Part shown: piece after piece, positions 1 through 43,690 of the stretch
Layout: each line of letters begins with the position of its first letter
Numbering within the stretch: position 1 is the stretch's first letter
NCBI GenBank assembly: GCA_024278935.1
Contig: JAJRSF010000058.1
Location: forward strand, 1 to 43,690
DNA: 43,690 nt
Origin: Candidatus Zixiibacteriota bacterium
Lineage (GTDB): Bacteria; Zixibacteria; MSB-5A5; GN15; FEB-12
Direction: 5' to 3'
The notes under the pieces: model-generated
What the model saw: only the letters and a program-made list of their open reading frames with translations
The model's database searches: none
What the model was told of the DNA's origin: nothing
Position numbers and translations under genes: made by a program

Positions 1-1
1 A

Positions 2-316
2 AGTTCGGTAGAGTTCACTGCATTTTCGATTTTTCAGTCAATAGGAAAACTTATACACCGTAAAAAAATTGAAAAGTTATATTTGACCGGAGGCGGAAGA
101 AAGAACATCTTCTTAGTAGCAAGAATACAATCATATTTTCCGAATTGTCAGATTTTAAATATTGACTCTCTTGGCATAGATGGTGATTTTGTGGAAGCAG
201 TTGCCTATGCGGTCATGGGTGAATCTGCTTTGCGTGGCGAGTCGTTATTGATTCCCCAAAAGAGTAATATTAATCCTATCTTCGGCAAAATTTCGTTACC
301 GCCGGTGAAAGGTTAG
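2..316 (+). CDS. anmK: Anhydro-N-acetylmuramic acid kinase, C-terminal part (5' end outside window)
   Basis: The frame is open from the first bases of the window to TAG at 314-316, so the gene starts upstream. The visible 104 residues match the end of AnmK. There is a glycine-rich TGGGRKN segment, then a stretch of LNIDSLGIDGDFVEAVAYAV type, where the family has a GI(D/P)xxxxEAxAFA block before the C-terminus. AnmK phosphorylates 1,6-anhydro-MurNAc in the cytoplasm during peptidoglycan recycling, giving MurNAc-6-phosphate. A TTG at 83 is not a plausible start because it falls inside the conserved domain. The next gene (SpoIID/LytB) begins 12 nt downstream, so the two are probably co-transcribed. 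Identification rests on the C-terminal motif only; the catalytic half is not visible. Confidence 0.82.
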   Translation, partial: SSVEFTAFSIFQSIGKLIHRKKIEKLYLTGGGRKNIFLVARIQSYFPNCQILNIDSLGIDGDFVEAVAYAVMGESALRGESLLIPQKSNINPIFGKISLPPVKG

Positions 317-328
317 AAAGGAACATCT

Positions 329-1588
329 TTGGATAAAGCATTAAAATATTTGGCTCGGCTCGGAACAGCATTTTGTCTTATGGCGTTGGTCTGGAGTTGC
401 GCCAGAGTCCCGGGTTTACAGGAAGAAAAAAATGGCGAATATATTCGTATTCCTTTTGTGCGGGTCTTACTCGAAGAAAACAAATCTGAATCGATAATTT
501 CTGCCGAAGGTTCTTTTGCGATTGAATGTCTCAAAGATGGCGAACAGTCGATTTACTATGTTGCCCAACCGGTACGGATTGTCAACCAAGGAACTTTTGT
601 AAAAGTCATTAATTCGAAAAACAATATTATAGCCGAACGTCTTGATGAGATAAATATTCTTCCGAGAGGAAATAATAATAAACTTATCGTGCTTGATAAA
701 AAATATCGTGGCATTATGAAATTTCTCCCCGATGGTGGTAATCTGAAACTGATAAATATTATCTATATGGAAGATTACCTTCGCGGAGTTGTTCCGCCGG
801 AACTAGGCAAACGTAAAGAATCAGAAATTGAAGCAGTCAAAGCTCAGGCAGTTGCTGCCAGAACATATGCGATGGCACATCTCAAACAGTACGCCAACCA
901 ACCATACGACATGAAATCTTCGATTATAGATCAGGTCTACGGTGGTGCATCGGTTGAGCTAAAGCTTGTCAATAGAGCTATCGACGAAACCGCAGGGCAG
1001 GTGCTTTACTCCAACGATAAATATGTGACCGCATATTACCATTCTACTTGTGGTGGAATGACTGACGATATAGAAAAAGTGTGGGAACGAAAAGAATCAC
1101 CATACCTCAAAGCGGTTACCGATGGGGATGCTTGTTCATGGTCAAAGTATTTCAGATGGAAAGAACACTTCACCGAAAAACAACTTCGCAGTAGAATAGA
1201 GCAGTACCTGTCATCTGACCGTGGTCGTGATTTACGAATAGAAAAAATAAAAGATATTAAAATTATTGACCGTACTCCGGGTGGTCGTATAAATCGTTTG
1301 CAGGTTAAAACTGAAAATGATATTTATACGTTTAAAAAAGATCGTATCAGATGGGTCATCGGGAGAACATCAAACCCGGATCTGATCCTTCCATCGGCAA
1401 ATTTTGATGTACAGATAACTCGCACCAATGATGGCTATGTAGAGGCGGTGACTTTCGCAGGCAAAGGCTACGGCCATGGTGTGGGCATGTGCCAGTGCGG
1501 TGCGATTGGTCTCTCTCGTGAGGGATGGACATTTGACAATATTCTCAAGAAGTATTACACTGACGTAGAATTAAAAAAATTATATTAA
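329..1588 (+). CDS. SpoIID/LytB domain protein, probable lipoprotein acting on peptidoglycan
   Basis: The product has 419 residues. It starts at TTG (329), chosen because AAGGA lies 7 nt upstream and no better start precedes the signal sequence. The hydrophobic N-terminus ends in VWSC near residue 24, an imperfect lipobox, so it may be lipid-anchored. The SpoIID domain runs from about residue 148 to the end: YLRGVVPPELG, then EAVKAQAVAARTYA, STCGGMTDD, and the terminal GYGHGVGMCQCGA block near 380. In sporulating bacteria SpoIID is a lytic transglycosylase on denuded glycan strands; LytB relatives enhance amidases. Nothing here indicates sporulation, so a role in cell-wall remodelling is inferred. 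That fits its place between anmK and an OmpA protein, with only 6 nt to the latter. Confidence 0.9.
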   Translation: MDKALKYLARLGTAFCLMALVWSCARVPGLQEEKNGEYIRIPFVRVLLEENKSESIISAEGSFAIECLKDGEQSIYYVAQPVRIVNQGTFVKVINSKNNIIAERLDEINILPRGNNNKLIVLDKKYRGIMKFLPDGGNLKLINIIYMEDYLRGVVPPELGKRKESEIEAVKAQAVAARTYAMAHLKQYANQPYDMKSSIIDQVYGGASVELKLVNRAIDETAGQVLYSNDKYVTAYYHSTCGGMTDDIEKVWERKESPYLKAVTDGDACSWSKYFRWKEHFTEKQLRSRIEQYLSSDRGRDLRIEKIKDIKIIDRTPGGRINRLQVKTENDIYTFKKDRIRWVIGRTSNPDLILPSANFDVQITRTNDGYVEAVTFAGKGYGHGVGMCQCGAIGLSREGWTFDNILKKYYTDVELKKLY

Positions 1589-1594
1589 GAGACT

Positions 1595-3043
1595 ATGAAA
1601 AAACTAATCTACATACTTAGCTTCGTTTTGCTTTTCAGTTCCATTTCGTATGGCTACGACTACACTTATTATGTCGGTTTCCGTGGCGGCTTGTCACATC
1701 CTACTGGAGCGGCTGATGATTCATTGACTATGCCATTTGAAGGTGTTGTTGGTGGGGTCTTAGGTTTTCGTTTATCAAAGAACTATGTTTTTGAGTTCAG
1801 CTATACCGAACATGAAAATTTTAATGACAGTACAAAAAATTCGATGTTTGCCTTTAATGGAAACTTGCTGCATGCGACTCAGTTTTGGGAAGCGTCACGC
1901 TATTCGGTCATGTTTTATAAATCATTAAATAACCCTGATGCAAAACTAAATTTACAATTTGGTCTCGGAACAGGACTTCTCAATTGGGAAGTTCGGGAAC
2001 CGCTTGGCGATACTGTTATAAATGTTACAGGTTTACACAAAGAACAAGTCGATTACGATGCTTCGGAATTATTCTTTAGTTCTGCTTTAGGCATCAATTA
2101 TAATATGTCATCAAAATGGACGCTTTCTACAGATGTCACTTTTGATTATCTGACCGGTGGTGGTGCCGAGTTTGACCCATTGGTAAAGTCTAATCGTAAT
2201 CAATATCAAATGTCTGCTTTTGTCTCGCTCAAATTTTTGTTTGGCGGAGCCAAAAATACAGAATGGACTTCTGACAAAAGCTGGCAGACACCAACACAAG
2301 TAGTTGTTCAAAAAACTAATGGGATAGATTCCGACGGCGATGGAGTCGCTGATTCCAAAGACAGATGTGCTGAAACTGTTCTCGGAGCCTTGGTAGATAA
2401 GCATGGCTGTTCGATAGATTCCGATGGCGATATGGTTCCCGATGGGCTTGACCATTGCCCTGGTACCAGTCGCAATGCCTATGGTTCTATTGATATAAAC
2501 GGCTGTCCGATAGATACAGATTTTGATGGTATCCCTGATTATATGGATAATTGTCCGAGCAATCGAAAAGGTGCTCATGTGGACGCTAGTGGTTGTCCGA
2601 TAGACTCCGATGGTGATTCTGTTCCTGATGGGCTCGATGATTGTCCGAACACATTGTTTGGCGTTGACGTTGACAAAAACGGTTGTATTGATCTTACCAT
2701 GTTATCAAAGACGTTGGTTCTTAATGTTGATTATCTTCCGGGTTCTTTTGAAGTCGACCCTAATAACAGAGAACGCTTAAAAGATTTGTCACGTATACTC
2801 AATTTTGTCAAAGATATAAAGTTAGATATTAATGCCTATACCGATAATATTGGCACGACAGTCGCCAATAAAAAGCTCTCTGAAAAAAGAGCTAGAAGAG
2901 TCTTGGATTATTTAGTCAGCTTAGGGATTTCATCTGATCGTATTAAAGTATTCGGGCTTGGCGAGACGAATTTTATCGCATCAAACAATATTTCGGCAGG
3001 CAGAGCAAAGAACAGACGAATAGAAATCGTATTTTATAAATAG
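1595..3043 (+). CDS. OmpA-family outer-membrane protein with thrombospondin type 3 repeats
   Basis: The product has 482 residues. A signal peptide (about 1-20, ending SISYG) is followed by an N-terminal beta-barrel-like region (about 21-215) rich in alternating aromatic residues. Four to five calcium-binding TSP3 repeats of DSDGDGVADxxDxC type occupy about 245-365. A C-terminal OmpA domain (about 370-482) carries the peptidoglycan-binding signature, seen in LSEKRARRVLDYL and the terminal GRAKNRRIEIV. The protein should span the outer membrane and tether it to the cell wall, like OprF-type porins. It is third in the anmK-SpoIID operon and is followed 12 nt later by a 2H phosphoesterase. The paired cysteines in the TSP3 region could form disulfides. 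Confidence 0.93.
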   Translation: MKKLIYILSFVLLFSSISYGYDYTYYVGFRGGLSHPTGAADDSLTMPFEGVVGGVLGFRLSKNYVFEFSYTEHENFNDSTKNSMFAFNGNLLHATQFWEASRYSVMFYKSLNNPDAKLNLQFGLGTGLLNWEVREPLGDTVINVTGLHKEQVDYDASELFFSSALGINYNMSSKWTLSTDVTFDYLTGGGAEFDPLVKSNRNQYQMSAFVSLKFLFGGAKNTEWTSDKSWQTPTQVVVQKTNGIDSDGDGVADSKDRCAETVLGALVDKHGCSIDSDGDMVPDGLDHCPGTSRNAYGSIDINGCPIDTDFDGIPDYMDNCPSNRKGAHVDASGCPIDSDGDSVPDGLDDCPNTLFGVDVDKNGCIDLTMLSKTLVLNVDYLPGSFEVDPNNRERLKDLSRILNFVKDIKLDINAYTDNIGTTVANKKLSEKRARRVLDYLVSLGISSDRIKVFGLGETNFIASNNISAGRAKNRRIEIVFYK

Positions 3044-3055
3044 AACGGGATATTC

Positions 3056-3607
3056 ATGTCAAAGTTTTCAATTGAAGATGATTTTATAAATCGTAGAAAA
3101 ACAGAATACGCAATAAGCATATATTTACCTTTTGACTTAGACCAGATTACATATCCGTTTCGGAAAAAATATGATCCAATTTATAATCAAGTTGCATCGC
3201 ATATAACTTTGGTTTTTCCATTTTTTACAGAAAAATCACTTGATGAATTATCTGCATTGGTAACTTCGGTTATGAATGCATATAAACCGATACCAATCGA
3301 ACTTGAAAGCATAGGTGATTTTTATCCAAAGACTCCGGTGATATATTGGGTTACAAAAGATAACCAATTGCTCAGAGAGTTATATATAAATTTGTATTCC
3401 AAGCTCGGGATTCCGATTCCACATAAAAATTTTGTTCCACATGTCACTCTAGCCAGAGAGATCTCAACCCATCGGGTCGAACATGTCAAGGATGCGATAG
3501 CGTCGTATCTCCCTAAAGAATCGTTTGAAGCAACTAGTATAGATTTAGTTACTCCACTTGCGAATTTTAAATGGGTTTCAGTCCGAACATTTTCATTTGA
3601 TGAGTAA
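3056..3607 (+). CDS. 2H phosphoesterase superfamily protein (2'-5' RNA ligase / cyclic phosphodiesterase type)
   Basis: The product has 183 residues and no signal peptide, so it is cytoplasmic. The two hallmark HxT motifs are present: SHITL with H49 and T51, and FVPHVTLA with H129 and T131, about 80 residues apart as usual for this superfamily. Family members hydrolyse or form 2',3'-cyclic or 2'-5' phosphodiester bonds in RNA or nucleotides; the substrate here is unknown. It is the last gene of the forward operon that starts upstream of the window, and a strong bidirectional terminator follows directly. Its function has no obvious link to the cell-wall genes before it. Confidence 0.85.
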   Translation: MSKFSIEDDFINRRKTEYAISIYLPFDLDQITYPFRKKYDPIYNQVASHITLVFPFFTEKSLDELSALVTSVMNAYKPIPIELESIGDFYPKTPVIYWVTKDNQLLRELYINLYSKLGIPIPHKNFVPHVTLAREISTHRVEHVKDAIASYLPKESFEATSIDLVTPLANFKWVSVRTFSFDE

Positions 3608-3624
3608 TATTAAATGACAGATAT

Positions 3625-3655
3625 AAAAAAAAGCCCGCTACTGCGGGCTTTTTTT
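3625..3655. terminator. Bidirectional intrinsic terminator
   Basis: AAGCCCGC (3631-3638) pairs perfectly with GCGGGCTT (3643-3650) around a TACT loop. An A run lies before the stem and a T run after it, so the hairpin has a U-tract on either strand. It sits between the ends of the convergent 2H phosphoesterase and truncated hemoglobin genes and probably serves both. Confidence 0.93.
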
Positions 3656-3680
3656 GAGCACTACTTGTAAAGAGAAATAA

Positions 3681-4166
3681 TTATTCTTTTTCTGTGACAA
3701 TATCTGCTTTGGTTGGACCAATTAATGCAAACAATTCGCCTTGTTCTTTTTCAGGAACTTTGAAATCATTTAATAATTGAGAAAATACTTTTACCATTTC
3801 ATCCCATTCCGCATTTGAAATATTGAGATGAGCGTGCGAGTCTTTCATATTGCGACCGTGATACACTTCAGGACCTCCAGTAGCTTGACAAAGCATAGCT
3901 GTTAATCTAAACTTGATCCCGGCTTTTGGAACTTCAGTACGAGCTTGATCAAGTATTGGATTGGCATTTAAAATATCATTAACTTCCAGCCTATCGATAA
4001 GTTCATCAACGACAGAAGCAATGCTATACACGCCACCTAAGCGTTCATACAACGAAGCTTCGGTTTCCTCGGTTGCTTTTTCCTCAGCTATAATAGCTGA
4101 GACTATTAGTAAACTAAAGAGTACTAGCATTACTAATGCGTTACGGATATTAAAACTTTTTCTCAT
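3681..4166 (-). CDS. Exported group 1 truncated hemoglobin
   Basis: The product has 161 residues. A signal peptide (about 1-27, ending AIIAEE) predicts export to the periplasm, whereas textbook group 1 globins are cytoplasmic. The globin domain runs from about residue 38. It has LYERLGG, the CQATGGP segment and GRNMKDSHAHLNIS, in which H111 is the expected proximal heme ligand. The position of the ligand-stabilising B10 tyrosine of mycobacterial trHbN is Ile57 by my alignment. This occurs in a known exported subfamily that also has the ANPxxxxAxxxVPKAG segment seen here. A role in nitric oxide or oxygen chemistry is inferred. A tetraheme cytochrome c follows upstream on the same strand, but each gene has its own promoter and terminator. 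Confidence 0.88.
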   Translation of the reverse strand: MRKSFNIRNALVMLVLFSLLIVSAIIAEEKATEETEASLYERLGGVYSIASVVDELIDRLEVNDILNANPILDQARTEVPKAGIKFRLTAMLCQATGGPEVYHGRNMKDSHAHLNISNAEWDEMVKVFSQLLNDFKVPEKEQGELFALIGPTKADIVTEKE

Positions 4167-4244
4167 TTCATTCCCTTACATTAATATATTAACGATTTAC
4201 CACACTTGTATTAATTTATTGAATTTTTCCTGATATAATAACTT

Positions 4245-4273
4245 AAGATATAATTTCTGACAAACTAAGTCAA
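4245..4273 (-). promoter_or_regulatory. Putative sigma70 promoter of the truncated hemoglobin gene
   Basis: On the minus strand, TTGACT (4268-4273) is followed after 17 nt by TATCTT (4245-4250), about 80 nt before the start codon. The -35 context CTTGACTTAGTT closely resembles that of the cytochrome promoter at 5033-5061 (CTTGACTAAGTT). Confidence 0.5.
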
Positions 4274-4411
4274 GAGTTAATTGGTAATATAAATCCATGA
4301 TTACTTGAATGAAATTTCGGATAATCTACGTATGATAATAAAAGTGAATAGTGAAATTCAGATTGATGAGAGGTAAGTTAAAGACATACAATATAGGTTT
4401 ATCGGAGATAT

Positions 4412-4448
4412 AAAAAAAAGCCCCTTCGCATAGGCGAACGGGCTTTTT
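4412..4448. terminator. Intrinsic terminator downstream of the tetraheme cytochrome
   Basis: GCCC-TTCGC (from 4420) pairs with GCGAA-GGGC (to 4443), with one internal mismatch and a short ATAG loop. It is flanked by an A run (4412-4419) and a T run (4444-4448). It lies directly past the stop of the minus-strand cytochrome gene and could work in both directions. Confidence 0.9.
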
Positions 4449-4463
4449 CAACTCATAGTAAAT

Positions 4464-4961
4464 TTATTTTTTTGCTGGAACAGGGTGAACTAAATCTTTC
4501 ATTTTAGCAAAATCAAATGGTTTGAAATTTGGGTTGCCTTCTTTTGTATGACAACGAACACAAGTTTCTTCAGTAGGATATACTAAGCCAGCTTCGATAG
4601 CCATCTTTTTATGAGCTTCCGGGTCAGCTTTCCATTTTTTCTTACTCATGATTTTAGCAGATTTATAATCTTTACCGCCACCATGACAAGCTTCACACTG
4701 AACGCCTTCAGATAAGACACCTTTAGTAGTTGTACCACTTGTATGACAAGCTATACATTTTTCATCTTTCTTTTCGGCATCTGATAGTACGTCAAAAGCT
4801 TTTGCATGTGGAGTTTCGCCCCATGATTTAAATTGAGCTTTGTGACATGTTTTACATTTTTTAACACCAACGAATTCATGGGTCTTTTTTTCACCCTCTG
4901 CCATGGCTGAGCTTGCTAAAAGAGCAGCAACCATAAAAACTAAAATTGAAACTTTACGCAT
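4464..4961 (-). CDS. Periplasmic tetraheme cytochrome c (cytochrome c554-like)
   Basis: The product has 165 residues with a cleavable signal peptide (about 1-21, ASSAMA). Four CXXCH heme-binding motifs are visible: CKTCH 36-40, CIACH 69-73, CEACH 89-93 and CVRCH 134-138. The order and the GVKKCKTCHKAQFKSWGETPHAKAF type of N-terminal motif resemble the cytochrome c554 family of periplasmic electron carriers. The matured protein is lysine-rich. Its redox partner cannot be read from the window; the nearest gene on the same strand encodes the exported truncated hemoglobin. A monocistronic unit is likely, with a promoter at 5033-5061 and a terminator at 4412-4448. Confidence 0.92.
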   Translation of the reverse strand: MRKVSILVFMVAALLASSAMAEGEKKTHEFVGVKKCKTCHKAQFKSWGETPHAKAFDVLSDAEKKDEKCIACHTSGTTTKGVLSEGVQCEACHGGGKDYKSAKIMSKKKWKADPEAHKKMAIEAGLVYPTEETCVRCHTKEGNPNFKPFDFAKMKDLVHPVPAKK

Positions 4962-5032
4962 AATACAAACCTCTCAGTTGTTTTAGTTATACCTTATACA
5001 ATTATAAACTTAATTATCTCATAATTTTCTCA

Positions 5033-5061
5033 AAAATATTGTCTAATTAGAACTTAGTCAA
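5033..5061 (-). promoter_or_regulatory. Putative sigma70 promoter of the cytochrome gene
   Basis: On the minus strand, TTGACT (5056-5061) is separated by 17 nt from TATTTT (5033-5038). The start codon lies about 70 nt further on. An AGAGG ribosome-binding site is present 8-9 nt before the ATG at 4961. Confidence 0.55.
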
Positions 5062-5108
5062 GCATTTATCATCAAAATAATAAAAAAACTCTGAGGCAGA
5101 AAAAGACC

Positions 5109-5137
5109 TTGCCAATATGCCATATTTTGTGTAAAAT
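5109..5137 (+). promoter_or_regulatory. Putative sigma70 promoter of the GT4 glycosyltransferase
   Basis: TTGCCA (5109-5114), a 17-nt spacer and TAAAAT (5132-5137) lie 18 nt before the start codon at 5156. This is consistent with a very short leader. Confidence 0.55.
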
Positions 5138-5155
5138 TTAGACGGTGAAATATAT

Positions 5156-6337
5156 ATGAAGATACTGATTGTTACACAACATTTCCCTCCAGAGAGGGGG
5201 GCCGTTCGGCGGATATTTGAATTTGCCCGTTATTTTGTAAGTCAGGGGCATGATGTCTCGGTTTTAACGGCTATTCCAAATTATCCCGACGGTATAGTTC
5301 CGCCCAAATATAAGGGCAAATTCTTCGATTATGAAGTTATGGACGGCGTCAAAGTCTATCGAAGTTGGGTTCTGCCTGCCTCAAATAATCAGCCAAAAAA
5401 GAGAATGATAGGGTTTATCACTTTTTTAATGACAACTATCATTAATTCTTTCAAAGTTAAAGGCAAGTTTGATATGGTGATAGCATCATCGCCGCCTATT
5501 ACAACGCCTCTTATCGGTTGGATTTTGAGTAAATTAAAAAATTGTAAATTTGTTTTGGAAATCAGAGATTTACAGCCGGAATCAAGTGAAGATTTTGGCA
5601 ACCTGAATCGGTCATTTTTTACCAGAATGCTCAAAAAATATATGCAGTATATGTATAAAAAAGCTGACCGAATTGTGGGTGTTACCGAAGGAATCTCACG
5701 CTTTCTGCAAGACAATATTGCAGATAAAGATAAGATTGTGACTATAAAATCAGGGGTTGGGACAGAATTTATAAATGCCAGTTCAAATGGAATCCGTCAG
5801 AAATTTGGATGGGATAATAAATTTTTGGTCATCTATTCAGGTACTTTGGGTTGGGCTCACTCGCTTGAAACTTTTGTCGAGTCCGCCAGACAACTTCATG
5901 ATCAGCCCGATATTTTGTTCACCTTTATTGGTGATGGTCAGAAACGGGAAGTTCTCGAGGGTATGGTTCGTGATTACGGTCTGAAAAATGTCGAGTTTAT
6001 CGGCGTACAGCCACTTGAGTCGATTCCATATTTTCTACAAGCCGGTGATGTTTTAGTACATTCTATGAAAGATGTGCCAGTCACCAAAGGTTCGCTTCCA
6101 AGTAAACTGTTTGAATATATGGCATCGGGTAAACCGATTATTTACGGTTCAACCGGGGGAGAAGCTGTTGATGAACTGCATAAAGCGGGTGGAGCTTTGT
6201 CATATCATTGTGAAGATGTCGATCGTTTGACTGAGTTGATCTTAGAACTCAAAACTGAAAAGATCGACGGGCAGAAATTGGGAAGTCAATATTCCGAACA
6301 TGTCAAAAAATTTCATAGTCGCGAAATCTGGGCTTAA
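5156..6337 (+). CDS. GT4-family glycosyltransferase (WbuB-like)
   Basis: The product has 393 residues with two Rossmann-like halves. The N-terminal half opens with ILIVTQHFPPERGAVRRIFE and DVSVLTAIPNYPDG, typical of WbuB-type sugar transferases. The C-terminal donor-binding half has LVIYSGTLGWAHSLE, FIGDGQKRE, and the GSLPSKLFEYMASGKPII block with the family glutamate. It probably transfers a sugar to a lipid carrier or nascent surface polysaccharide at the cytoplasmic face. wecB follows, so an N-acetylated amino sugar is a reasonable donor product, though the acceptor is unknown. The same frame continues after the stop for ten sensible codons to a second stop at 6368-6370, so the C-terminus may have been shortened by a recent nonsense change. 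Confidence 0.87.
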   Translation: MKILIVTQHFPPERGAVRRIFEFARYFVSQGHDVSVLTAIPNYPDGIVPPKYKGKFFDYEVMDGVKVYRSWVLPASNNQPKKRMIGFITFLMTTIINSFKVKGKFDMVIASSPPITTPLIGWILSKLKNCKFVLEIRDLQPESSEDFGNLNRSFFTRMLKKYMQYMYKKADRIVGVTEGISRFLQDNIADKDKIVTIKSGVGTEFINASSNGIRQKFGWDNKFLVIYSGTLGWAHSLETFVESARQLHDQPDILFTFIGDGQKREVLEGMVRDYGLKNVEFIGVQPLESIPYFLQAGDVLVHSMKDVPVTKGSLPSKLFEYMASGKPIIYGSTGGEAVDELHKAGGALSYHCEDVDRLTELILELKTEKIDGQKLGSQYSEHVKKFHSREIWA

Positions 6338-6380
6338 AAATACCTCTCTTTCTTAAAAGAAAAAGTATAGTAAATAAAGA

Positions 6381-6408
6381 TTGCTTTCTGCACTATTTTA
6401 TCTATTTT
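6381..6408 (+). promoter_or_regulatory. Putative promoter of wecB
   Basis: TTGCTT (6381-6386), a 16-nt spacer and TATTTT (6403-6408) lie about 50 nt before the wecB start. It suggests wecB can be transcribed independently of the glycosyltransferase gene. Confidence 0.4.
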
Positions 6409-6456
6409 CTACTCTGATATTTCTAAATTACAATAATTGAATGTAGGTTTTTTATA

Positions 6457-7554
6457 ATGCAAAAACATGTTGTCTTAGTCGTTGGTGCCAGACCAAATTT
6501 TATGAAAGCTGCCCCGCTTCTGCACGTATTACAGAATCAGTCGGAGAAGTTTAAGACAACTCTTATTCATACCGGGCAACACTACGACTACAATCTCTCG
6601 CAACAATTTTTTGAAGATTTAAAAATCCGAAAAGCTGATTTACATCTTGGCGTTGGTTCGGGCTCACATGCTCAGCAGACTGCCGATGTCATGGTTGCAC
6701 TTGAGAAAGAGCTTATAGCCCTTTTACCCGATGTTGTAATCGTATTTGGCGATATCAACTCAACTTTGGCAACTGCGATAGTGACATCTAAACTCGGAAT
6801 CAAACTTGCCCATGTCGAGGCAGGGCTACGGTCGTTTGATAATTCTATGCCCGAGGAGATTAACCGCATTGTAACTGATCGGCTGGCACATTTTCATTTT
6901 GTCACCGAACAAGTTGGTGTTGATAATCTGCTCCAAGAAGGTACCGCAAAAGAGCATATTGTGTTGGTCGGAAATATTATGATTGACTCACTTCGAAAAA
7001 ATTTACCAAAACTTGCTGGTTCAACTATTTTGGCAAAGCATTCTCTTGATGAAAAGAACTATGTCGTCGTGACAATGCATCGCCCATCAAATGTTGACAA
7101 CAAAAAACGGCTTACAAAATTTCTGACTCTCTTAAATGACTTAAGCAAAAAATTAGCAGTTGTTTTCCCATGTCATCCGAGAACGCTCAAGATGATTGAG
7201 AAATTTGAGCTGCAGTTGCTGATGAGTTCAGATAGTTTTCATCTTATCGAACCGCTTGGCTATATAGATTTTCTAGCTCTACTAGCAAATTCAAAATTTG
7301 TCATTTCTGACTCCGGTGGTATACAGGGGGACACGACATATTTACAAGTGCCGTGCCTGACAATCAGGTCTACGACCGAACAACCGGAAACAATTTCTAT
7401 CGGAAGCAACACTCTTTGTGGTGAAGATACTGATTTTTTACAAGAGAAAATCGATGAGATTTTATCCGGTAATTACAAAAAATCTGGTCTGCCAAACCTT
7501 TGGGATGGTGCCGCTGCCGAGCGAATTGTAAGCTATCTGGCAGATAACCTGTAA
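6457..7554 (+). CDS. wecB: UDP-N-acetylglucosamine 2-epimerase (non-hydrolysing)
   Basis: The product has 365 residues, a normal family length. It catalyses reversible conversion of UDP-GlcNAc to UDP-ManNAc in the cytoplasm for surface polysaccharide synthesis. Hallmarks seen: VVGARPNFMKAAPLL at the N-terminus, HTGQHYDYNLSQQFFEDL, VFGDINSTLA, HVEAGLRSFDNSMPEEINR, VTMHRPSNVDN, and SDSGGIQGD near residue 285, which contacts UDP. It follows a GT4 glycosyltransferase gene by 119 nt, supporting a shared role in glycan assembly. No dehydrogenase gene for ManNAcA formation is present in the window, so the final sugar is unknown. Confidence 0.94.
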   Translation: MQKHVVLVVGARPNFMKAAPLLHVLQNQSEKFKTTLIHTGQHYDYNLSQQFFEDLKIRKADLHLGVGSGSHAQQTADVMVALEKELIALLPDVVIVFGDINSTLATAIVTSKLGIKLAHVEAGLRSFDNSMPEEINRIVTDRLAHFHFVTEQVGVDNLLQEGTAKEHIVLVGNIMIDSLRKNLPKLAGSTILAKHSLDEKNYVVVTMHRPSNVDNKKRLTKFLTLLNDLSKKLAVVFPCHPRTLKMIEKFELQLLMSSDSFHLIEPLGYIDFLALLANSKFVISDSGGIQGDTTYLQVPCLTIRSTTEQPETISIGSNTLCGEDTDFLQEKIDEILSGNYKKSGLPNLWDGAAAERIVSYLADNL

Positions 7555-7571
7555 CAATTCGACAATAATGC

Positions 7572-7607
7572 AGAACCACTAAAGAGCTTTAAAGCTCGTT
7601 GGGTTCT
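7572..7607 (+). terminator. Hairpin after wecB, possible terminator
   Basis: AGAACC (7572-7577) pairs with GGTTCT (7602-7607). Inside lies a palindrome GAGCTTTAAAGCTC (7584-7597). The run after the stem is TCTC rather than a clean T tract, so it may be a weak terminator or just a structural repeat. Confidence 0.45.
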
Positions 7608-7643
7608 TCTCTACGAATTTTCTCTTAAAAAAACTCAATATTA

Positions 7644-7670
7644 GTCATGCTGTGCGGAGTCGAAGTATGC
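7644..7670. repeat. Family B dispersed hairpin repeat (copy 1)
   Basis: GTCATGCTG, a GCGGAG loop and TCGAAGTATGC form a short stem (CATGCT with AGTATG, one G-U pair). Related copies lie at 9196, 21702, 21808 and 21867. It is intergenic, between wecB and the aminotransferase gene. Confidence 0.7.
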
Positions 7671-7697
7671 TCACAATAAAATTCCATCGTATTGCTG

Positions 7698-7726
7698 TTG
7701 TGTTTTCAACCCTTCCAATCTATATT
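7698..7726 (+). promoter_or_regulatory. Putative promoter of the class V aminotransferase
   Basis: TTGTGT (7698-7703), a 17-nt spacer and TATATT (7721-7726) lie 34 nt before the start codon. Confidence 0.45.
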
Positions 7727-7760
7727 ATCGGTTGAGACTTAACTATATAAGGATACAGAT

Positions 7761-9185
7761 ATGACTACTTCAGAAATAAAATACCAGAATAAAAAAATAA
7801 CAATTGATGATCTCCCAAATTTACTTGTCGGAAGTGATACCGATGTTCCTACTTTGCACGGCATGAAACGATACATAAATTTTGACAACGCCGCCTCGAC
7901 TCCGACTTTTATTCCTATTGCTGACTCGGTAAAATCGTTTCTGAAATGGTATTCCAATGTACATCGTGGGACTGGTTTTAAGTCACAACTTTCCAGTTGG
8001 GCGTTTGAAGAATCCCGTGACATTGTTGCTGAATTTGTCGGTGCCGATCTTTCCAAACAAGTTGTTCTCTTTACTAAAAATGCGACCGAAGCAATCAACA
8101 AACTTGCCTCACGTTTGGTCTTTGAAGAGGGCGATGTCATTATTACAACTTATATGGAACATCATTCCAACGAACTTCCTTGGCGTCGGGTTGCCGAAGT
8201 GCAGCATGTTGGCTTAAACGATGACGGCACAATTGATATTGATGACTTTATGGGAAAGTTAAAAGAGTTCGGCAGTCGTATTAAACTGGTTGCCGTAACG
8301 GGCGCATCAAATGTGACCGGCTACTTAAATGATTTAGACTTTTTTGCCAGAGAGACTCATAAGATTGGGGCAAAGATTATGATCGATGGTGCCCAGTTGA
8401 CTCCGCATCGTCCGATAGATCTCAAACCAAACGACCCGGAATGTTATATTGATTATTTTGTTCTTTCCGCACATAAAATGTATGCTCCATTTGGGGTCGG
8501 CGTTTTAGTTTCTGACAAAGAGACTTTTGAACAGGGTGATCCTGATCAAGTTGGTGGTGGTGTGGTTGATATTGTGACCCTTGAAGAAGCGTATTGGGCG
8601 GACCTGCCTGACAAAGAAGAAGCCGGTACCCCTGATATAGTTGGCGTGGTTGCACTTGGACATATGATTCGACTGCTTGAGCAAATTGGCTGGGATGCTA
8701 TTGTAAAACATGGAGCAGAACTTACGACCTACGCTTTAAAAGCACTGAAGCAAATACCCGAAGTGAAAATTTATGGTGATACCGATCCTGATAATACAAT
8801 GAATCGTCTTGGGGTTATCTCTATGAATGTTGGCGATATTCCGCATTATCTGGTAGCTGCGATTTTAAGTTACGAGGGTGCTATCGGTGTACGTTCGGGA
8901 TGTTTCTGTGCTCATACTTATGTCAAAGAAATTATGCAAGTGACTGATGAAGAGTCTAAAATTATGGAAAAGCAGATTCTTAGTCGTGACCGTTCGGGGA
9001 TTCCCGGGACTATCAGAATGTCATTTGGGATTTACAATACATTTGATGAAATCGACCGTTTTATAGAGATGATTAAAAAAATTGTCACAGGCGATTATAA
9101 TCAGAATTATATTTTAAATAAAGAAAAAGGGGAGTACACCCCCGAAGGTTTCGAGTTCGACTTTACAGACTATTATACGCTGTAG
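7761..9185 (+). CDS. Class V aminotransferase, cysteine desulfurase-like (SufS/Csd type)
   Basis: The product has 474 residues, cytoplasmic and PLP-dependent. Visible motifs: YINFDNAASTPTF near residue 37, THR-rich FTKNATEAIN, MEHHSNELPW, MIDGAQLTPHRPID (cofactor aspartate and glutamine), and SAHKMYAPFGVGVL with the Schiff-base lysine at about K239. The C-terminal RSGCFCAH places C383 where SufS has its persulfide cysteine, with an extra cysteine at 381. Family members release sulfur from cysteine for Fe-S clusters or act on related substrates. The sequence is about 60 residues longer than typical SufS, and no suf or isc genes are adjacent, so the true substrate is uncertain. The ATG at 7761 is preceded by AAGGATA. 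Confidence 0.82.
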   Translation: MTTSEIKYQNKKITIDDLPNLLVGSDTDVPTLHGMKRYINFDNAASTPTFIPIADSVKSFLKWYSNVHRGTGFKSQLSSWAFEESRDIVAEFVGADLSKQVVLFTKNATEAINKLASRLVFEEGDVIITTYMEHHSNELPWRRVAEVQHVGLNDDGTIDIDDFMGKLKEFGSRIKLVAVTGASNVTGYLNDLDFFARETHKIGAKIMIDGAQLTPHRPIDLKPNDPECYIDYFVLSAHKMYAPFGVGVLVSDKETFEQGDPDQVGGGVVDIVTLEEAYWADLPDKEEAGTPDIVGVVALGHMIRLLEQIGWDAIVKHGAELTTYALKALKQIPEVKIYGDTDPDNTMNRLGVISMNVGDIPHYLVAAILSYEGAIGVRSGCFCAHTYVKEIMQVTDEESKIMEKQILSRDRSGIPGTIRMSFGIYNTFDEIDRFIEMIKKIVTGDYNQNYILNKEKGEYTPEGFEFDFTDYYTL

Positions 9186-9450
9186 ATTTTAACAAGTCAG
9201 CCTGAGCGGAGTCGAAGGGTTTCAGTAAAATAAACACACCCCTTTATCCCCTCTTTTTAGAGGGGAACAATTATAATAAGAATTTTTACCATGTCATTCC
9301 TGAGAAATCGGGAATCCAGTTGTAGGTCGGTGTTCCGTTGGTTTGAAATCGATAGAGTTCAAAATCGAGAAACTCGACAGAATGAAAAAAAAGAAATTTG
9401 TAAAAGGTATTAGCTAAGGGCGTTTCACGAAACGCTCCTACAGAACATAG
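9186..9450. repeat. Repeat-packed intergenic spacer (families B, D, A plus other hairpins)
   Basis: This gap contains a family B copy (9196-9220), a family D copy with CCCCTCT and AGAGGGG arms (9238-9267), a family A palindrome (9291-9319), the start of a GTAGGTCGG repeat (9322-9330), and a GCGTTTC-AC-GAAACGC hairpin (9420-9435). No credible coding sequence was found: reading frames through it simply translate the repeats. Confidence 0.75.
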
Positions 9451-9678
9451 ATGACTGATAATATCGACAAGCGAAACAAGCTCGACCAAGAGCCGTTTTC
9501 ATATCGCATCGCAAAAGATGGCAAAATCTTTATCTACTGGCAGAACAAACAAATTATGACTGTCAAAGAGAAAAAAGCCGTAGCACTCCTGAAAAAGATC
9601 AAAGGGAAAGATGCAAAAACTGTCCAGCTTGCTCTAGCCAAAATCACCGGTAATTTCAAACATGGCAATGAACGCTGA
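9451..9678 (+). CDS. Small conserved hypothetical protein
   Basis: The product has 75 residues, no signal or membrane segment, and is lysine-rich. The pattern EPFSYRIAKDGKIFIYW followed by a helical KKAVALLKKIKG segment and ending in TGNFKHGNER resembles a family of short bacterial proteins I recognise only as hypothetical. The ATG at 9451 follows the repeat-packed spacer without an obvious ribosome-binding site. thyX starts 99 nt downstream with its own promoter. Function unknown. Confidence 0.68.
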   Translation: MTDNIDKRNKLDQEPFSYRIAKDGKIFIYWQNKQIMTVKEKKAVALLKKIKGKDAKTVQLALAKITGNFKHGNER

Positions 9679-9700
9679 AATAAAAATATCTACAAAATGA

Positions 9701-9729
9701 TTGTCTGGCTTATTCTCATCCCTTATATT
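9701..9729 (+). promoter_or_regulatory. Putative sigma70 promoter of thyX
   Basis: TTGTCT (9701-9706), a 17-nt spacer and TATATT (9724-9729) lie 48 nt before the thyX ATG. Confidence 0.55.
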
Positions 9730-9777
9730 ACTCCCTCATGATTAGTTCAAAATAGCAAATTTAGAAAGTAGATACAG

Positions 9778-10635
9778 ATGGCTCATGTTGTAAATAAAGA
9801 AGCAGATGCAATTCTAGATAAGGAATTCAAAGTACTCGACCACGGCTTTGTGCGGTTGGTCGACTATATGGGTTCCGACAATGCTATCGTGCAGGCAGCT
9901 CGAGTGAGCTATGGCGACGGTACCAAAAAAGTTTCCGAAGACAGAGGTCTGATCCGCTATCTGATGCGTCACAAACATACAACTCCGCTTGAAATGGTTG
10001 AATTCAAATTCCATGTCAAACTCCCGATTTTTATCGCCCGTCAATGGATTCGTCATCGTACTGCCAATGTCAATGAATACTCCGGTCGTTATTCTGTTAT
10101 GAAAGATGAGTTCTATACTCCCGACTCATCTGAAATCCGTTTCCAATCGACTGTGAACAAACAGGGCAGATCATCCAAAGAAGTTCCCGAAGAACTCAAA
10201 AGTGAAATGATTGCCTATATGCAAAATTCACAAAAAGAAGCGTACGATAAATATATGGGTGATGTCGATGAAGGGCTCGCTCGCGAGATCGCACGGATAA
10301 ATCTTCCGCTGTCAATGTACACCGAATGGTATTGGAAAATCGACTTACATAATCTGTTTCATTTCTTGCGTCTCCGCATGGATCCTCACGCTCAAAAAGA
10401 GATTCAGGTCTATGGCGAAGTGATGGCGATGATGGCACAAAAAGTTTGCCCGATTGCCTATGAAGCGTTTATGGATTACTCGGTTAACGCATCGTATTTT
10501 TCTGGTGTTGAAATGAATATCTTAAAAGACTATCTCAAAGATTTCGATTTGACTGTTGACCAACTGCATGAACGGGGTATTTCCAAACGTGAAGCAAAAG
10601 AGATGATTGAGAAGATTGATAAACTTAAAAAATAA
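9778..10635 (+). CDS. thyX: Flavin-dependent thymidylate synthase ThyX
   Basis: The product has 285 residues. ThyX methylates dUMP to dTMP using methylene-tetrahydrofolate, NADPH and FAD. The ThyX motif RHRTANVNEYSGRYS (residues 92-106) matches the RHRxxSxxxxSxR consensus, with A in place of the first serine and S102 and R104 present. Other landmarks: AARVSYGDGTK, LMRHKHTTPLEM, and the C-terminal LRMDPHAQKEIQVYGE. The C-terminus is a little longer than the family core. No classical thyA is present in this window. It is likely monocistronic, or loosely linked to the secreted-protein gene 39 nt downstream. Confidence 0.96.
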   Translation: MAHVVNKEADAILDKEFKVLDHGFVRLVDYMGSDNAIVQAARVSYGDGTKKVSEDRGLIRYLMRHKHTTPLEMVEFKFHVKLPIFIARQWIRHRTANVNEYSGRYSVMKDEFYTPDSSEIRFQSTVNKQGRSSKEVPEELKSEMIAYMQNSQKEAYDKYMGDVDEGLAREIARINLPLSMYTEWYWKIDLHNLFHFLRLRMDPHAQKEIQVYGEVMAMMAQKVCPIAYEAFMDYSVNASYFSGVEMNILKDYLKDFDLTVDQLHERGISKREAKEMIEKIDKLKK

Positions 10636-10674
10636 TATAGTTTGATAATATTATAAAATTCTCCGGGAGGTTGT

Positions 10675-11817
10675 ATGCCTAATTTTCGAAGTTTTTACAT
10701 CAGTATGGTTTTGTTGATTGTTTGTCTATTTTGTTTTCCTCAAAATCCTAATGCCGAAGTATTTCCTGTTAACCAAGTTCAGTTAGATTTTGACGGACGT
10801 GAATGGGTCGCTGATTATGTAAATACTTCTGACGATGGACAAATAAACGAATATGTCTTAAAAGGTGAATCTGTAGATAATTGGTCAGAACTTGTTACGA
10901 TAAATACTTATGTAATTAAATCAACGACCGAAATGTTTGAATTTCTGCAAACATATTACTATGAAAACGCTGTTAAAAGTAATGCAGATTTTAAGTGGGA
11001 AGAAATTTATAAAGATGATAACAAAGTTATCAAAGAGTTTTATGTAAAACCGTATGGGCATATAACAGAGGGCGAACATACTTTATGCTTATTCCTTAAG
11101 GGTGAAGAAGGACTTCATTTTCTTTTATATGCTTCACATGATAAAGCTAATTTTATAAAACATAAACAAAGTTGGATTGAATCATTTAAAAATGTAAAAG
11201 TATTTATCCCTATTGAAAATAATAAAAACCTTAACAAACCTCTTTTGTCAGACCCGAACAAAATGATTTATATAAAGTTCCGTTACGAATCTCCTATAAT
11301 TCCAGAAAACTCATTCTACCTCAAATCGAAAGAACTTTGGAGAGCAACCAATACGTATTTACGCACTGAAGAACAAAGAGATACAGCTAATGAAATGCAC
11401 TTACAATATATTGTTTATGAGCCTGATGTGTGGATGGTTAACCTGTTTGCGAAAAAAGGTCAACATATTGTAGATCTCGGTCCAACATTTAATACAAGGG
11501 TTCCGGTCTTTGGCGAAAATAAAGATAACGGGTTAAAGAATTTTGAGTTTGGTCAGGAACAATCGTTTTTCAAGCATTATGGTGCCAGACAAATTAAAGA
11601 TGAAATAATTAATACACATGATTGTAATGTCTTTGAATTAACGAGACTCTATTGGGTTCTGAAATTATATGTGCGCAAGGATACCAATCTTCCTTATCTT
11701 GTCTCACGTAAAGGACCGGAGAAATCTACAATGTCTGTCTACTACGATACCTACAAATCTAATCTTGATTTTGACAGCACTCTTTTCACAAAACCTGACG
11801 GAATTAGTTGGCAGTAA
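10675..11817 (+). CDS. Secreted protein of unknown function
   Basis: The product has 380 residues, with an N-terminal signal peptide (about 1-27, hydrophobic LLIVCLFCF, then NAEVF). GGGAGG lies upstream of the ATG. Residues 45-165 contain INEYVLKGESVDNWSELVT and a following alpha/beta segment, a pattern found in a group of small bacterial periplasmic hypothetical proteins. Residues 205-380 I do not recognise; they are rich in aromatic residues and could form a beta-sandwich. No lipobox or catalytic motif was seen. The neighbours (thyX and a DUF2723 membrane protein) give no functional hint. Confidence 0.75.
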   Translation: MPNFRSFYISMVLLIVCLFCFPQNPNAEVFPVNQVQLDFDGREWVADYVNTSDDGQINEYVLKGESVDNWSELVTINTYVIKSTTEMFEFLQTYYYENAVKSNADFKWEEIYKDDNKVIKEFYVKPYGHITEGEHTLCLFLKGEEGLHFLLYASHDKANFIKHKQSWIESFKNVKVFIPIENNKNLNKPLLSDPNKMIYIKFRYESPIIPENSFYLKSKELWRATNTYLRTEEQRDTANEMHLQYIVYEPDVWMVNLFAKKGQHIVDLGPTFNTRVPVFGENKDNGLKNFEFGQEQSFFKHYGARQIKDEIINTHDCNVFELTRLYWVLKLYVRKDTNLPYLVSRKGPEKSTMSVYYDTYKSNLDFDSTLFTKPDGISWQ

Positions 11818-11849
11818 GAACGCACTAAGATAGTATTAATTTTTTTTCT

Positions 11850-11878
11850 TTAACTATCATAAAAGTTTTTAGTATAAT
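11850..11878 (+). promoter_or_regulatory. Putative promoter of the DUF2723 gene, likely giving a leaderless transcript
   Basis: TTAACT (11850-11855), a 17-nt spacer and a consensus TATAAT (11873-11878). Transcription would begin around 11885, at or next to the ATG at 11887. There is no Shine-Dalgarno sequence between them. Confidence 0.5.
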
Positions 11879-11886
11879 AGTTAATC

Positions 11887-13602
11887 ATGTATAAAAGAGT
11901 TGTTAGTACATTTATAACCTTTGTCGCTATCGTTGCACTTGGTGTGTATTGGTCGACGGCGTATCAAACTATCACATGGTGGGATAATAGTTCATACCCG
12001 ATAGCAGCCAACTGTCTTGGGGTAGAGTTGCCGCCCGGTTCGCTTATCCTTACAATCTTGGGATGGATAGTTCTTAAACTTACATTTTTTGATCCAAAAG
12101 TTTTTGCTCTAAACTTGTTTGCAGGTCTGCTTGCTGTTGGAACATTGGTGCAGTTGTTTTATATCGCTCTCTTACTACTGAAAAAAACTTATCCAAAAAA
12201 TAATATTAATACGCTATCTCTTTTAGGTATCAGCTTTGGTGTTTTAATCTTTGCCTTTTCAGAAACATTCTGGACATACGCAATTCAGTTTACGCCGTAT
12301 ATGCTGACTACCTGTATGACGGCGATAATTTTGTATCAACTATTGAGGTTTTGGTTTGAGGACGGTAAGAGTAAAATTATTTATTCTATTCTAATCATAT
12401 CATTTTTAATCGGACTTGATTTTTCAATTCATCGCACCAACGCGTTGTTAGTCCCCGGTTTTATTTGTATGATAATGCTAAAAGATATGAAGCTGTTTTT
12501 GAAATTCAAGTTTTGGCTCTACGGTTGTACCGGTCTAATCGTTGGGCTTGCGGTGCATCTGTTACGAATGCCGATGGCACTTGCGAAGCCGATTATAAAC
12601 ATGAACAATCCCGACAATTTTTCTCGTTTCTATGATTATGTTTCGCTCAAACAATATGGTGGTGGATTTTTAACCGATGTATTCACTCGCAAAGCTCCTA
12701 TTTTTTCAGTGCAGACAATGGACTATCTCAATGTATTCAGAGACAATTTTATTTCTTTAGACTCGCCTCTTGCTCTTGTCAGTCTATGCACAGGACTTTT
12801 CGCACTGGTCGGTACATACTACTTATTTAAAGCGAATAAAAAAACAGGACTTATGCTTGTTATGCTTGTTGTCGTTACAACTGGCATGACAATTTTCTAT
12901 TTTAATATCCAAGAAAACTTTTTTAGAACGTTCACTCGTCATTACCTTCCGTCGTTTGTTATCTTCTCAATTTTTATAAGCTATGGTGCCTCGGTTTTAT
13001 TTACAACTGTTAAAGAGAACACTAAAGTTGTGAAAATTATTCTGATATTCATTTTATTTCTTCTGCCATTAAATCAGGTTCTTCGTAATTATAAAACTCT
13101 TGATTGTAGCTCAGATTCATACGCATCTGATTACGCCAATAATATTTTAGAATCACTTCGTCCTAATGCGATTTTGTTTATCATGGGTGATGTTTATTTC
13201 CCTATTTTGTATATGCAGCAGGTGGAAGGTAAACGAACCGATGTTGACATTCTAAATATTAGTTTGTGTAATACGCAGTGGTATATGCAACAACTGATGT
13301 CCGACCATTACGACCTGCCACTCAGACTAACCGACGATGAGATTTCAAAAATAAGATTTAAGACTTGGGAAGATACAACTTTTGATATCCAATTTGAAGG
13401 TGATATAGATGCCTATCAATTATCGGTTGTAGATTCATCTCTGTCGACACAAATTCATCTGCCTCCTACAAATGCTGGAAAATATATTATGTCACAGGAT
13501 CTGTTTATTCAGAAACTGCTTCATGCAAACCGATGGAAACGTCCTGTCTACTTCACTTATCCATTAAGTTGGTTAAAAAAAATGCACGTCCTGAAGGGTT
13601 AG
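11887..13602 (+). CDS. DUF2723 multi-pass membrane protein, 5' reading frame (interrupted by frameshift)
   Basis: This frame gives 571 residues. It has about ten to eleven hydrophobic segments and the DUF2723 signature near the N-terminus: TITWWDNSSYPIAANCLGVELPPGS, then FSIHRTNALLVPG near 181. DUF2723 proteins are GT-C-fold membrane enzymes related to protein O-mannosyltransferases. The soluble part contains ILFIMGDVYFPILYMQQVEGKRTDV, typical of the family's periplasmic domain. The frame stops at 13600-13602, just after an A8 run. The expected continuation (GLVYQIVP and beyond) is in the -1 frame up to 13913, so the intact product would be about 675 residues. Either the gene is a pseudogene, there is a base error in the homopolymer, or ribosomes or polymerase slip there. 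Confidence 0.8.
   Translation: MYKRVVSTFITFVAIVALGVYWSTAYQTITWWDNSSYPIAANCLGVELPPGSLILTILGWIVLKLTFFDPKVFALNLFAGLLAVGTLVQLFYIALLLLKKTYPKNNINTLSLLGISFGVLIFAFSETFWTYAIQFTPYMLTTCMTAIILYQLLRFWFEDGKSKIIYSILIISFLIGLDFSIHRTNALLVPGFICMIMLKDMKLFLKFKFWLYGCTGLIVGLAVHLLRMPMALAKPIINMNNPDNFSRFYDYVSLKQYGGGFLTDVFTRKAPIFSVQTMDYLNVFRDNFISLDSPLALVSLCTGLFALVGTYYLFKANKKTGLMLVMLVVVTTGMTIFYFNIQENFFRTFTRHYLPSFVIFSIFISYGASVLFTTVKENTKVVKIILIFILFLLPLNQVLRNYKTLDCSSDSYASDYANNILESLRPNAILFIMGDVYFPILYMQQVEGKRTDVDILNISLCNTQWYMQQLMSDHYDLPLRLTDDEISKIRFKTWEDTTFDIQFEGDIDAYQLSVVDSSLSTQIHLPPTNAGKYIMSQDLFIQKLLHANRWKRPVYFTYPLSWLKKMHVLKG
13575..13582 (+). other. A8 slippery run at the DUF2723 frame change
   Basis: In the upstream frame the codons read TTA AAA AAA ATG, giving the heptamer A-AAA-AAA, a classic -1 slippage site. 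Reading then continues as AAT GCA CGT CCT in the downstream frame. One additional A would also restore a single frame. No obvious stimulatory hairpin follows within 30 nt. Confidence 0.7.
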
Positions 13603-13913
13603 TCTATCAGATAGTTCCGCAATTACCGGCTGATCTTAACGTAGAGATTCTGCAGAGGAATTTGATTGAGAATTATTCATATCATGGCTATGCTGAATCA
13701 AATCGACCGCTTGGATTTACATCAATAAGAATCGGTGAAACTCTTTGGAATTCATTTATACAACTGGCGATATATCAAAAACAGATTGGCGATATAGAAT
13801 CATCTCAAGCGACTATCGCATTTGTAAAAGAAAAACTTCCACTTGAAAGAGTCGCCAGCTCGGAGAAGTCAATGGAACGGTTTAAAAGTATTCTCAAAAT
13901 GCTCGCAGAATAA
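13581..13913 (+). pseudogene. DUF2723 membrane protein, 3' reading frame after the shift
   Basis: This is the 110-codon tail of the DUF2723 protein in the -1 frame. It begins after the A8 run with NARPEGLVYQIVPQLPAD, which matches the family's conserved GLxYxLxP turn, and ends with an amphipathic tetratricopeptide-like helix pair (LAIYQKQIGDIESSQATIAF). No ribosome-binding site or convincing start was found for independent translation; an ATG at 13533 lies within the upstream coding frame. Base and codon usage match the first part, which argues that it was coding until recently or still is. Confidence 0.72.
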
Positions 13914-13945
13914 AAAAAGCGGAGTCAACAATGTTGATTCCGCTT
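13911..13945 (-). terminator. Intrinsic terminator of the thioredoxin-fold operon
   Basis: AAGCGGA-TCAAC (13917-13929) pairs with GTTGA-TCCGCTT (13933-13945) with one mismatch. The A run at 13911-13918 gives a U-tract on the minus strand. It also lies just after the DUF2723 stop. Confidence 0.75.
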
Positions 13946-13975
13946 CTGGATTCCCAATCAAGTTGGGAATGACAT
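13946..13975. repeat. Family A palindrome (copy 2)
   Basis: GGATTCCCAA-TC-AAG-TTGGGAATGACA: arms TTCCCAA and TTGGGAA around a short loop. It is in the opposite orientation to the copy at 9291 and shares its flanking CTGGA and TGACAT ends. Confidence 0.75.
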
Positions 13976-13990
13976 TTGTAAATAATTAAT

Positions 13991-14575
13991 TTATATCGTA
14001 AGTAAACTATCTAAGTTCTTTGTGAACATTTCATAAGACATTGGACCGGAAAAAGATTCTGCCATACTGTTTGTGTATGGGTTATAAATTTCCATTACGT
14101 TGCCATTTCGGTCAATGAAAATTGTTGTCGGTACAGCCTGAATATTAAACCGTTTGATAAGTTCATCTGATGAGAACAACATCATCTGACATTTCATATT
14201 ATTCTGTTCAGCAAATGATAAAACTTTTTCAGGTGTGTCTTTAACAGCTATGCCTAAAATCTCGACACCTTTTTTCGAATACGTTTCATACGCTTTTACA
14301 AAATCAGGAATCTCTGCCCGACACGGCGGACACCAGGTACCCCAAATATTTATAACAACAGGTTGTTTGCCAATCCATTCTGAAGAATTGCGAACGACAC
14401 CTTTGGTATCTTTAACGGTAAAAGAAATCACATCTGAATTCAGAGTCTGCTCAGCTTGGGGTGAGTCGGCCGGTTTATTTTGTTGTGATTGTGTATCGCC
14501 ACCGCAGGAAATAAAAACATAGGTGAGAGAAAGAACAGCAACGGTTGTAAGTATTTTGTTTGTCATAGATCTCAT
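13991..14575 (-). CDS. TlpA/ResA-like thiol-disulfide oxidoreductase lipoprotein
   Basis: The product has 194 residues. The N-terminus is hydrophobic and ends VFISCGG, a lipobox-like site at C24, so it is probably anchored at the periplasmic face. The thioredoxin domain starts near residue 48 and carries WGTWCPPCRAEIPDF (C82 and C85), KGVEILGIAVKD and the cis-proline loop AVPTTIFIDRNG. TlpA/ResA proteins reduce disulfides outside the cytoplasm, often for cytochrome c maturation, which would suit the multiheme cytochrome elsewhere in the window. Its start lies 1 nt after the preceding gene's stop, so it is translationally coupled. A second ATG three codons in is an alternative start. Confidence 0.9.
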   Translation of the reverse strand: MRSMTNKILTTVAVLSLTYVFISCGGDTQSQQNKPADSPQAEQTLNSDVISFTVKDTKGVVRNSSEWIGKQPVVINIWGTWCPPCRAEIPDFVKAYETYSKKGVEILGIAVKDTPEKVLSFAEQNNMKCQMMLFSSDELIKRFNIQAVPTTIFIDRNGNVMEIYNPYTNSMAESFSGPMSYEMFTKNLDSLLTI

Positions 14576-14576
14576 A

Positions 14577-15089
14577 TTAATTATTCTCTTCTTGAGGTAA
14601 GATTGCGTTTCCTAGTGAGTCAACTTCTATCGCTTTAATAGTATTTAAGGCGTTAATCCAAAAATCGGCAGGAGCATATCCTGATTGTGAATGTAGTTTT
14701 TTACCGGAAGGAGTCAGCCACCAAAATGTCGGGTAGCCTTTTACTTTGAACTCACTTTTGGCAAGGTCTCGTTCTGAAATTTTGAAACCGTCGATCTCAA
14801 GCATTTTCTGAGAATCACCGTCGATTTTTACCGCAATAAAGTCGTCATTTAATAAGTCGATAACTTCTTTTTTGGAGAACACATCTCTGTCCATCTTTTT
14901 ACAATAACCACACCATGATGTGTAGAAATCTATAAAGACAAATTTATTTTGTTCTTTGGCGAGCGGGAGACCTTCTTCTAAGTTATACCATTTGATACCA
15001 TCTTTAGCAGATGTTGGCGTTCCGGCCGAGAGGTTTTGAAAACTGAAGATCAGGAGTAAAACGGGAATAAAGATTTTGAAAACTTTCAT
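14577..15089 (-). CDS. Periplasmic thioredoxin-fold protein (thioredoxin_7 / DsbD C-terminal type)
   Basis: The product has 170 residues with a signal peptide (about 1-22, ending NLSAG). The thioredoxin domain contains FVFIDFYTSWCGYCKKMDRDVF with active-site C60 and C63, followed by VKGYPTFWWLTPSGK with the cis-proline. The CGYC motif and KxMDxxxF extension are typical of DsbD-gamma-like and thioredoxin_7 proteins that act as disulfide reductants in the periplasm. It is first in a two-gene operon with the TlpA-like lipoprotein. It lies 79 nt after the dnaE stop on the same strand, with a small TAGGC/GCCTA hairpin between them, so partial read-through is possible. Confidence 0.9.
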   Translation of the reverse strand: MKVFKIFIPVLLLIFSFQNLSAGTPTSAKDGIKWYNLEEGLPLAKEQNKFVFIDFYTSWCGYCKKMDRDVFSKKEVIDLLNDDFIAVKIDGDSQKMLEIDGFKISERDLAKSEFKVKGYPTFWWLTPSGKKLHSQSGYAPADFWINALNTIKAIEVDSLGNAILPQEENN

Positions 15090-15168
15090 AAAATTTCACC
15101 TATTTTTCTAAGCTGTTTCTTTCTTATTTAATGGTCTCAAATAGGCACCATTTCGCCTAAGAGTTCTT

Positions 15169-18100
15169 TTAATCGGTTAGCAATTCGAAATTTATATCAA
15201 CTGAATATTTTTCAGATTTGATATAAACTTCCGAGCCATTTTCTCTTGCCGCCAAAAGAACCGGAGAGTGACCTTTATACTCTGTCAATGATTCCAATGC
15301 TCTATCTATTGTACTATCGGAGCAATCAGCATCTACCTTTATAACCAACTGACAGTTAAATCGTTCCGTAAGTTTTTCCATTGGCATTGCTTCAGAGCAA
15401 ATAATTTTGGGAGCTTCACCCTCACGGGTCGAAACTTTGCCCGACATTATCACCATCTTATCAACGTCGATGAAATCCTTGTTCCCTTCATAACAACTTG
15501 AGAAGATAATAAGTTCAGTTGTACCTGAATAATCTTCTAAAGTGGCAAAGGCCATCTGGTTACCTTTTTTGTCGATCATAGTTTTGATCGCAGCTATTAT
15601 ACCCCCAACAGTAACTTCGGAGCCATCTTTGACTTCGGGCAGATTTCCAATTGAGCAAGTGGTGAAACATTCAACGGTATCTCTATATCTATCAAGAGGA
15701 TGTCCTGAAATATAAAATCCAAGCATCTCTTTTTCAAGCTTCAGTTTATCTGCATTTGAAAAGTCTTCAAGCTGTTTTAAAATCGGAGCAGTCCGTACAA
15801 TTGCACCACCGGAATCAGCAAAAAGGTCGTGGGAATTATGTTTTTCGGCAACTTTATGTCCAAATTCAAGCATTGCTTCAACAGCCTCAGCTTTTTGGGC
15901 TCGATTACCTTCAAGAGAATCACAGGCTCCGGCGTTGATTAGCGATTCGATAGTTCTTTTGTTGAGAGCTTTTAGGGGAACCCGGCTGACAAATTCGGCG
16001 AGGTCTTTGAATTTTCCATTTTTGATAAGTTCGATTTCAATCGCTTTGGCAGGACCTTCACCAACATTTTTGACTGCTTTTAATCCGAAGCGAATTTTGT
16101 CGCCAACAACAGTGAAATTCATTTTTGATTCGTTGACATCTGGCGGGAGAACTTCGATTCCCATTTTACGACACTCTTCCAAAAACATATAAATGCGATC
16201 GGCAGAGTTTATTTCGGATGTCATCAGGGCAGCCATAAATTCTTTTGGATAATACAACTTGAGCCATGCCGTTTGGTAGGCGACAAAAGCGTAGCAGGTT
16301 GAGTGAGCTTTGTTAAATCCGTAGCGAGCGAAAGTTTCTATCTGGTCAAAAATATCTTCAGAAATTTTGCGATCAATTTTATTTGCATCGGCACCTGCTA
16401 AGAATTCTTTTTTCTGCGATGCCATCAGGGCAGCATCTTTTTTACCCATCGCCTTACGAAGGAAATCCGCTTTACCAAGTGAGTAGCCTGCCAAGTGGTT
16501 GGCGATATGAAGCACCTGTTCCTGGAAGACAATAATGCCATAGGTGTTGCCGAGAATTTTTTCTAAAATAGGATGCTCAAACTTAATCGATGCGGCACCT
16601 TTTTTCCGTTCAATGTATAAATCAATCATGCCCGAGTCTAAAGGACCGGGACGATAGAGAGCGTTCATGGCGGTGATGTCGGTAAAGTTTTCAGGACCGA
16701 GTTTGCGAAGGTAGTCACGCATCCCCGGCGATTCAAACTGGAAAATTCCAATCGTGTCACCCTTGGCAAATATTTTATAAATCTCAGGGTCTTCTATCGG
16801 AATGTCATCAATATTAATATCAAAATCAGGATGGGTATCTTTTATAAATTTAATGGCATCATCAATAACTGTAAGAGTCCGCAGTCCTAAGAAATCCATC
16901 TTGAGCAGACCAATTTCCTCGACCATTTTCATATCATACTGGGTTGTTATTTCGTCTTTGGAACCTTTAAAAAGCGGAACGTAGTTGGTGAGTGCCGATG
17001 GTGCTATCACAACTCCGGCAGCATGAGTTGAACAATGACGAGCCAGACCTTCAAGAGTTTTAGAATATTCCAAAAGACGTTCGATACGTTTGTCGGACTT
17101 GATGAGCTGTCTTAATTCAGGTACTTGTTTTAGTGCCTGGTCAAGGGTCACACCGGGACCTTCGGGTATCATCTTGGCAATTTTATCAACCTCGGCATAT
17201 GGAATGCTCAGCACTCTGCCAACATCGCGGATAACACCACGAGCAGCCATAGTTCCAAAGGTGATAATTTGGCAGACATTCTCTTTGCCATATTTTTCGA
17301 CAACATACTGAATAATTTTTTCACGACCACGGTCAGCAAAATCAATATCTATATCAGGCATCGAAATACGTTCAGGGTTTAAAAACCGTTCAAAGAGAAG
17401 ATCAAACTTGATAGGGTCTATCGTTGTAATTTTTAATGCATAAGAAACAAGCGACCCTGCCGCAGAACCACGACCGGGACCAACCCGCACACCAATAGAG
17501 CGAGAGTAATCAATGAAATCTTTTGTAATAAGAAAATACCCTGCGTAGCCCATTCGTTTGATAACACTTAACTCGTAGTCTAGTCGTGTCCGTACGACAT
17601 CATCGATACCACCGTAAAGTTTTTCGCATCCTTCTTCACAAAGATGTTTTAAGTAGGCATCCGGTTCAACAAACGGAGTTGGGATTGGGAACTTCGGAAG
17701 TTTCAGATTGCCTAGTTCAATCTCAAGATTGCACTGTTCGGCGATATGCATCGTGTTTTCCATAGCCGGTTTAAAATCACCAAAGAGCTGTTCCATTTCA
17801 TCATGTGATTTGAAATAAATCTGATCAGTGTTGTATTTCATCCGTTTTTCATCTTCGACATTTTTACCCGTTTGAATACATATCAGAGCATCGTGGGCGT
17901 CGGCATCTTCCTGACGAAGATAATGGCAATCGTTGGTGACAACCATCGGGATACCGGTCTCGCGGGAGATAGCATCTATTTTTGGAATATTATGAATCTC
18001 TTTATCTATGCCATGGTTCTGAATCTCTAAAAAGAAATTTCCTTCACCAAATATATCCTGTAGCTCTCGTGCGACTGTGACTGCACGTTCGGTATTGCCG

Positions 18101-18558
18101 TGCATCAGGTTCCAGTTTACTTCACCTTTGAGGCATGCCGATGTTGCGATGAGCCCTTCGGAGTATTGGGCTAAGAGTTCTTTGTCAACACGAGGGCGGT
18201 GATAGAAGCCTTCTAAAAATCCGGCAGATGTCAGCTTTATTAAATTTTTATAGCCGATTTCGTTTTTGGCAAGGAGAACCATGTGATAGCCACCATCAGG
18301 ATGTTCCCGAGATGGTTTTTTATCCAGGCGAGAACCACCTGCGACATAGGTTTCACATCCGATGATCGGTTTAATTCCTGCTTTTTTCGCTTTTTTGTAA
18401 AACTCAATTGCACCAAACATATTACCATGATCGGTAATAGCAAGGGCGGGCATTTTTAAATCTATTGCTTTTTGGATAACAGCATCCAAACGACAGGCAC
18501 CATCGAGGAGAGAGTACTGGCTATGGGTATGCAGATGTATAAAATTGGAATATTTCAC
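15169..18558 (-). CDS. dnaE: DNA polymerase III alpha subunit
   Basis: The product has 1129 residues, typical of DnaE. An N-terminal PHP domain opens with FIHLHTHSQYSLLDGA (from residue 6). The polymerase core has GPGRGSAAGSLVSY, and MPDIDIDFADRG near residue 400 with the catalytic aspartates. Further on are CSTHAAGVV, and FNKAHSTCYAFVAYQTAWLKLYYP. A helix-hairpin-helix region and an OB-fold (VTVGGIIAAIKTM) form the C-terminus. It is the replicative polymerase. It lies on the minus strand ahead of the thioredoxin-fold operon. I see no inserted elements or frame breaks. The start was chosen at the ATG that gives the canonical PHP N-terminus. Confidence 0.97.
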   Translation of the reverse strand: MKYSNFIHLHTHSQYSLLDGACRLDAVIQKAIDLKMPALAITDHGNMFGAIEFYKKAKKAGIKPIIGCETYVAGGSRLDKKPSREHPDGGYHMVLLAKNEIGYKNLIKLTSAGFLEGFYHRPRVDKELLAQYSEGLIATSACLKGEVNWNLMHGNTERAVTVARELQDIFGEGNFFLEIQNHGIDKEIHNIPKIDAISRETGIPMVVTNDCHYLRQEDADAHDALICIQTGKNVEDEKRMKYNTDQIYFKSHDEMEQLFGDFKPAMENTMHIAEQCNLEIELGNLKLPKFPIPTPFVEPDAYLKHLCEEGCEKLYGGIDDVVRTRLDYELSVIKRMGYAGYFLITKDFIDYSRSIGVRVGPGRGSAAGSLVSYALKITTIDPIKFDLLFERFLNPERISMPDIDIDFADRGREKIIQYVVEKYGKENVCQIITFGTMAARGVIRDVGRVLSIPYAEVDKIAKMIPEGPGVTLDQALKQVPELRQLIKSDKRIERLLEYSKTLEGLARHCSTHAAGVVIAPSALTNYVPLFKGSKDEITTQYDMKMVEEIGLLKMDFLGLRTLTVIDDAIKFIKDTHPDFDINIDDIPIEDPEIYKIFAKGDTIGIFQFESPGMRDYLRKLGPENFTDITAMNALYRPGPLDSGMIDLYIERKKGAASIKFEHPILEKILGNTYGIIVFQEQVLHIANHLAGYSLGKADFLRKAMGKKDAALMASQKKEFLAGADANKIDRKISEDIFDQIETFARYGFNKAHSTCYAFVAYQTAWLKLYYPKEFMAALMTSEINSADRIYMFLEECRKMGIEVLPPDVNESKMNFTVVGDKIRFGLKAVKNVGEGPAKAIEIELIKNGKFKDLAEFVSRVPLKALNKRTIESLINAGACDSLEGNRAQKAEAVEAMLEFGHKVAEKHNSHDLFADSGGAIVRTAPILKQLEDFSNADKLKLEKEMLGFYISGHPLDRYRDTVECFTTCSIGNLPEVKDGSEVTVGGIIAAIKTMIDKKGNQMAFATLEDYSGTTELIIFSSCYEGNKDFIDVDKMVIMSGKVSTREGEAPKIICSEAMPMEKLTERFNCQLVIKVDADCSDSTIDRALESLTEYKGHSPVLLAARENGSEVYIKSEKYSVDINFELLTD

Positions 18559-18696
18559 TAAGGAATAAATCGCCTTCTAGGATAAATTTTATCAGATTAA
18601 AGTACTCCTTATAAGTACGATGAATTCGGGTAATTATCAATCTCTTTATGAAAATTTAGGGATAAAAGTGAGCCTTGTATTTTGAACGAGGAGCTT

Positions 18697-18744
18697 GTAG
18701 GTCGGGTTCACGAAGCCACCAATAGGTGGCTATCGAACCCGACA
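18697..18744. repeat. Family C nested hairpin repeat
   Basis: GTCGGGTTC (18701-18709) pairs with GAACCCGAC (18735-18743), and inside it AGCCACC (18714-18720) pairs with GGTGGCT (18725-18731). It is preceded by GTAG, like related repeats at 9322 and 28298. Confidence 0.75.
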
Positions 18745-18784
18745 AATACTAATTTATGCTATGCAATAAAAAATGAATTGTAAA

Positions 18785-18802
18785 CGTACCCCAAGGGGTA
18801 CG
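18785..18802. repeat. Perfect inverted repeat
   Basis: CGTACCCC and GGGGTACG flank a 2-nt AA centre. No T tract follows, so it is not an evident terminator. Confidence 0.7.
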
Positions 18803-18848
18803 CCACCCATCTATTTTGAGACGTACTTGAACCAATCAATAATTGCAA

Positions 18849-18881
18849 TAAAAAAAGGCAGTTACAAAATTGCAACTACCT
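18849..18881 (-). terminator. Terminator of the PEP-CTERM gene
   Basis: On the minus strand a hairpin with AGGTAGTTGC and arms AACTGCCT (two mismatches) is followed by a run of T (A run 18850-18856 on the plus strand). It lies 22 nt beyond the stop codon. Confidence 0.7.
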
Positions 18882-18903
18882 AAAAACTCTAAAAAATGAA
18901 TGC

Positions 18904-19581
18904 TTATTTTTTAGAACGGAATTTTCGAGATATACCTGCTCCTGCCATACCTAAACCAAACAATATCATTGTTGCCGGTTCTGGGATTTCTGGAGGAGTT
19001 TTGCCACCGGACTCAGCATCATGTGAGAATGGTGCGAAAATACGACGGTCTTTATCATTGTAACCATATGCATCAAAATGTACATAGTCAAATGTTGATG
19101 TGATTGAGAATCTGAATATTTGACCAGTTGTTGGACCACCCATTGTAGGCATGTCGTAAACATCTTCCCAGTCAGCAGAATTTGTGCTGGTTTGAGAAGT
19201 TACAAGTTGGTCAACATCCCAAGCTGGAAAAATCCCATGTCCTGGAAGTGGACTGTCTACTGGAGGAGTTCCCCAAGCAAAGTCACCGTTTGTGTAAGTA
19301 CTTGAACCGCCACCATCAAGTGAGGTAATTGTTAGTGAACCTGTTGGAGCAGTATCGCCACCTCCGACAGATGCTACCAAACCGATATCGTAGATAGATT
19401 CAGTAGCAGAAATATTTCCTGCAAGTACCCAAACTTCAAACGAGCCTGAAGTTGGTGCTATCCAAGTTTCTGAAACTGTATCGAATGTTCCGCCCGGAAT
19501 ATACAGCTGTAGATTTGGAACAGCAAAAGCCGATGTCGACAATAACAACATGCAGACAATCATTAAAAGCTTTTTGATCAT
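18904..19581 (-). CDS. PEP-CTERM sorting-domain protein (choice-of-anchor N-like)
   Basis: The product has 225 residues. A signal peptide (about 1-20, STSAFA) precedes VPNLQLYIPGGTFDTVSETW, which resembles the start of the choice-of-anchor N family. The body is rich in Gly, Ser, Thr and Asp with no enzymatic motif. The C-terminus has the complete PEP-CTERM tripartite signal: PEIPEPATM, a hydrophobic stretch (ILFGLGMAGAGI), and a basic tail (SRKFRSKK). Such proteins are cleaved by an exosortase (EpsH/XrtA) and are usually linked to exopolysaccharide. No exosortase gene is in the window. It is monocistronic, with a terminator directly after it. Confidence 0.92.
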   Translation of the reverse strand: MIKKLLMIVCMLLLSTSAFAVPNLQLYIPGGTFDTVSETWIAPTSGSFEVWVLAGNISATESIYDIGLVASVGGGDTAPTGSLTITSLDGGGSSTYTNGDFAWGTPPVDSPLPGHGIFPAWDVDQLVTSQTSTNSADWEDVYDMPTMGGPTTGQIFRFSITSTFDYVHFDAYGYNDKDRRIFAPFSHDAESGGKTPPEIPEPATMILFGLGMAGAGISRKFRSKK

Positions 19582-20004
19582 ATATTTGTCCCCATAATTC
19601 TAAAGAAGTTAAGTTTTATGGTAGATAACAAAGCAATAACCGTTCCAAAAATATAAATTTGAAAGACCTGATTTAATCCCTGTAAAGCGTTGTTGCCCAA
19701 TAAGATAAAAATGTACTAATTTTATCTTATTATAGGTTTTATCCGTCTATTTTGAATTGTGCAAATCAAAGCATATAATTGACCACTTTAATACTTTGAT
19801 TTCATCTTTTTTCTACTATGTGAGTCGGTTTTAGGGATGTTTGCGTTAATGTCTTAGAAAAGAGTTAATAGCTCTATATTATACATTTATTTCAATTTAT
19901 TTGACTTAAGTAAAGTCTCTATCGTATTAAATATATTATATTCAATTTAAGACAAGTGAATAGATTAAAAATAAAATAATAACAATATTTTCAAAGGAGT
20001 ATGT
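19582..20004. other. AT-rich divergent intergenic region
   Basis: This region separates the minus-strand PEP-CTERM gene from the plus-strand DUF1971 gene and must hold both promoters. It contains an inverted repeat AAATCAAAG (19763-19771) / CTTTGATTT (19794-19802) with a 22-nt loop, which could be an operator or leader structure. No coding sequence or known riboswitch was recognised. Confidence 0.5.
19901..19930 (+). promoter_or_regulatory. Putative promoter of the DUF1971 gene
   Basis: TTGACT (19901-19906), an 18-nt spacer and TATTAA (19925-19930). The TTGACTTAA context resembles the -35 regions at 4268 (minus) and 37161. Confidence 0.4.
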
Positions 20005-20358
20005 ATGAATTATCAAATGGACAGTCTGCCGGAAGGTGCTCAAAAAGTCGGTTCTACCCCAAGTATGACCGAAGAGACGGTTGTAAAAGGAATCTTAAAA
20101 AAACATCTTACCCCAAAAGGAAAGTACGGACTTGTTGTTGTTGAAGAAGGAACTTTGCAATTTGTGTGGGAAGATAAACCTGAAAATGTTATTGATGGTG
20201 ACCCGGAACATCCGATTGTGATTTTCCCGGAACGGTTCCATCATGTTGCCATTACCGGAAAAGTTGTTTTCAGAGTAGAGTTTTATGTGCTACCGATTGT
20301 ACTTGACGGCGACAACAAACAAGGTGAAAGACCTGGTCAAGATTTTATAGGTAAATAG
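20005..20358 (+). CDS. DUF1971 protein (TehB-associated cupin-like domain)
   Basis: The product has 117 residues, cytoplasmic. The pattern GSTPSMTEETVVKGILKKHLTPKGKYGLVVVEEGTLQFVWE, then HPIVIFPERFHHVAITGKVVFRVEFYVLP, matches DUF1971, a small beta-barrel domain also found at the N-terminus of some TehB tellurite-resistance methyltransferases. Histidines in HLTPKGKYG and FHHV are in the positions of a cupin-like metal site. A strong AAAGGAG lies 5 nt before the ATG. It is single-gene, with a terminator at 20384-20416. The biological substrate is unknown. Confidence 0.8.
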   Translation: MNYQMDSLPEGAQKVGSTPSMTEETVVKGILKKHLTPKGKYGLVVVEEGTLQFVWEDKPENVIDGDPEHPIVIFPERFHHVAITGKVVFRVEFYVLPIVLDGDNKQGERPGQDFIGK

Positions 20359-20383
20359 AACTTAGTAAATTATTACAATTAGT

Positions 20384-20416
20384 AGGCAGGTCTTCTTTGG
20401 ATCTGCCTTTTTTTTA
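20384..20416 (+). terminator. Intrinsic terminator of the DUF1971 gene
   Basis: AGGCAG-TC (20384-20392) pairs with GA-CTGCCT (20400-20408), followed by a run of nine T. Confidence 0.9.
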
Positions 20417-20540
20417 CAAAGAATCCTCCCCAGAATGCGAATAAACAGCAGGAGTTCTTCTAAAAATTATCCAAAATGCCAATAATTTATTTTTTCTCAT
20501 AAAAAAAACAATGACATCCCCTGTCAGTCCAATAAACTAT

Positions 20541-20568
20541 TTTATTTACACGTAAAATGTGATATATT
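20541..20568 (+). promoter_or_regulatory. Possible recA promoter
   Basis: An extended -10 TGTGATATATT (TATATT at 20563-20568) with a weak TTTATT 16 nt upstream. No recognisable LexA-type operator was found nearby. Confidence 0.3.
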
Positions 20569-20600
20569 AATACAATAAAACTTATTAGATTGGATTATAT

Positions 20601-21695
20601 ATGACAAAAAAGAAATCAGACATAAAGAAAGGTACTCCGAAAATGGCAGGTACAACAGCTCCAGACCGTCAAAAAGCACTCGATGCCGCCCTTACCCAGA
20701 TAGAACGCTCTTTTGGTAAAGGCTCTATTATGCGTCTTGGCGACAACCAAGTATTAGAAATCGAAGTTATTCCAACAGGATCACTTGGGCTAGATTACGC
20801 TTTGGGTATAGGTGGAATTCCTCGTGGACGTGTTTCAGAAATTTATGGCCCAGAATCATCGGGTAAAACAACTATGGCTCTTCATTTTATCGCCGAAGCA
20901 CAAAAAGCAGGCGGCACAGCAGCATTTATCGATGCTGAGCATGCTCTCGATGCAAACTACGCCAGAGCTTTAGGCGTTGATACCGATAATCTGCTTGTCT
21001 CTCAACCTGATACAGGCGAACAAGCTCTCGAAATTTGCGAGACATTAGTACGTTCCGGGGCGATTGATATTATCGTGATTGACTCTGTTGCGGCGTTGAC
21101 ACCAAAAGCGGAAATCGAGGGGGACATGGGTGATTCGCACATGGGTCTGCAGGCTCGGCTGATGTCGCAGGCACTTCGGAAACTGACAGGCGTTCTTTCT
21201 AAATCGAAAACATCGCTTGTCTTTATCAATCAGATCCGTATGAAAATCGGTGTTATGTTTGGCTCGCCTGAAACGACTACCGGCGGTAATGCCCTCAAAT
21301 TTTATTCTTCCATTCGGATGGATATTCGTCGTATCGCAACTATCAAAGATAATAACGAACCTATCGGAAACCGTACTCGTATTCGAGTAATTAAAAATAA
21401 AATGGCTCCTCCATTCAGAGAAGCTGAATTTGATATCGTTTATGGCAAAGGTGTTTCGCTTGTTGGTGAACTTTTGGACAAAGCGGTTGACTGTGATATC
21501 GTTGATAAATCAGGGTCATGGTTCTCCTATGGTGCCGAACGTTTGGGACAAGGACGTGAAAAGTCTAAACTATTTTTGGAAGAACATCCGGAAATCGCCG
21601 ATGAAATAATGGGCAGAGTGAAAATTGCTCTAGGCATGGTAAAAGATGATTCAGTCGAAGCGGTCGCTGAAGAAGCCACCGAGACAACCGAATAG
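20601..21695 (+). CDS. recA: Recombinase RecA
   Basis: The product has 364 residues. It is the homologous recombination ATPase, which forms filaments on single-stranded DNA and triggers the SOS response. Walker A GPESSGKT at 83-90, the Walker B region [12 protein letters not shown], the MAW-type L1/L2 DNA-binding loops ([24 protein letters not shown] and [22 protein letters not shown]), and the oligomerisation segment are all intact. The first 20 residues are lysine-rich; an internal ATG at codon 15 (GTPKMAG) is an alternative start. The acidic tail ([12 protein letters not shown]) is typical. It is monocistronic, with a hairpin terminator at 21751-21783. Confidence 0.98.
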
Positions 21696-22049
21696 CAAAA
21701 AGTCATACTGCTCGCTTAGGCGAAGTATGTTAAAATAGATTTATGATATACAAAGAGCGGGATTCTCTCCGCTCTTTGTTTACATCTCCAAATTCTTGAG
21801 CTTGGTGCATACTTCGACAAGCTCACAGGTTGCAACCTGTTCAGCATGACAGATTTCTAAATTGTAGTCTTTCAAGTCACCCTGAGCGGAGTCGAAGGGT
21901 CTTGAAAGACATATTGGATTTTTTCAATAAGCTCATCTTGAGTTGGCAGGAACCCTTTCCTGACAGTTTTTTTAGTTGTTTTTTCCTCTGTAATGCGTAC
22001 AATTTTTATCAAAATGAATGATAAAATATTATTTCCTCTGGAGGAACAG
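21696..22049. repeat. Repeat-rich spacer after recA
   Basis: It holds three family B-type hairpins (21702-21729, 21808-21850, 21867-21910) and the recA terminator. The 21808 copy contains an embedded perfect palindrome CAGGTTGCAACCTG (21826-21839). The 21867 copy has flanking arms GTCTTTCAAG and CTTGAAAGAC. No gene was found; frames crossing it translate repeats. Confidence 0.75.
21751..21783 (+). terminator. Intrinsic terminator of recA
   Basis: CAAAGAGCGG (21751-21760) pairs perfectly with CCGCTCTTTG (21769-21778) around an 8-nt loop. Only a short T tract (GTTTAC) follows. Confidence 0.75.
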
Positions 22050-22910
22050 ATGGCTCGAAATTCAATCTTAACTTTGTTACAAAAAATCATAATCTTTGCC
22101 TCTATATTATTTCTAAGCACAACAACTTTTGCACAAGATGATTCGACGTGGTATGACACTTTTCCATATGAATACTCCGATGTTGCAGGGTTGGTAGAGC
22201 TCGGCGAAATCGCTGAGTTAGATTTGCCGGATGGATATTTTTTCACCGGGCGTGAAGGTGCTATGGCGCTGATGGAAAGTTATGGCAACCCAATCTCCGG
22301 CGAAGAGCTTGGATATATAGAACCAAAAAATTCCCAATGGTTAATGCTTTTTGAATTTGAAAATATTGGATATGTAAAAGATGATGAAAAAGATGAAATC
22401 GATGCCGACGCATTGTTTGAATCTTTTGTAGCCGGGTCTATTGAATCAAATAAAGAAAGAGTCAAAAATGGTTGGGCAACTTTGGAAATAACAGGATGGT
22501 ATCAAAAACCATTTTATGATACCGAAACAAATAATCTTGAATGGGCTATTCAGGGGATCAGCAGTGACTCATCACTTTTCTTAAACTACAACGTTCGACT
22601 ACTTGGGCGGGCAGGAGTTATGCGGGTTACTTTGGTGATTGATCCTGAATTGTTAAACTATGAACTTCCGGTTTTCAAAGAAATGATTCGAAACTTCAGA
22701 TACAAACTAGGCAATACCTATGCCGAGTATCAAGATGGTGACAAACTGTACGAGTACGGACTGACCGCTCTTATCGGTGGTGGTGCCGCCGCTGTTGCTG
22801 CCAAGACAGGTGCTTTTAAATGGCTCTGGAAAGCTATCCTAGTTGGCTTGGCTGCTTTGGGTGGTATGTTTAAGAAAATTAAAAATTTCTTTACCGGAAA
22901 TAAAAACTAA
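22050..22910 (+). CDS. DUF2167 family membrane protein
   Basis: The product has 286 residues from the ATG at 22050. That start is chosen because GGAGGA (22040-22045) sits just upstream, and it gives a clean signal peptide ending TTTFAQD. An in-frame start at 21993 would add 19 residues with no ribosome-binding site. Features: LGEIAELDLPDGYFFTG, NPISGEELGY, SQWLMLFEFENIGYVKDDEKDEIDADAL, and GWYQKPFYDTETNNLEWAI, all typical of DUF2167. It ends in a Gly/Ala-rich membrane region (GLTALIGGGAAAVAAKTGAFKWLWK) and a basic tail. The bulk is probably periplasmic. Function unknown. A zinc-ribbon membrane protein follows after 25 nt. Confidence 0.87.
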   Translation: MARNSILTLLQKIIIFASILFLSTTTFAQDDSTWYDTFPYEYSDVAGLVELGEIAELDLPDGYFFTGREGAMALMESYGNPISGEELGYIEPKNSQWLMLFEFENIGYVKDDEKDEIDADALFESFVAGSIESNKERVKNGWATLEITGWYQKPFYDTETNNLEWAIQGISSDSSLFLNYNVRLLGRAGVMRVTLVIDPELLNYELPVFKEMIRNFRYKLGNTYAEYQDGDKLYEYGLTALIGGGAAAVAAKTGAFKWLWKAILVGLAALGGMFKKIKNFFTGNKN

Positions 22911-22935
22911 TTCAGAGATGTGAATCAGAAATAAG

Positions 22936-24096
22936 ATGATAGAAATTTATCTCATATATATAATTTATATTCTGCTCTATCTTTTTGAATCTATTTTTAT
23001 GATTCCAAAAAACTCTGTGACTTTTTTATTCAGACGTAAAAATAAATCAAAGATTTCAATTCCGAGTGACCTGTTTGGAACACAAAACAGGTCACTTTCT
23101 CTGTCAAATTTTTTCTTCCCATACAATATCTTTTCAGTTTTTACAATCCCGCAAATTTCTATCAACGCTGACTCTTTGTTTGGCTACAGCTCTACATCTT
23201 TTAAAGAACGGCAATTACAAACATCATTCAAGAGTTACAAATTTTCAGAGATAGATAAAATTGAGTCACGTGACAACATGCTCTATATCAATGACGAAAA
23301 ATTTATCAGTTACTACTCATCAACAGAGGCAGACTTCTGGGCAAGCAGTTTGAATGAATTGTTAAATACCGAAGATGATAGCAGAGATGAAAAGATAAAT
23401 GCACTTTTGGATTCGCAATTTGATGAAACCGCCCTAACAGAAACAATCGAAAAAATCAGAACCGAATCAAAGTCATTACGGTTTTTTAATTCAATAATTT
23501 TATTTCTGCTTTTAGCAAATGCTGTTTCTGTTTTTGTCTTTGATTGGTTCATAGATTACTTTTTGTATAGCATGGCTCTGTTGTATTCGTTTACTTTTAT
23601 AAGTGGAGTGCATTATTATTTAGCTCTTGAAAAGTTGACAACTTTGAAAAAACGGAAACGAATTTTTTCAACGCTCAAAATAATTTTCTACCCACCATCG
23701 GCAATCGGTTCTTTCTCAGAAATTTCGACTCAACTATTCAGCAAATTTCATCTGCTACCCGTATTGTATCACCTTTGTGATGATGCGACGTTTGTAGAAT
23801 ATGTCGGGAAATATTATCGTGACCTACTATATCCAATTGAACAATCGTACGCATCAGATGATACGTCGTTACAAGCAATAGATGAATCATGGCGAAAACG
23901 TTTGATTGAGAAAACAGAACAATTCTTAACTGAGAAATCGGTAGATATAAATACACTTCTTATGCCATCAGCATATGACAACGAGAGTGCATATTACTGT
24001 CCCCGATGTTTAACGCATTATAACAACATGCTTGAGAGTTGTTCCGATTGTTATGGAGTTGCCTTGAAAGAAATTAATCTAAAATCAACCACTTGA
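22936..24096 (+). CDS. Uncharacterised membrane protein with C-terminal zinc ribbon
   Basis: The product has 386 residues; I do not recognise the family. A long hydrophobic N-terminus (1-23) anchors it. A charged domain (about 90-180) includes YKFSEIDKIESRDNMLYINDEKF, which looks like a PH-like beta strand pattern. Two membrane helices occupy about 183-232 and a helical domain follows. The C-terminus has CPRC (355-358) and CSDC (369-372), 10 residues apart, a probable zinc ribbon. It lies between DUF2167 and coaX with short gaps (25 and 31 nt), so it is likely in the same operon. The start site is supported mainly by frame and the hydrophobic leader. Confidence 0.72.
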   Translation: MIEIYLIYIIYILLYLFESIFMIPKNSVTFLFRRKNKSKISIPSDLFGTQNRSLSLSNFFFPYNIFSVFTIPQISINADSLFGYSSTSFKERQLQTSFKSYKFSEIDKIESRDNMLYINDEKFISYYSSTEADFWASSLNELLNTEDDSRDEKINALLDSQFDETALTETIEKIRTESKSLRFFNSIILFLLLANAVSVFVFDWFIDYFLYSMALLYSFTFISGVHYYLALEKLTTLKKRKRIFSTLKIIFYPPSAIGSFSEISTQLFSKFHLLPVLYHLCDDATFVEYVGKYYRDLLYPIEQSYASDDTSLQAIDESWRKRLIEKTEQFLTEKSVDINTLLMPSAYDNESAYYCPRCLTHYNNMLESCSDCYGVALKEINLKSTT

Positions 24097-24127
24097 CCAA
24101 CAGTGATTTTCTACGCATATTAAACCG

Positions 24128-24895
24128 ATGCTACTTACAATCGACATAGGCAATACAAATATTGTCATCGGGCTTTTTAAAGGCGAAACGCTGAAAGATC
24201 ATTTTCGGCTTGCCTCACGGCATAATTTAACTGCCGATGAAGCCGGGCTTTTGATTTCGCAATGGCTTACAAATATGCATTGCCAAAATGAAGATATCGA
24301 GTCGGCTATAATCTGCTCGGTAGTACCTCCGCTTACGAAAACTTTCGAACAAGTTACCCGTTCTTATTTGGGATGTATCCCAACAATTGTGTCGCATCGT
24401 TTGGACTTACCAATATCTATCGAGATTGATAACCCTGAACAAGTAGGCGCTGATCGTATTGCCAATGCTGCGGCAGGCTTTCATAAATTCTCGGGTCCGC
24501 TTATTGTTGTCGACTTTGGTACGGCAACGACGTTTGATATTGTTAATGCCGAGGGTGCTTATATCGGCGGCGTGATTATTCCGGGACCTGAAACATCGCT
24601 TGAACAACTTGCCAAAAAAGCAGCACGTCTTTTTGAAGTGAGTATCGAACCGCCCGACTCTATGGTGGGAAAGTCAACTGAAGGAGCATTGAAGTCGGGA
24701 CTGTTTTATGGAACTGTTGGACAGGTTGATTTTATAATTGAAAAAATTATCGAAGAAACAAATTTTCAAGGATGTACGGTTATCGCAACCGGCGGACTTG
24801 CTAAGGGGATTGAACAGTTTTCAAAACATATCGGCTTTATCGAACCAACTCTTACTCTAACGGGTTTGCGTTTGATTGATGAGATGAATAGGTAA
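24128..24895 (+). CDS. coaX: Type III pantothenate kinase
   Basis: The product has 255 residues, the family norm. CoaX phosphorylates pantothenate in the first step of coenzyme A synthesis and needs a monovalent cation. The signatures are visible: LLTIDIGNTNIVIGLF (phosphate-binding), the central QVGADRIANAAAG and IVVDFGTATTFDIVNAEGAYIGGVIIPG, and the C-terminal TVIATGGLAKGI. All the acidic catalytic residues expected in those motifs are present. It is probably co-transcribed with the preceding membrane protein (31 nt gap), but no birA gene, a common CoaX neighbour, is seen. Confidence 0.96.
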   Translation: MLLTIDIGNTNIVIGLFKGETLKDHFRLASRHNLTADEAGLLISQWLTNMHCQNEDIESAIICSVVPPLTKTFEQVTRSYLGCIPTIVSHRLDLPISIEIDNPEQVGADRIANAAAGFHKFSGPLIVVDFGTATTFDIVNAEGAYIGGVIIPGPETSLEQLAKKAARLFEVSIEPPDSMVGKSTEGALKSGLFYGTVGQVDFIIEKIIEETNFQGCTVIATGGLAKGIEQFSKHIGFIEPTLTLTGLRLIDEMNR

Positions 24896-24927
24896 CGATA
24901 TAAATAAATACTGGGAGGTAATAAATT

Positions 24928-25533
24928 TTGAATGATAAATTATTTTGGCTTCCTGAACTTAGAGTTTTAATAGAAGAATTAGAGTTGCTTTGGAATAGTG
25001 AACATCCAAATAATATAAATTCTCATGTTAAAAGGAAAGAATCAGAAGTAAATACGTTTGTGTATGGATTCCCTATCTTTTCGGGTAAACGTAATGAAAC
25101 TAGAGTGACAGTTACTTTGGATTATTTACATCATGCTATTACTTCAAAAATCTCAAAAAACGAAAACGTAGAAATTCTTTGCCAAGGTGTTAAAAAAAAT
25201 CTAGATGGATTTATTTCATTTCGACATTATGATTGGTATGAACATGTAATAAAAAAGATGTCTGGTGAATGGGAAGCTAAGACAGGTGTAACAGAAATTG
25301 ATGAGATGTTCTATATTCAAGCAAGAAGTATTGAAGACAAAAAGATGTTAACTTCACCTTCTTTTATTTCTACAATAAAGAATATTATGCCGTTTTCCTC
25401 TTTAGCACTAAAAGATACAGGAGTTTTTTGGAATACTCCTGTATCTCAAAAAACCCAATTTAACATTTCTCTTGTGGATGAAATTTGGGAACAGTTATTT
25501 GATTTATCAAAAATGATGAATTCAAAATTATAA
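24928..25533 (+). CDS. Uncharacterised cytoplasmic protein
   Basis: The product has 201 residues. It starts at TTG (24928) because GGGAGG (24913-24918) is at an ideal distance; the nearby ATG at 24932 is out of frame. There are no signal, membrane or catalytic motifs. Segments such as FVYGFPIFSGKRNETRVTVTLDYLHHAI and RHYDWYEHVIKKMSGEWEA have an alpha/beta look, but I do not recognise a family. The neighbours are coaX upstream and a tandem pair of small outer-membrane barrels 25 nt downstream. AT content is high, as in the following genes. Confidence 0.65.
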   Translation: MNDKLFWLPELRVLIEELELLWNSEHPNNINSHVKRKESEVNTFVYGFPIFSGKRNETRVTVTLDYLHHAITSKISKNENVEILCQGVKKNLDGFISFRHYDWYEHVIKKMSGEWEAKTGVTEIDEMFYIQARSIEDKKMLTSPSFISTIKNIMPFSSLALKDTGVFWNTPVSQKTQFNISLVDEIWEQLFDLSKMMNSKL

Positions 25534-25558
25534 ATTAATTCTAGATTTAGGGAGGTAT

Positions 25559-26110
25559 ATGAAAAAAATATTATTTGCGTTTCTTTTAATTTTTATCTGC
25601 ACTTCACAATCTATTGCTTTTGATGGAGAGCGTAAAGGGTTCATAGCTGGTTTTGGAATGGGCTATGCATCTGGTGGAAATCCAGTATTAAAATCTAATG
25701 ATGTTGAATTGTCGCTTAATGGTTTTGGAGGTAATTTATTTGCAGGTTATTGCTGGGATAGTAAAAATATGTTACTCTGGGAAAATATTGGGGTACTTCA
25801 TTTTTCTAGCGATATAAGTAAAGGGGATGCTATGAAGGGAATCAATGGAATCACTTGGTACCATTATTATAAAGATAAAGCTAGGACTTTTTTTACAGTT
25901 GTAGGTGTAGGAGAGTATGTAACAGATGTAGAAATTTATAATATCGAATATAGAAGTTCCGGTTTTGGCATAGTTATTGGCGGTGGATATGAATTCAGTA
26001 AACAAATTCAATTCGGAGTATATCTCTTAAGTGGGAAATCAACATTAGATGAACTTAAAAATAACAGAGGCAGTATGATTGTAACAACAATTTCTGTTGT
26101 TATCTATTAG
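25559..26110 (+). CDS. Small outer-membrane beta-barrel-like protein, paralog 1
   Basis: The product has 183 residues with a signal peptide (about 1-20, SQSIAF). The mature region begins FDGERKGFIAGFGMGYA and alternates hydrophobic and polar residues, with glycine/tyrosine turns ending in strands such as VIGGGYEFSKQIQFGVYLLSG. This is the pattern of an 8-stranded outer-membrane barrel. It is clearly paralogous to the next gene (FDGxRKGF, NGFGxNxxxGYxWxxKNLL, NGIxWYHYxKD). GGGAGG precedes the ATG. The pair is a tandem duplication 12 nt apart. Function unknown. Confidence 0.75.
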   Translation: MKKILFAFLLIFICTSQSIAFDGERKGFIAGFGMGYASGGNPVLKSNDVELSLNGFGGNLFAGYCWDSKNMLLWENIGVLHFSSDISKGDAMKGINGITWYHYYKDKARTFFTVVGVGEYVTDVEIYNIEYRSSGFGIVIGGGYEFSKQIQFGVYLLSGKSTLDELKNNRGSMIVTTISVVIY

Positions 26111-26122
26111 AGAGGAAATAGT

Positions 26123-26692
26123 GTGAAGCAATTTAAAATTATTATATTATTTGTATTCATAGTTCTTAGTGCATCTCAAAGTTTTGCATTTGATGGAAAT
26201 CGGAAAGGTTTTACAATGGGATTGGGATTAGGCTATGCACCGTATGCAAACCCTGACTTACAAAATTATCCTGATGATTATTCTTTTAATGGCTTTGGTA
26301 TGAACTTTATGATAGGCTATAACTGGAATAAAAAAAATCTATTAGTTTGGGAAGTACAAGGAGCTATTAATGTTGCTGATTCCAAAAAGGATGATATTGG
26401 GTTTTTAGGAATAAATGGTATTCTCTGGTATCATTATCTGAAAGATACACCCAAGTCTTTTTATTCTATTCTAGTAATTGGTAGAACTTTTTCTGTATCG
26501 GTAAGAGAATATACAGATAGTACGAGTATTGGATATGGTACGAGAGGAACAGCTATTGCAATTGGTGGTGGGTATGAGTTTACAAAACAGCTCCAGTTAT
26601 CAACGTATTATGTACGAGGTAAATCTTCCGACTATTCTATCAAAGCGACTAACAATATGATTTATATGTCTGTGACACTTTTAGCCTATTAA
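26123..26692 (+). CDS. Small outer-membrane beta-barrel-like protein, paralog 2
   Basis: The product has 189 residues from GTG at 26123, with AGAGGAAA just upstream. A signal peptide (1-22, SQSFAF) precedes FDGNRKGFTMGLGLGYAPYANPDL. Regions with alternating hydrophobicity and the YEFTKQLQLSTYYVRGKS end strand match paralog 1. The copies have diverged substantially in the loops, so the duplication is not recent. A weak terminator follows at 26718-26735. Confidence 0.74.
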   Translation: MKQFKIIILFVFIVLSASQSFAFDGNRKGFTMGLGLGYAPYANPDLQNYPDDYSFNGFGMNFMIGYNWNKKNLLVWEVQGAINVADSKKDDIGFLGINGILWYHYLKDTPKSFYSILVIGRTFSVSVREYTDSTSIGYGTRGTAIAIGGGYEFTKQLQLSTYYVRGKSSDYSIKATNNMIYMSVTLLAY

Positions 26693-26717
26693 TGAAAAAT
26701 TTACTTTACTGATCTAG

Positions 26718-26735
26718 CAGCCTGATGGCTGTTTT
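26718..26735 (+). terminator. Weak terminator between the barrel pair and the propeller gene
   Basis: CAGCC (26718-26722) and GGCTG (26727-26731) form a short hairpin around TGAT, followed by TTTT. It may only attenuate read-through. Confidence 0.5.
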
Positions 26736-26756
26736 ATTATAAACCTTGGGAGGTTT

Positions 26757-28289
26757 ATGAAATACTTCTATCTTGTTCTTATTGTATCTTTTCTATCTAC
26801 TCAAATCATTGCACAGGAAAATTCATTTACACAGTCTCAACAACAATACAAAGTAAAAGAAAAGACACTGTTTGAAGTTGGTAATAATGAAAGAGTTATT
26901 GATTTCAGAGTGTCTAATGACTATAAGCATATTGCACTACTTATTCAAAAAGGTGATAAGCAATATGTGTGGACAAAAGGGATGCGAAAAAAATATAAAT
27001 ATGATAAAGTACACGGTTTTAACTTTAGCCCTGACGGTTCAAAGCTTGCTGTTATTGGCAGAAGTATTAATTGGAATGGAACTTATTATGTCTATTATTT
27101 GAAAATTACTGACAAAAGAGAATTAGGGGCATTCATTGAAGTTACATCTGACACTGTCGTTTTTTCTCCTAATAGTAGAAGGTACGCTTTACCGGTAGCT
27201 GGTCAAGATTCACAATTAGTAGTGTATGATAATAAACTAGGAAAAGTTTATCAGTCTCTTGCCGGACCAGCACCAACTTTTACTCGAGATAGTAAACATT
27301 TGGTCTACATTGCAAAGGAAGAAAATAAGTACTTTTTAGTCAAAGATAAAAAAGAAGGTCCAAAATTTGACAACACTGAAATGGGACCATTCTTTTCTTT
27401 TGATAATTCCCAAATAGCTTATGGTGGTCATATCGGTGATGATGCTTATATCGTTGTGAATGATTCAATGTATGGACCATATGAAGATATATGGGACTTG
27501 TCGTTCTCATCTACGAGTGACAATATTACGTATAGCGTGAGAGTCAATGGAACTATACATCATGTTGTAAATCATGTTGTAGATACAACGTATATTAGGT
27601 CGGAGTATCCGGTTTTTAGTAAGGAAAAAAACCGCTTTGCTTATAGGATGTATGATGGTGACAACATGTATTTTGTTGTGGACTCTATAAAAAGTAAGCC
27701 TTATGCGAATTTAGCAAGACCGCGTTTTAGCCCAAAAGGAAATCATTGGTACTCAGCTGATCTTATAGACACAGAAAAAAACATATGTAATCATATCGTT
27801 GATGATTCTGTTATGCTAACATTAGAAGGTAAGAAAGAAAACTTCTATACTTCTTTCTCACCTGATGAGACACAAGTGGTTTACCAGTGGAATGAAAAAC
27901 AGGATAAACAATTTTATCATGCTCAAGGAATTACTCATGGACCTTTTCATTTAGTAGGTGAATATAAATTTAGTCCTGATGGTCAACATCATGCGGTAAC
28001 TGTAGGCGATTCAGAAGGTCGAAATAAACTTATTCTTGATGGAAAAGAATTAACAAAATATAAGATGGTAGGGCCAAATGTTGATTTTAGTCCAGACAGT
28101 AAAAATATGGCATTTACCTCATTTCAGGGAGACACCTTAATACAAGCATCTATCGTAATCAATGATAGAGAATTTGAGGGTTACGATAATATTTTACCTC
28201 TTAAAGTAAAATTTCAGGAAGATGGCTCAATTATTTATTATGCTTTTAGCGGTAACAAGTTCTACAAAATTACGATGAAACCATTGTAA
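26757..28289 (+). CDS. Secreted TolB/WD40-like beta-propeller protein
   Basis: The product has 510 residues with a signal peptide (1-19, STQIIAQ). The mature part has at least six to seven repeats of the pattern F-S-P-D/N-x-x-x-x-A: FSPDGSKLAVIG, FSPNSRRYALPV, FTRDSKHLVYIA, FSFDNSQIAYGG, FSPKGNHWYSAD, FSPDETQVVYQW, FSPDGQHHAVTV and FSPDSKNMAFTS. These are PD40/TolB-like propeller blades, so a periplasmic or surface scaffold is likely. There is no enzyme motif and no lipobox. GGGAGG precedes the ATG at 26757. Its position after the barrel pair suggests a joint envelope role, but this is inference. Confidence 0.82.
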   Translation: MKYFYLVLIVSFLSTQIIAQENSFTQSQQQYKVKEKTLFEVGNNERVIDFRVSNDYKHIALLIQKGDKQYVWTKGMRKKYKYDKVHGFNFSPDGSKLAVIGRSINWNGTYYVYYLKITDKRELGAFIEVTSDTVVFSPNSRRYALPVAGQDSQLVVYDNKLGKVYQSLAGPAPTFTRDSKHLVYIAKEENKYFLVKDKKEGPKFDNTEMGPFFSFDNSQIAYGGHIGDDAYIVVNDSMYGPYEDIWDLSFSSTSDNITYSVRVNGTIHHVVNHVVDTTYIRSEYPVFSKEKNRFAYRMYDGDNMYFVVDSIKSKPYANLARPRFSPKGNHWYSADLIDTEKNICNHIVDDSVMLTLEGKKENFYTSFSPDETQVVYQWNEKQDKQFYHAQGITHGPFHLVGEYKFSPDGQHHAVTVGDSEGRNKLILDGKELTKYKMVGPNVDFSPDSKNMAFTSFQGDTLIQASIVINDREFEGYDNILPLKVKFQEDGSIIYYAFSGNKFYKITMKPL

Positions 28290-28297
28290 TACTTATC

Positions 28298-28325
28298 GTA
28301 GGTCAGGTCTTTCCGAGGCCTGACA
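28298..28325. repeat. Hairpin repeat related to family C
   Basis: GTAGGTCAGG...CCTGAC: GTCAGG (28302-28307) pairs with CCTGAC (28319-28324). It lies 9 nt after the propeller stop codon and could stop read-through, though no T tract follows. Confidence 0.6.
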
Positions 28326-28376
28326 ATAGGTAATGCAAGATTGTTCAAAGTACGTTGTAGGTTGGAAAAGCATATA

Positions 28377-28406
28377 CTGGATCCCGTATCAAGTACGGGA
28401 TGACAT
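28377..28406. repeat. Family A palindrome (copy 3)
   Basis: CTGGATCCCGTA-TCAAG-TACGGGATGACAT: arms ATCCCGTA and TACGGGAT are paired. Relative to the other copies the arms differ together (GTA/TAC), which preserves the stem. Confidence 0.75.
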
Positions 28407-28461
28407 TGGGGGGGACGGGATGATAGATTGCAACCTGATGTTTTTTATAAAATAAAAATTT

Positions 28462-28917
28462 CTAAGCGAGGTTTGTGAAAGCTTTGAAACGATTGTACTG
28501 TTCTTTTGCAAGACTTATTCCACCGATTCCTGCCGCTAAACTTCCAAATCCTAGTTCTCTGAACTGAGCAAGAATAACAACAGAGACATCAGGATAAAAC
28601 AGATTTAAATTAAAGCAGAATACTCCAAACAAAACAGCAAAACATTGAAAAAGTGAATTAACAACTATCATTCTTTTTATTCGTTTTTCATTTGAGTAAA
28701 GTTTAATTTCAACTTTTGTAAATTTCCTGTCAGAATCTTTGAAACCCTCTAAAGCAATTCCAATTCCGAAGAGGAAAAGCCCAAACCCAACATTGGCAAT
28801 GATATTATTTGTTCGTTCAATAATTTCCGGGAATGCTACATAAGCACCCCAAAGATAAGCAACATATCGGAAATAACTTATATAATTAAATATTTTAAGA
28901 ATCATTCTCACCTTCAA
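28462..28917 (-). CDS. Small multi-pass membrane protein of unknown function
   Basis: The product has 151 residues. Four hydrophobic segments can be seen (about 12-30, 38-58, 83-105, 115-138), with a basic cytoplasmic loop (KFTKVEIKLYSNEKRIKR) between the second and third. It has no known motif. It stands alone on the minus strand between the propeller gene and the M32 carboxypeptidase gene, so it is probably transcribed on its own. Coding assignment rests on length, the membrane pattern and codon usage. Confidence 0.6.
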   Translation of the reverse strand: MKVRMILKIFNYISYFRYVAYLWGAYVAFPEIIERTNNIIANVGFGLFLFGIGIALEGFKDSDRKFTKVEIKLYSNEKRIKRMIVVNSLFQCFAVLFGVFCFNLNLFYPDVSVVILAQFRELGFGSLAAGIGGISLAKEQYNRFKAFTNLA

Positions 28918-29074
28918 CTTTTAAGTTTATTTTAACTACTACTTAAAGAGGTTATTATTCACCCTGATTTTAAAATAGTGAAACTTATAGAATAAAGTCA
29001 ACAAGATAAATAATTTGTGGTAGCTGGCTACAGTAACCAAGAAATCAATTATAAAACAGCCGTTGGCTGGCTCC

Positions 29075-29103
29075 TTGCTATTACGCTAAAATCGTGCTAT
29101 ATT
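29075..29103 (+). promoter_or_regulatory. Putative sigma70 promoter of the M32 carboxypeptidase
   Basis: TTGCTA (29075-29080), a 17-nt spacer and TATATT (29098-29103), giving a leader of about 90 nt before the ATG. Confidence 0.55.
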
Positions 29104-29201
29104 TTTACGTTCTAGGTGTGAAAAAATGAACAAATTGCCCTTTCATTCGTAGAATATATTTTATGGAACGATTGTCGAAACTAAAATAAAGGAGTCACAT
29201 A

Positions 29202-30716
29202 ATGTCTGCTGAAAAAGCATACAATGATTTAATCACCCGCACAAAAAATGTCTCGTTACTCGGCTCATGTGCTGGCGTTCTCGGGTGGGACGAACGGACC
29301 TATATGCCAAAAGGCGGTTCAAAATTCCGTGCCGACCAACTAGGTCTGCTTTCTGTTTTAGCTCATGAAAAATTCACCGATCCAAAAATCGGCGAGCTGC
29401 TTGCAGAATTAGAACAATCCGATTATATGAAAAACCCGCAATCTGTTGAAGCGGTCAATATTCGTGAGACTCGTCATTCATATGACAAAGAAACCAAGCT
29501 TCCATCTGATTTAGTCGAAGCACTCACCAAGACAACAACTCTCGCACAAGGTGAGTGGGTTTCTGCTCGTGCCAACAATGATTTCAAATCGTTTTTACCT
29601 TGGCTTGAAAAAGTTGTAGAACTTACCAAACAAAAAGCAGAAGCATACGGCTACGAAGATGAACCGTACGATTGTCTGCTTGACGATTACGAACCGGGTG
29701 CCAAAACAAAAGAGATTGTTGAAGTATTTGCAAACCTTCGCACCGAACTTGTCACACTTTTGGACAAAATAAAAAATGCTCCAAATAAACCGAATGAATC
29801 AATTGTCACTAGAGAATATGATGTAGAACTGCAACGTGTCTTTGGTGAATCTGTCGCTCAAGCGATGGGTTTTGATTTTAATGAAGGACGTCTCGATATT
29901 ACTACGCATCCTTTCTGCTCAGGTATGGGGCCTGGTGACACACGTATTACAACTCGTTATAATCCTAGCCGTGTCAATGATGCACTCTTTGGTATCATGC
30001 ACGAAGCGGGTCATGCTCTCTATGAAATGGGTATTGATAAAGAAAAACATTTTGGAACACCGATGGGTAACTCAACATCTTTGGGGATCCATGAATCACA
30101 ATCACGTATGTGGGAAAACCAAGTCGGACGTTCAAAATCTTTCTGGAAATATTTTTTCCCTCAAGCACAACGTATGTTCAAAGAAACTTTGGGCGATGTA
30201 AGTCTCGACGAATTCTACGGTGCTATCAACAATGTGGCACCATCGTATATCAGAGTTGAAGCTGATGAAGCAACTTACAATTTGCATATCCTGCTTCGTT
30301 TTGAACTTGAACGAGGACTTATGACCGGTGATATTAAACCTGCTAATATTCGTGAAGAGTGGAACGAACGTTTCAAAAAGTATTTTGGAATGGAAATTGA
30401 TAAAGACTCTAACGGTTGTCTGCAAGATGTTCATTGGTCGGCGGGACTGTTTGGATATTTCCCGACTTATACATTGGGTAATTTATATTCGGCACAGTTC
30501 TTCAATAAAGCAAAAGCTGATTTAGGTGATGTTGATGCCCAGTTTGCATCGGGTGATTATAAACAGATCCGTGAATGGTTGCGTACAAATATTCATGAGC
30601 ATGGTGCAAGATATCGTGCGACTGATTTAGTCAAAGTTGTCACCGGTGATGCACTCGACCATAAACCGTTGATTGCTTACATGAACAAAAAGTATGGTGA
30701 AATCTACGGCTTTTAA
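29202..30716 (+). CDS. M32 family metallocarboxypeptidase (Taq carboxypeptidase type)
   Basis: The product has 504 residues, the usual family length and cytoplasmic. The zinc-binding HEAGH is at 267-271, with DTRITTRYNP upstream, GIHESQSRMWEN (third ligand glutamate) just after, and the C-terminal IRVEADEATYNLHILLRFELE and GYFPTYTLGN blocks that define M32. These enzymes remove C-terminal residues from peptides. An AAAGGAG ribosome-binding site precedes the ATG. The gene is monocistronic, with a strong terminator at 30786-30817. Confidence 0.96.
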   Translation: MSAEKAYNDLITRTKNVSLLGSCAGVLGWDERTYMPKGGSKFRADQLGLLSVLAHEKFTDPKIGELLAELEQSDYMKNPQSVEAVNIRETRHSYDKETKLPSDLVEALTKTTTLAQGEWVSARANNDFKSFLPWLEKVVELTKQKAEAYGYEDEPYDCLLDDYEPGAKTKEIVEVFANLRTELVTLLDKIKNAPNKPNESIVTREYDVELQRVFGESVAQAMGFDFNEGRLDITTHPFCSGMGPGDTRITTRYNPSRVNDALFGIMHEAGHALYEMGIDKEKHFGTPMGNSTSLGIHESQSRMWENQVGRSKSFWKYFFPQAQRMFKETLGDVSLDEFYGAINNVAPSYIRVEADEATYNLHILLRFELERGLMTGDIKPANIREEWNERFKKYFGMEIDKDSNGCLQDVHWSAGLFGYFPTYTLGNLYSAQFFNKAKADLGDVDAQFASGDYKQIREWLRTNIHEHGARYRATDLVKVVTGDALDHKPLIAYMNKKYGEIYGF

Positions 30717-30730
30717 GATGTCGTGCAAGG

Positions 30731-30763
30731 CAGACGGTACCTGCAGGTACGTTTCTTCGTCTG
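30731..30763. repeat. Nested hairpin after the M32 gene
   Basis: CAGACG (30731-30736) pairs with CGTCTG (30758-30763). Inside is a perfect 14-nt palindrome GTACCTGCAGGTAC (30737-30750). No T tract. Confidence 0.6.
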
Positions 30764-30785
30764 ACAAAGTAGCACTATAAAAAAT

Positions 30786-30817
30786 AAGGTCAGAACCATT
30801 TGGTTGTGACCTTTTTT
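30786..30817 (+). terminator. Intrinsic terminator of the M32 gene
   Basis: AAGGTCA-AACC (30786-30797) pairs with GGTT-TGACCTT (30802-30813) with one mismatch and an ATTT loop, followed by six T. The stop codon of a small minus-strand gene begins in the T tract at 30816. Confidence 0.9.
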
Positions 30818-30980
30818 AATTTGAGATAGCACCGTTGTAAATCAGATACGGAATCAGGATATACAAAATCGAGTCACGTATCAGATAAAAGAGAATAAAT
30901 CCAACAATGAATTTCCATCCGAGTGCTTTGACTTCCGCCCAACTATGGGGGAATTTGAAATGTTTACGTAGTTTTTTCAT
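30816..30980 (-). CDS. Small single-pass membrane protein (54 residues)
   Basis: On the minus strand an ATG at 30980 opens a 54-codon frame ending TAA at 30816. The product starts MKKLRKHFKFPHSWAEVK, a basic cytoplasmic segment, then has about 30 hydrophobic residues (WKFIVGFILFYLIRD and SILYILIPYLIYNG). It looks like a genuine membrane peptide with one or two hydrophobic helices. No clear ribosome-binding site is seen, which lowers confidence. It is convergent with the M32 gene and shares its terminator region. It does not match any family I know with certainty. Confidence 0.6.
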   Translation of the reverse strand: MKKLRKHFKFPHSWAEVKALGWKFIVGFILFYLIRDSILYILIPYLIYNGAISN

Positions 30981-31060
30981 ATTGTCAGGCTTTATAGTAC
31001 TCTAATTCAGTTAAAAAATCAATGTTTATCGGCAAAAACAAGCTGTTTTTATTGTTAAAT

Positions 31061-31081
31061 ATATGCTGTATAACAGTATAT
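31061..31081. promoter_or_regulatory. Dyad upstream of trkA, possible operator
   Basis: ATATGCTGT (31061-31069) and ACAGTATAT (31073-31081) form a near-perfect inverted repeat (8 of 9) around ATA. It lies 100 nt before the trkA start in the region where the promoter should be, and it has no T tract. Confidence 0.4.
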
Positions 31082-31180
31082 CAAAACCGGAGTGCATTTT
31101 TTTTTAAATAATTGTTTGATTTATGGTCTGTATTAACCGAAATTATAGATTATAGATATGAAAATAGACAAGGTAAAAAT

Positions 31181-32554
31181 ATGCGGATTATTATAGTCGG
31201 TGGTGGAATTGTTGGTAATTCCTTAGCTGAATATTTGTTGAACGAAAAACATCAGATTTCAATGGTCGAGTTAAACCCGGATCTTTGCTCGCAGAGTTCT
31301 GAGAAACTTGATATGCAAGTTATCACCGGTTCGGGTTCATCGCCGGCGATTTTAAAAGCTGCCGGTATTGAATCTGCCAACATGGTTCTAGCTGTGACTC
31401 CGAACAACGAAGTCAATATGATTGTCTGTGCCATCGCCGCACAATTTAATGTCAAGCGACGGATCGCGCGTCTTCGTGGTGGCGAGTTCTCAGGTCAATC
31501 CGGTTTGATTGATTTGAAAAAGATAGGGATAACATCGGTCATTCATCCTGAGCAAGTTCTTGTTGACCAGATTTTACAATTCGTCGAAACACCACATGCG
31601 GTACAGTCGGCAAATTTTGAGGCGGGGAAAATTCTGATGCGTGGTTATAAGGTAACTGAATCTATGCCTATCACCGGACGAACAACCCGCGAGATCCGTG
31701 AAGAAATCGCACCTGAAATTATTTTGTTTGCTGCGATTATCCGTGATGGTGTTGGTATGATTCCCGATGGTGAAACTGTCATTGAACCGGGCGATATTGT
31801 CTATGCCTTATTCCCTAGAGAATCTATCAATCGGTTTATGCATCTGATTGGTTATGAAAAGAAAAATAGAAAAATTATTATTACCGGCGATACATATTCG
31901 ACGATGGAACTCGCCGCCGCTTTTGATAAACTAGACTACCATGTGACTTTTGTGAATCCGAATTTAAAACATGCTCACGAAGCTGCAGCACGATTTGAAA
32001 ATATCGAGGTTCTCCATGGTGACTGTACCGAGGAAGATCTGCTTCAGGAACTTAATGTTGACAAAGCGTCGTTTGTTATTGCGGTGTCAGACTCTGCCGA
32101 TTACAACATGCTCTCGGCTCTGCTTGCCAAGGCAGAGGGTGCGCACGAGGTAATCGCAACAACGACTGATACAAGTCATTATAAATTATATAGCTCTATC
32201 GGTATCGACCATGTTATCAATCCGAGACTGACAACTGCCCGTGAGATTTTAGAAATTATTTCACGTGGACATATTTCTGCAGTAGTGAAACTTTCCAATG
32301 CAGATATCGAGGCGGTTCGCCTGACTGTTGATCCTGCATCAGAAATTGCAGGGATGAAAGTACGAAACCTTGCTACTAAAATGAAACGGGGAACTATGCT
32401 CGGAGTTATTGTCAGAGAAGATACGATGATTGTTCCTGATGGTGAGACCGAAATTTTGGCAGGCGACCATGTCATTGTAATTACTTATCATAAAAATTTG
32501 GCAACGATTTCAAAATTTTTCAAACCACGCGGTTTATTTAAGCGGAGTAAATAA
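31181..32554 (+). CDS. trkA: Trk potassium uptake regulator TrkA
   Basis: The product has 457 residues from the ATG at 31181. This start is preferred over in-frame upstream codons because it follows AAGGTAAAAA and begins at the Rossmann fold. TrkA is the cytoplasmic NAD-binding ring that gates the TrkH potassium channel. The first RCK domain has IIIVGGGIVGNSLAEYLL with the GxGxxG motif and a TrkA-C domain (GRTTREIREE). The second half begins KIIITGDTYSTMELAAAF, where the glycine motif is lost, so only the first site may bind nucleotide. A second TrkA-C domain ends the protein. It abuts trkH with no gap. Confidence 0.95.
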   Translation: MRIIIVGGGIVGNSLAEYLLNEKHQISMVELNPDLCSQSSEKLDMQVITGSGSSPAILKAAGIESANMVLAVTPNNEVNMIVCAIAAQFNVKRRIARLRGGEFSGQSGLIDLKKIGITSVIHPEQVLVDQILQFVETPHAVQSANFEAGKILMRGYKVTESMPITGRTTREIREEIAPEIILFAAIIRDGVGMIPDGETVIEPGDIVYALFPRESINRFMHLIGYEKKNRKIIITGDTYSTMELAAAFDKLDYHVTFVNPNLKHAHEAAARFENIEVLHGDCTEEDLLQELNVDKASFVIAVSDSADYNMLSALLAKAEGAHEVIATTTDTSHYKLYSSIGIDHVINPRLTTAREILEIISRGHISAVVKLSNADIEAVRLTVDPASEIAGMKVRNLATKMKRGTMLGVIVREDTMIVPDGETEILAGDHVIVITYHKNLATISKFFKPRGLFKRSK

Positions 32555-34153
32555 ATGCATAAAACTGCTGTCGGTTATGCAATCGGAAAACTTTTGCAAG
32601 TTATGGGGATGCTTCTTTTGATCCCGCTTTCGCTTGCCATATATGACTACCCTCAAGTTTCATTGGGCGGCATGTTTACCCATACCGAAATATTTGGGTT
32701 CGGGTTTGCGATTCTTTTTGCATTGCTAGTCGGAACGCTTTTAGTTTATTTATATAATTCGGGAAAAAATTTACAGGGGGTCAAAGAAGGCTACGCGATT
32801 GTTACTTTAGGATGGTTAGGTCTGACCTTTATTGGTTCTATTCCGATGATGTTTTGGTTTATATCGACTGACCCATATGGCTGGTCGAATCTCTTTTTAC
32901 ATTTCACCAATGCTTTTTTTGAAATAATGTCCGGCTTCACAACAACAGGTTCAACAATATTGTCAGACATCGAAGCAGCCCCTCGTTCAATTCTGTTTCT
33001 TCGTTCGCTTACCCATTGGTTAGGCGGTATGGGGATTATCACCTTGGCGATTGTTATCTTTCCTGCGATGGGTGTTTCGGGTTACCAGATGTTTCGTGGT
33101 GAGGTTCCCGGTCCTACCAAAGAGCGGTTACAACCTCGGCTGACCCAGACAGCGTCGATTTTGTGGGGCGTGTATCTTCTGTTCACTGCTGCCGAAACTG
33201 GTTTACTGATGGTCGGCGGGATGGATCTCTTTGATGCTGTTAATCATTCATTTGCAACCTTAGCGACCGGTGGATTCTCAACGGAAAACTCATCAATAGC
33301 TGCCTACAATTCTGACTTTATCGAATGGGTCATCATTCTGTTTATGTATTTTGCGGGGATAAATTTCCTTCTGCATTTTAAAGCTCTTCGGGGTGATCTA
33401 AATTCGATGTTCAAAAACAAAGAGTTCGTTTTTTATACCGGGACAATTTTTGCTGTCATCATTATTGTTACAACGGTTTTATATTTTAATGGGCTCGGTC
33501 AACCGGAACATGTTGCCGAACATTATCGAAACGGACAGCCGACAGTCGAGGCGTTCAGTTCGCATTACCAAGCACAAACCGAACAATATGAGTCGTTCTA
33601 TGATACATTTCGGATAGCATCGTTTCAGACACTTGCGATAATTACCACGACAGGGTTTGCAACGGTCGACTTTGATCTCTGGCCGGATTTCTTGCGGTTC
33701 CTTCTGGTTACTCTTATGTTTTTTGGAGGCTGTGCCGGGTCAACCGGTGGTGGTATGAAAATAATTCGGATTATGCTTATAAGTAAATTCGGGTTAAACG
33801 AATTAAAAAAACTTACCCAACCTCGGTTAATCTCTCCTGTAAAAATTGGGAAACAAGCCGTTGATGATAAAACTATGATGAACGTGGTCGCTTTTATATT
33901 TCTATTCATCCTGCTGTTTGTCATTGTAGCAGGATTGATGACTATGTTTGTACCTGATTTAACAACTGCGATATCATGTTCGATTGCCACACTTGGTAAT
34001 ATTGGACCGGGGCTTGCGGGGGTTGGCTCGGTTGAGAATTACGGATGGATTCCTATCCCGGGCAAATGGGTACTTATTTTCTCGATGCTTTTGGGACGTC
34101 TTGAAATTTTCACGGTGCTGATAATTTTCCGCCCATACGTCTGGCGAAAATAG
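32555..34153 (+). CDS. trkH: Trk/Ktr potassium transporter membrane subunit TrkH
   Basis: The product has 532 residues with ten or so transmembrane helices. It is the K+ translocating subunit. Four selectivity-filter P-loops are visible: SGFTTTGSTIL, FATLATGGFSTEN, ITTTGFATVD, and SIATLGNIGPGLAGVG, each holding the expected filter glycine. The loop GGCAGSTGGGMKIIRI is also conserved. Its ATG starts directly after the trkA stop, so the pair is co-translated. The region between the second and third repeat carries a 60-residue insertion (HVAEHYRNGQPTVEAF and following) that is longer than in E. coli and resembles other TrkH variants. Confidence 0.96.
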   Translation: MHKTAVGYAIGKLLQVMGMLLLIPLSLAIYDYPQVSLGGMFTHTEIFGFGFAILFALLVGTLLVYLYNSGKNLQGVKEGYAIVTLGWLGLTFIGSIPMMFWFISTDPYGWSNLFLHFTNAFFEIMSGFTTTGSTILSDIEAAPRSILFLRSLTHWLGGMGIITLAIVIFPAMGVSGYQMFRGEVPGPTKERLQPRLTQTASILWGVYLLFTAAETGLLMVGGMDLFDAVNHSFATLATGGFSTENSSIAAYNSDFIEWVIILFMYFAGINFLLHFKALRGDLNSMFKNKEFVFYTGTIFAVIIIVTTVLYFNGLGQPEHVAEHYRNGQPTVEAFSSHYQAQTEQYESFYDTFRIASFQTLAIITTTGFATVDFDLWPDFLRFLLVTLMFFGGCAGSTGGGMKIIRIMLISKFGLNELKKLTQPRLISPVKIGKQAVDDKTMMNVVAFIFLFILLFVIVAGLMTMFVPDLTTAISCSIATLGNIGPGLAGVGSVENYGWIPIPGKWVLIFSMLLGRLEIFTVLIIFRPYVWRK

Positions 34154-34206
34154 TTTGTAATCAAAATGTATTAAAGCATTAGTTGCTTATACAACCCCTT
34201 ACAAAT

Positions 34207-34260
34207 AATACAAATCCACGTAACTAATACGAATCCTTGTAGCTATAACAAATCTTCGCA
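34207..34260 (+). repeat. Degenerate direct repeat of 19 nt abutting the GIY-YIG unit
   Basis: AATAC-AATCC-GTA-CT units at 34207-34225 and 34226-34244 differ at 4 of 19 positions, and a partial third unit (ATAACAAATCTTCG) follows. They lead straight into the family A palindrome at 34261. Confidence 0.5.
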
Positions 34261-34623
34261 ATGTCATTCCCGAGAAATCGGGAATCCAGTTGTTTAAATC
34301 AATTCAAAGTATAAATCTTTCCAATCGGGATTTGACTTTTCAATCAGTTCAAGCTTCCAATTTCTGTTCCACTTTTTTAGCTGTTTTTCGCGTCTGATTG
34401 CCGACTCAATATTTTCGGTTATTTCATAGTAAATCAACTTGTCAATATTATACTTTGTTGTGAAACCTTCAACAAGTTTGTTTTTATCATTATAAACACG
34501 TTTAATTAAATCAGAGGTTACTCCTATGAAGAGAGTGCCGTTTCTTTCACTTGCTAAAATATAAATGTAGTAATTTTTCATCCTAATTATTTTCTGGATT
34601 CCCGATCAAGCCGGGAATGACAT
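34261..34623. mobile_element. Candidate miniature element: GIY-YIG gene bracketed by inverted family A palindromes
   Basis: The left end (34261-34289) reads ATGTCATTCCCG-AGAAAT-CGGGAATCCAG. The right end (34594-34623) read on the other strand gives ATGTCATTCCCG-GCTTGAT-CGGGAATCCAG. So the unit has terminal inverted repeats of 12 + 11 identical positions, each itself palindromic, 4 nt from the stop codon and 13 nt from the start codon of the nuclease gene. Solo palindromes occur at 9291, 13946 and 28377. Target-site duplications were not seen. Mobility is inferred from this layout. Confidence 0.5.
34294..34581 (-). CDS. GIY-YIG nuclease domain protein (COG2827/UPF0213 type)
   Basis: The product has 95 residues, the normal length for stand-alone GIY-YIG proteins of this group. 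It starts YYIYILASERNGTLFIGVTSDLIKR, where the GIY is YIY and YIG is FIG. The conserved arginine (SDLIKR), the glutamate in RREKQLKKWNR and the final NPDWKDL are present. Two features differ from typical members: the second tyrosine is phenylalanine, and the histidine usually found after the arginine is absent (VYNDKN). Activity may be weakened. The gene lies inside inverted family A palindromes. The Shine-Dalgarno site is poor (AGG directly before ATG). Confidence 0.85.
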   Translation of the reverse strand: MKNYYIYILASERNGTLFIGVTSDLIKRVYNDKNKLVEGFTTKYNIDKLIYYEITENIESAIRREKQLKKWNRNWKLELIEKSNPDWKDLYFELI

Positions 34624-35200
34624 TTGGTCGTTACGAATAACATTATGGTAGTTTTATTTAATAATGTACTACTACTGACTGACAACGGATGTCAGTTTAA
34701 TTCTCACTTTTCCCTACAACTTCAATGTTCATTCAATTCAAACATTCTTCTATGTAACACTTTTAAAATTTCATAAAGAAAAAAACAAAAAAAACAAAAA
34801 AAACCCAATTTGCTGTAAAACAATTTCGTCTATGAGATTACAGCAAAAAATTTGAAAACAAAACACCCCCGACCCCTCTTAAAAGAGGGGAGCCAAGTAA
34901 GATAATTTTTAGTTAAATATATTAATTAATAATTATTACCCGAGGATAGAGTTTTGTTTTTTATAATTGTTATTTCCCCTCTAAAAAGAGGGGATTAAGG
35001 GGTGTGTGTGTTTATGTTTTTAAATTTCAAAGTGTTCAAAAAATTATGTATAGCAGATGAATTCAGAATCAACACAATATTTGTATAAATAAGCCCGATT
35101 ATATAAAACGAACCCATTTTTGTTCAAAAAATTCTTTAAACTTTTACGCAACTAATCGGTTATAAGACGTATATTAAGCAACTCAAAATTTAGGAAACAA
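34582..35200. other. Long gene-free spacer with inverted family D repeats
   Basis: It contains the right family A palindrome (34594-34623) and two family D copies in opposite orientation: 34864-34893 (CACCCCC, then CCCCTCT-AAAA-AGAGGGG) and 34974-35008 (CCCCTCT-AAAA-AGAGGGG, then GGGGTGT). The 80 nt between them are AT-rich. The far end should hold the metallophosphoesterase promoter. No coding sequence or RNA gene was recognised. Confidence 0.65.
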
Positions 35201-36385
35201 ATGAGAATTCTTGCTGGCATTGTTTTAATAATTTTATTCTTCGGATTACTAGATATTTTATTTATCCGCTTATTCGCAAAAGAATGGTGGAAGATAAAAA
35301 AGCTACGCGTAGCCGCTTGGAGTTTGCCTGCTATCGGTTTTCTTGGTGCATTTTTGTGGGCGATGGGTGTGCAGTTCAATGTCAATATTATCATGTTCCT
35401 TGGAGCGATTTTAACTGGGATGGTCTTTGTTGTCGAATTATGCCTCACTTTGTCACTTCCGTTTTCTGGATTTGTACATTTTGTCAATTACCTCTTTGAT
35501 AAATTTCAAAAAATTTCAGAAGATGAAAATTTATCGGTCGACAATAATCGTCGACAAATACTGAAATCTGTCGCTGCCGCAATTCCGCTCGTTTCTCTTT
35601 CAACCGGTGCTTCGGGTGTTATCCAAACTTTCGGCTCGGTTAGCGTTTTCAGAAAACCGATGCATTTTGAGAATCTTCCTGATGATTTAGATCGGTTTCG
35701 AATTCTACATCTTTCTGATTTACATCTGAGGCATTATGTCACGCTTGATGATTTAGAAAATGTACTTCTTGATGCCGAGAAATTTTCCCCTGATATGGTC
35801 GTTGTCACCGGTGACATTGCTGATGATTTAGACTTGCTTCCCGATGCCTTAAAACTTATCGACCAACTCAAAACGCCGTATGGCTCGTTTGCTACGCTTG
35901 GTAATCATGAATATTTTCGTGGTGTCGGCACGGTCAAGCATCTGTTTGGCAAATCTCCGGTGCCTCTTTTTGTTAATGATGGTGTTAATCTCAAAGTTGG
36001 GAATTCATCGCTTTTCATAGGGGGAATTGATGATCCGGTTCGCATGGGAGCCAAGGAAACTGAGTTCTTCAAGTTTACTATAAATGAAACGCTTAATAAA
36101 GAATCAAGTGCGGACTTCAAAATTTTGATGAGTCACCGTCCTGATGCATTGGATTACGCTGCGCAAGTTGGTATAGATTTAACTCTGGCAGGACATACCC
36201 ATGGGGGGCAGATGGGCTTTGCCGGGCGTTCGTTGCTTGAGTCATATTTCCCTGACAGGTACCTTTGGGGTGACTATTCCATAGACAAAAGTAAATTGTA
36301 TACCTCATCTGGAATGGGGCATTGGTTTCCGTTTCGCTTAGGTTGTCCAACCGAAGCACCGGTGATTGAACTTGTCAAAAGTTGA
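35201..36385 (+). CDS. Membrane-anchored calcineurin-like metallophosphoesterase (YaeI/YkuE type)
   Basis: The product has 394 residues. Three to four N-terminal membrane helices (about 1-20, 40-57, 60-80, 85-105) are followed by a metallophosphoesterase domain from about 165. Metal-binding motifs in order: HLSDLHLRH (H170, D173, H175), VVVTGDIADD, LGNHEYF near 237, and DLTLAGHTHGGQ near 331. All the expected two-metal ligands are present. Relatives include YaeI/YkuE and LpxG-type hydrolases of phospholipid or UDP-diacylglucosamine; which applies here cannot be told from sequence. The gene is single, with a short hairpin after the stop. Confidence 0.9.
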   Translation: MRILAGIVLIILFFGLLDILFIRLFAKEWWKIKKLRVAAWSLPAIGFLGAFLWAMGVQFNVNIIMFLGAILTGMVFVVELCLTLSLPFSGFVHFVNYLFDKFQKISEDENLSVDNNRRQILKSVAAAIPLVSLSTGASGVIQTFGSVSVFRKPMHFENLPDDLDRFRILHLSDLHLRHYVTLDDLENVLLDAEKFSPDMVVVTGDIADDLDLLPDALKLIDQLKTPYGSFATLGNHEYFRGVGTVKHLFGKSPVPLFVNDGVNLKVGNSSLFIGGIDDPVRMGAKETEFFKFTINETLNKESSADFKILMSHRPDALDYAAQVGIDLTLAGHTHGGQMGFAGRSLLESYFPDRYLWGDYSIDKSKLYTSSGMGHWFPFRLGCPTEAPVIELVKS

Positions 36386-36390
36386 ATTTG

Positions 36391-36486
36391 TCTATGAAAA
36401 TCATCCGATTTTCCGAAATTCCTCTATGAAACTGTCTGATTTATTCAAAATCTCTCTATGAAAAAGATGATTTATTTTCATTTTAT
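36391..36486 (+). repeat. Three tandem 32-nt degenerate units before the SWIB gene
   Basis: TCTATGAAA recurs at 36391, 36423 and 36455, exactly 32 nt apart, each followed 14-16 nt from the unit start by GATTT. The first unit can fold (GAAAATC-ATCC-GATTTTC, 36396-36413). The tract lies between the metallophosphoesterase stop and the SWIB promoter. Confidence 0.65.
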
Positions 36487-36498
36487 TAAAATTAAATC

Positions 36499-36553
36499 TT
36501 GCATAAAAAAATAAAAACATTGTATTTTTACCTATGACAGGATTGTTATGCAA
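36499..36553 (+). promoter_or_regulatory. Putative SWIB promoter bracketed by an inverted repeat
   Basis: TTGCAT (36499-36504), an 18-nt spacer and TATTTT (36523-36528) form a promoter candidate. The inverted repeat TTGCATAA (36499-36506) / TTATGCAA (36546-36553) encloses it, with perfect arms 39 nt apart. This could be an operator pair or a leader structure. Confidence 0.45.
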
Positions 36554-36610
36554 TAAAATAAAAATTAATATAGAATAAACAACCAAACCTTAATGCAAGG
36601 AGCAACAGAA

Positions 36611-37051
36611 ATGGCAGTAAAAAAGAAAACTGCAAAGAAGAAAGTCGCTAAGAAAAAAGTAGCGAAGAAAAAAGTAGCTAAGAAAAAAGTTGCGAAGAAA
36701 AAAGTCGTTAAGAAAAAAGTAGCGAAGAAAAAAGTAGCCAAGAAAAAAGTAGCCAAGAAAAAAGTCGCTAAGAAAAAAGTAGCCAAGAAAAAAGTTAAAC
36801 GGAAACCAAATCCTGCATTTATGCGTCCAATGACTTTGTCTGATGCTTTAGGTGCTGTTGTTGGTGCAAAACCAATTCCACGTACTGAAGTAACTAAAAA
36901 ACTTTGGCTCTATATCAAGAAACACAAATTGCAAGATCCTAAAAACATGAGAAACATCAAACCAGATGAAAAACTTGCAAAAGTGTTTGGTAGCAAAAAG
37001 ACAATTAATATGTTCCAGATGACAAAACTTGTCTCAAAACATATGTCTTAA
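36611..37051 (+). CDS. SWIB/MDM2-domain protein with lysine-rich histone-like N-terminal repeats
   Basis: The product has 146 residues. The ATG at 36611 is chosen because AAGGAG (36597-36602) precedes it; the in-frame ATG at 36593 lies upstream of that ribosome-binding site. Residues 4-61 are eleven complete pentapeptides of KKKVA type plus a twelfth partial one, a histone H1/Hc1-like DNA-binding tail. Residues about 70-146 form a SWIB domain (MRPMTLSDALGAVVG, EVTKKLWLYIKKHKLQDPKNMRNIKPDEKL, FQMTKLVSKHM). In bacteria, SWIB domains occur in Chlamydia with topoisomerase or alone. The protein is likely a nucleoid-associated factor. The 15-nt repeats may vary in number between strains. A terminator follows. 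Confidence 0.9.
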   Translation: MAVKKKTAKKKVAKKKVAKKKVAKKKVAKKKVVKKKVAKKKVAKKKVAKKKVAKKKVAKKKVKRKPNPAFMRPMTLSDALGAVVGAKPIPRTEVTKKLWLYIKKHKLQDPKNMRNIKPDEKLAKVFGSKKTINMFQMTKLVSKHMS

Positions 37052-37077
37052 ATAGCTCACTTTTTTAAAGCAGTATT

Positions 37078-37110
37078 AAGCAGGTTGGCAATTGTCAGCC
37101 TGCTTTTTTT
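37078..37110 (+). terminator. Intrinsic terminator of the SWIB gene
   Basis: AAGCAGG-TG-CAATTG-CA-CCTGCTT (37078-37105) is a long stem with two G-U or mismatched positions, followed by seven T. Confidence 0.9.
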
Positions 37111-37160
37111 GTGCCTGGTTCAAGCCCAAATTTCACCCCTGTTTTTGATGAGAAAATGAA

Positions 37161-37190
37161 TTGACTTAATTGTAACTATTGCTTTATTAT
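37161..37190 (+). promoter_or_regulatory. Putative promoter of the DUF1015-serA-serC operon
   Basis: TTGACT (37161-37166), an 18-nt spacer and TATTAT (37185-37190), about 65 nt before the GTG start. Confidence 0.5.
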
Positions 37191-37254
37191 GGCTGTAATG
37201 AAAAATTACTTAATTGTGAATTGGTTCACAAAAGTCAGAAAGTGAGATTACGAA

Positions 37255-38499
37255 GTGGCTATTATAAAAGCTTTTTGCGGACTACATCCTAAAGCCGAAT
37301 TTGCCTCGGCTGTGGCTGCCCCACCCTATGATGTTTTAAGTTCCGATGAGGCACGTGCATTAGTTAAAAACAATCAAAATTCATTTTTACGAGTTAATAA
37401 ATCCGAAGTCGATTTTTCCGCTGCTGAATCCCAGTACACCGACAAAGTATATCTTAAAGGGAAAGAAAATCTCCAGCGACTAATAAGCGACGGCTTGATG
37501 GTTCAAGATGAAAACGAGTCTTTCTATTTGTACCGCCTGACCATGAACGGGAAAAGCCAAACTGGGATTGTTAGCCTTGCTTCTGTTGATGAATATGATC
37601 GCGGCTTGATTAAAAAACATGAACTGACTCGTCCTGAAAAAGTTGATGATCGGGCTGATCATATTATGACTTTGGAAGCACAGGTTGGACCGGTCTTTTC
37701 AATTTTTAAACAGAACGAATCTATTAAAAATCTGTTTTCGAATCTGACATCTGCCCCTCCATATATAGATTTTACGTTAGATGATAATGTTCGTCATGAA
37801 CTTTGGATTATTAATTCTACAAGTGATGTCAATTCGCTTATTGGAAATTTTAAAAAGTTAGATGCTATGTATATCGCCGACGGGCATCATCGCTCGGAAG
37901 CTGCTTCGGAAGTTTGCCGTCGTATGAAAGAGAAAAACAAAAATCATACCGGTAATGAAAGTTATAACTATTTCTTAAATGTTGTTTTCCCTGATGATGA
38001 AATGTATATCATGTCGTATAACCGTGTCATTTCTGATATGCAAAATTTAGGTATGTCTGAAATAATTGAGAAGCTGTCATCGTCGTTTGAAATAGAAAAG
38101 TCAGACAGTTCTGTTGAACCAACGGAACCTCATGTAATCGGTATCTATCATGACGGTGCTTGGTATAAAGCTAGTATCAAGTCTGATAGTTATGATAAGT
38201 CGCATCCTGTTGATTCTATTGATTCAGCAATACTGACTAAAAATTTATTAGGACCGTTATTCAGGATTGAAAATCTTCGCACCGACAACCGTGTAAAATT
38301 TGTAGGTGGTATTCGAGGAATTTCAGAACTAGAAAAATTGGTTGATAGCGGTGAACAGAAAATGGCATTTGCACTTTCACCTGTAACAGTTGAACAGCTT
38401 TTGGCAGTTGCCGATGCCGGGCAAGTGATGCCTCCAAAATCAACATGGTTTGAACCAAAACTCCGAAGTGGAATGGTTGTTTCTTTACTGAACGACTAA
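37255..38499 (+). CDS. DUF1015 family protein
   Basis: The product has 414 residues, beginning at GTG (37255). Family markers: AFCGLHPKAEFASAVAAPPYDVLSS at the N-terminus, the HELTRPEKVDDR segment, and IADGHHRSEAASEVCRRM near residue 205, which is the hallmark of DUF1015 (COG4198). It is cytoplasmic with unknown biochemistry. It lies 18 nt upstream of serA and is recurrently linked to the serine pathway in this and other genomes I recall, so a role near serine metabolism is inferred. There are no transmembrane segments or signal. Confidence 0.92.
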   Translation: MAIIKAFCGLHPKAEFASAVAAPPYDVLSSDEARALVKNNQNSFLRVNKSEVDFSAAESQYTDKVYLKGKENLQRLISDGLMVQDENESFYLYRLTMNGKSQTGIVSLASVDEYDRGLIKKHELTRPEKVDDRADHIMTLEAQVGPVFSIFKQNESIKNLFSNLTSAPPYIDFTLDDNVRHELWIINSTSDVNSLIGNFKKLDAMYIADGHHRSEAASEVCRRMKEKNKNHTGNESYNYFLNVVFPDDEMYIMSYNRVISDMQNLGMSEIIEKLSSSFEIEKSDSSVEPTEPHVIGIYHDGAWYKASIKSDSYDKSHPVDSIDSAILTKNLLGPLFRIENLRTDNRVKFVGGIRGISELEKLVDSGEQKMAFALSPVTVEQLLAVADAGQVMPPKSTWFEPKLRSGMVVSLLND

Positions 38500-38517
38500 T
38501 ATGGAAAGGTTACTAAT

Positions 38518-39396
38518 ATGCTTATTTTAATATCTGATGCTTTTGATAAAAAGTTGCCTGAACAATTGAAAAAATTCGGCGATGTCACCGATGATCATGC
38601 TCGTCAAAATGAAGCCGAAATAATTCTTATACGAAGTAAAACAAAAGTGACCAAAGAATATATAGACAATGCTCCAAATTTGAAACTCGTCATTCGTGGT
38701 GGGGTTGGGCTTGATAATGTTGATTTGGTTTATGCCAAAGAAAAAGGGATTAAAGTTTTTAATACTGCCGATGCATCGGTCAACGCCGTAGCGGAACTTG
38801 CATTTGCGATGATGATTGCCATGCCTAATAATATTGTTCGGGCTGATACAACTATGAAAGCTGGCGAGTGGGCAAAAAAAGAACTCAAACGCACCGAGCT
38901 TCATGGGAAAACTTTAGGCATTCTTGGCATGGGACGAATCGGCACAGCTCTTGCGATGCGAGCCAAAGCATTTGGCATGCGGGTTATCTGCTGGCATCCC
39001 GATGTATTCTTCTCTGACTTTGCCGAAATTTACGGCTCAATGGATGAGCTGCTCAAAGAGTCCGATTTTGTTTCTCTGCATATGCCTCTTTTAGATTCGA
39101 CTCGCGGAATTATCAATAAAGATAAATTTGCACTCTGTAAAGATGGTGTTTATTTTATTAATACCGGGCGGGGTGCTTGTGTCAATGAAGATGATGTTAT
39201 CACTGCTTTAGATAGTGGGAAACTTGCCGGCTATGCGACCGATGTCTGGGCGTCGGATCCACCGAAAGAAACTCCGCTTACATCGCATCCGAAAACTTTG
39301 CTTGCTCCGCATATTGGGGCATCGACGGTTGAAAATATGATTCGTATCGGACAAGTTGTGCAAGTTATAGTTAATGATTATGTAAACGCAAAATAG
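38518..39396 (+). CDS. serA: D-3-phosphoglycerate dehydrogenase, short form without ACT domain
   Basis: The product has 292 residues, so only the catalytic and NAD-binding domains are present. The ACT or ASB regulatory domains of long SerA are missing, implying no serine feedback through them. Seen: IRGGVGLDNVDL, LGILGMGRIGTALAMRAKAFGMRV (GxGxxG), the VSLHMPLLDSTRG block, NTGRGACVNEDDV with the catalytic arginine, and APHIGAST with the histidine. It oxidises 3-phosphoglycerate to phosphohydroxypyruvate, the first step of serine synthesis. serC follows after 26 nt. It could be another 2-hydroxyacid dehydrogenase, but the neighbour strongly supports SerA. Confidence 0.9.
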   Translation: MLILISDAFDKKLPEQLKKFGDVTDDHARQNEAEIILIRSKTKVTKEYIDNAPNLKLVIRGGVGLDNVDLVYAKEKGIKVFNTADASVNAVAELAFAMMIAMPNNIVRADTTMKAGEWAKKELKRTELHGKTLGILGMGRIGTALAMRAKAFGMRVICWHPDVFFSDFAEIYGSMDELLKESDFVSLHMPLLDSTRGIINKDKFALCKDGVYFINTGRGACVNEDDVITALDSGKLAGYATDVWASDPPKETPLTSHPKTLLAPHIGASTVENMIRIGQVVQVIVNDYVNAK

Positions 39397-39422
39397 TAAC
39401 TTTAAAATAAAGATATAAAATT

Positions 39423-40508
39423 ATGTCAGATAGAATATTTAATTTCTCAGCAGGTCCGGGGACTCTTCCTTTGGAAGTTTTAGAAATTGCGCAAAAAGAA
39501 TTTTTAAATTTTCATGATACCGGTATGTCGCTTATCGAATCATCGCATCGCTCTCCTGAATACGATGATGTCCATCAAGAATGTATGAAACTGTTTCGTG
39601 AAGTTCTCAAACTTGATGAGAACTATCATGTGCTTTTCTTAGGTGGTGGCGCATCGACACAGTTTGCAATGATACCTATGAACTTTTTATCAAAAGATAA
39701 AACGGCCGCCTATGTTGATACAGGTGCCTGGGCCGGTAAAGCGATGAAAGAAGCAAAGCTGTTTGGCAATGTACATCTGGCTGGTTCATCAAAAGATTCG
39801 TCGTATGACCATGTCCCGATGCAACTTGATATTCCAAGTGATGCTTCTTATGTGCATCTGACATCCAACAATACAATTTTTGGTACTCAGTATCAAACGT
39901 TCCCTGATTGTGGTAGCGTGCCGTTGATATGTGATATGTCATCAGACATTGCATCGCGAGTGCATGACTTTTCAAAGTTTGATCTTATCTATGCCGGAGC
40001 TCAAAAAAATCTTGGGCCTGCCGGTGTTACGGTGGTGATTTTAAAAGATGAGCTACTACAAAAAGCGAACGATAATATTCCAACAATGTTTGCATATAAA
40101 ACGCACGCCAAAAAACAATCTCTATTTAATACTCCTCCTGTTTTTCCAATCTATATGGTCAAATTAGTTTTAGAGTGGATAAAAGGAAACGGCGGGATTG
40201 CAGGTGTTGAAAAAAATAACGTTGCCAAAAAAGAACGTATCTATCAGATGATAGATTTGCATCCTGACTATTTTAAGGGAACTGTCAAAGCGGACAGTCG
40301 CAGTTGGATGAATATTACTATGCGTTTGCCGAATGAAGATTTGGAAAAGAAATTTGTTGCCGAGGCAAAAGCAAATGGTATGTCGGGGCTAAAAGGACAC
40401 CGTGATGTTGGCGGTATTCGGGTCTCTACATATAATGCGATGCCAAAAGAAGGTATCGAAAAACTAGCAAAGTTTATGGAGTCGTTTAAAGATTCCAACC
40501 CGGCGTAG
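39423..40508 (+). CDS. serC: Phosphoserine aminotransferase
   Basis: The product has 361 residues and is PLP-dependent. It transfers an amino group from glutamate to phosphohydroxypyruvate, giving phosphoserine. Features: FNFSAGPGTLPLEVLE, GMSLIESSHRSPEYDDV, FLGGGASTQFAMIPMNFL, TSNNTIFGTQYQ, DMSSDIASRV, and YAGAQKNLGPAGVTVVI with the cofactor lysine at about K195. The C-terminal GLKGHRDVGGIRVSTYNAM is also typical. It forms an operon with DUF1015 and serA. No serB phosphatase is in the window. Confidence 0.97.
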   Translation: MSDRIFNFSAGPGTLPLEVLEIAQKEFLNFHDTGMSLIESSHRSPEYDDVHQECMKLFREVLKLDENYHVLFLGGGASTQFAMIPMNFLSKDKTAAYVDTGAWAGKAMKEAKLFGNVHLAGSSKDSSYDHVPMQLDIPSDASYVHLTSNNTIFGTQYQTFPDCGSVPLICDMSSDIASRVHDFSKFDLIYAGAQKNLGPAGVTVVILKDELLQKANDNIPTMFAYKTHAKKQSLFNTPPVFPIYMVKLVLEWIKGNGGIAGVEKNNVAKKERIYQMIDLHPDYFKGTVKADSRSWMNITMRLPNEDLEKKFVAEAKANGMSGLKGHRDVGGIRVSTYNAMPKEGIEKLAKFMESFKDSNPA

Positions 40509-40529
40509 GGAAATAATTTTTATTTTATC

Positions 40530-40555
40530 GGGGTGTTATAATTAGCACCCCTTTT
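40530..40555 (+). terminator. Terminator of the serine operon
   Basis: GGGGTG (40530-40535) pairs with CACCCC (40546-40551) over a 10-nt loop, followed by TTTT. Confidence 0.75.
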
Positions 40556-40572
40556 CTAATGAGGAGGATTTA

Positions 40573-41325
40573 TTGAAGAAAAAAGTTACAACCGATTGGT
40601 GGAATGAATTTTTTGCCGAGTTCCGTCCTTTTTTTGCAAAAATATCAGCCAAAGTTACTAATGCTGAAATCAAATTTTATATTAACAAACTGAATCTCAA
40701 GCTCGGTCAAACATTTCTTGATTGTCCAATTGGGATCGGTCGTATTGCAATCCCTCTTGCTAAAAAGGGAATTATAATAACCGGTGTTGATATTATGCCA
40801 TCCTACTTGGGAGAGCTGGCTGAAAAATCTAACAAAGCAAAACTTCCGATAAAACTTTTCCACCAAGATATGCGGAAGATAGTTTTTGAAAATGAATTTG
40901 ATGTTGTTGGTAATCTGTGGACATCGTTTGGTTACTTTGAAAAAGATGCTGATAATCTGCTTGTTCTTAAAAAACTTTATAAAGCACTCAAGCCGGGTGG
41001 AAAATTTGTTATCCAACTTATAAATCGTGACTGGATAATGAAAAATTTTGTATCAAATAATTGGGAAGAAGTTGCCGGAGTAAAAATATTAGAAAGCAGA
41101 GTATTCAATTATGAAAATTCTTCCTGTGTGACAGATTATGCATTTATAAAAGATGGTGAAGAGAAAACGCTGACATCATATATCCGTATGTATTCCTATC
41201 ATGAATTAAAACAGATGCTTGAAATAGTTGGTTTTGTAAATATAGATGGGTATGGTTCAGTTACCGAAGAACCAATTAATCGTAATAATCGTGAGATGTT
41301 TATCTTTGCCGATAAACCAATGTAA
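40573..41325 (+). CDS. Class I SAM-dependent methyltransferase
   Basis: The product has 250 residues from TTG at 40573; AGGAGG (40562-40567) sits 5 nt upstream, which fixes the start. SAM-binding motif I is QTFLDCPIGIGRIAIPLAKK, followed by ITGVDIMPSYL (acidic residue at the end of strand 2), LFHQDMRKIVFENEFDVVGNLWTSFGYF, and KALKPGGKFVIQLINRDW. These fit a Methyltransf_25/11-type fold. The substrate is unknown. It lies between serC and the PorV-like pair, 11 nt before the latter, and may be co-transcribed with them. Confidence 0.87.
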   Translation: MKKKVTTDWWNEFFAEFRPFFAKISAKVTNAEIKFYINKLNLKLGQTFLDCPIGIGRIAIPLAKKGIIITGVDIMPSYLGELAEKSNKAKLPIKLFHQDMRKIVFENEFDVVGNLWTSFGYFEKDADNLLVLKKLYKALKPGGKFVIQLINRDWIMKNFVSNNWEEVAGVKILESRVFNYENSSCVTDYAFIKDGEEKTLTSYIRMYSYHELKQMLEIVGFVNIDGYGSVTEEPINRNNREMFIFADKPM

Positions 41326-41336
41326 GAGAAAATTGT

Positions 41337-42461
41337 ATGCGAAAAATAATGTATATTTTAGGGGTGCTGCTTTTCTGTCAGCCGTCAGTTATGGCACAAC
41401 CAAAAATAGGAACTGTTGGTACTATAAATGCGGATATTTTATTGCTGTCACCATCTGTGAAAGCAAATGGGATGGGGCAGGCAGGCTCTGCTGTGGTCAG
41501 TAGTAACTCTTTCTTTTTAAACCCGTCGACACTTGGTTTGGCAATTGAAAAGCAAAAATTACAATTTTCTTTTTATCCGAGTTCATCCAACTTGTCAGAC
41601 TATAAAACTTTTTTTAATTTTTCTATCGCATATCCATTTATACATATTAAATCAATAAATTCCGATTTTTACTTAGGCGGGGCATATAGTTTTACATCTC
41701 TTACTGATGGTGCCTTTGTGGAGAGAACTTATGCTGATGGTACTATCGACGGAAGTTGGTACACTAATACCAATAAAGATATATTACATCACTTTGTTGT
41801 CAGTGCTGTTACAAAAGGAAAAATAGATTATGGAGTTGGGGTAGCGTTTAAACTTTTGCATCAAACAGCTTTTCCAGATAGAGATAATAATTTCTTATTT
41901 GATTTTGGTGGTATACTCAGGTATAACCTTGAAGGATCCTCAAACGGAAATAATGCTCACTATATGAACCCGGCTTTTTCTATGGCAATTCGAAACCTTG
42001 GAACAAGTGTTAAGTTAGGTTATGCAACTTACTCTTTACCAAGAATTATGTCGCTCGGCTTTTCACTTGAAACCGGTTCCAAAAGGAAATTTGCTGAAAA
42101 TTTAACAGCTATTACATATAGTCTGATGCCTGTTGTTGATATTGAAAAACATCGTGATGATCTTTGGATCTATCGCTTTGGCTTGGATTTTTCATTGTAT
42201 GAGATTCTGAATCTGCGAGTTGGGAAAATTAAAAGCAGTATCGATGATACCGATGAAACGACATTCGGATTTTCGTTGAGTACTTTTCGTCTTGGGAAAT
42301 TTAGAACGCTTGTTACTGATGGGAAAAATATTGACAATGAAAGCATCCCCGGGTATTTATATAGTAAATTGAATATTGAATATAATTTTGCGAGCTATGA
42401 TCGGTATTTCACCGATGAAATTCAAAACTACCATGAACTTGTTTTTAGTTTCTTTCTATAG
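41337..42461 (+). CDS. PorV/PorQ-family outer-membrane protein, paralog 1
   Basis: The product has 374 residues with a signal peptide (1-20, SVMAQP). The start of the mature chain, NADILLLSPSVKANGMGQAGSAVVSSNSFFLNPSTLGL, is the PorV/PorQ (UPF0164-like) signature in which an SPSxRAxGMGxAG and a FxNPxxLG motif open the barrel. The rest alternates in a beta-barrel manner. PorV in type IX secretion acts as an outer-membrane shuttle, but PorV/PorQ-like proteins also exist outside that system. No other type IX genes are in this window. It is adjacent to a second paralog after 11 nt, and to the methyltransferase gene upstream. Confidence 0.87.
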   Translation: MRKIMYILGVLLFCQPSVMAQPKIGTVGTINADILLLSPSVKANGMGQAGSAVVSSNSFFLNPSTLGLAIEKQKLQFSFYPSSSNLSDYKTFFNFSIAYPFIHIKSINSDFYLGGAYSFTSLTDGAFVERTYADGTIDGSWYTNTNKDILHHFVVSAVTKGKIDYGVGVAFKLLHQTAFPDRDNNFLFDFGGILRYNLEGSSNGNNAHYMNPAFSMAIRNLGTSVKLGYATYSLPRIMSLGFSLETGSKRKFAENLTAITYSLMPVVDIEKHRDDLWIYRFGLDFSLYEILNLRVGKIKSSIDDTDETTFGFSLSTFRLGKFRTLVTDGKNIDNESIPGYLYSKLNIEYNFASYDRYFTDEIQNYHELVFSFFL

Positions 42462-42472
42462 AGGAATATTTT

Positions 42473-43600
42473 ATGAAAAAAATTATTTTTATTATATTAA
42501 TTTTTGTAGCTTCGGGTGTGCAGGCTGGTAATGATCCGAGAACCGAAAATTATGGAGGTATCGAACTTCTCTTTTCTCCATCAACGAGAGCGAGTGGAAT
42601 GGGTGAGGCAGGGGTGTCGCATGTGCATGCTAAATCATTTTATTTTAATCCCGGTTCGCTTGGTTTGTTTGCTTTAGAGAATAAAATAACAGCTTCCGGG
42701 TTTCCTAAAAAAGCAGAATACATTGCTGGTATAACTTATTACAATGCGACAGGTTCTATTCTTTTTCAAAAAGCAAATTCTGACTCTAGATTTCTTTTTG
42801 CTTTAGGAGGAAACTATTCTATTATAAATATTGGTCCGTTTGCAGAAACTAGTTATGAATCCCCTGGTGGTACAGGTCGGTTTTATACTCTTAAGTTGAA
42901 AAACTATAATGGAACATTTTCTGTTGGATATATTAATCGTCTGCAAAGTGGTGCCGGTATTACTGTGAAATTTATTAGGGAATCATTTTTTGATTATTCT
43001 ATAAATGGAACTGCATTTGATATTGGTTTTCTTGCCCGTTATCCAATTGTTGCTGACAACTCCAATTTGTATTTTACTCCTACTTTTGGAGCTGCGATAA
43101 GTAATCTTGGCTCTGATATAGAATCTGATTATTTCGGAATGATTGATTATTTACGACCTCTTCGTCCTTCTTCAACTATAACAAAACTTCCAAAGAGAAA
43201 ATCAGTAGGTCTGAGTTTTGAGTTTGGGATTAATTCAGGTAGTGAAGAGGATGAAAGCTTCGCTGTGATTTCAATTCTACCGACATATGAACTCACAAAA
43301 CTGATGGATCATGACTGGTATCCTGTGTATGGATTTGAGATTGGTTTGGCAAATGCCTTTTATTATAGAGTGGGTAAAAATAAAGGGGTTTCAATAGGCT
43401 GGACTGATGAAAACAGTACCAAAGGGTATTCTTTTAGTTCTAGTGGTTTATTTAAACTACTACAAAGTGATAGTTCTACAAAATCAACAAGATCAGGAAT
43501 CAATAAATTCTTTACAGATAAAATTTCAATTGAATATTCTTATGCGAACTCGGTTATTATGAAATCATACCATGAAATTTTGCTGACATTTCAAATATAA
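42473..43600 (+). CDS. PorV/PorQ-family outer-membrane protein, paralog 2
   Basis: The product has 375 residues with a signal peptide (1-18, GVQAG). LLFSPSTRASGMGEAGVSHVHAKSFYFNPGSLGL matches paralog 1 and the family motif. Both end with an aromatic-rich C-terminal strand (YHEILLTFQI here, YHELVFSFFL in paralog 1), as expected for an outer-membrane barrel with a terminal aromatic or hydrophobic signal. It is clearly a tandem duplicate, separated by 11 nt, yet the copies are well diverged, so they may have split functions. Nothing coding follows in the last 90 nt; a TCCCTCT and AGAG hairpin-like stretch sits near 43650. Confidence 0.87.
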   Translation: MKKIIFIILIFVASGVQAGNDPRTENYGGIELLFSPSTRASGMGEAGVSHVHAKSFYFNPGSLGLFALENKITASGFPKKAEYIAGITYYNATGSILFQKANSDSRFLFALGGNYSIINIGPFAETSYESPGGTGRFYTLKLKNYNGTFSVGYINRLQSGAGITVKFIRESFFDYSINGTAFDIGFLARYPIVADNSNLYFTPTFGAAISNLGSDIESDYFGMIDYLRPLRPSSTITKLPKRKSVGLSFEFGINSGSEEDESFAVISILPTYELTKLMDHDWYPVYGFEIGLANAFYYRVGKNKGVSIGWTDENSTKGYSFSSSGLFKLLQSDSSTKSTRSGINKFFTDKISIEYSYANSVIMKSYHEILLTFQI

Positions 43601-43690
43601 ATGATGCTGATTAAGTGGCTAAAAGTTTTTTCTCAATAAAATAGCTCTTTTCCCTCTGAAAAGAGTCCTTTTAACAGCTTAGAAGAACTT
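43601..43690. other. End of window after the PorV-like pair
   Basis: No gene was recognised. A degenerate CTCTTTTC...GAAAAGAG inverted repeat (about 43645-43665) may be a terminator or a decayed family D copy; the sequence stops too soon to judge. Confidence 0.4.

Follow-up and report, generated by a model that had tools for sequence, protein, structure and literature searches.

A TMEM260-like gene in a Candidatus Zixiibacteriota draft genome is probably split by a consensus error at an eight-A run

Introduction

Programmed -1 frameshifting of the type known from Escherichia coli dnaX uses an A-rich slippery heptamer together with a stimulatory stem-loop and an upstream Shine-Dalgarno-like element. 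Poly(A) transcriptional slippage, with Thermus dnaX and insertion sequence (IS) elements as examples, is a second route by which an A-run in a gene can give access to another frame (available part of PMC1088944). Broken frames can also be artefacts of sequencing. According to the available sections of PMC9600527, nanopore errors fall in homopolymers and lead to frameshifts, with many broken open reading frames (ORFs) in the absence of short-read polishing; three long-read-led assemblies (Trycycler, Medaka, and Flye) had 124-189 missing or truncated ORFs, and three other assemblies (Polypolish, Pilon, and Unicycler) had 3-5. The accessible text of PMC3711429 states that unclustered frame transitions validated by BLASTp are expected to be sequencing errors.

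The window analyzed here is a stretch of 43,690 nucleotides from a Candidatus Zixiibacteriota bacterium (assembly GCA_024278935.1, contig JAJRSF010000058.1, positions 1 to 43,690). An initial annotation had noticed a gene in it that changes frame at a run of A and had listed four options: a true pseudogene, a homopolymer sequencing error, phase variation, or programmed slippage making two products. We compared the gene with its relatives and with the background of one-base breaks in the same draft genome and in two sampled drafts of the same genus.

Layout of the split gene

The 571-codon ORF belongs to the TMEM260-like (PF11028) family, with a profile match of 68.4 bits against a curated cut-off of 24.2 (E = 9.1e-19, residues 37-201); we take DUF2723 to be the older name of PF11028. 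Its description as a protein O-mannosyltransferase or membrane glycosyltransferase is a prediction, the name coming from Pfam. Relatives in the family genome search share 31-46% identity with it. The layout proposed in the initial annotation was borne out: the frame ends just past the eight A, and the missing tail, containing GLVYQIVP, is intact in the -1 frame (Table 1). The translation of this tail starts NARPEGLVYQIVP and carries RPEGLVYQIVP, and apart from the break it is undamaged, with no additional stop and with matches at E values as low as 1.5e-16. A search with the tail by itself found the C terminus of this gene in 13 other genomes, which shows that the tail is truly coding. The short out-of-register end of the first frame, in contrast, has no counterpart among the 26 relatives that span the site.

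Table 1. Features of the split gene and of other frame breaks. Positions refer to the window unless they follow a locus handle.
Feature	Position	Strand	Description	Basis
TMEM260-like (PF11028) gene, N-terminal membrane domain and body	11887..13602	+	571 codons and stop	frame 0 ORF
Eight-A run	13575..13582	+	A_AAA_AAA heptamer at 13575-13581, in phase with frame 0	sequence
C-terminal tail of TMEM260-like gene, -1 frame	13581..13913	+	110 codons (13581-13910) and stop	translation
Out-of-register end of frame 0 ORF	13582..13602	+	six residues and TAG (13600-13602)	translation
TMEM260-like paralogue 1	L031:2002-4736 (G000:C47)		one-base-early frame change	12/12 relatives' protein queries
TMEM260-like paralogue 2	L032:about 1404-4390 (G000:C57)		one-base-early frame change	12/12 relatives' protein queries
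accD, only copy	L037:6055-6884 (G000:C15)	-	split in two frames next to an A4 run	
rpoC-like gene	L053 about 8627 (G002:C3)	-	frame change near 3' end	homology scan
RNase R			split gene	domain match 19-158 and 161-708
CheA			split gene	domain match to 492 and from 495
GldE/CorC-like protein			split gene	domain match 3-269 and 278-406
MR_MLE/enolase-like protein			split gene	domain match 14-103 and 118-169
GmrSD	L122:8024-9609	-	split gene	domain match 1-106 and 145-197
OstA and LptD			probable single split gene	
SelA and SelB			neighbouring genes, not a split	
MsbA and heptosyltransferase			neighbouring genes, not a split	
Two ABC-3 permeases			neighbouring genes, not a split	
Cytidylyltransferase and PolA			neighbouring genes, not a split	

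The annotation had also placed the A_AAA_AAA heptamer in position for -1 slippage, and a codon count from 11887 settles that it is in phase. This phase nevertheless tells us little, because any eight-A run shows an in-phase heptamer with a chance of 2 in 3, and 36 of the 47 in-gene A-runs of at least eight in 731 kb of this genome (runs well inside an open frame of 200 codons or more) hold the heptamer in phase while keeping their frame. The same was found for the heptamer phase in 61 of 91 such runs across 1,164 kb of the same-genus draft G002. Counted on both strands, the 731 kb contain 120 A8 runs. Since most of the in-gene runs (47 sampled, at least eight A each) keep their frame, whatever error occurred here is not general at A8.

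The gene in other genomes

Body and tail were searched separately in 54 genomes of the family, at E values of 1e-60 or better and 0.001 or better, respectively, and stretches with at least 100 N were excluded from the counts. Counting this genome, the body was matched in 25 genomes and the tail in 15. Wherever another genome holds both parts (13 of 13), they adjoin in one open frame, for example of 692, 637, 723, 686, 705, 699, or 720 codons; a fourteenth genome with a tail match (G004) has the tail only, in a frame of 130 codons. The junction was then placed on the frames of 27 relatives, leaving out L015, L144, L146, and the paralogue loci L016-L030; one of these stops short of the site, and the other 26 continue through it unbroken. 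Near the site, no A-run in the 26 is longer than 4 and no run of any base is longer than 5. The A-run and the frame change are both absent from all of them, and we found neither a second product nor a retained motif among them. The comparison with relatives that the initial annotation had proposed as a check therefore came out clearly: the gene is single-frame in its relatives, and the A-run occurs in this record alone.

No close counterpart of the TMEM260-like gene was found in three other genomes of the genus, so the gene is dispensable in the genus. A protein search of a collection of genome contigs found no relative of the gene, and a junction search of the same contigs with any gap length from 6 to 14 gave 0 matches in a collection from which the gene's own record may be absent. 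A literature search under the name DUF2723 found nothing.

One-base breaks across the genome

The draft genome consists of 68 contigs and is 95% complete. We scanned 731 kb of it with a coding-frame hidden Markov model (HMM) under a strict rule, by which the upstream stop lies at least 30 nt past the junction, and obtained 13 candidates; in each of them the downstream frame comes one base early, and none is late. The same rule gave 9 early and 1 late in G002 and 4 and 0 in G003, both same-genus drafts, as candidates without a domain check. Domain scans of the 13 identified six cases of one gene in two and one probable case; four are neighbouring genes and two are undecided (Table 1). Breaks in one direction thus occur in unrelated genes, as sought for a consensus error, with 13 of 13 early and six confirmed by domains. 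One of the six is a GmrSD-type restriction gene (PF03235).

The strict rule favours deletions: of 232 simulated cases of each kind, it recovered 97 deletions and 61 insertions. The 13:0 count thus carries less weight than the figure of 1.2e-4 obtained at 1:1 would suggest; at 0.61 per draw, our own arithmetic puts 13 of 13 early at about 0.002. We regard the one-direction count as suggestive, not overwhelming, and weaker still for the six confirmed genes; gene boundaries account for four of the 13. Given the sensitivity to deletions, we estimate 2.0-2.9 breaks per 100 kb, or 0.86-1.29 expected per 43.7-kb window, and a single break in the window is what this background predicts. The strict rule missed all three breaks in TMEM260-like genes, and the HMM at a penalty of -12 left the window's own break uncalled. 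A relaxed HMM returned 130 raw junctions, mostly gene boundaries. With a looser filter the early and late counts were 26 and 3 in this genome, 26 and 7 in G002, and 13 and 3 in G003; this filter counts ordinary overlaps of 1 and 4 bases between genes as early and is biased in that direction, and the strict counts are preferred for that reason.

A scan by homology found 6 junction sites in 187 kb of this genome, 3 of them in-gene (accD in L037 and the paralogues in L031 and L032), of which two sit in stretches chosen for the paralogues. Two sites at L046 were judged to be one gene boundary, and another at about 10027 in L037 was also judged a boundary, as the relaxed HMM assigns it to the opposite strand, where a start and a stop lie close by. 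The same scan gave 5 sites in 220 kb of G002 and 4 in 100 kb of G003, not each resolved. One of the breaks in G002 lies in a gene that we take from its sequence to be rpoC-like, and that assembly accordingly seems to share the problem.

The accD gene is normally essential, its product being needed for fatty-acid synthesis. This genome has one copy, the third match being a longer and weaker relative of 525 codons, and that sole copy is split, its halves matching 8-195 and 181-279 of TIGR00515 (8-180 and 182-273 in the candidate domain scans). A break in a single-copy essential gene is a mark of reading error that we had looked for.

Three genes of this genome match the PF11028 profile, and each of them is split. 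The proteins of 12 of 12 relatives place the frame changes of the other two near L031:3300 and between L032:1883 and 1964; these breaks lie beside a T5 and a T6/G5 stretch, at sites that differ from that of the window's gene. At the background rate, 0.11-0.17 breaks are expected in these two paralogues jointly, and the probability of two or more is 0.006-0.013, calculated post hoc. Of all the results, only the triple split argues for the enzyme family being genuinely lost or switched.

Explanations for the break

The break is most probably a homopolymer base-calling or assembly error in the draft consensus. The gene would be an ordinary single-frame gene in which the register of the consensus is off by one base at the eight-A run, through an error of a kind that appears to recur throughout this genome. 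We infer that the gene is intact in the living organism and that the break arose in sequencing, not by mutation. Many similar one-base breaks exist in this draft, even in accD, and a reading error is for that reason the most likely origin, ahead of a new control mechanism. Among the four options of the initial annotation, homopolymer error is thus the favoured one, and the only pointer to the pseudogene and phase-variation options is the splitting of all three paralogues. Taken as written, the split frames would truncate the annotated accD, RNase R, and CheA proteins and all three TMEM260-like proteins; a split gene in this assembly or in the two sampled same-genus drafts is therefore weak evidence for recoding or for pseudogenes.

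A real and recent loss of one base, making the gene a young pseudogene or its product a truncated protein without the 110-residue tail, is unlikely, if the best placed of the other readings. The break is present in the sequence as read, the three TMEM260-like genes are split as if a pathway were being lost, and three other genomes of the genus do without a close counterpart; against this, the tail has gathered no other damage, and accD, which should not tolerate such a break, has a similar one.

We give little credence to phase variation, by which slipped-strand mispairing at the A-run would toggle the full-length enzyme within a population. Genes for surface glycosylation are typical phase-variable genes, and the eight-A run is among the longer in-gene runs. 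The part of PMC3711429 available mentions exposed surface proteins in this connection. Eight A is, however, short and common here, the run is absent from all relatives examined, and the split paralogues break elsewhere, at stretches of T or of T and G. Similarly improbable is a combined account of genuine breaks, in which contractions of short runs have turned off all three TMEM260-like genes together, as pathway loss or a crude phase switch, while low-level slippage at the eight-A run still yields some full-length enzyme.

Least probable of all is programmed -1 ribosomal frameshifting or transcriptional slippage at A_AAA_AAA giving a short and a long product, for which the in-phase heptamer is the only support and which we reject because the motif is unconserved, the downstream fold is no better than shuffles, and the in-phase heptamer is common in this genome. 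Three downstream stretches, folded as structures free of pseudoknots, gave z scores of +0.94, +0.58, and +0.76 relative to shuffles, and inspection by eye revealed no Shine-Dalgarno-like stretch in the 35 nt before the run. The available text of PMC3711429 gives about 10% frameshifting for one seven-A test cassette, which makes leakage plausible; some leakage is thus to be expected if the run is real, and it is not evidence of a programmed product. As far as the accessible part of PMC1088944 goes, avoidance of slippage-prone runs in many genomes is put at nine nucleotides.

Comparison with known systems

The locus resembles E. coli dnaX-type -1 frameshifting in its in-phase A-rich heptamer and differs from it in that no stem-loop, upstream Shine-Dalgarno-like element, or conservation was found. 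With poly(A) transcriptional slippage it shares an A-run in a gene beyond which a second frame continues, but the run has eight A, compared with the surveyed runs of nine in the available part of PMC1088944, and it is unconserved. The PF11028 match and the homologous C-terminal tail are those of TMEM260-like membrane proteins, and unlike in its relatives the frame is broken in this record only. Although some breaks in this genome lie by short runs (A4 and T5), the locus shares with the homopolymer indel artefacts of long-read or low-accuracy drafts, as described in the accessible sections of PMC9600527, a one-base change of register at a homopolymer and same-direction breaks in many unrelated genes, one of them essential.
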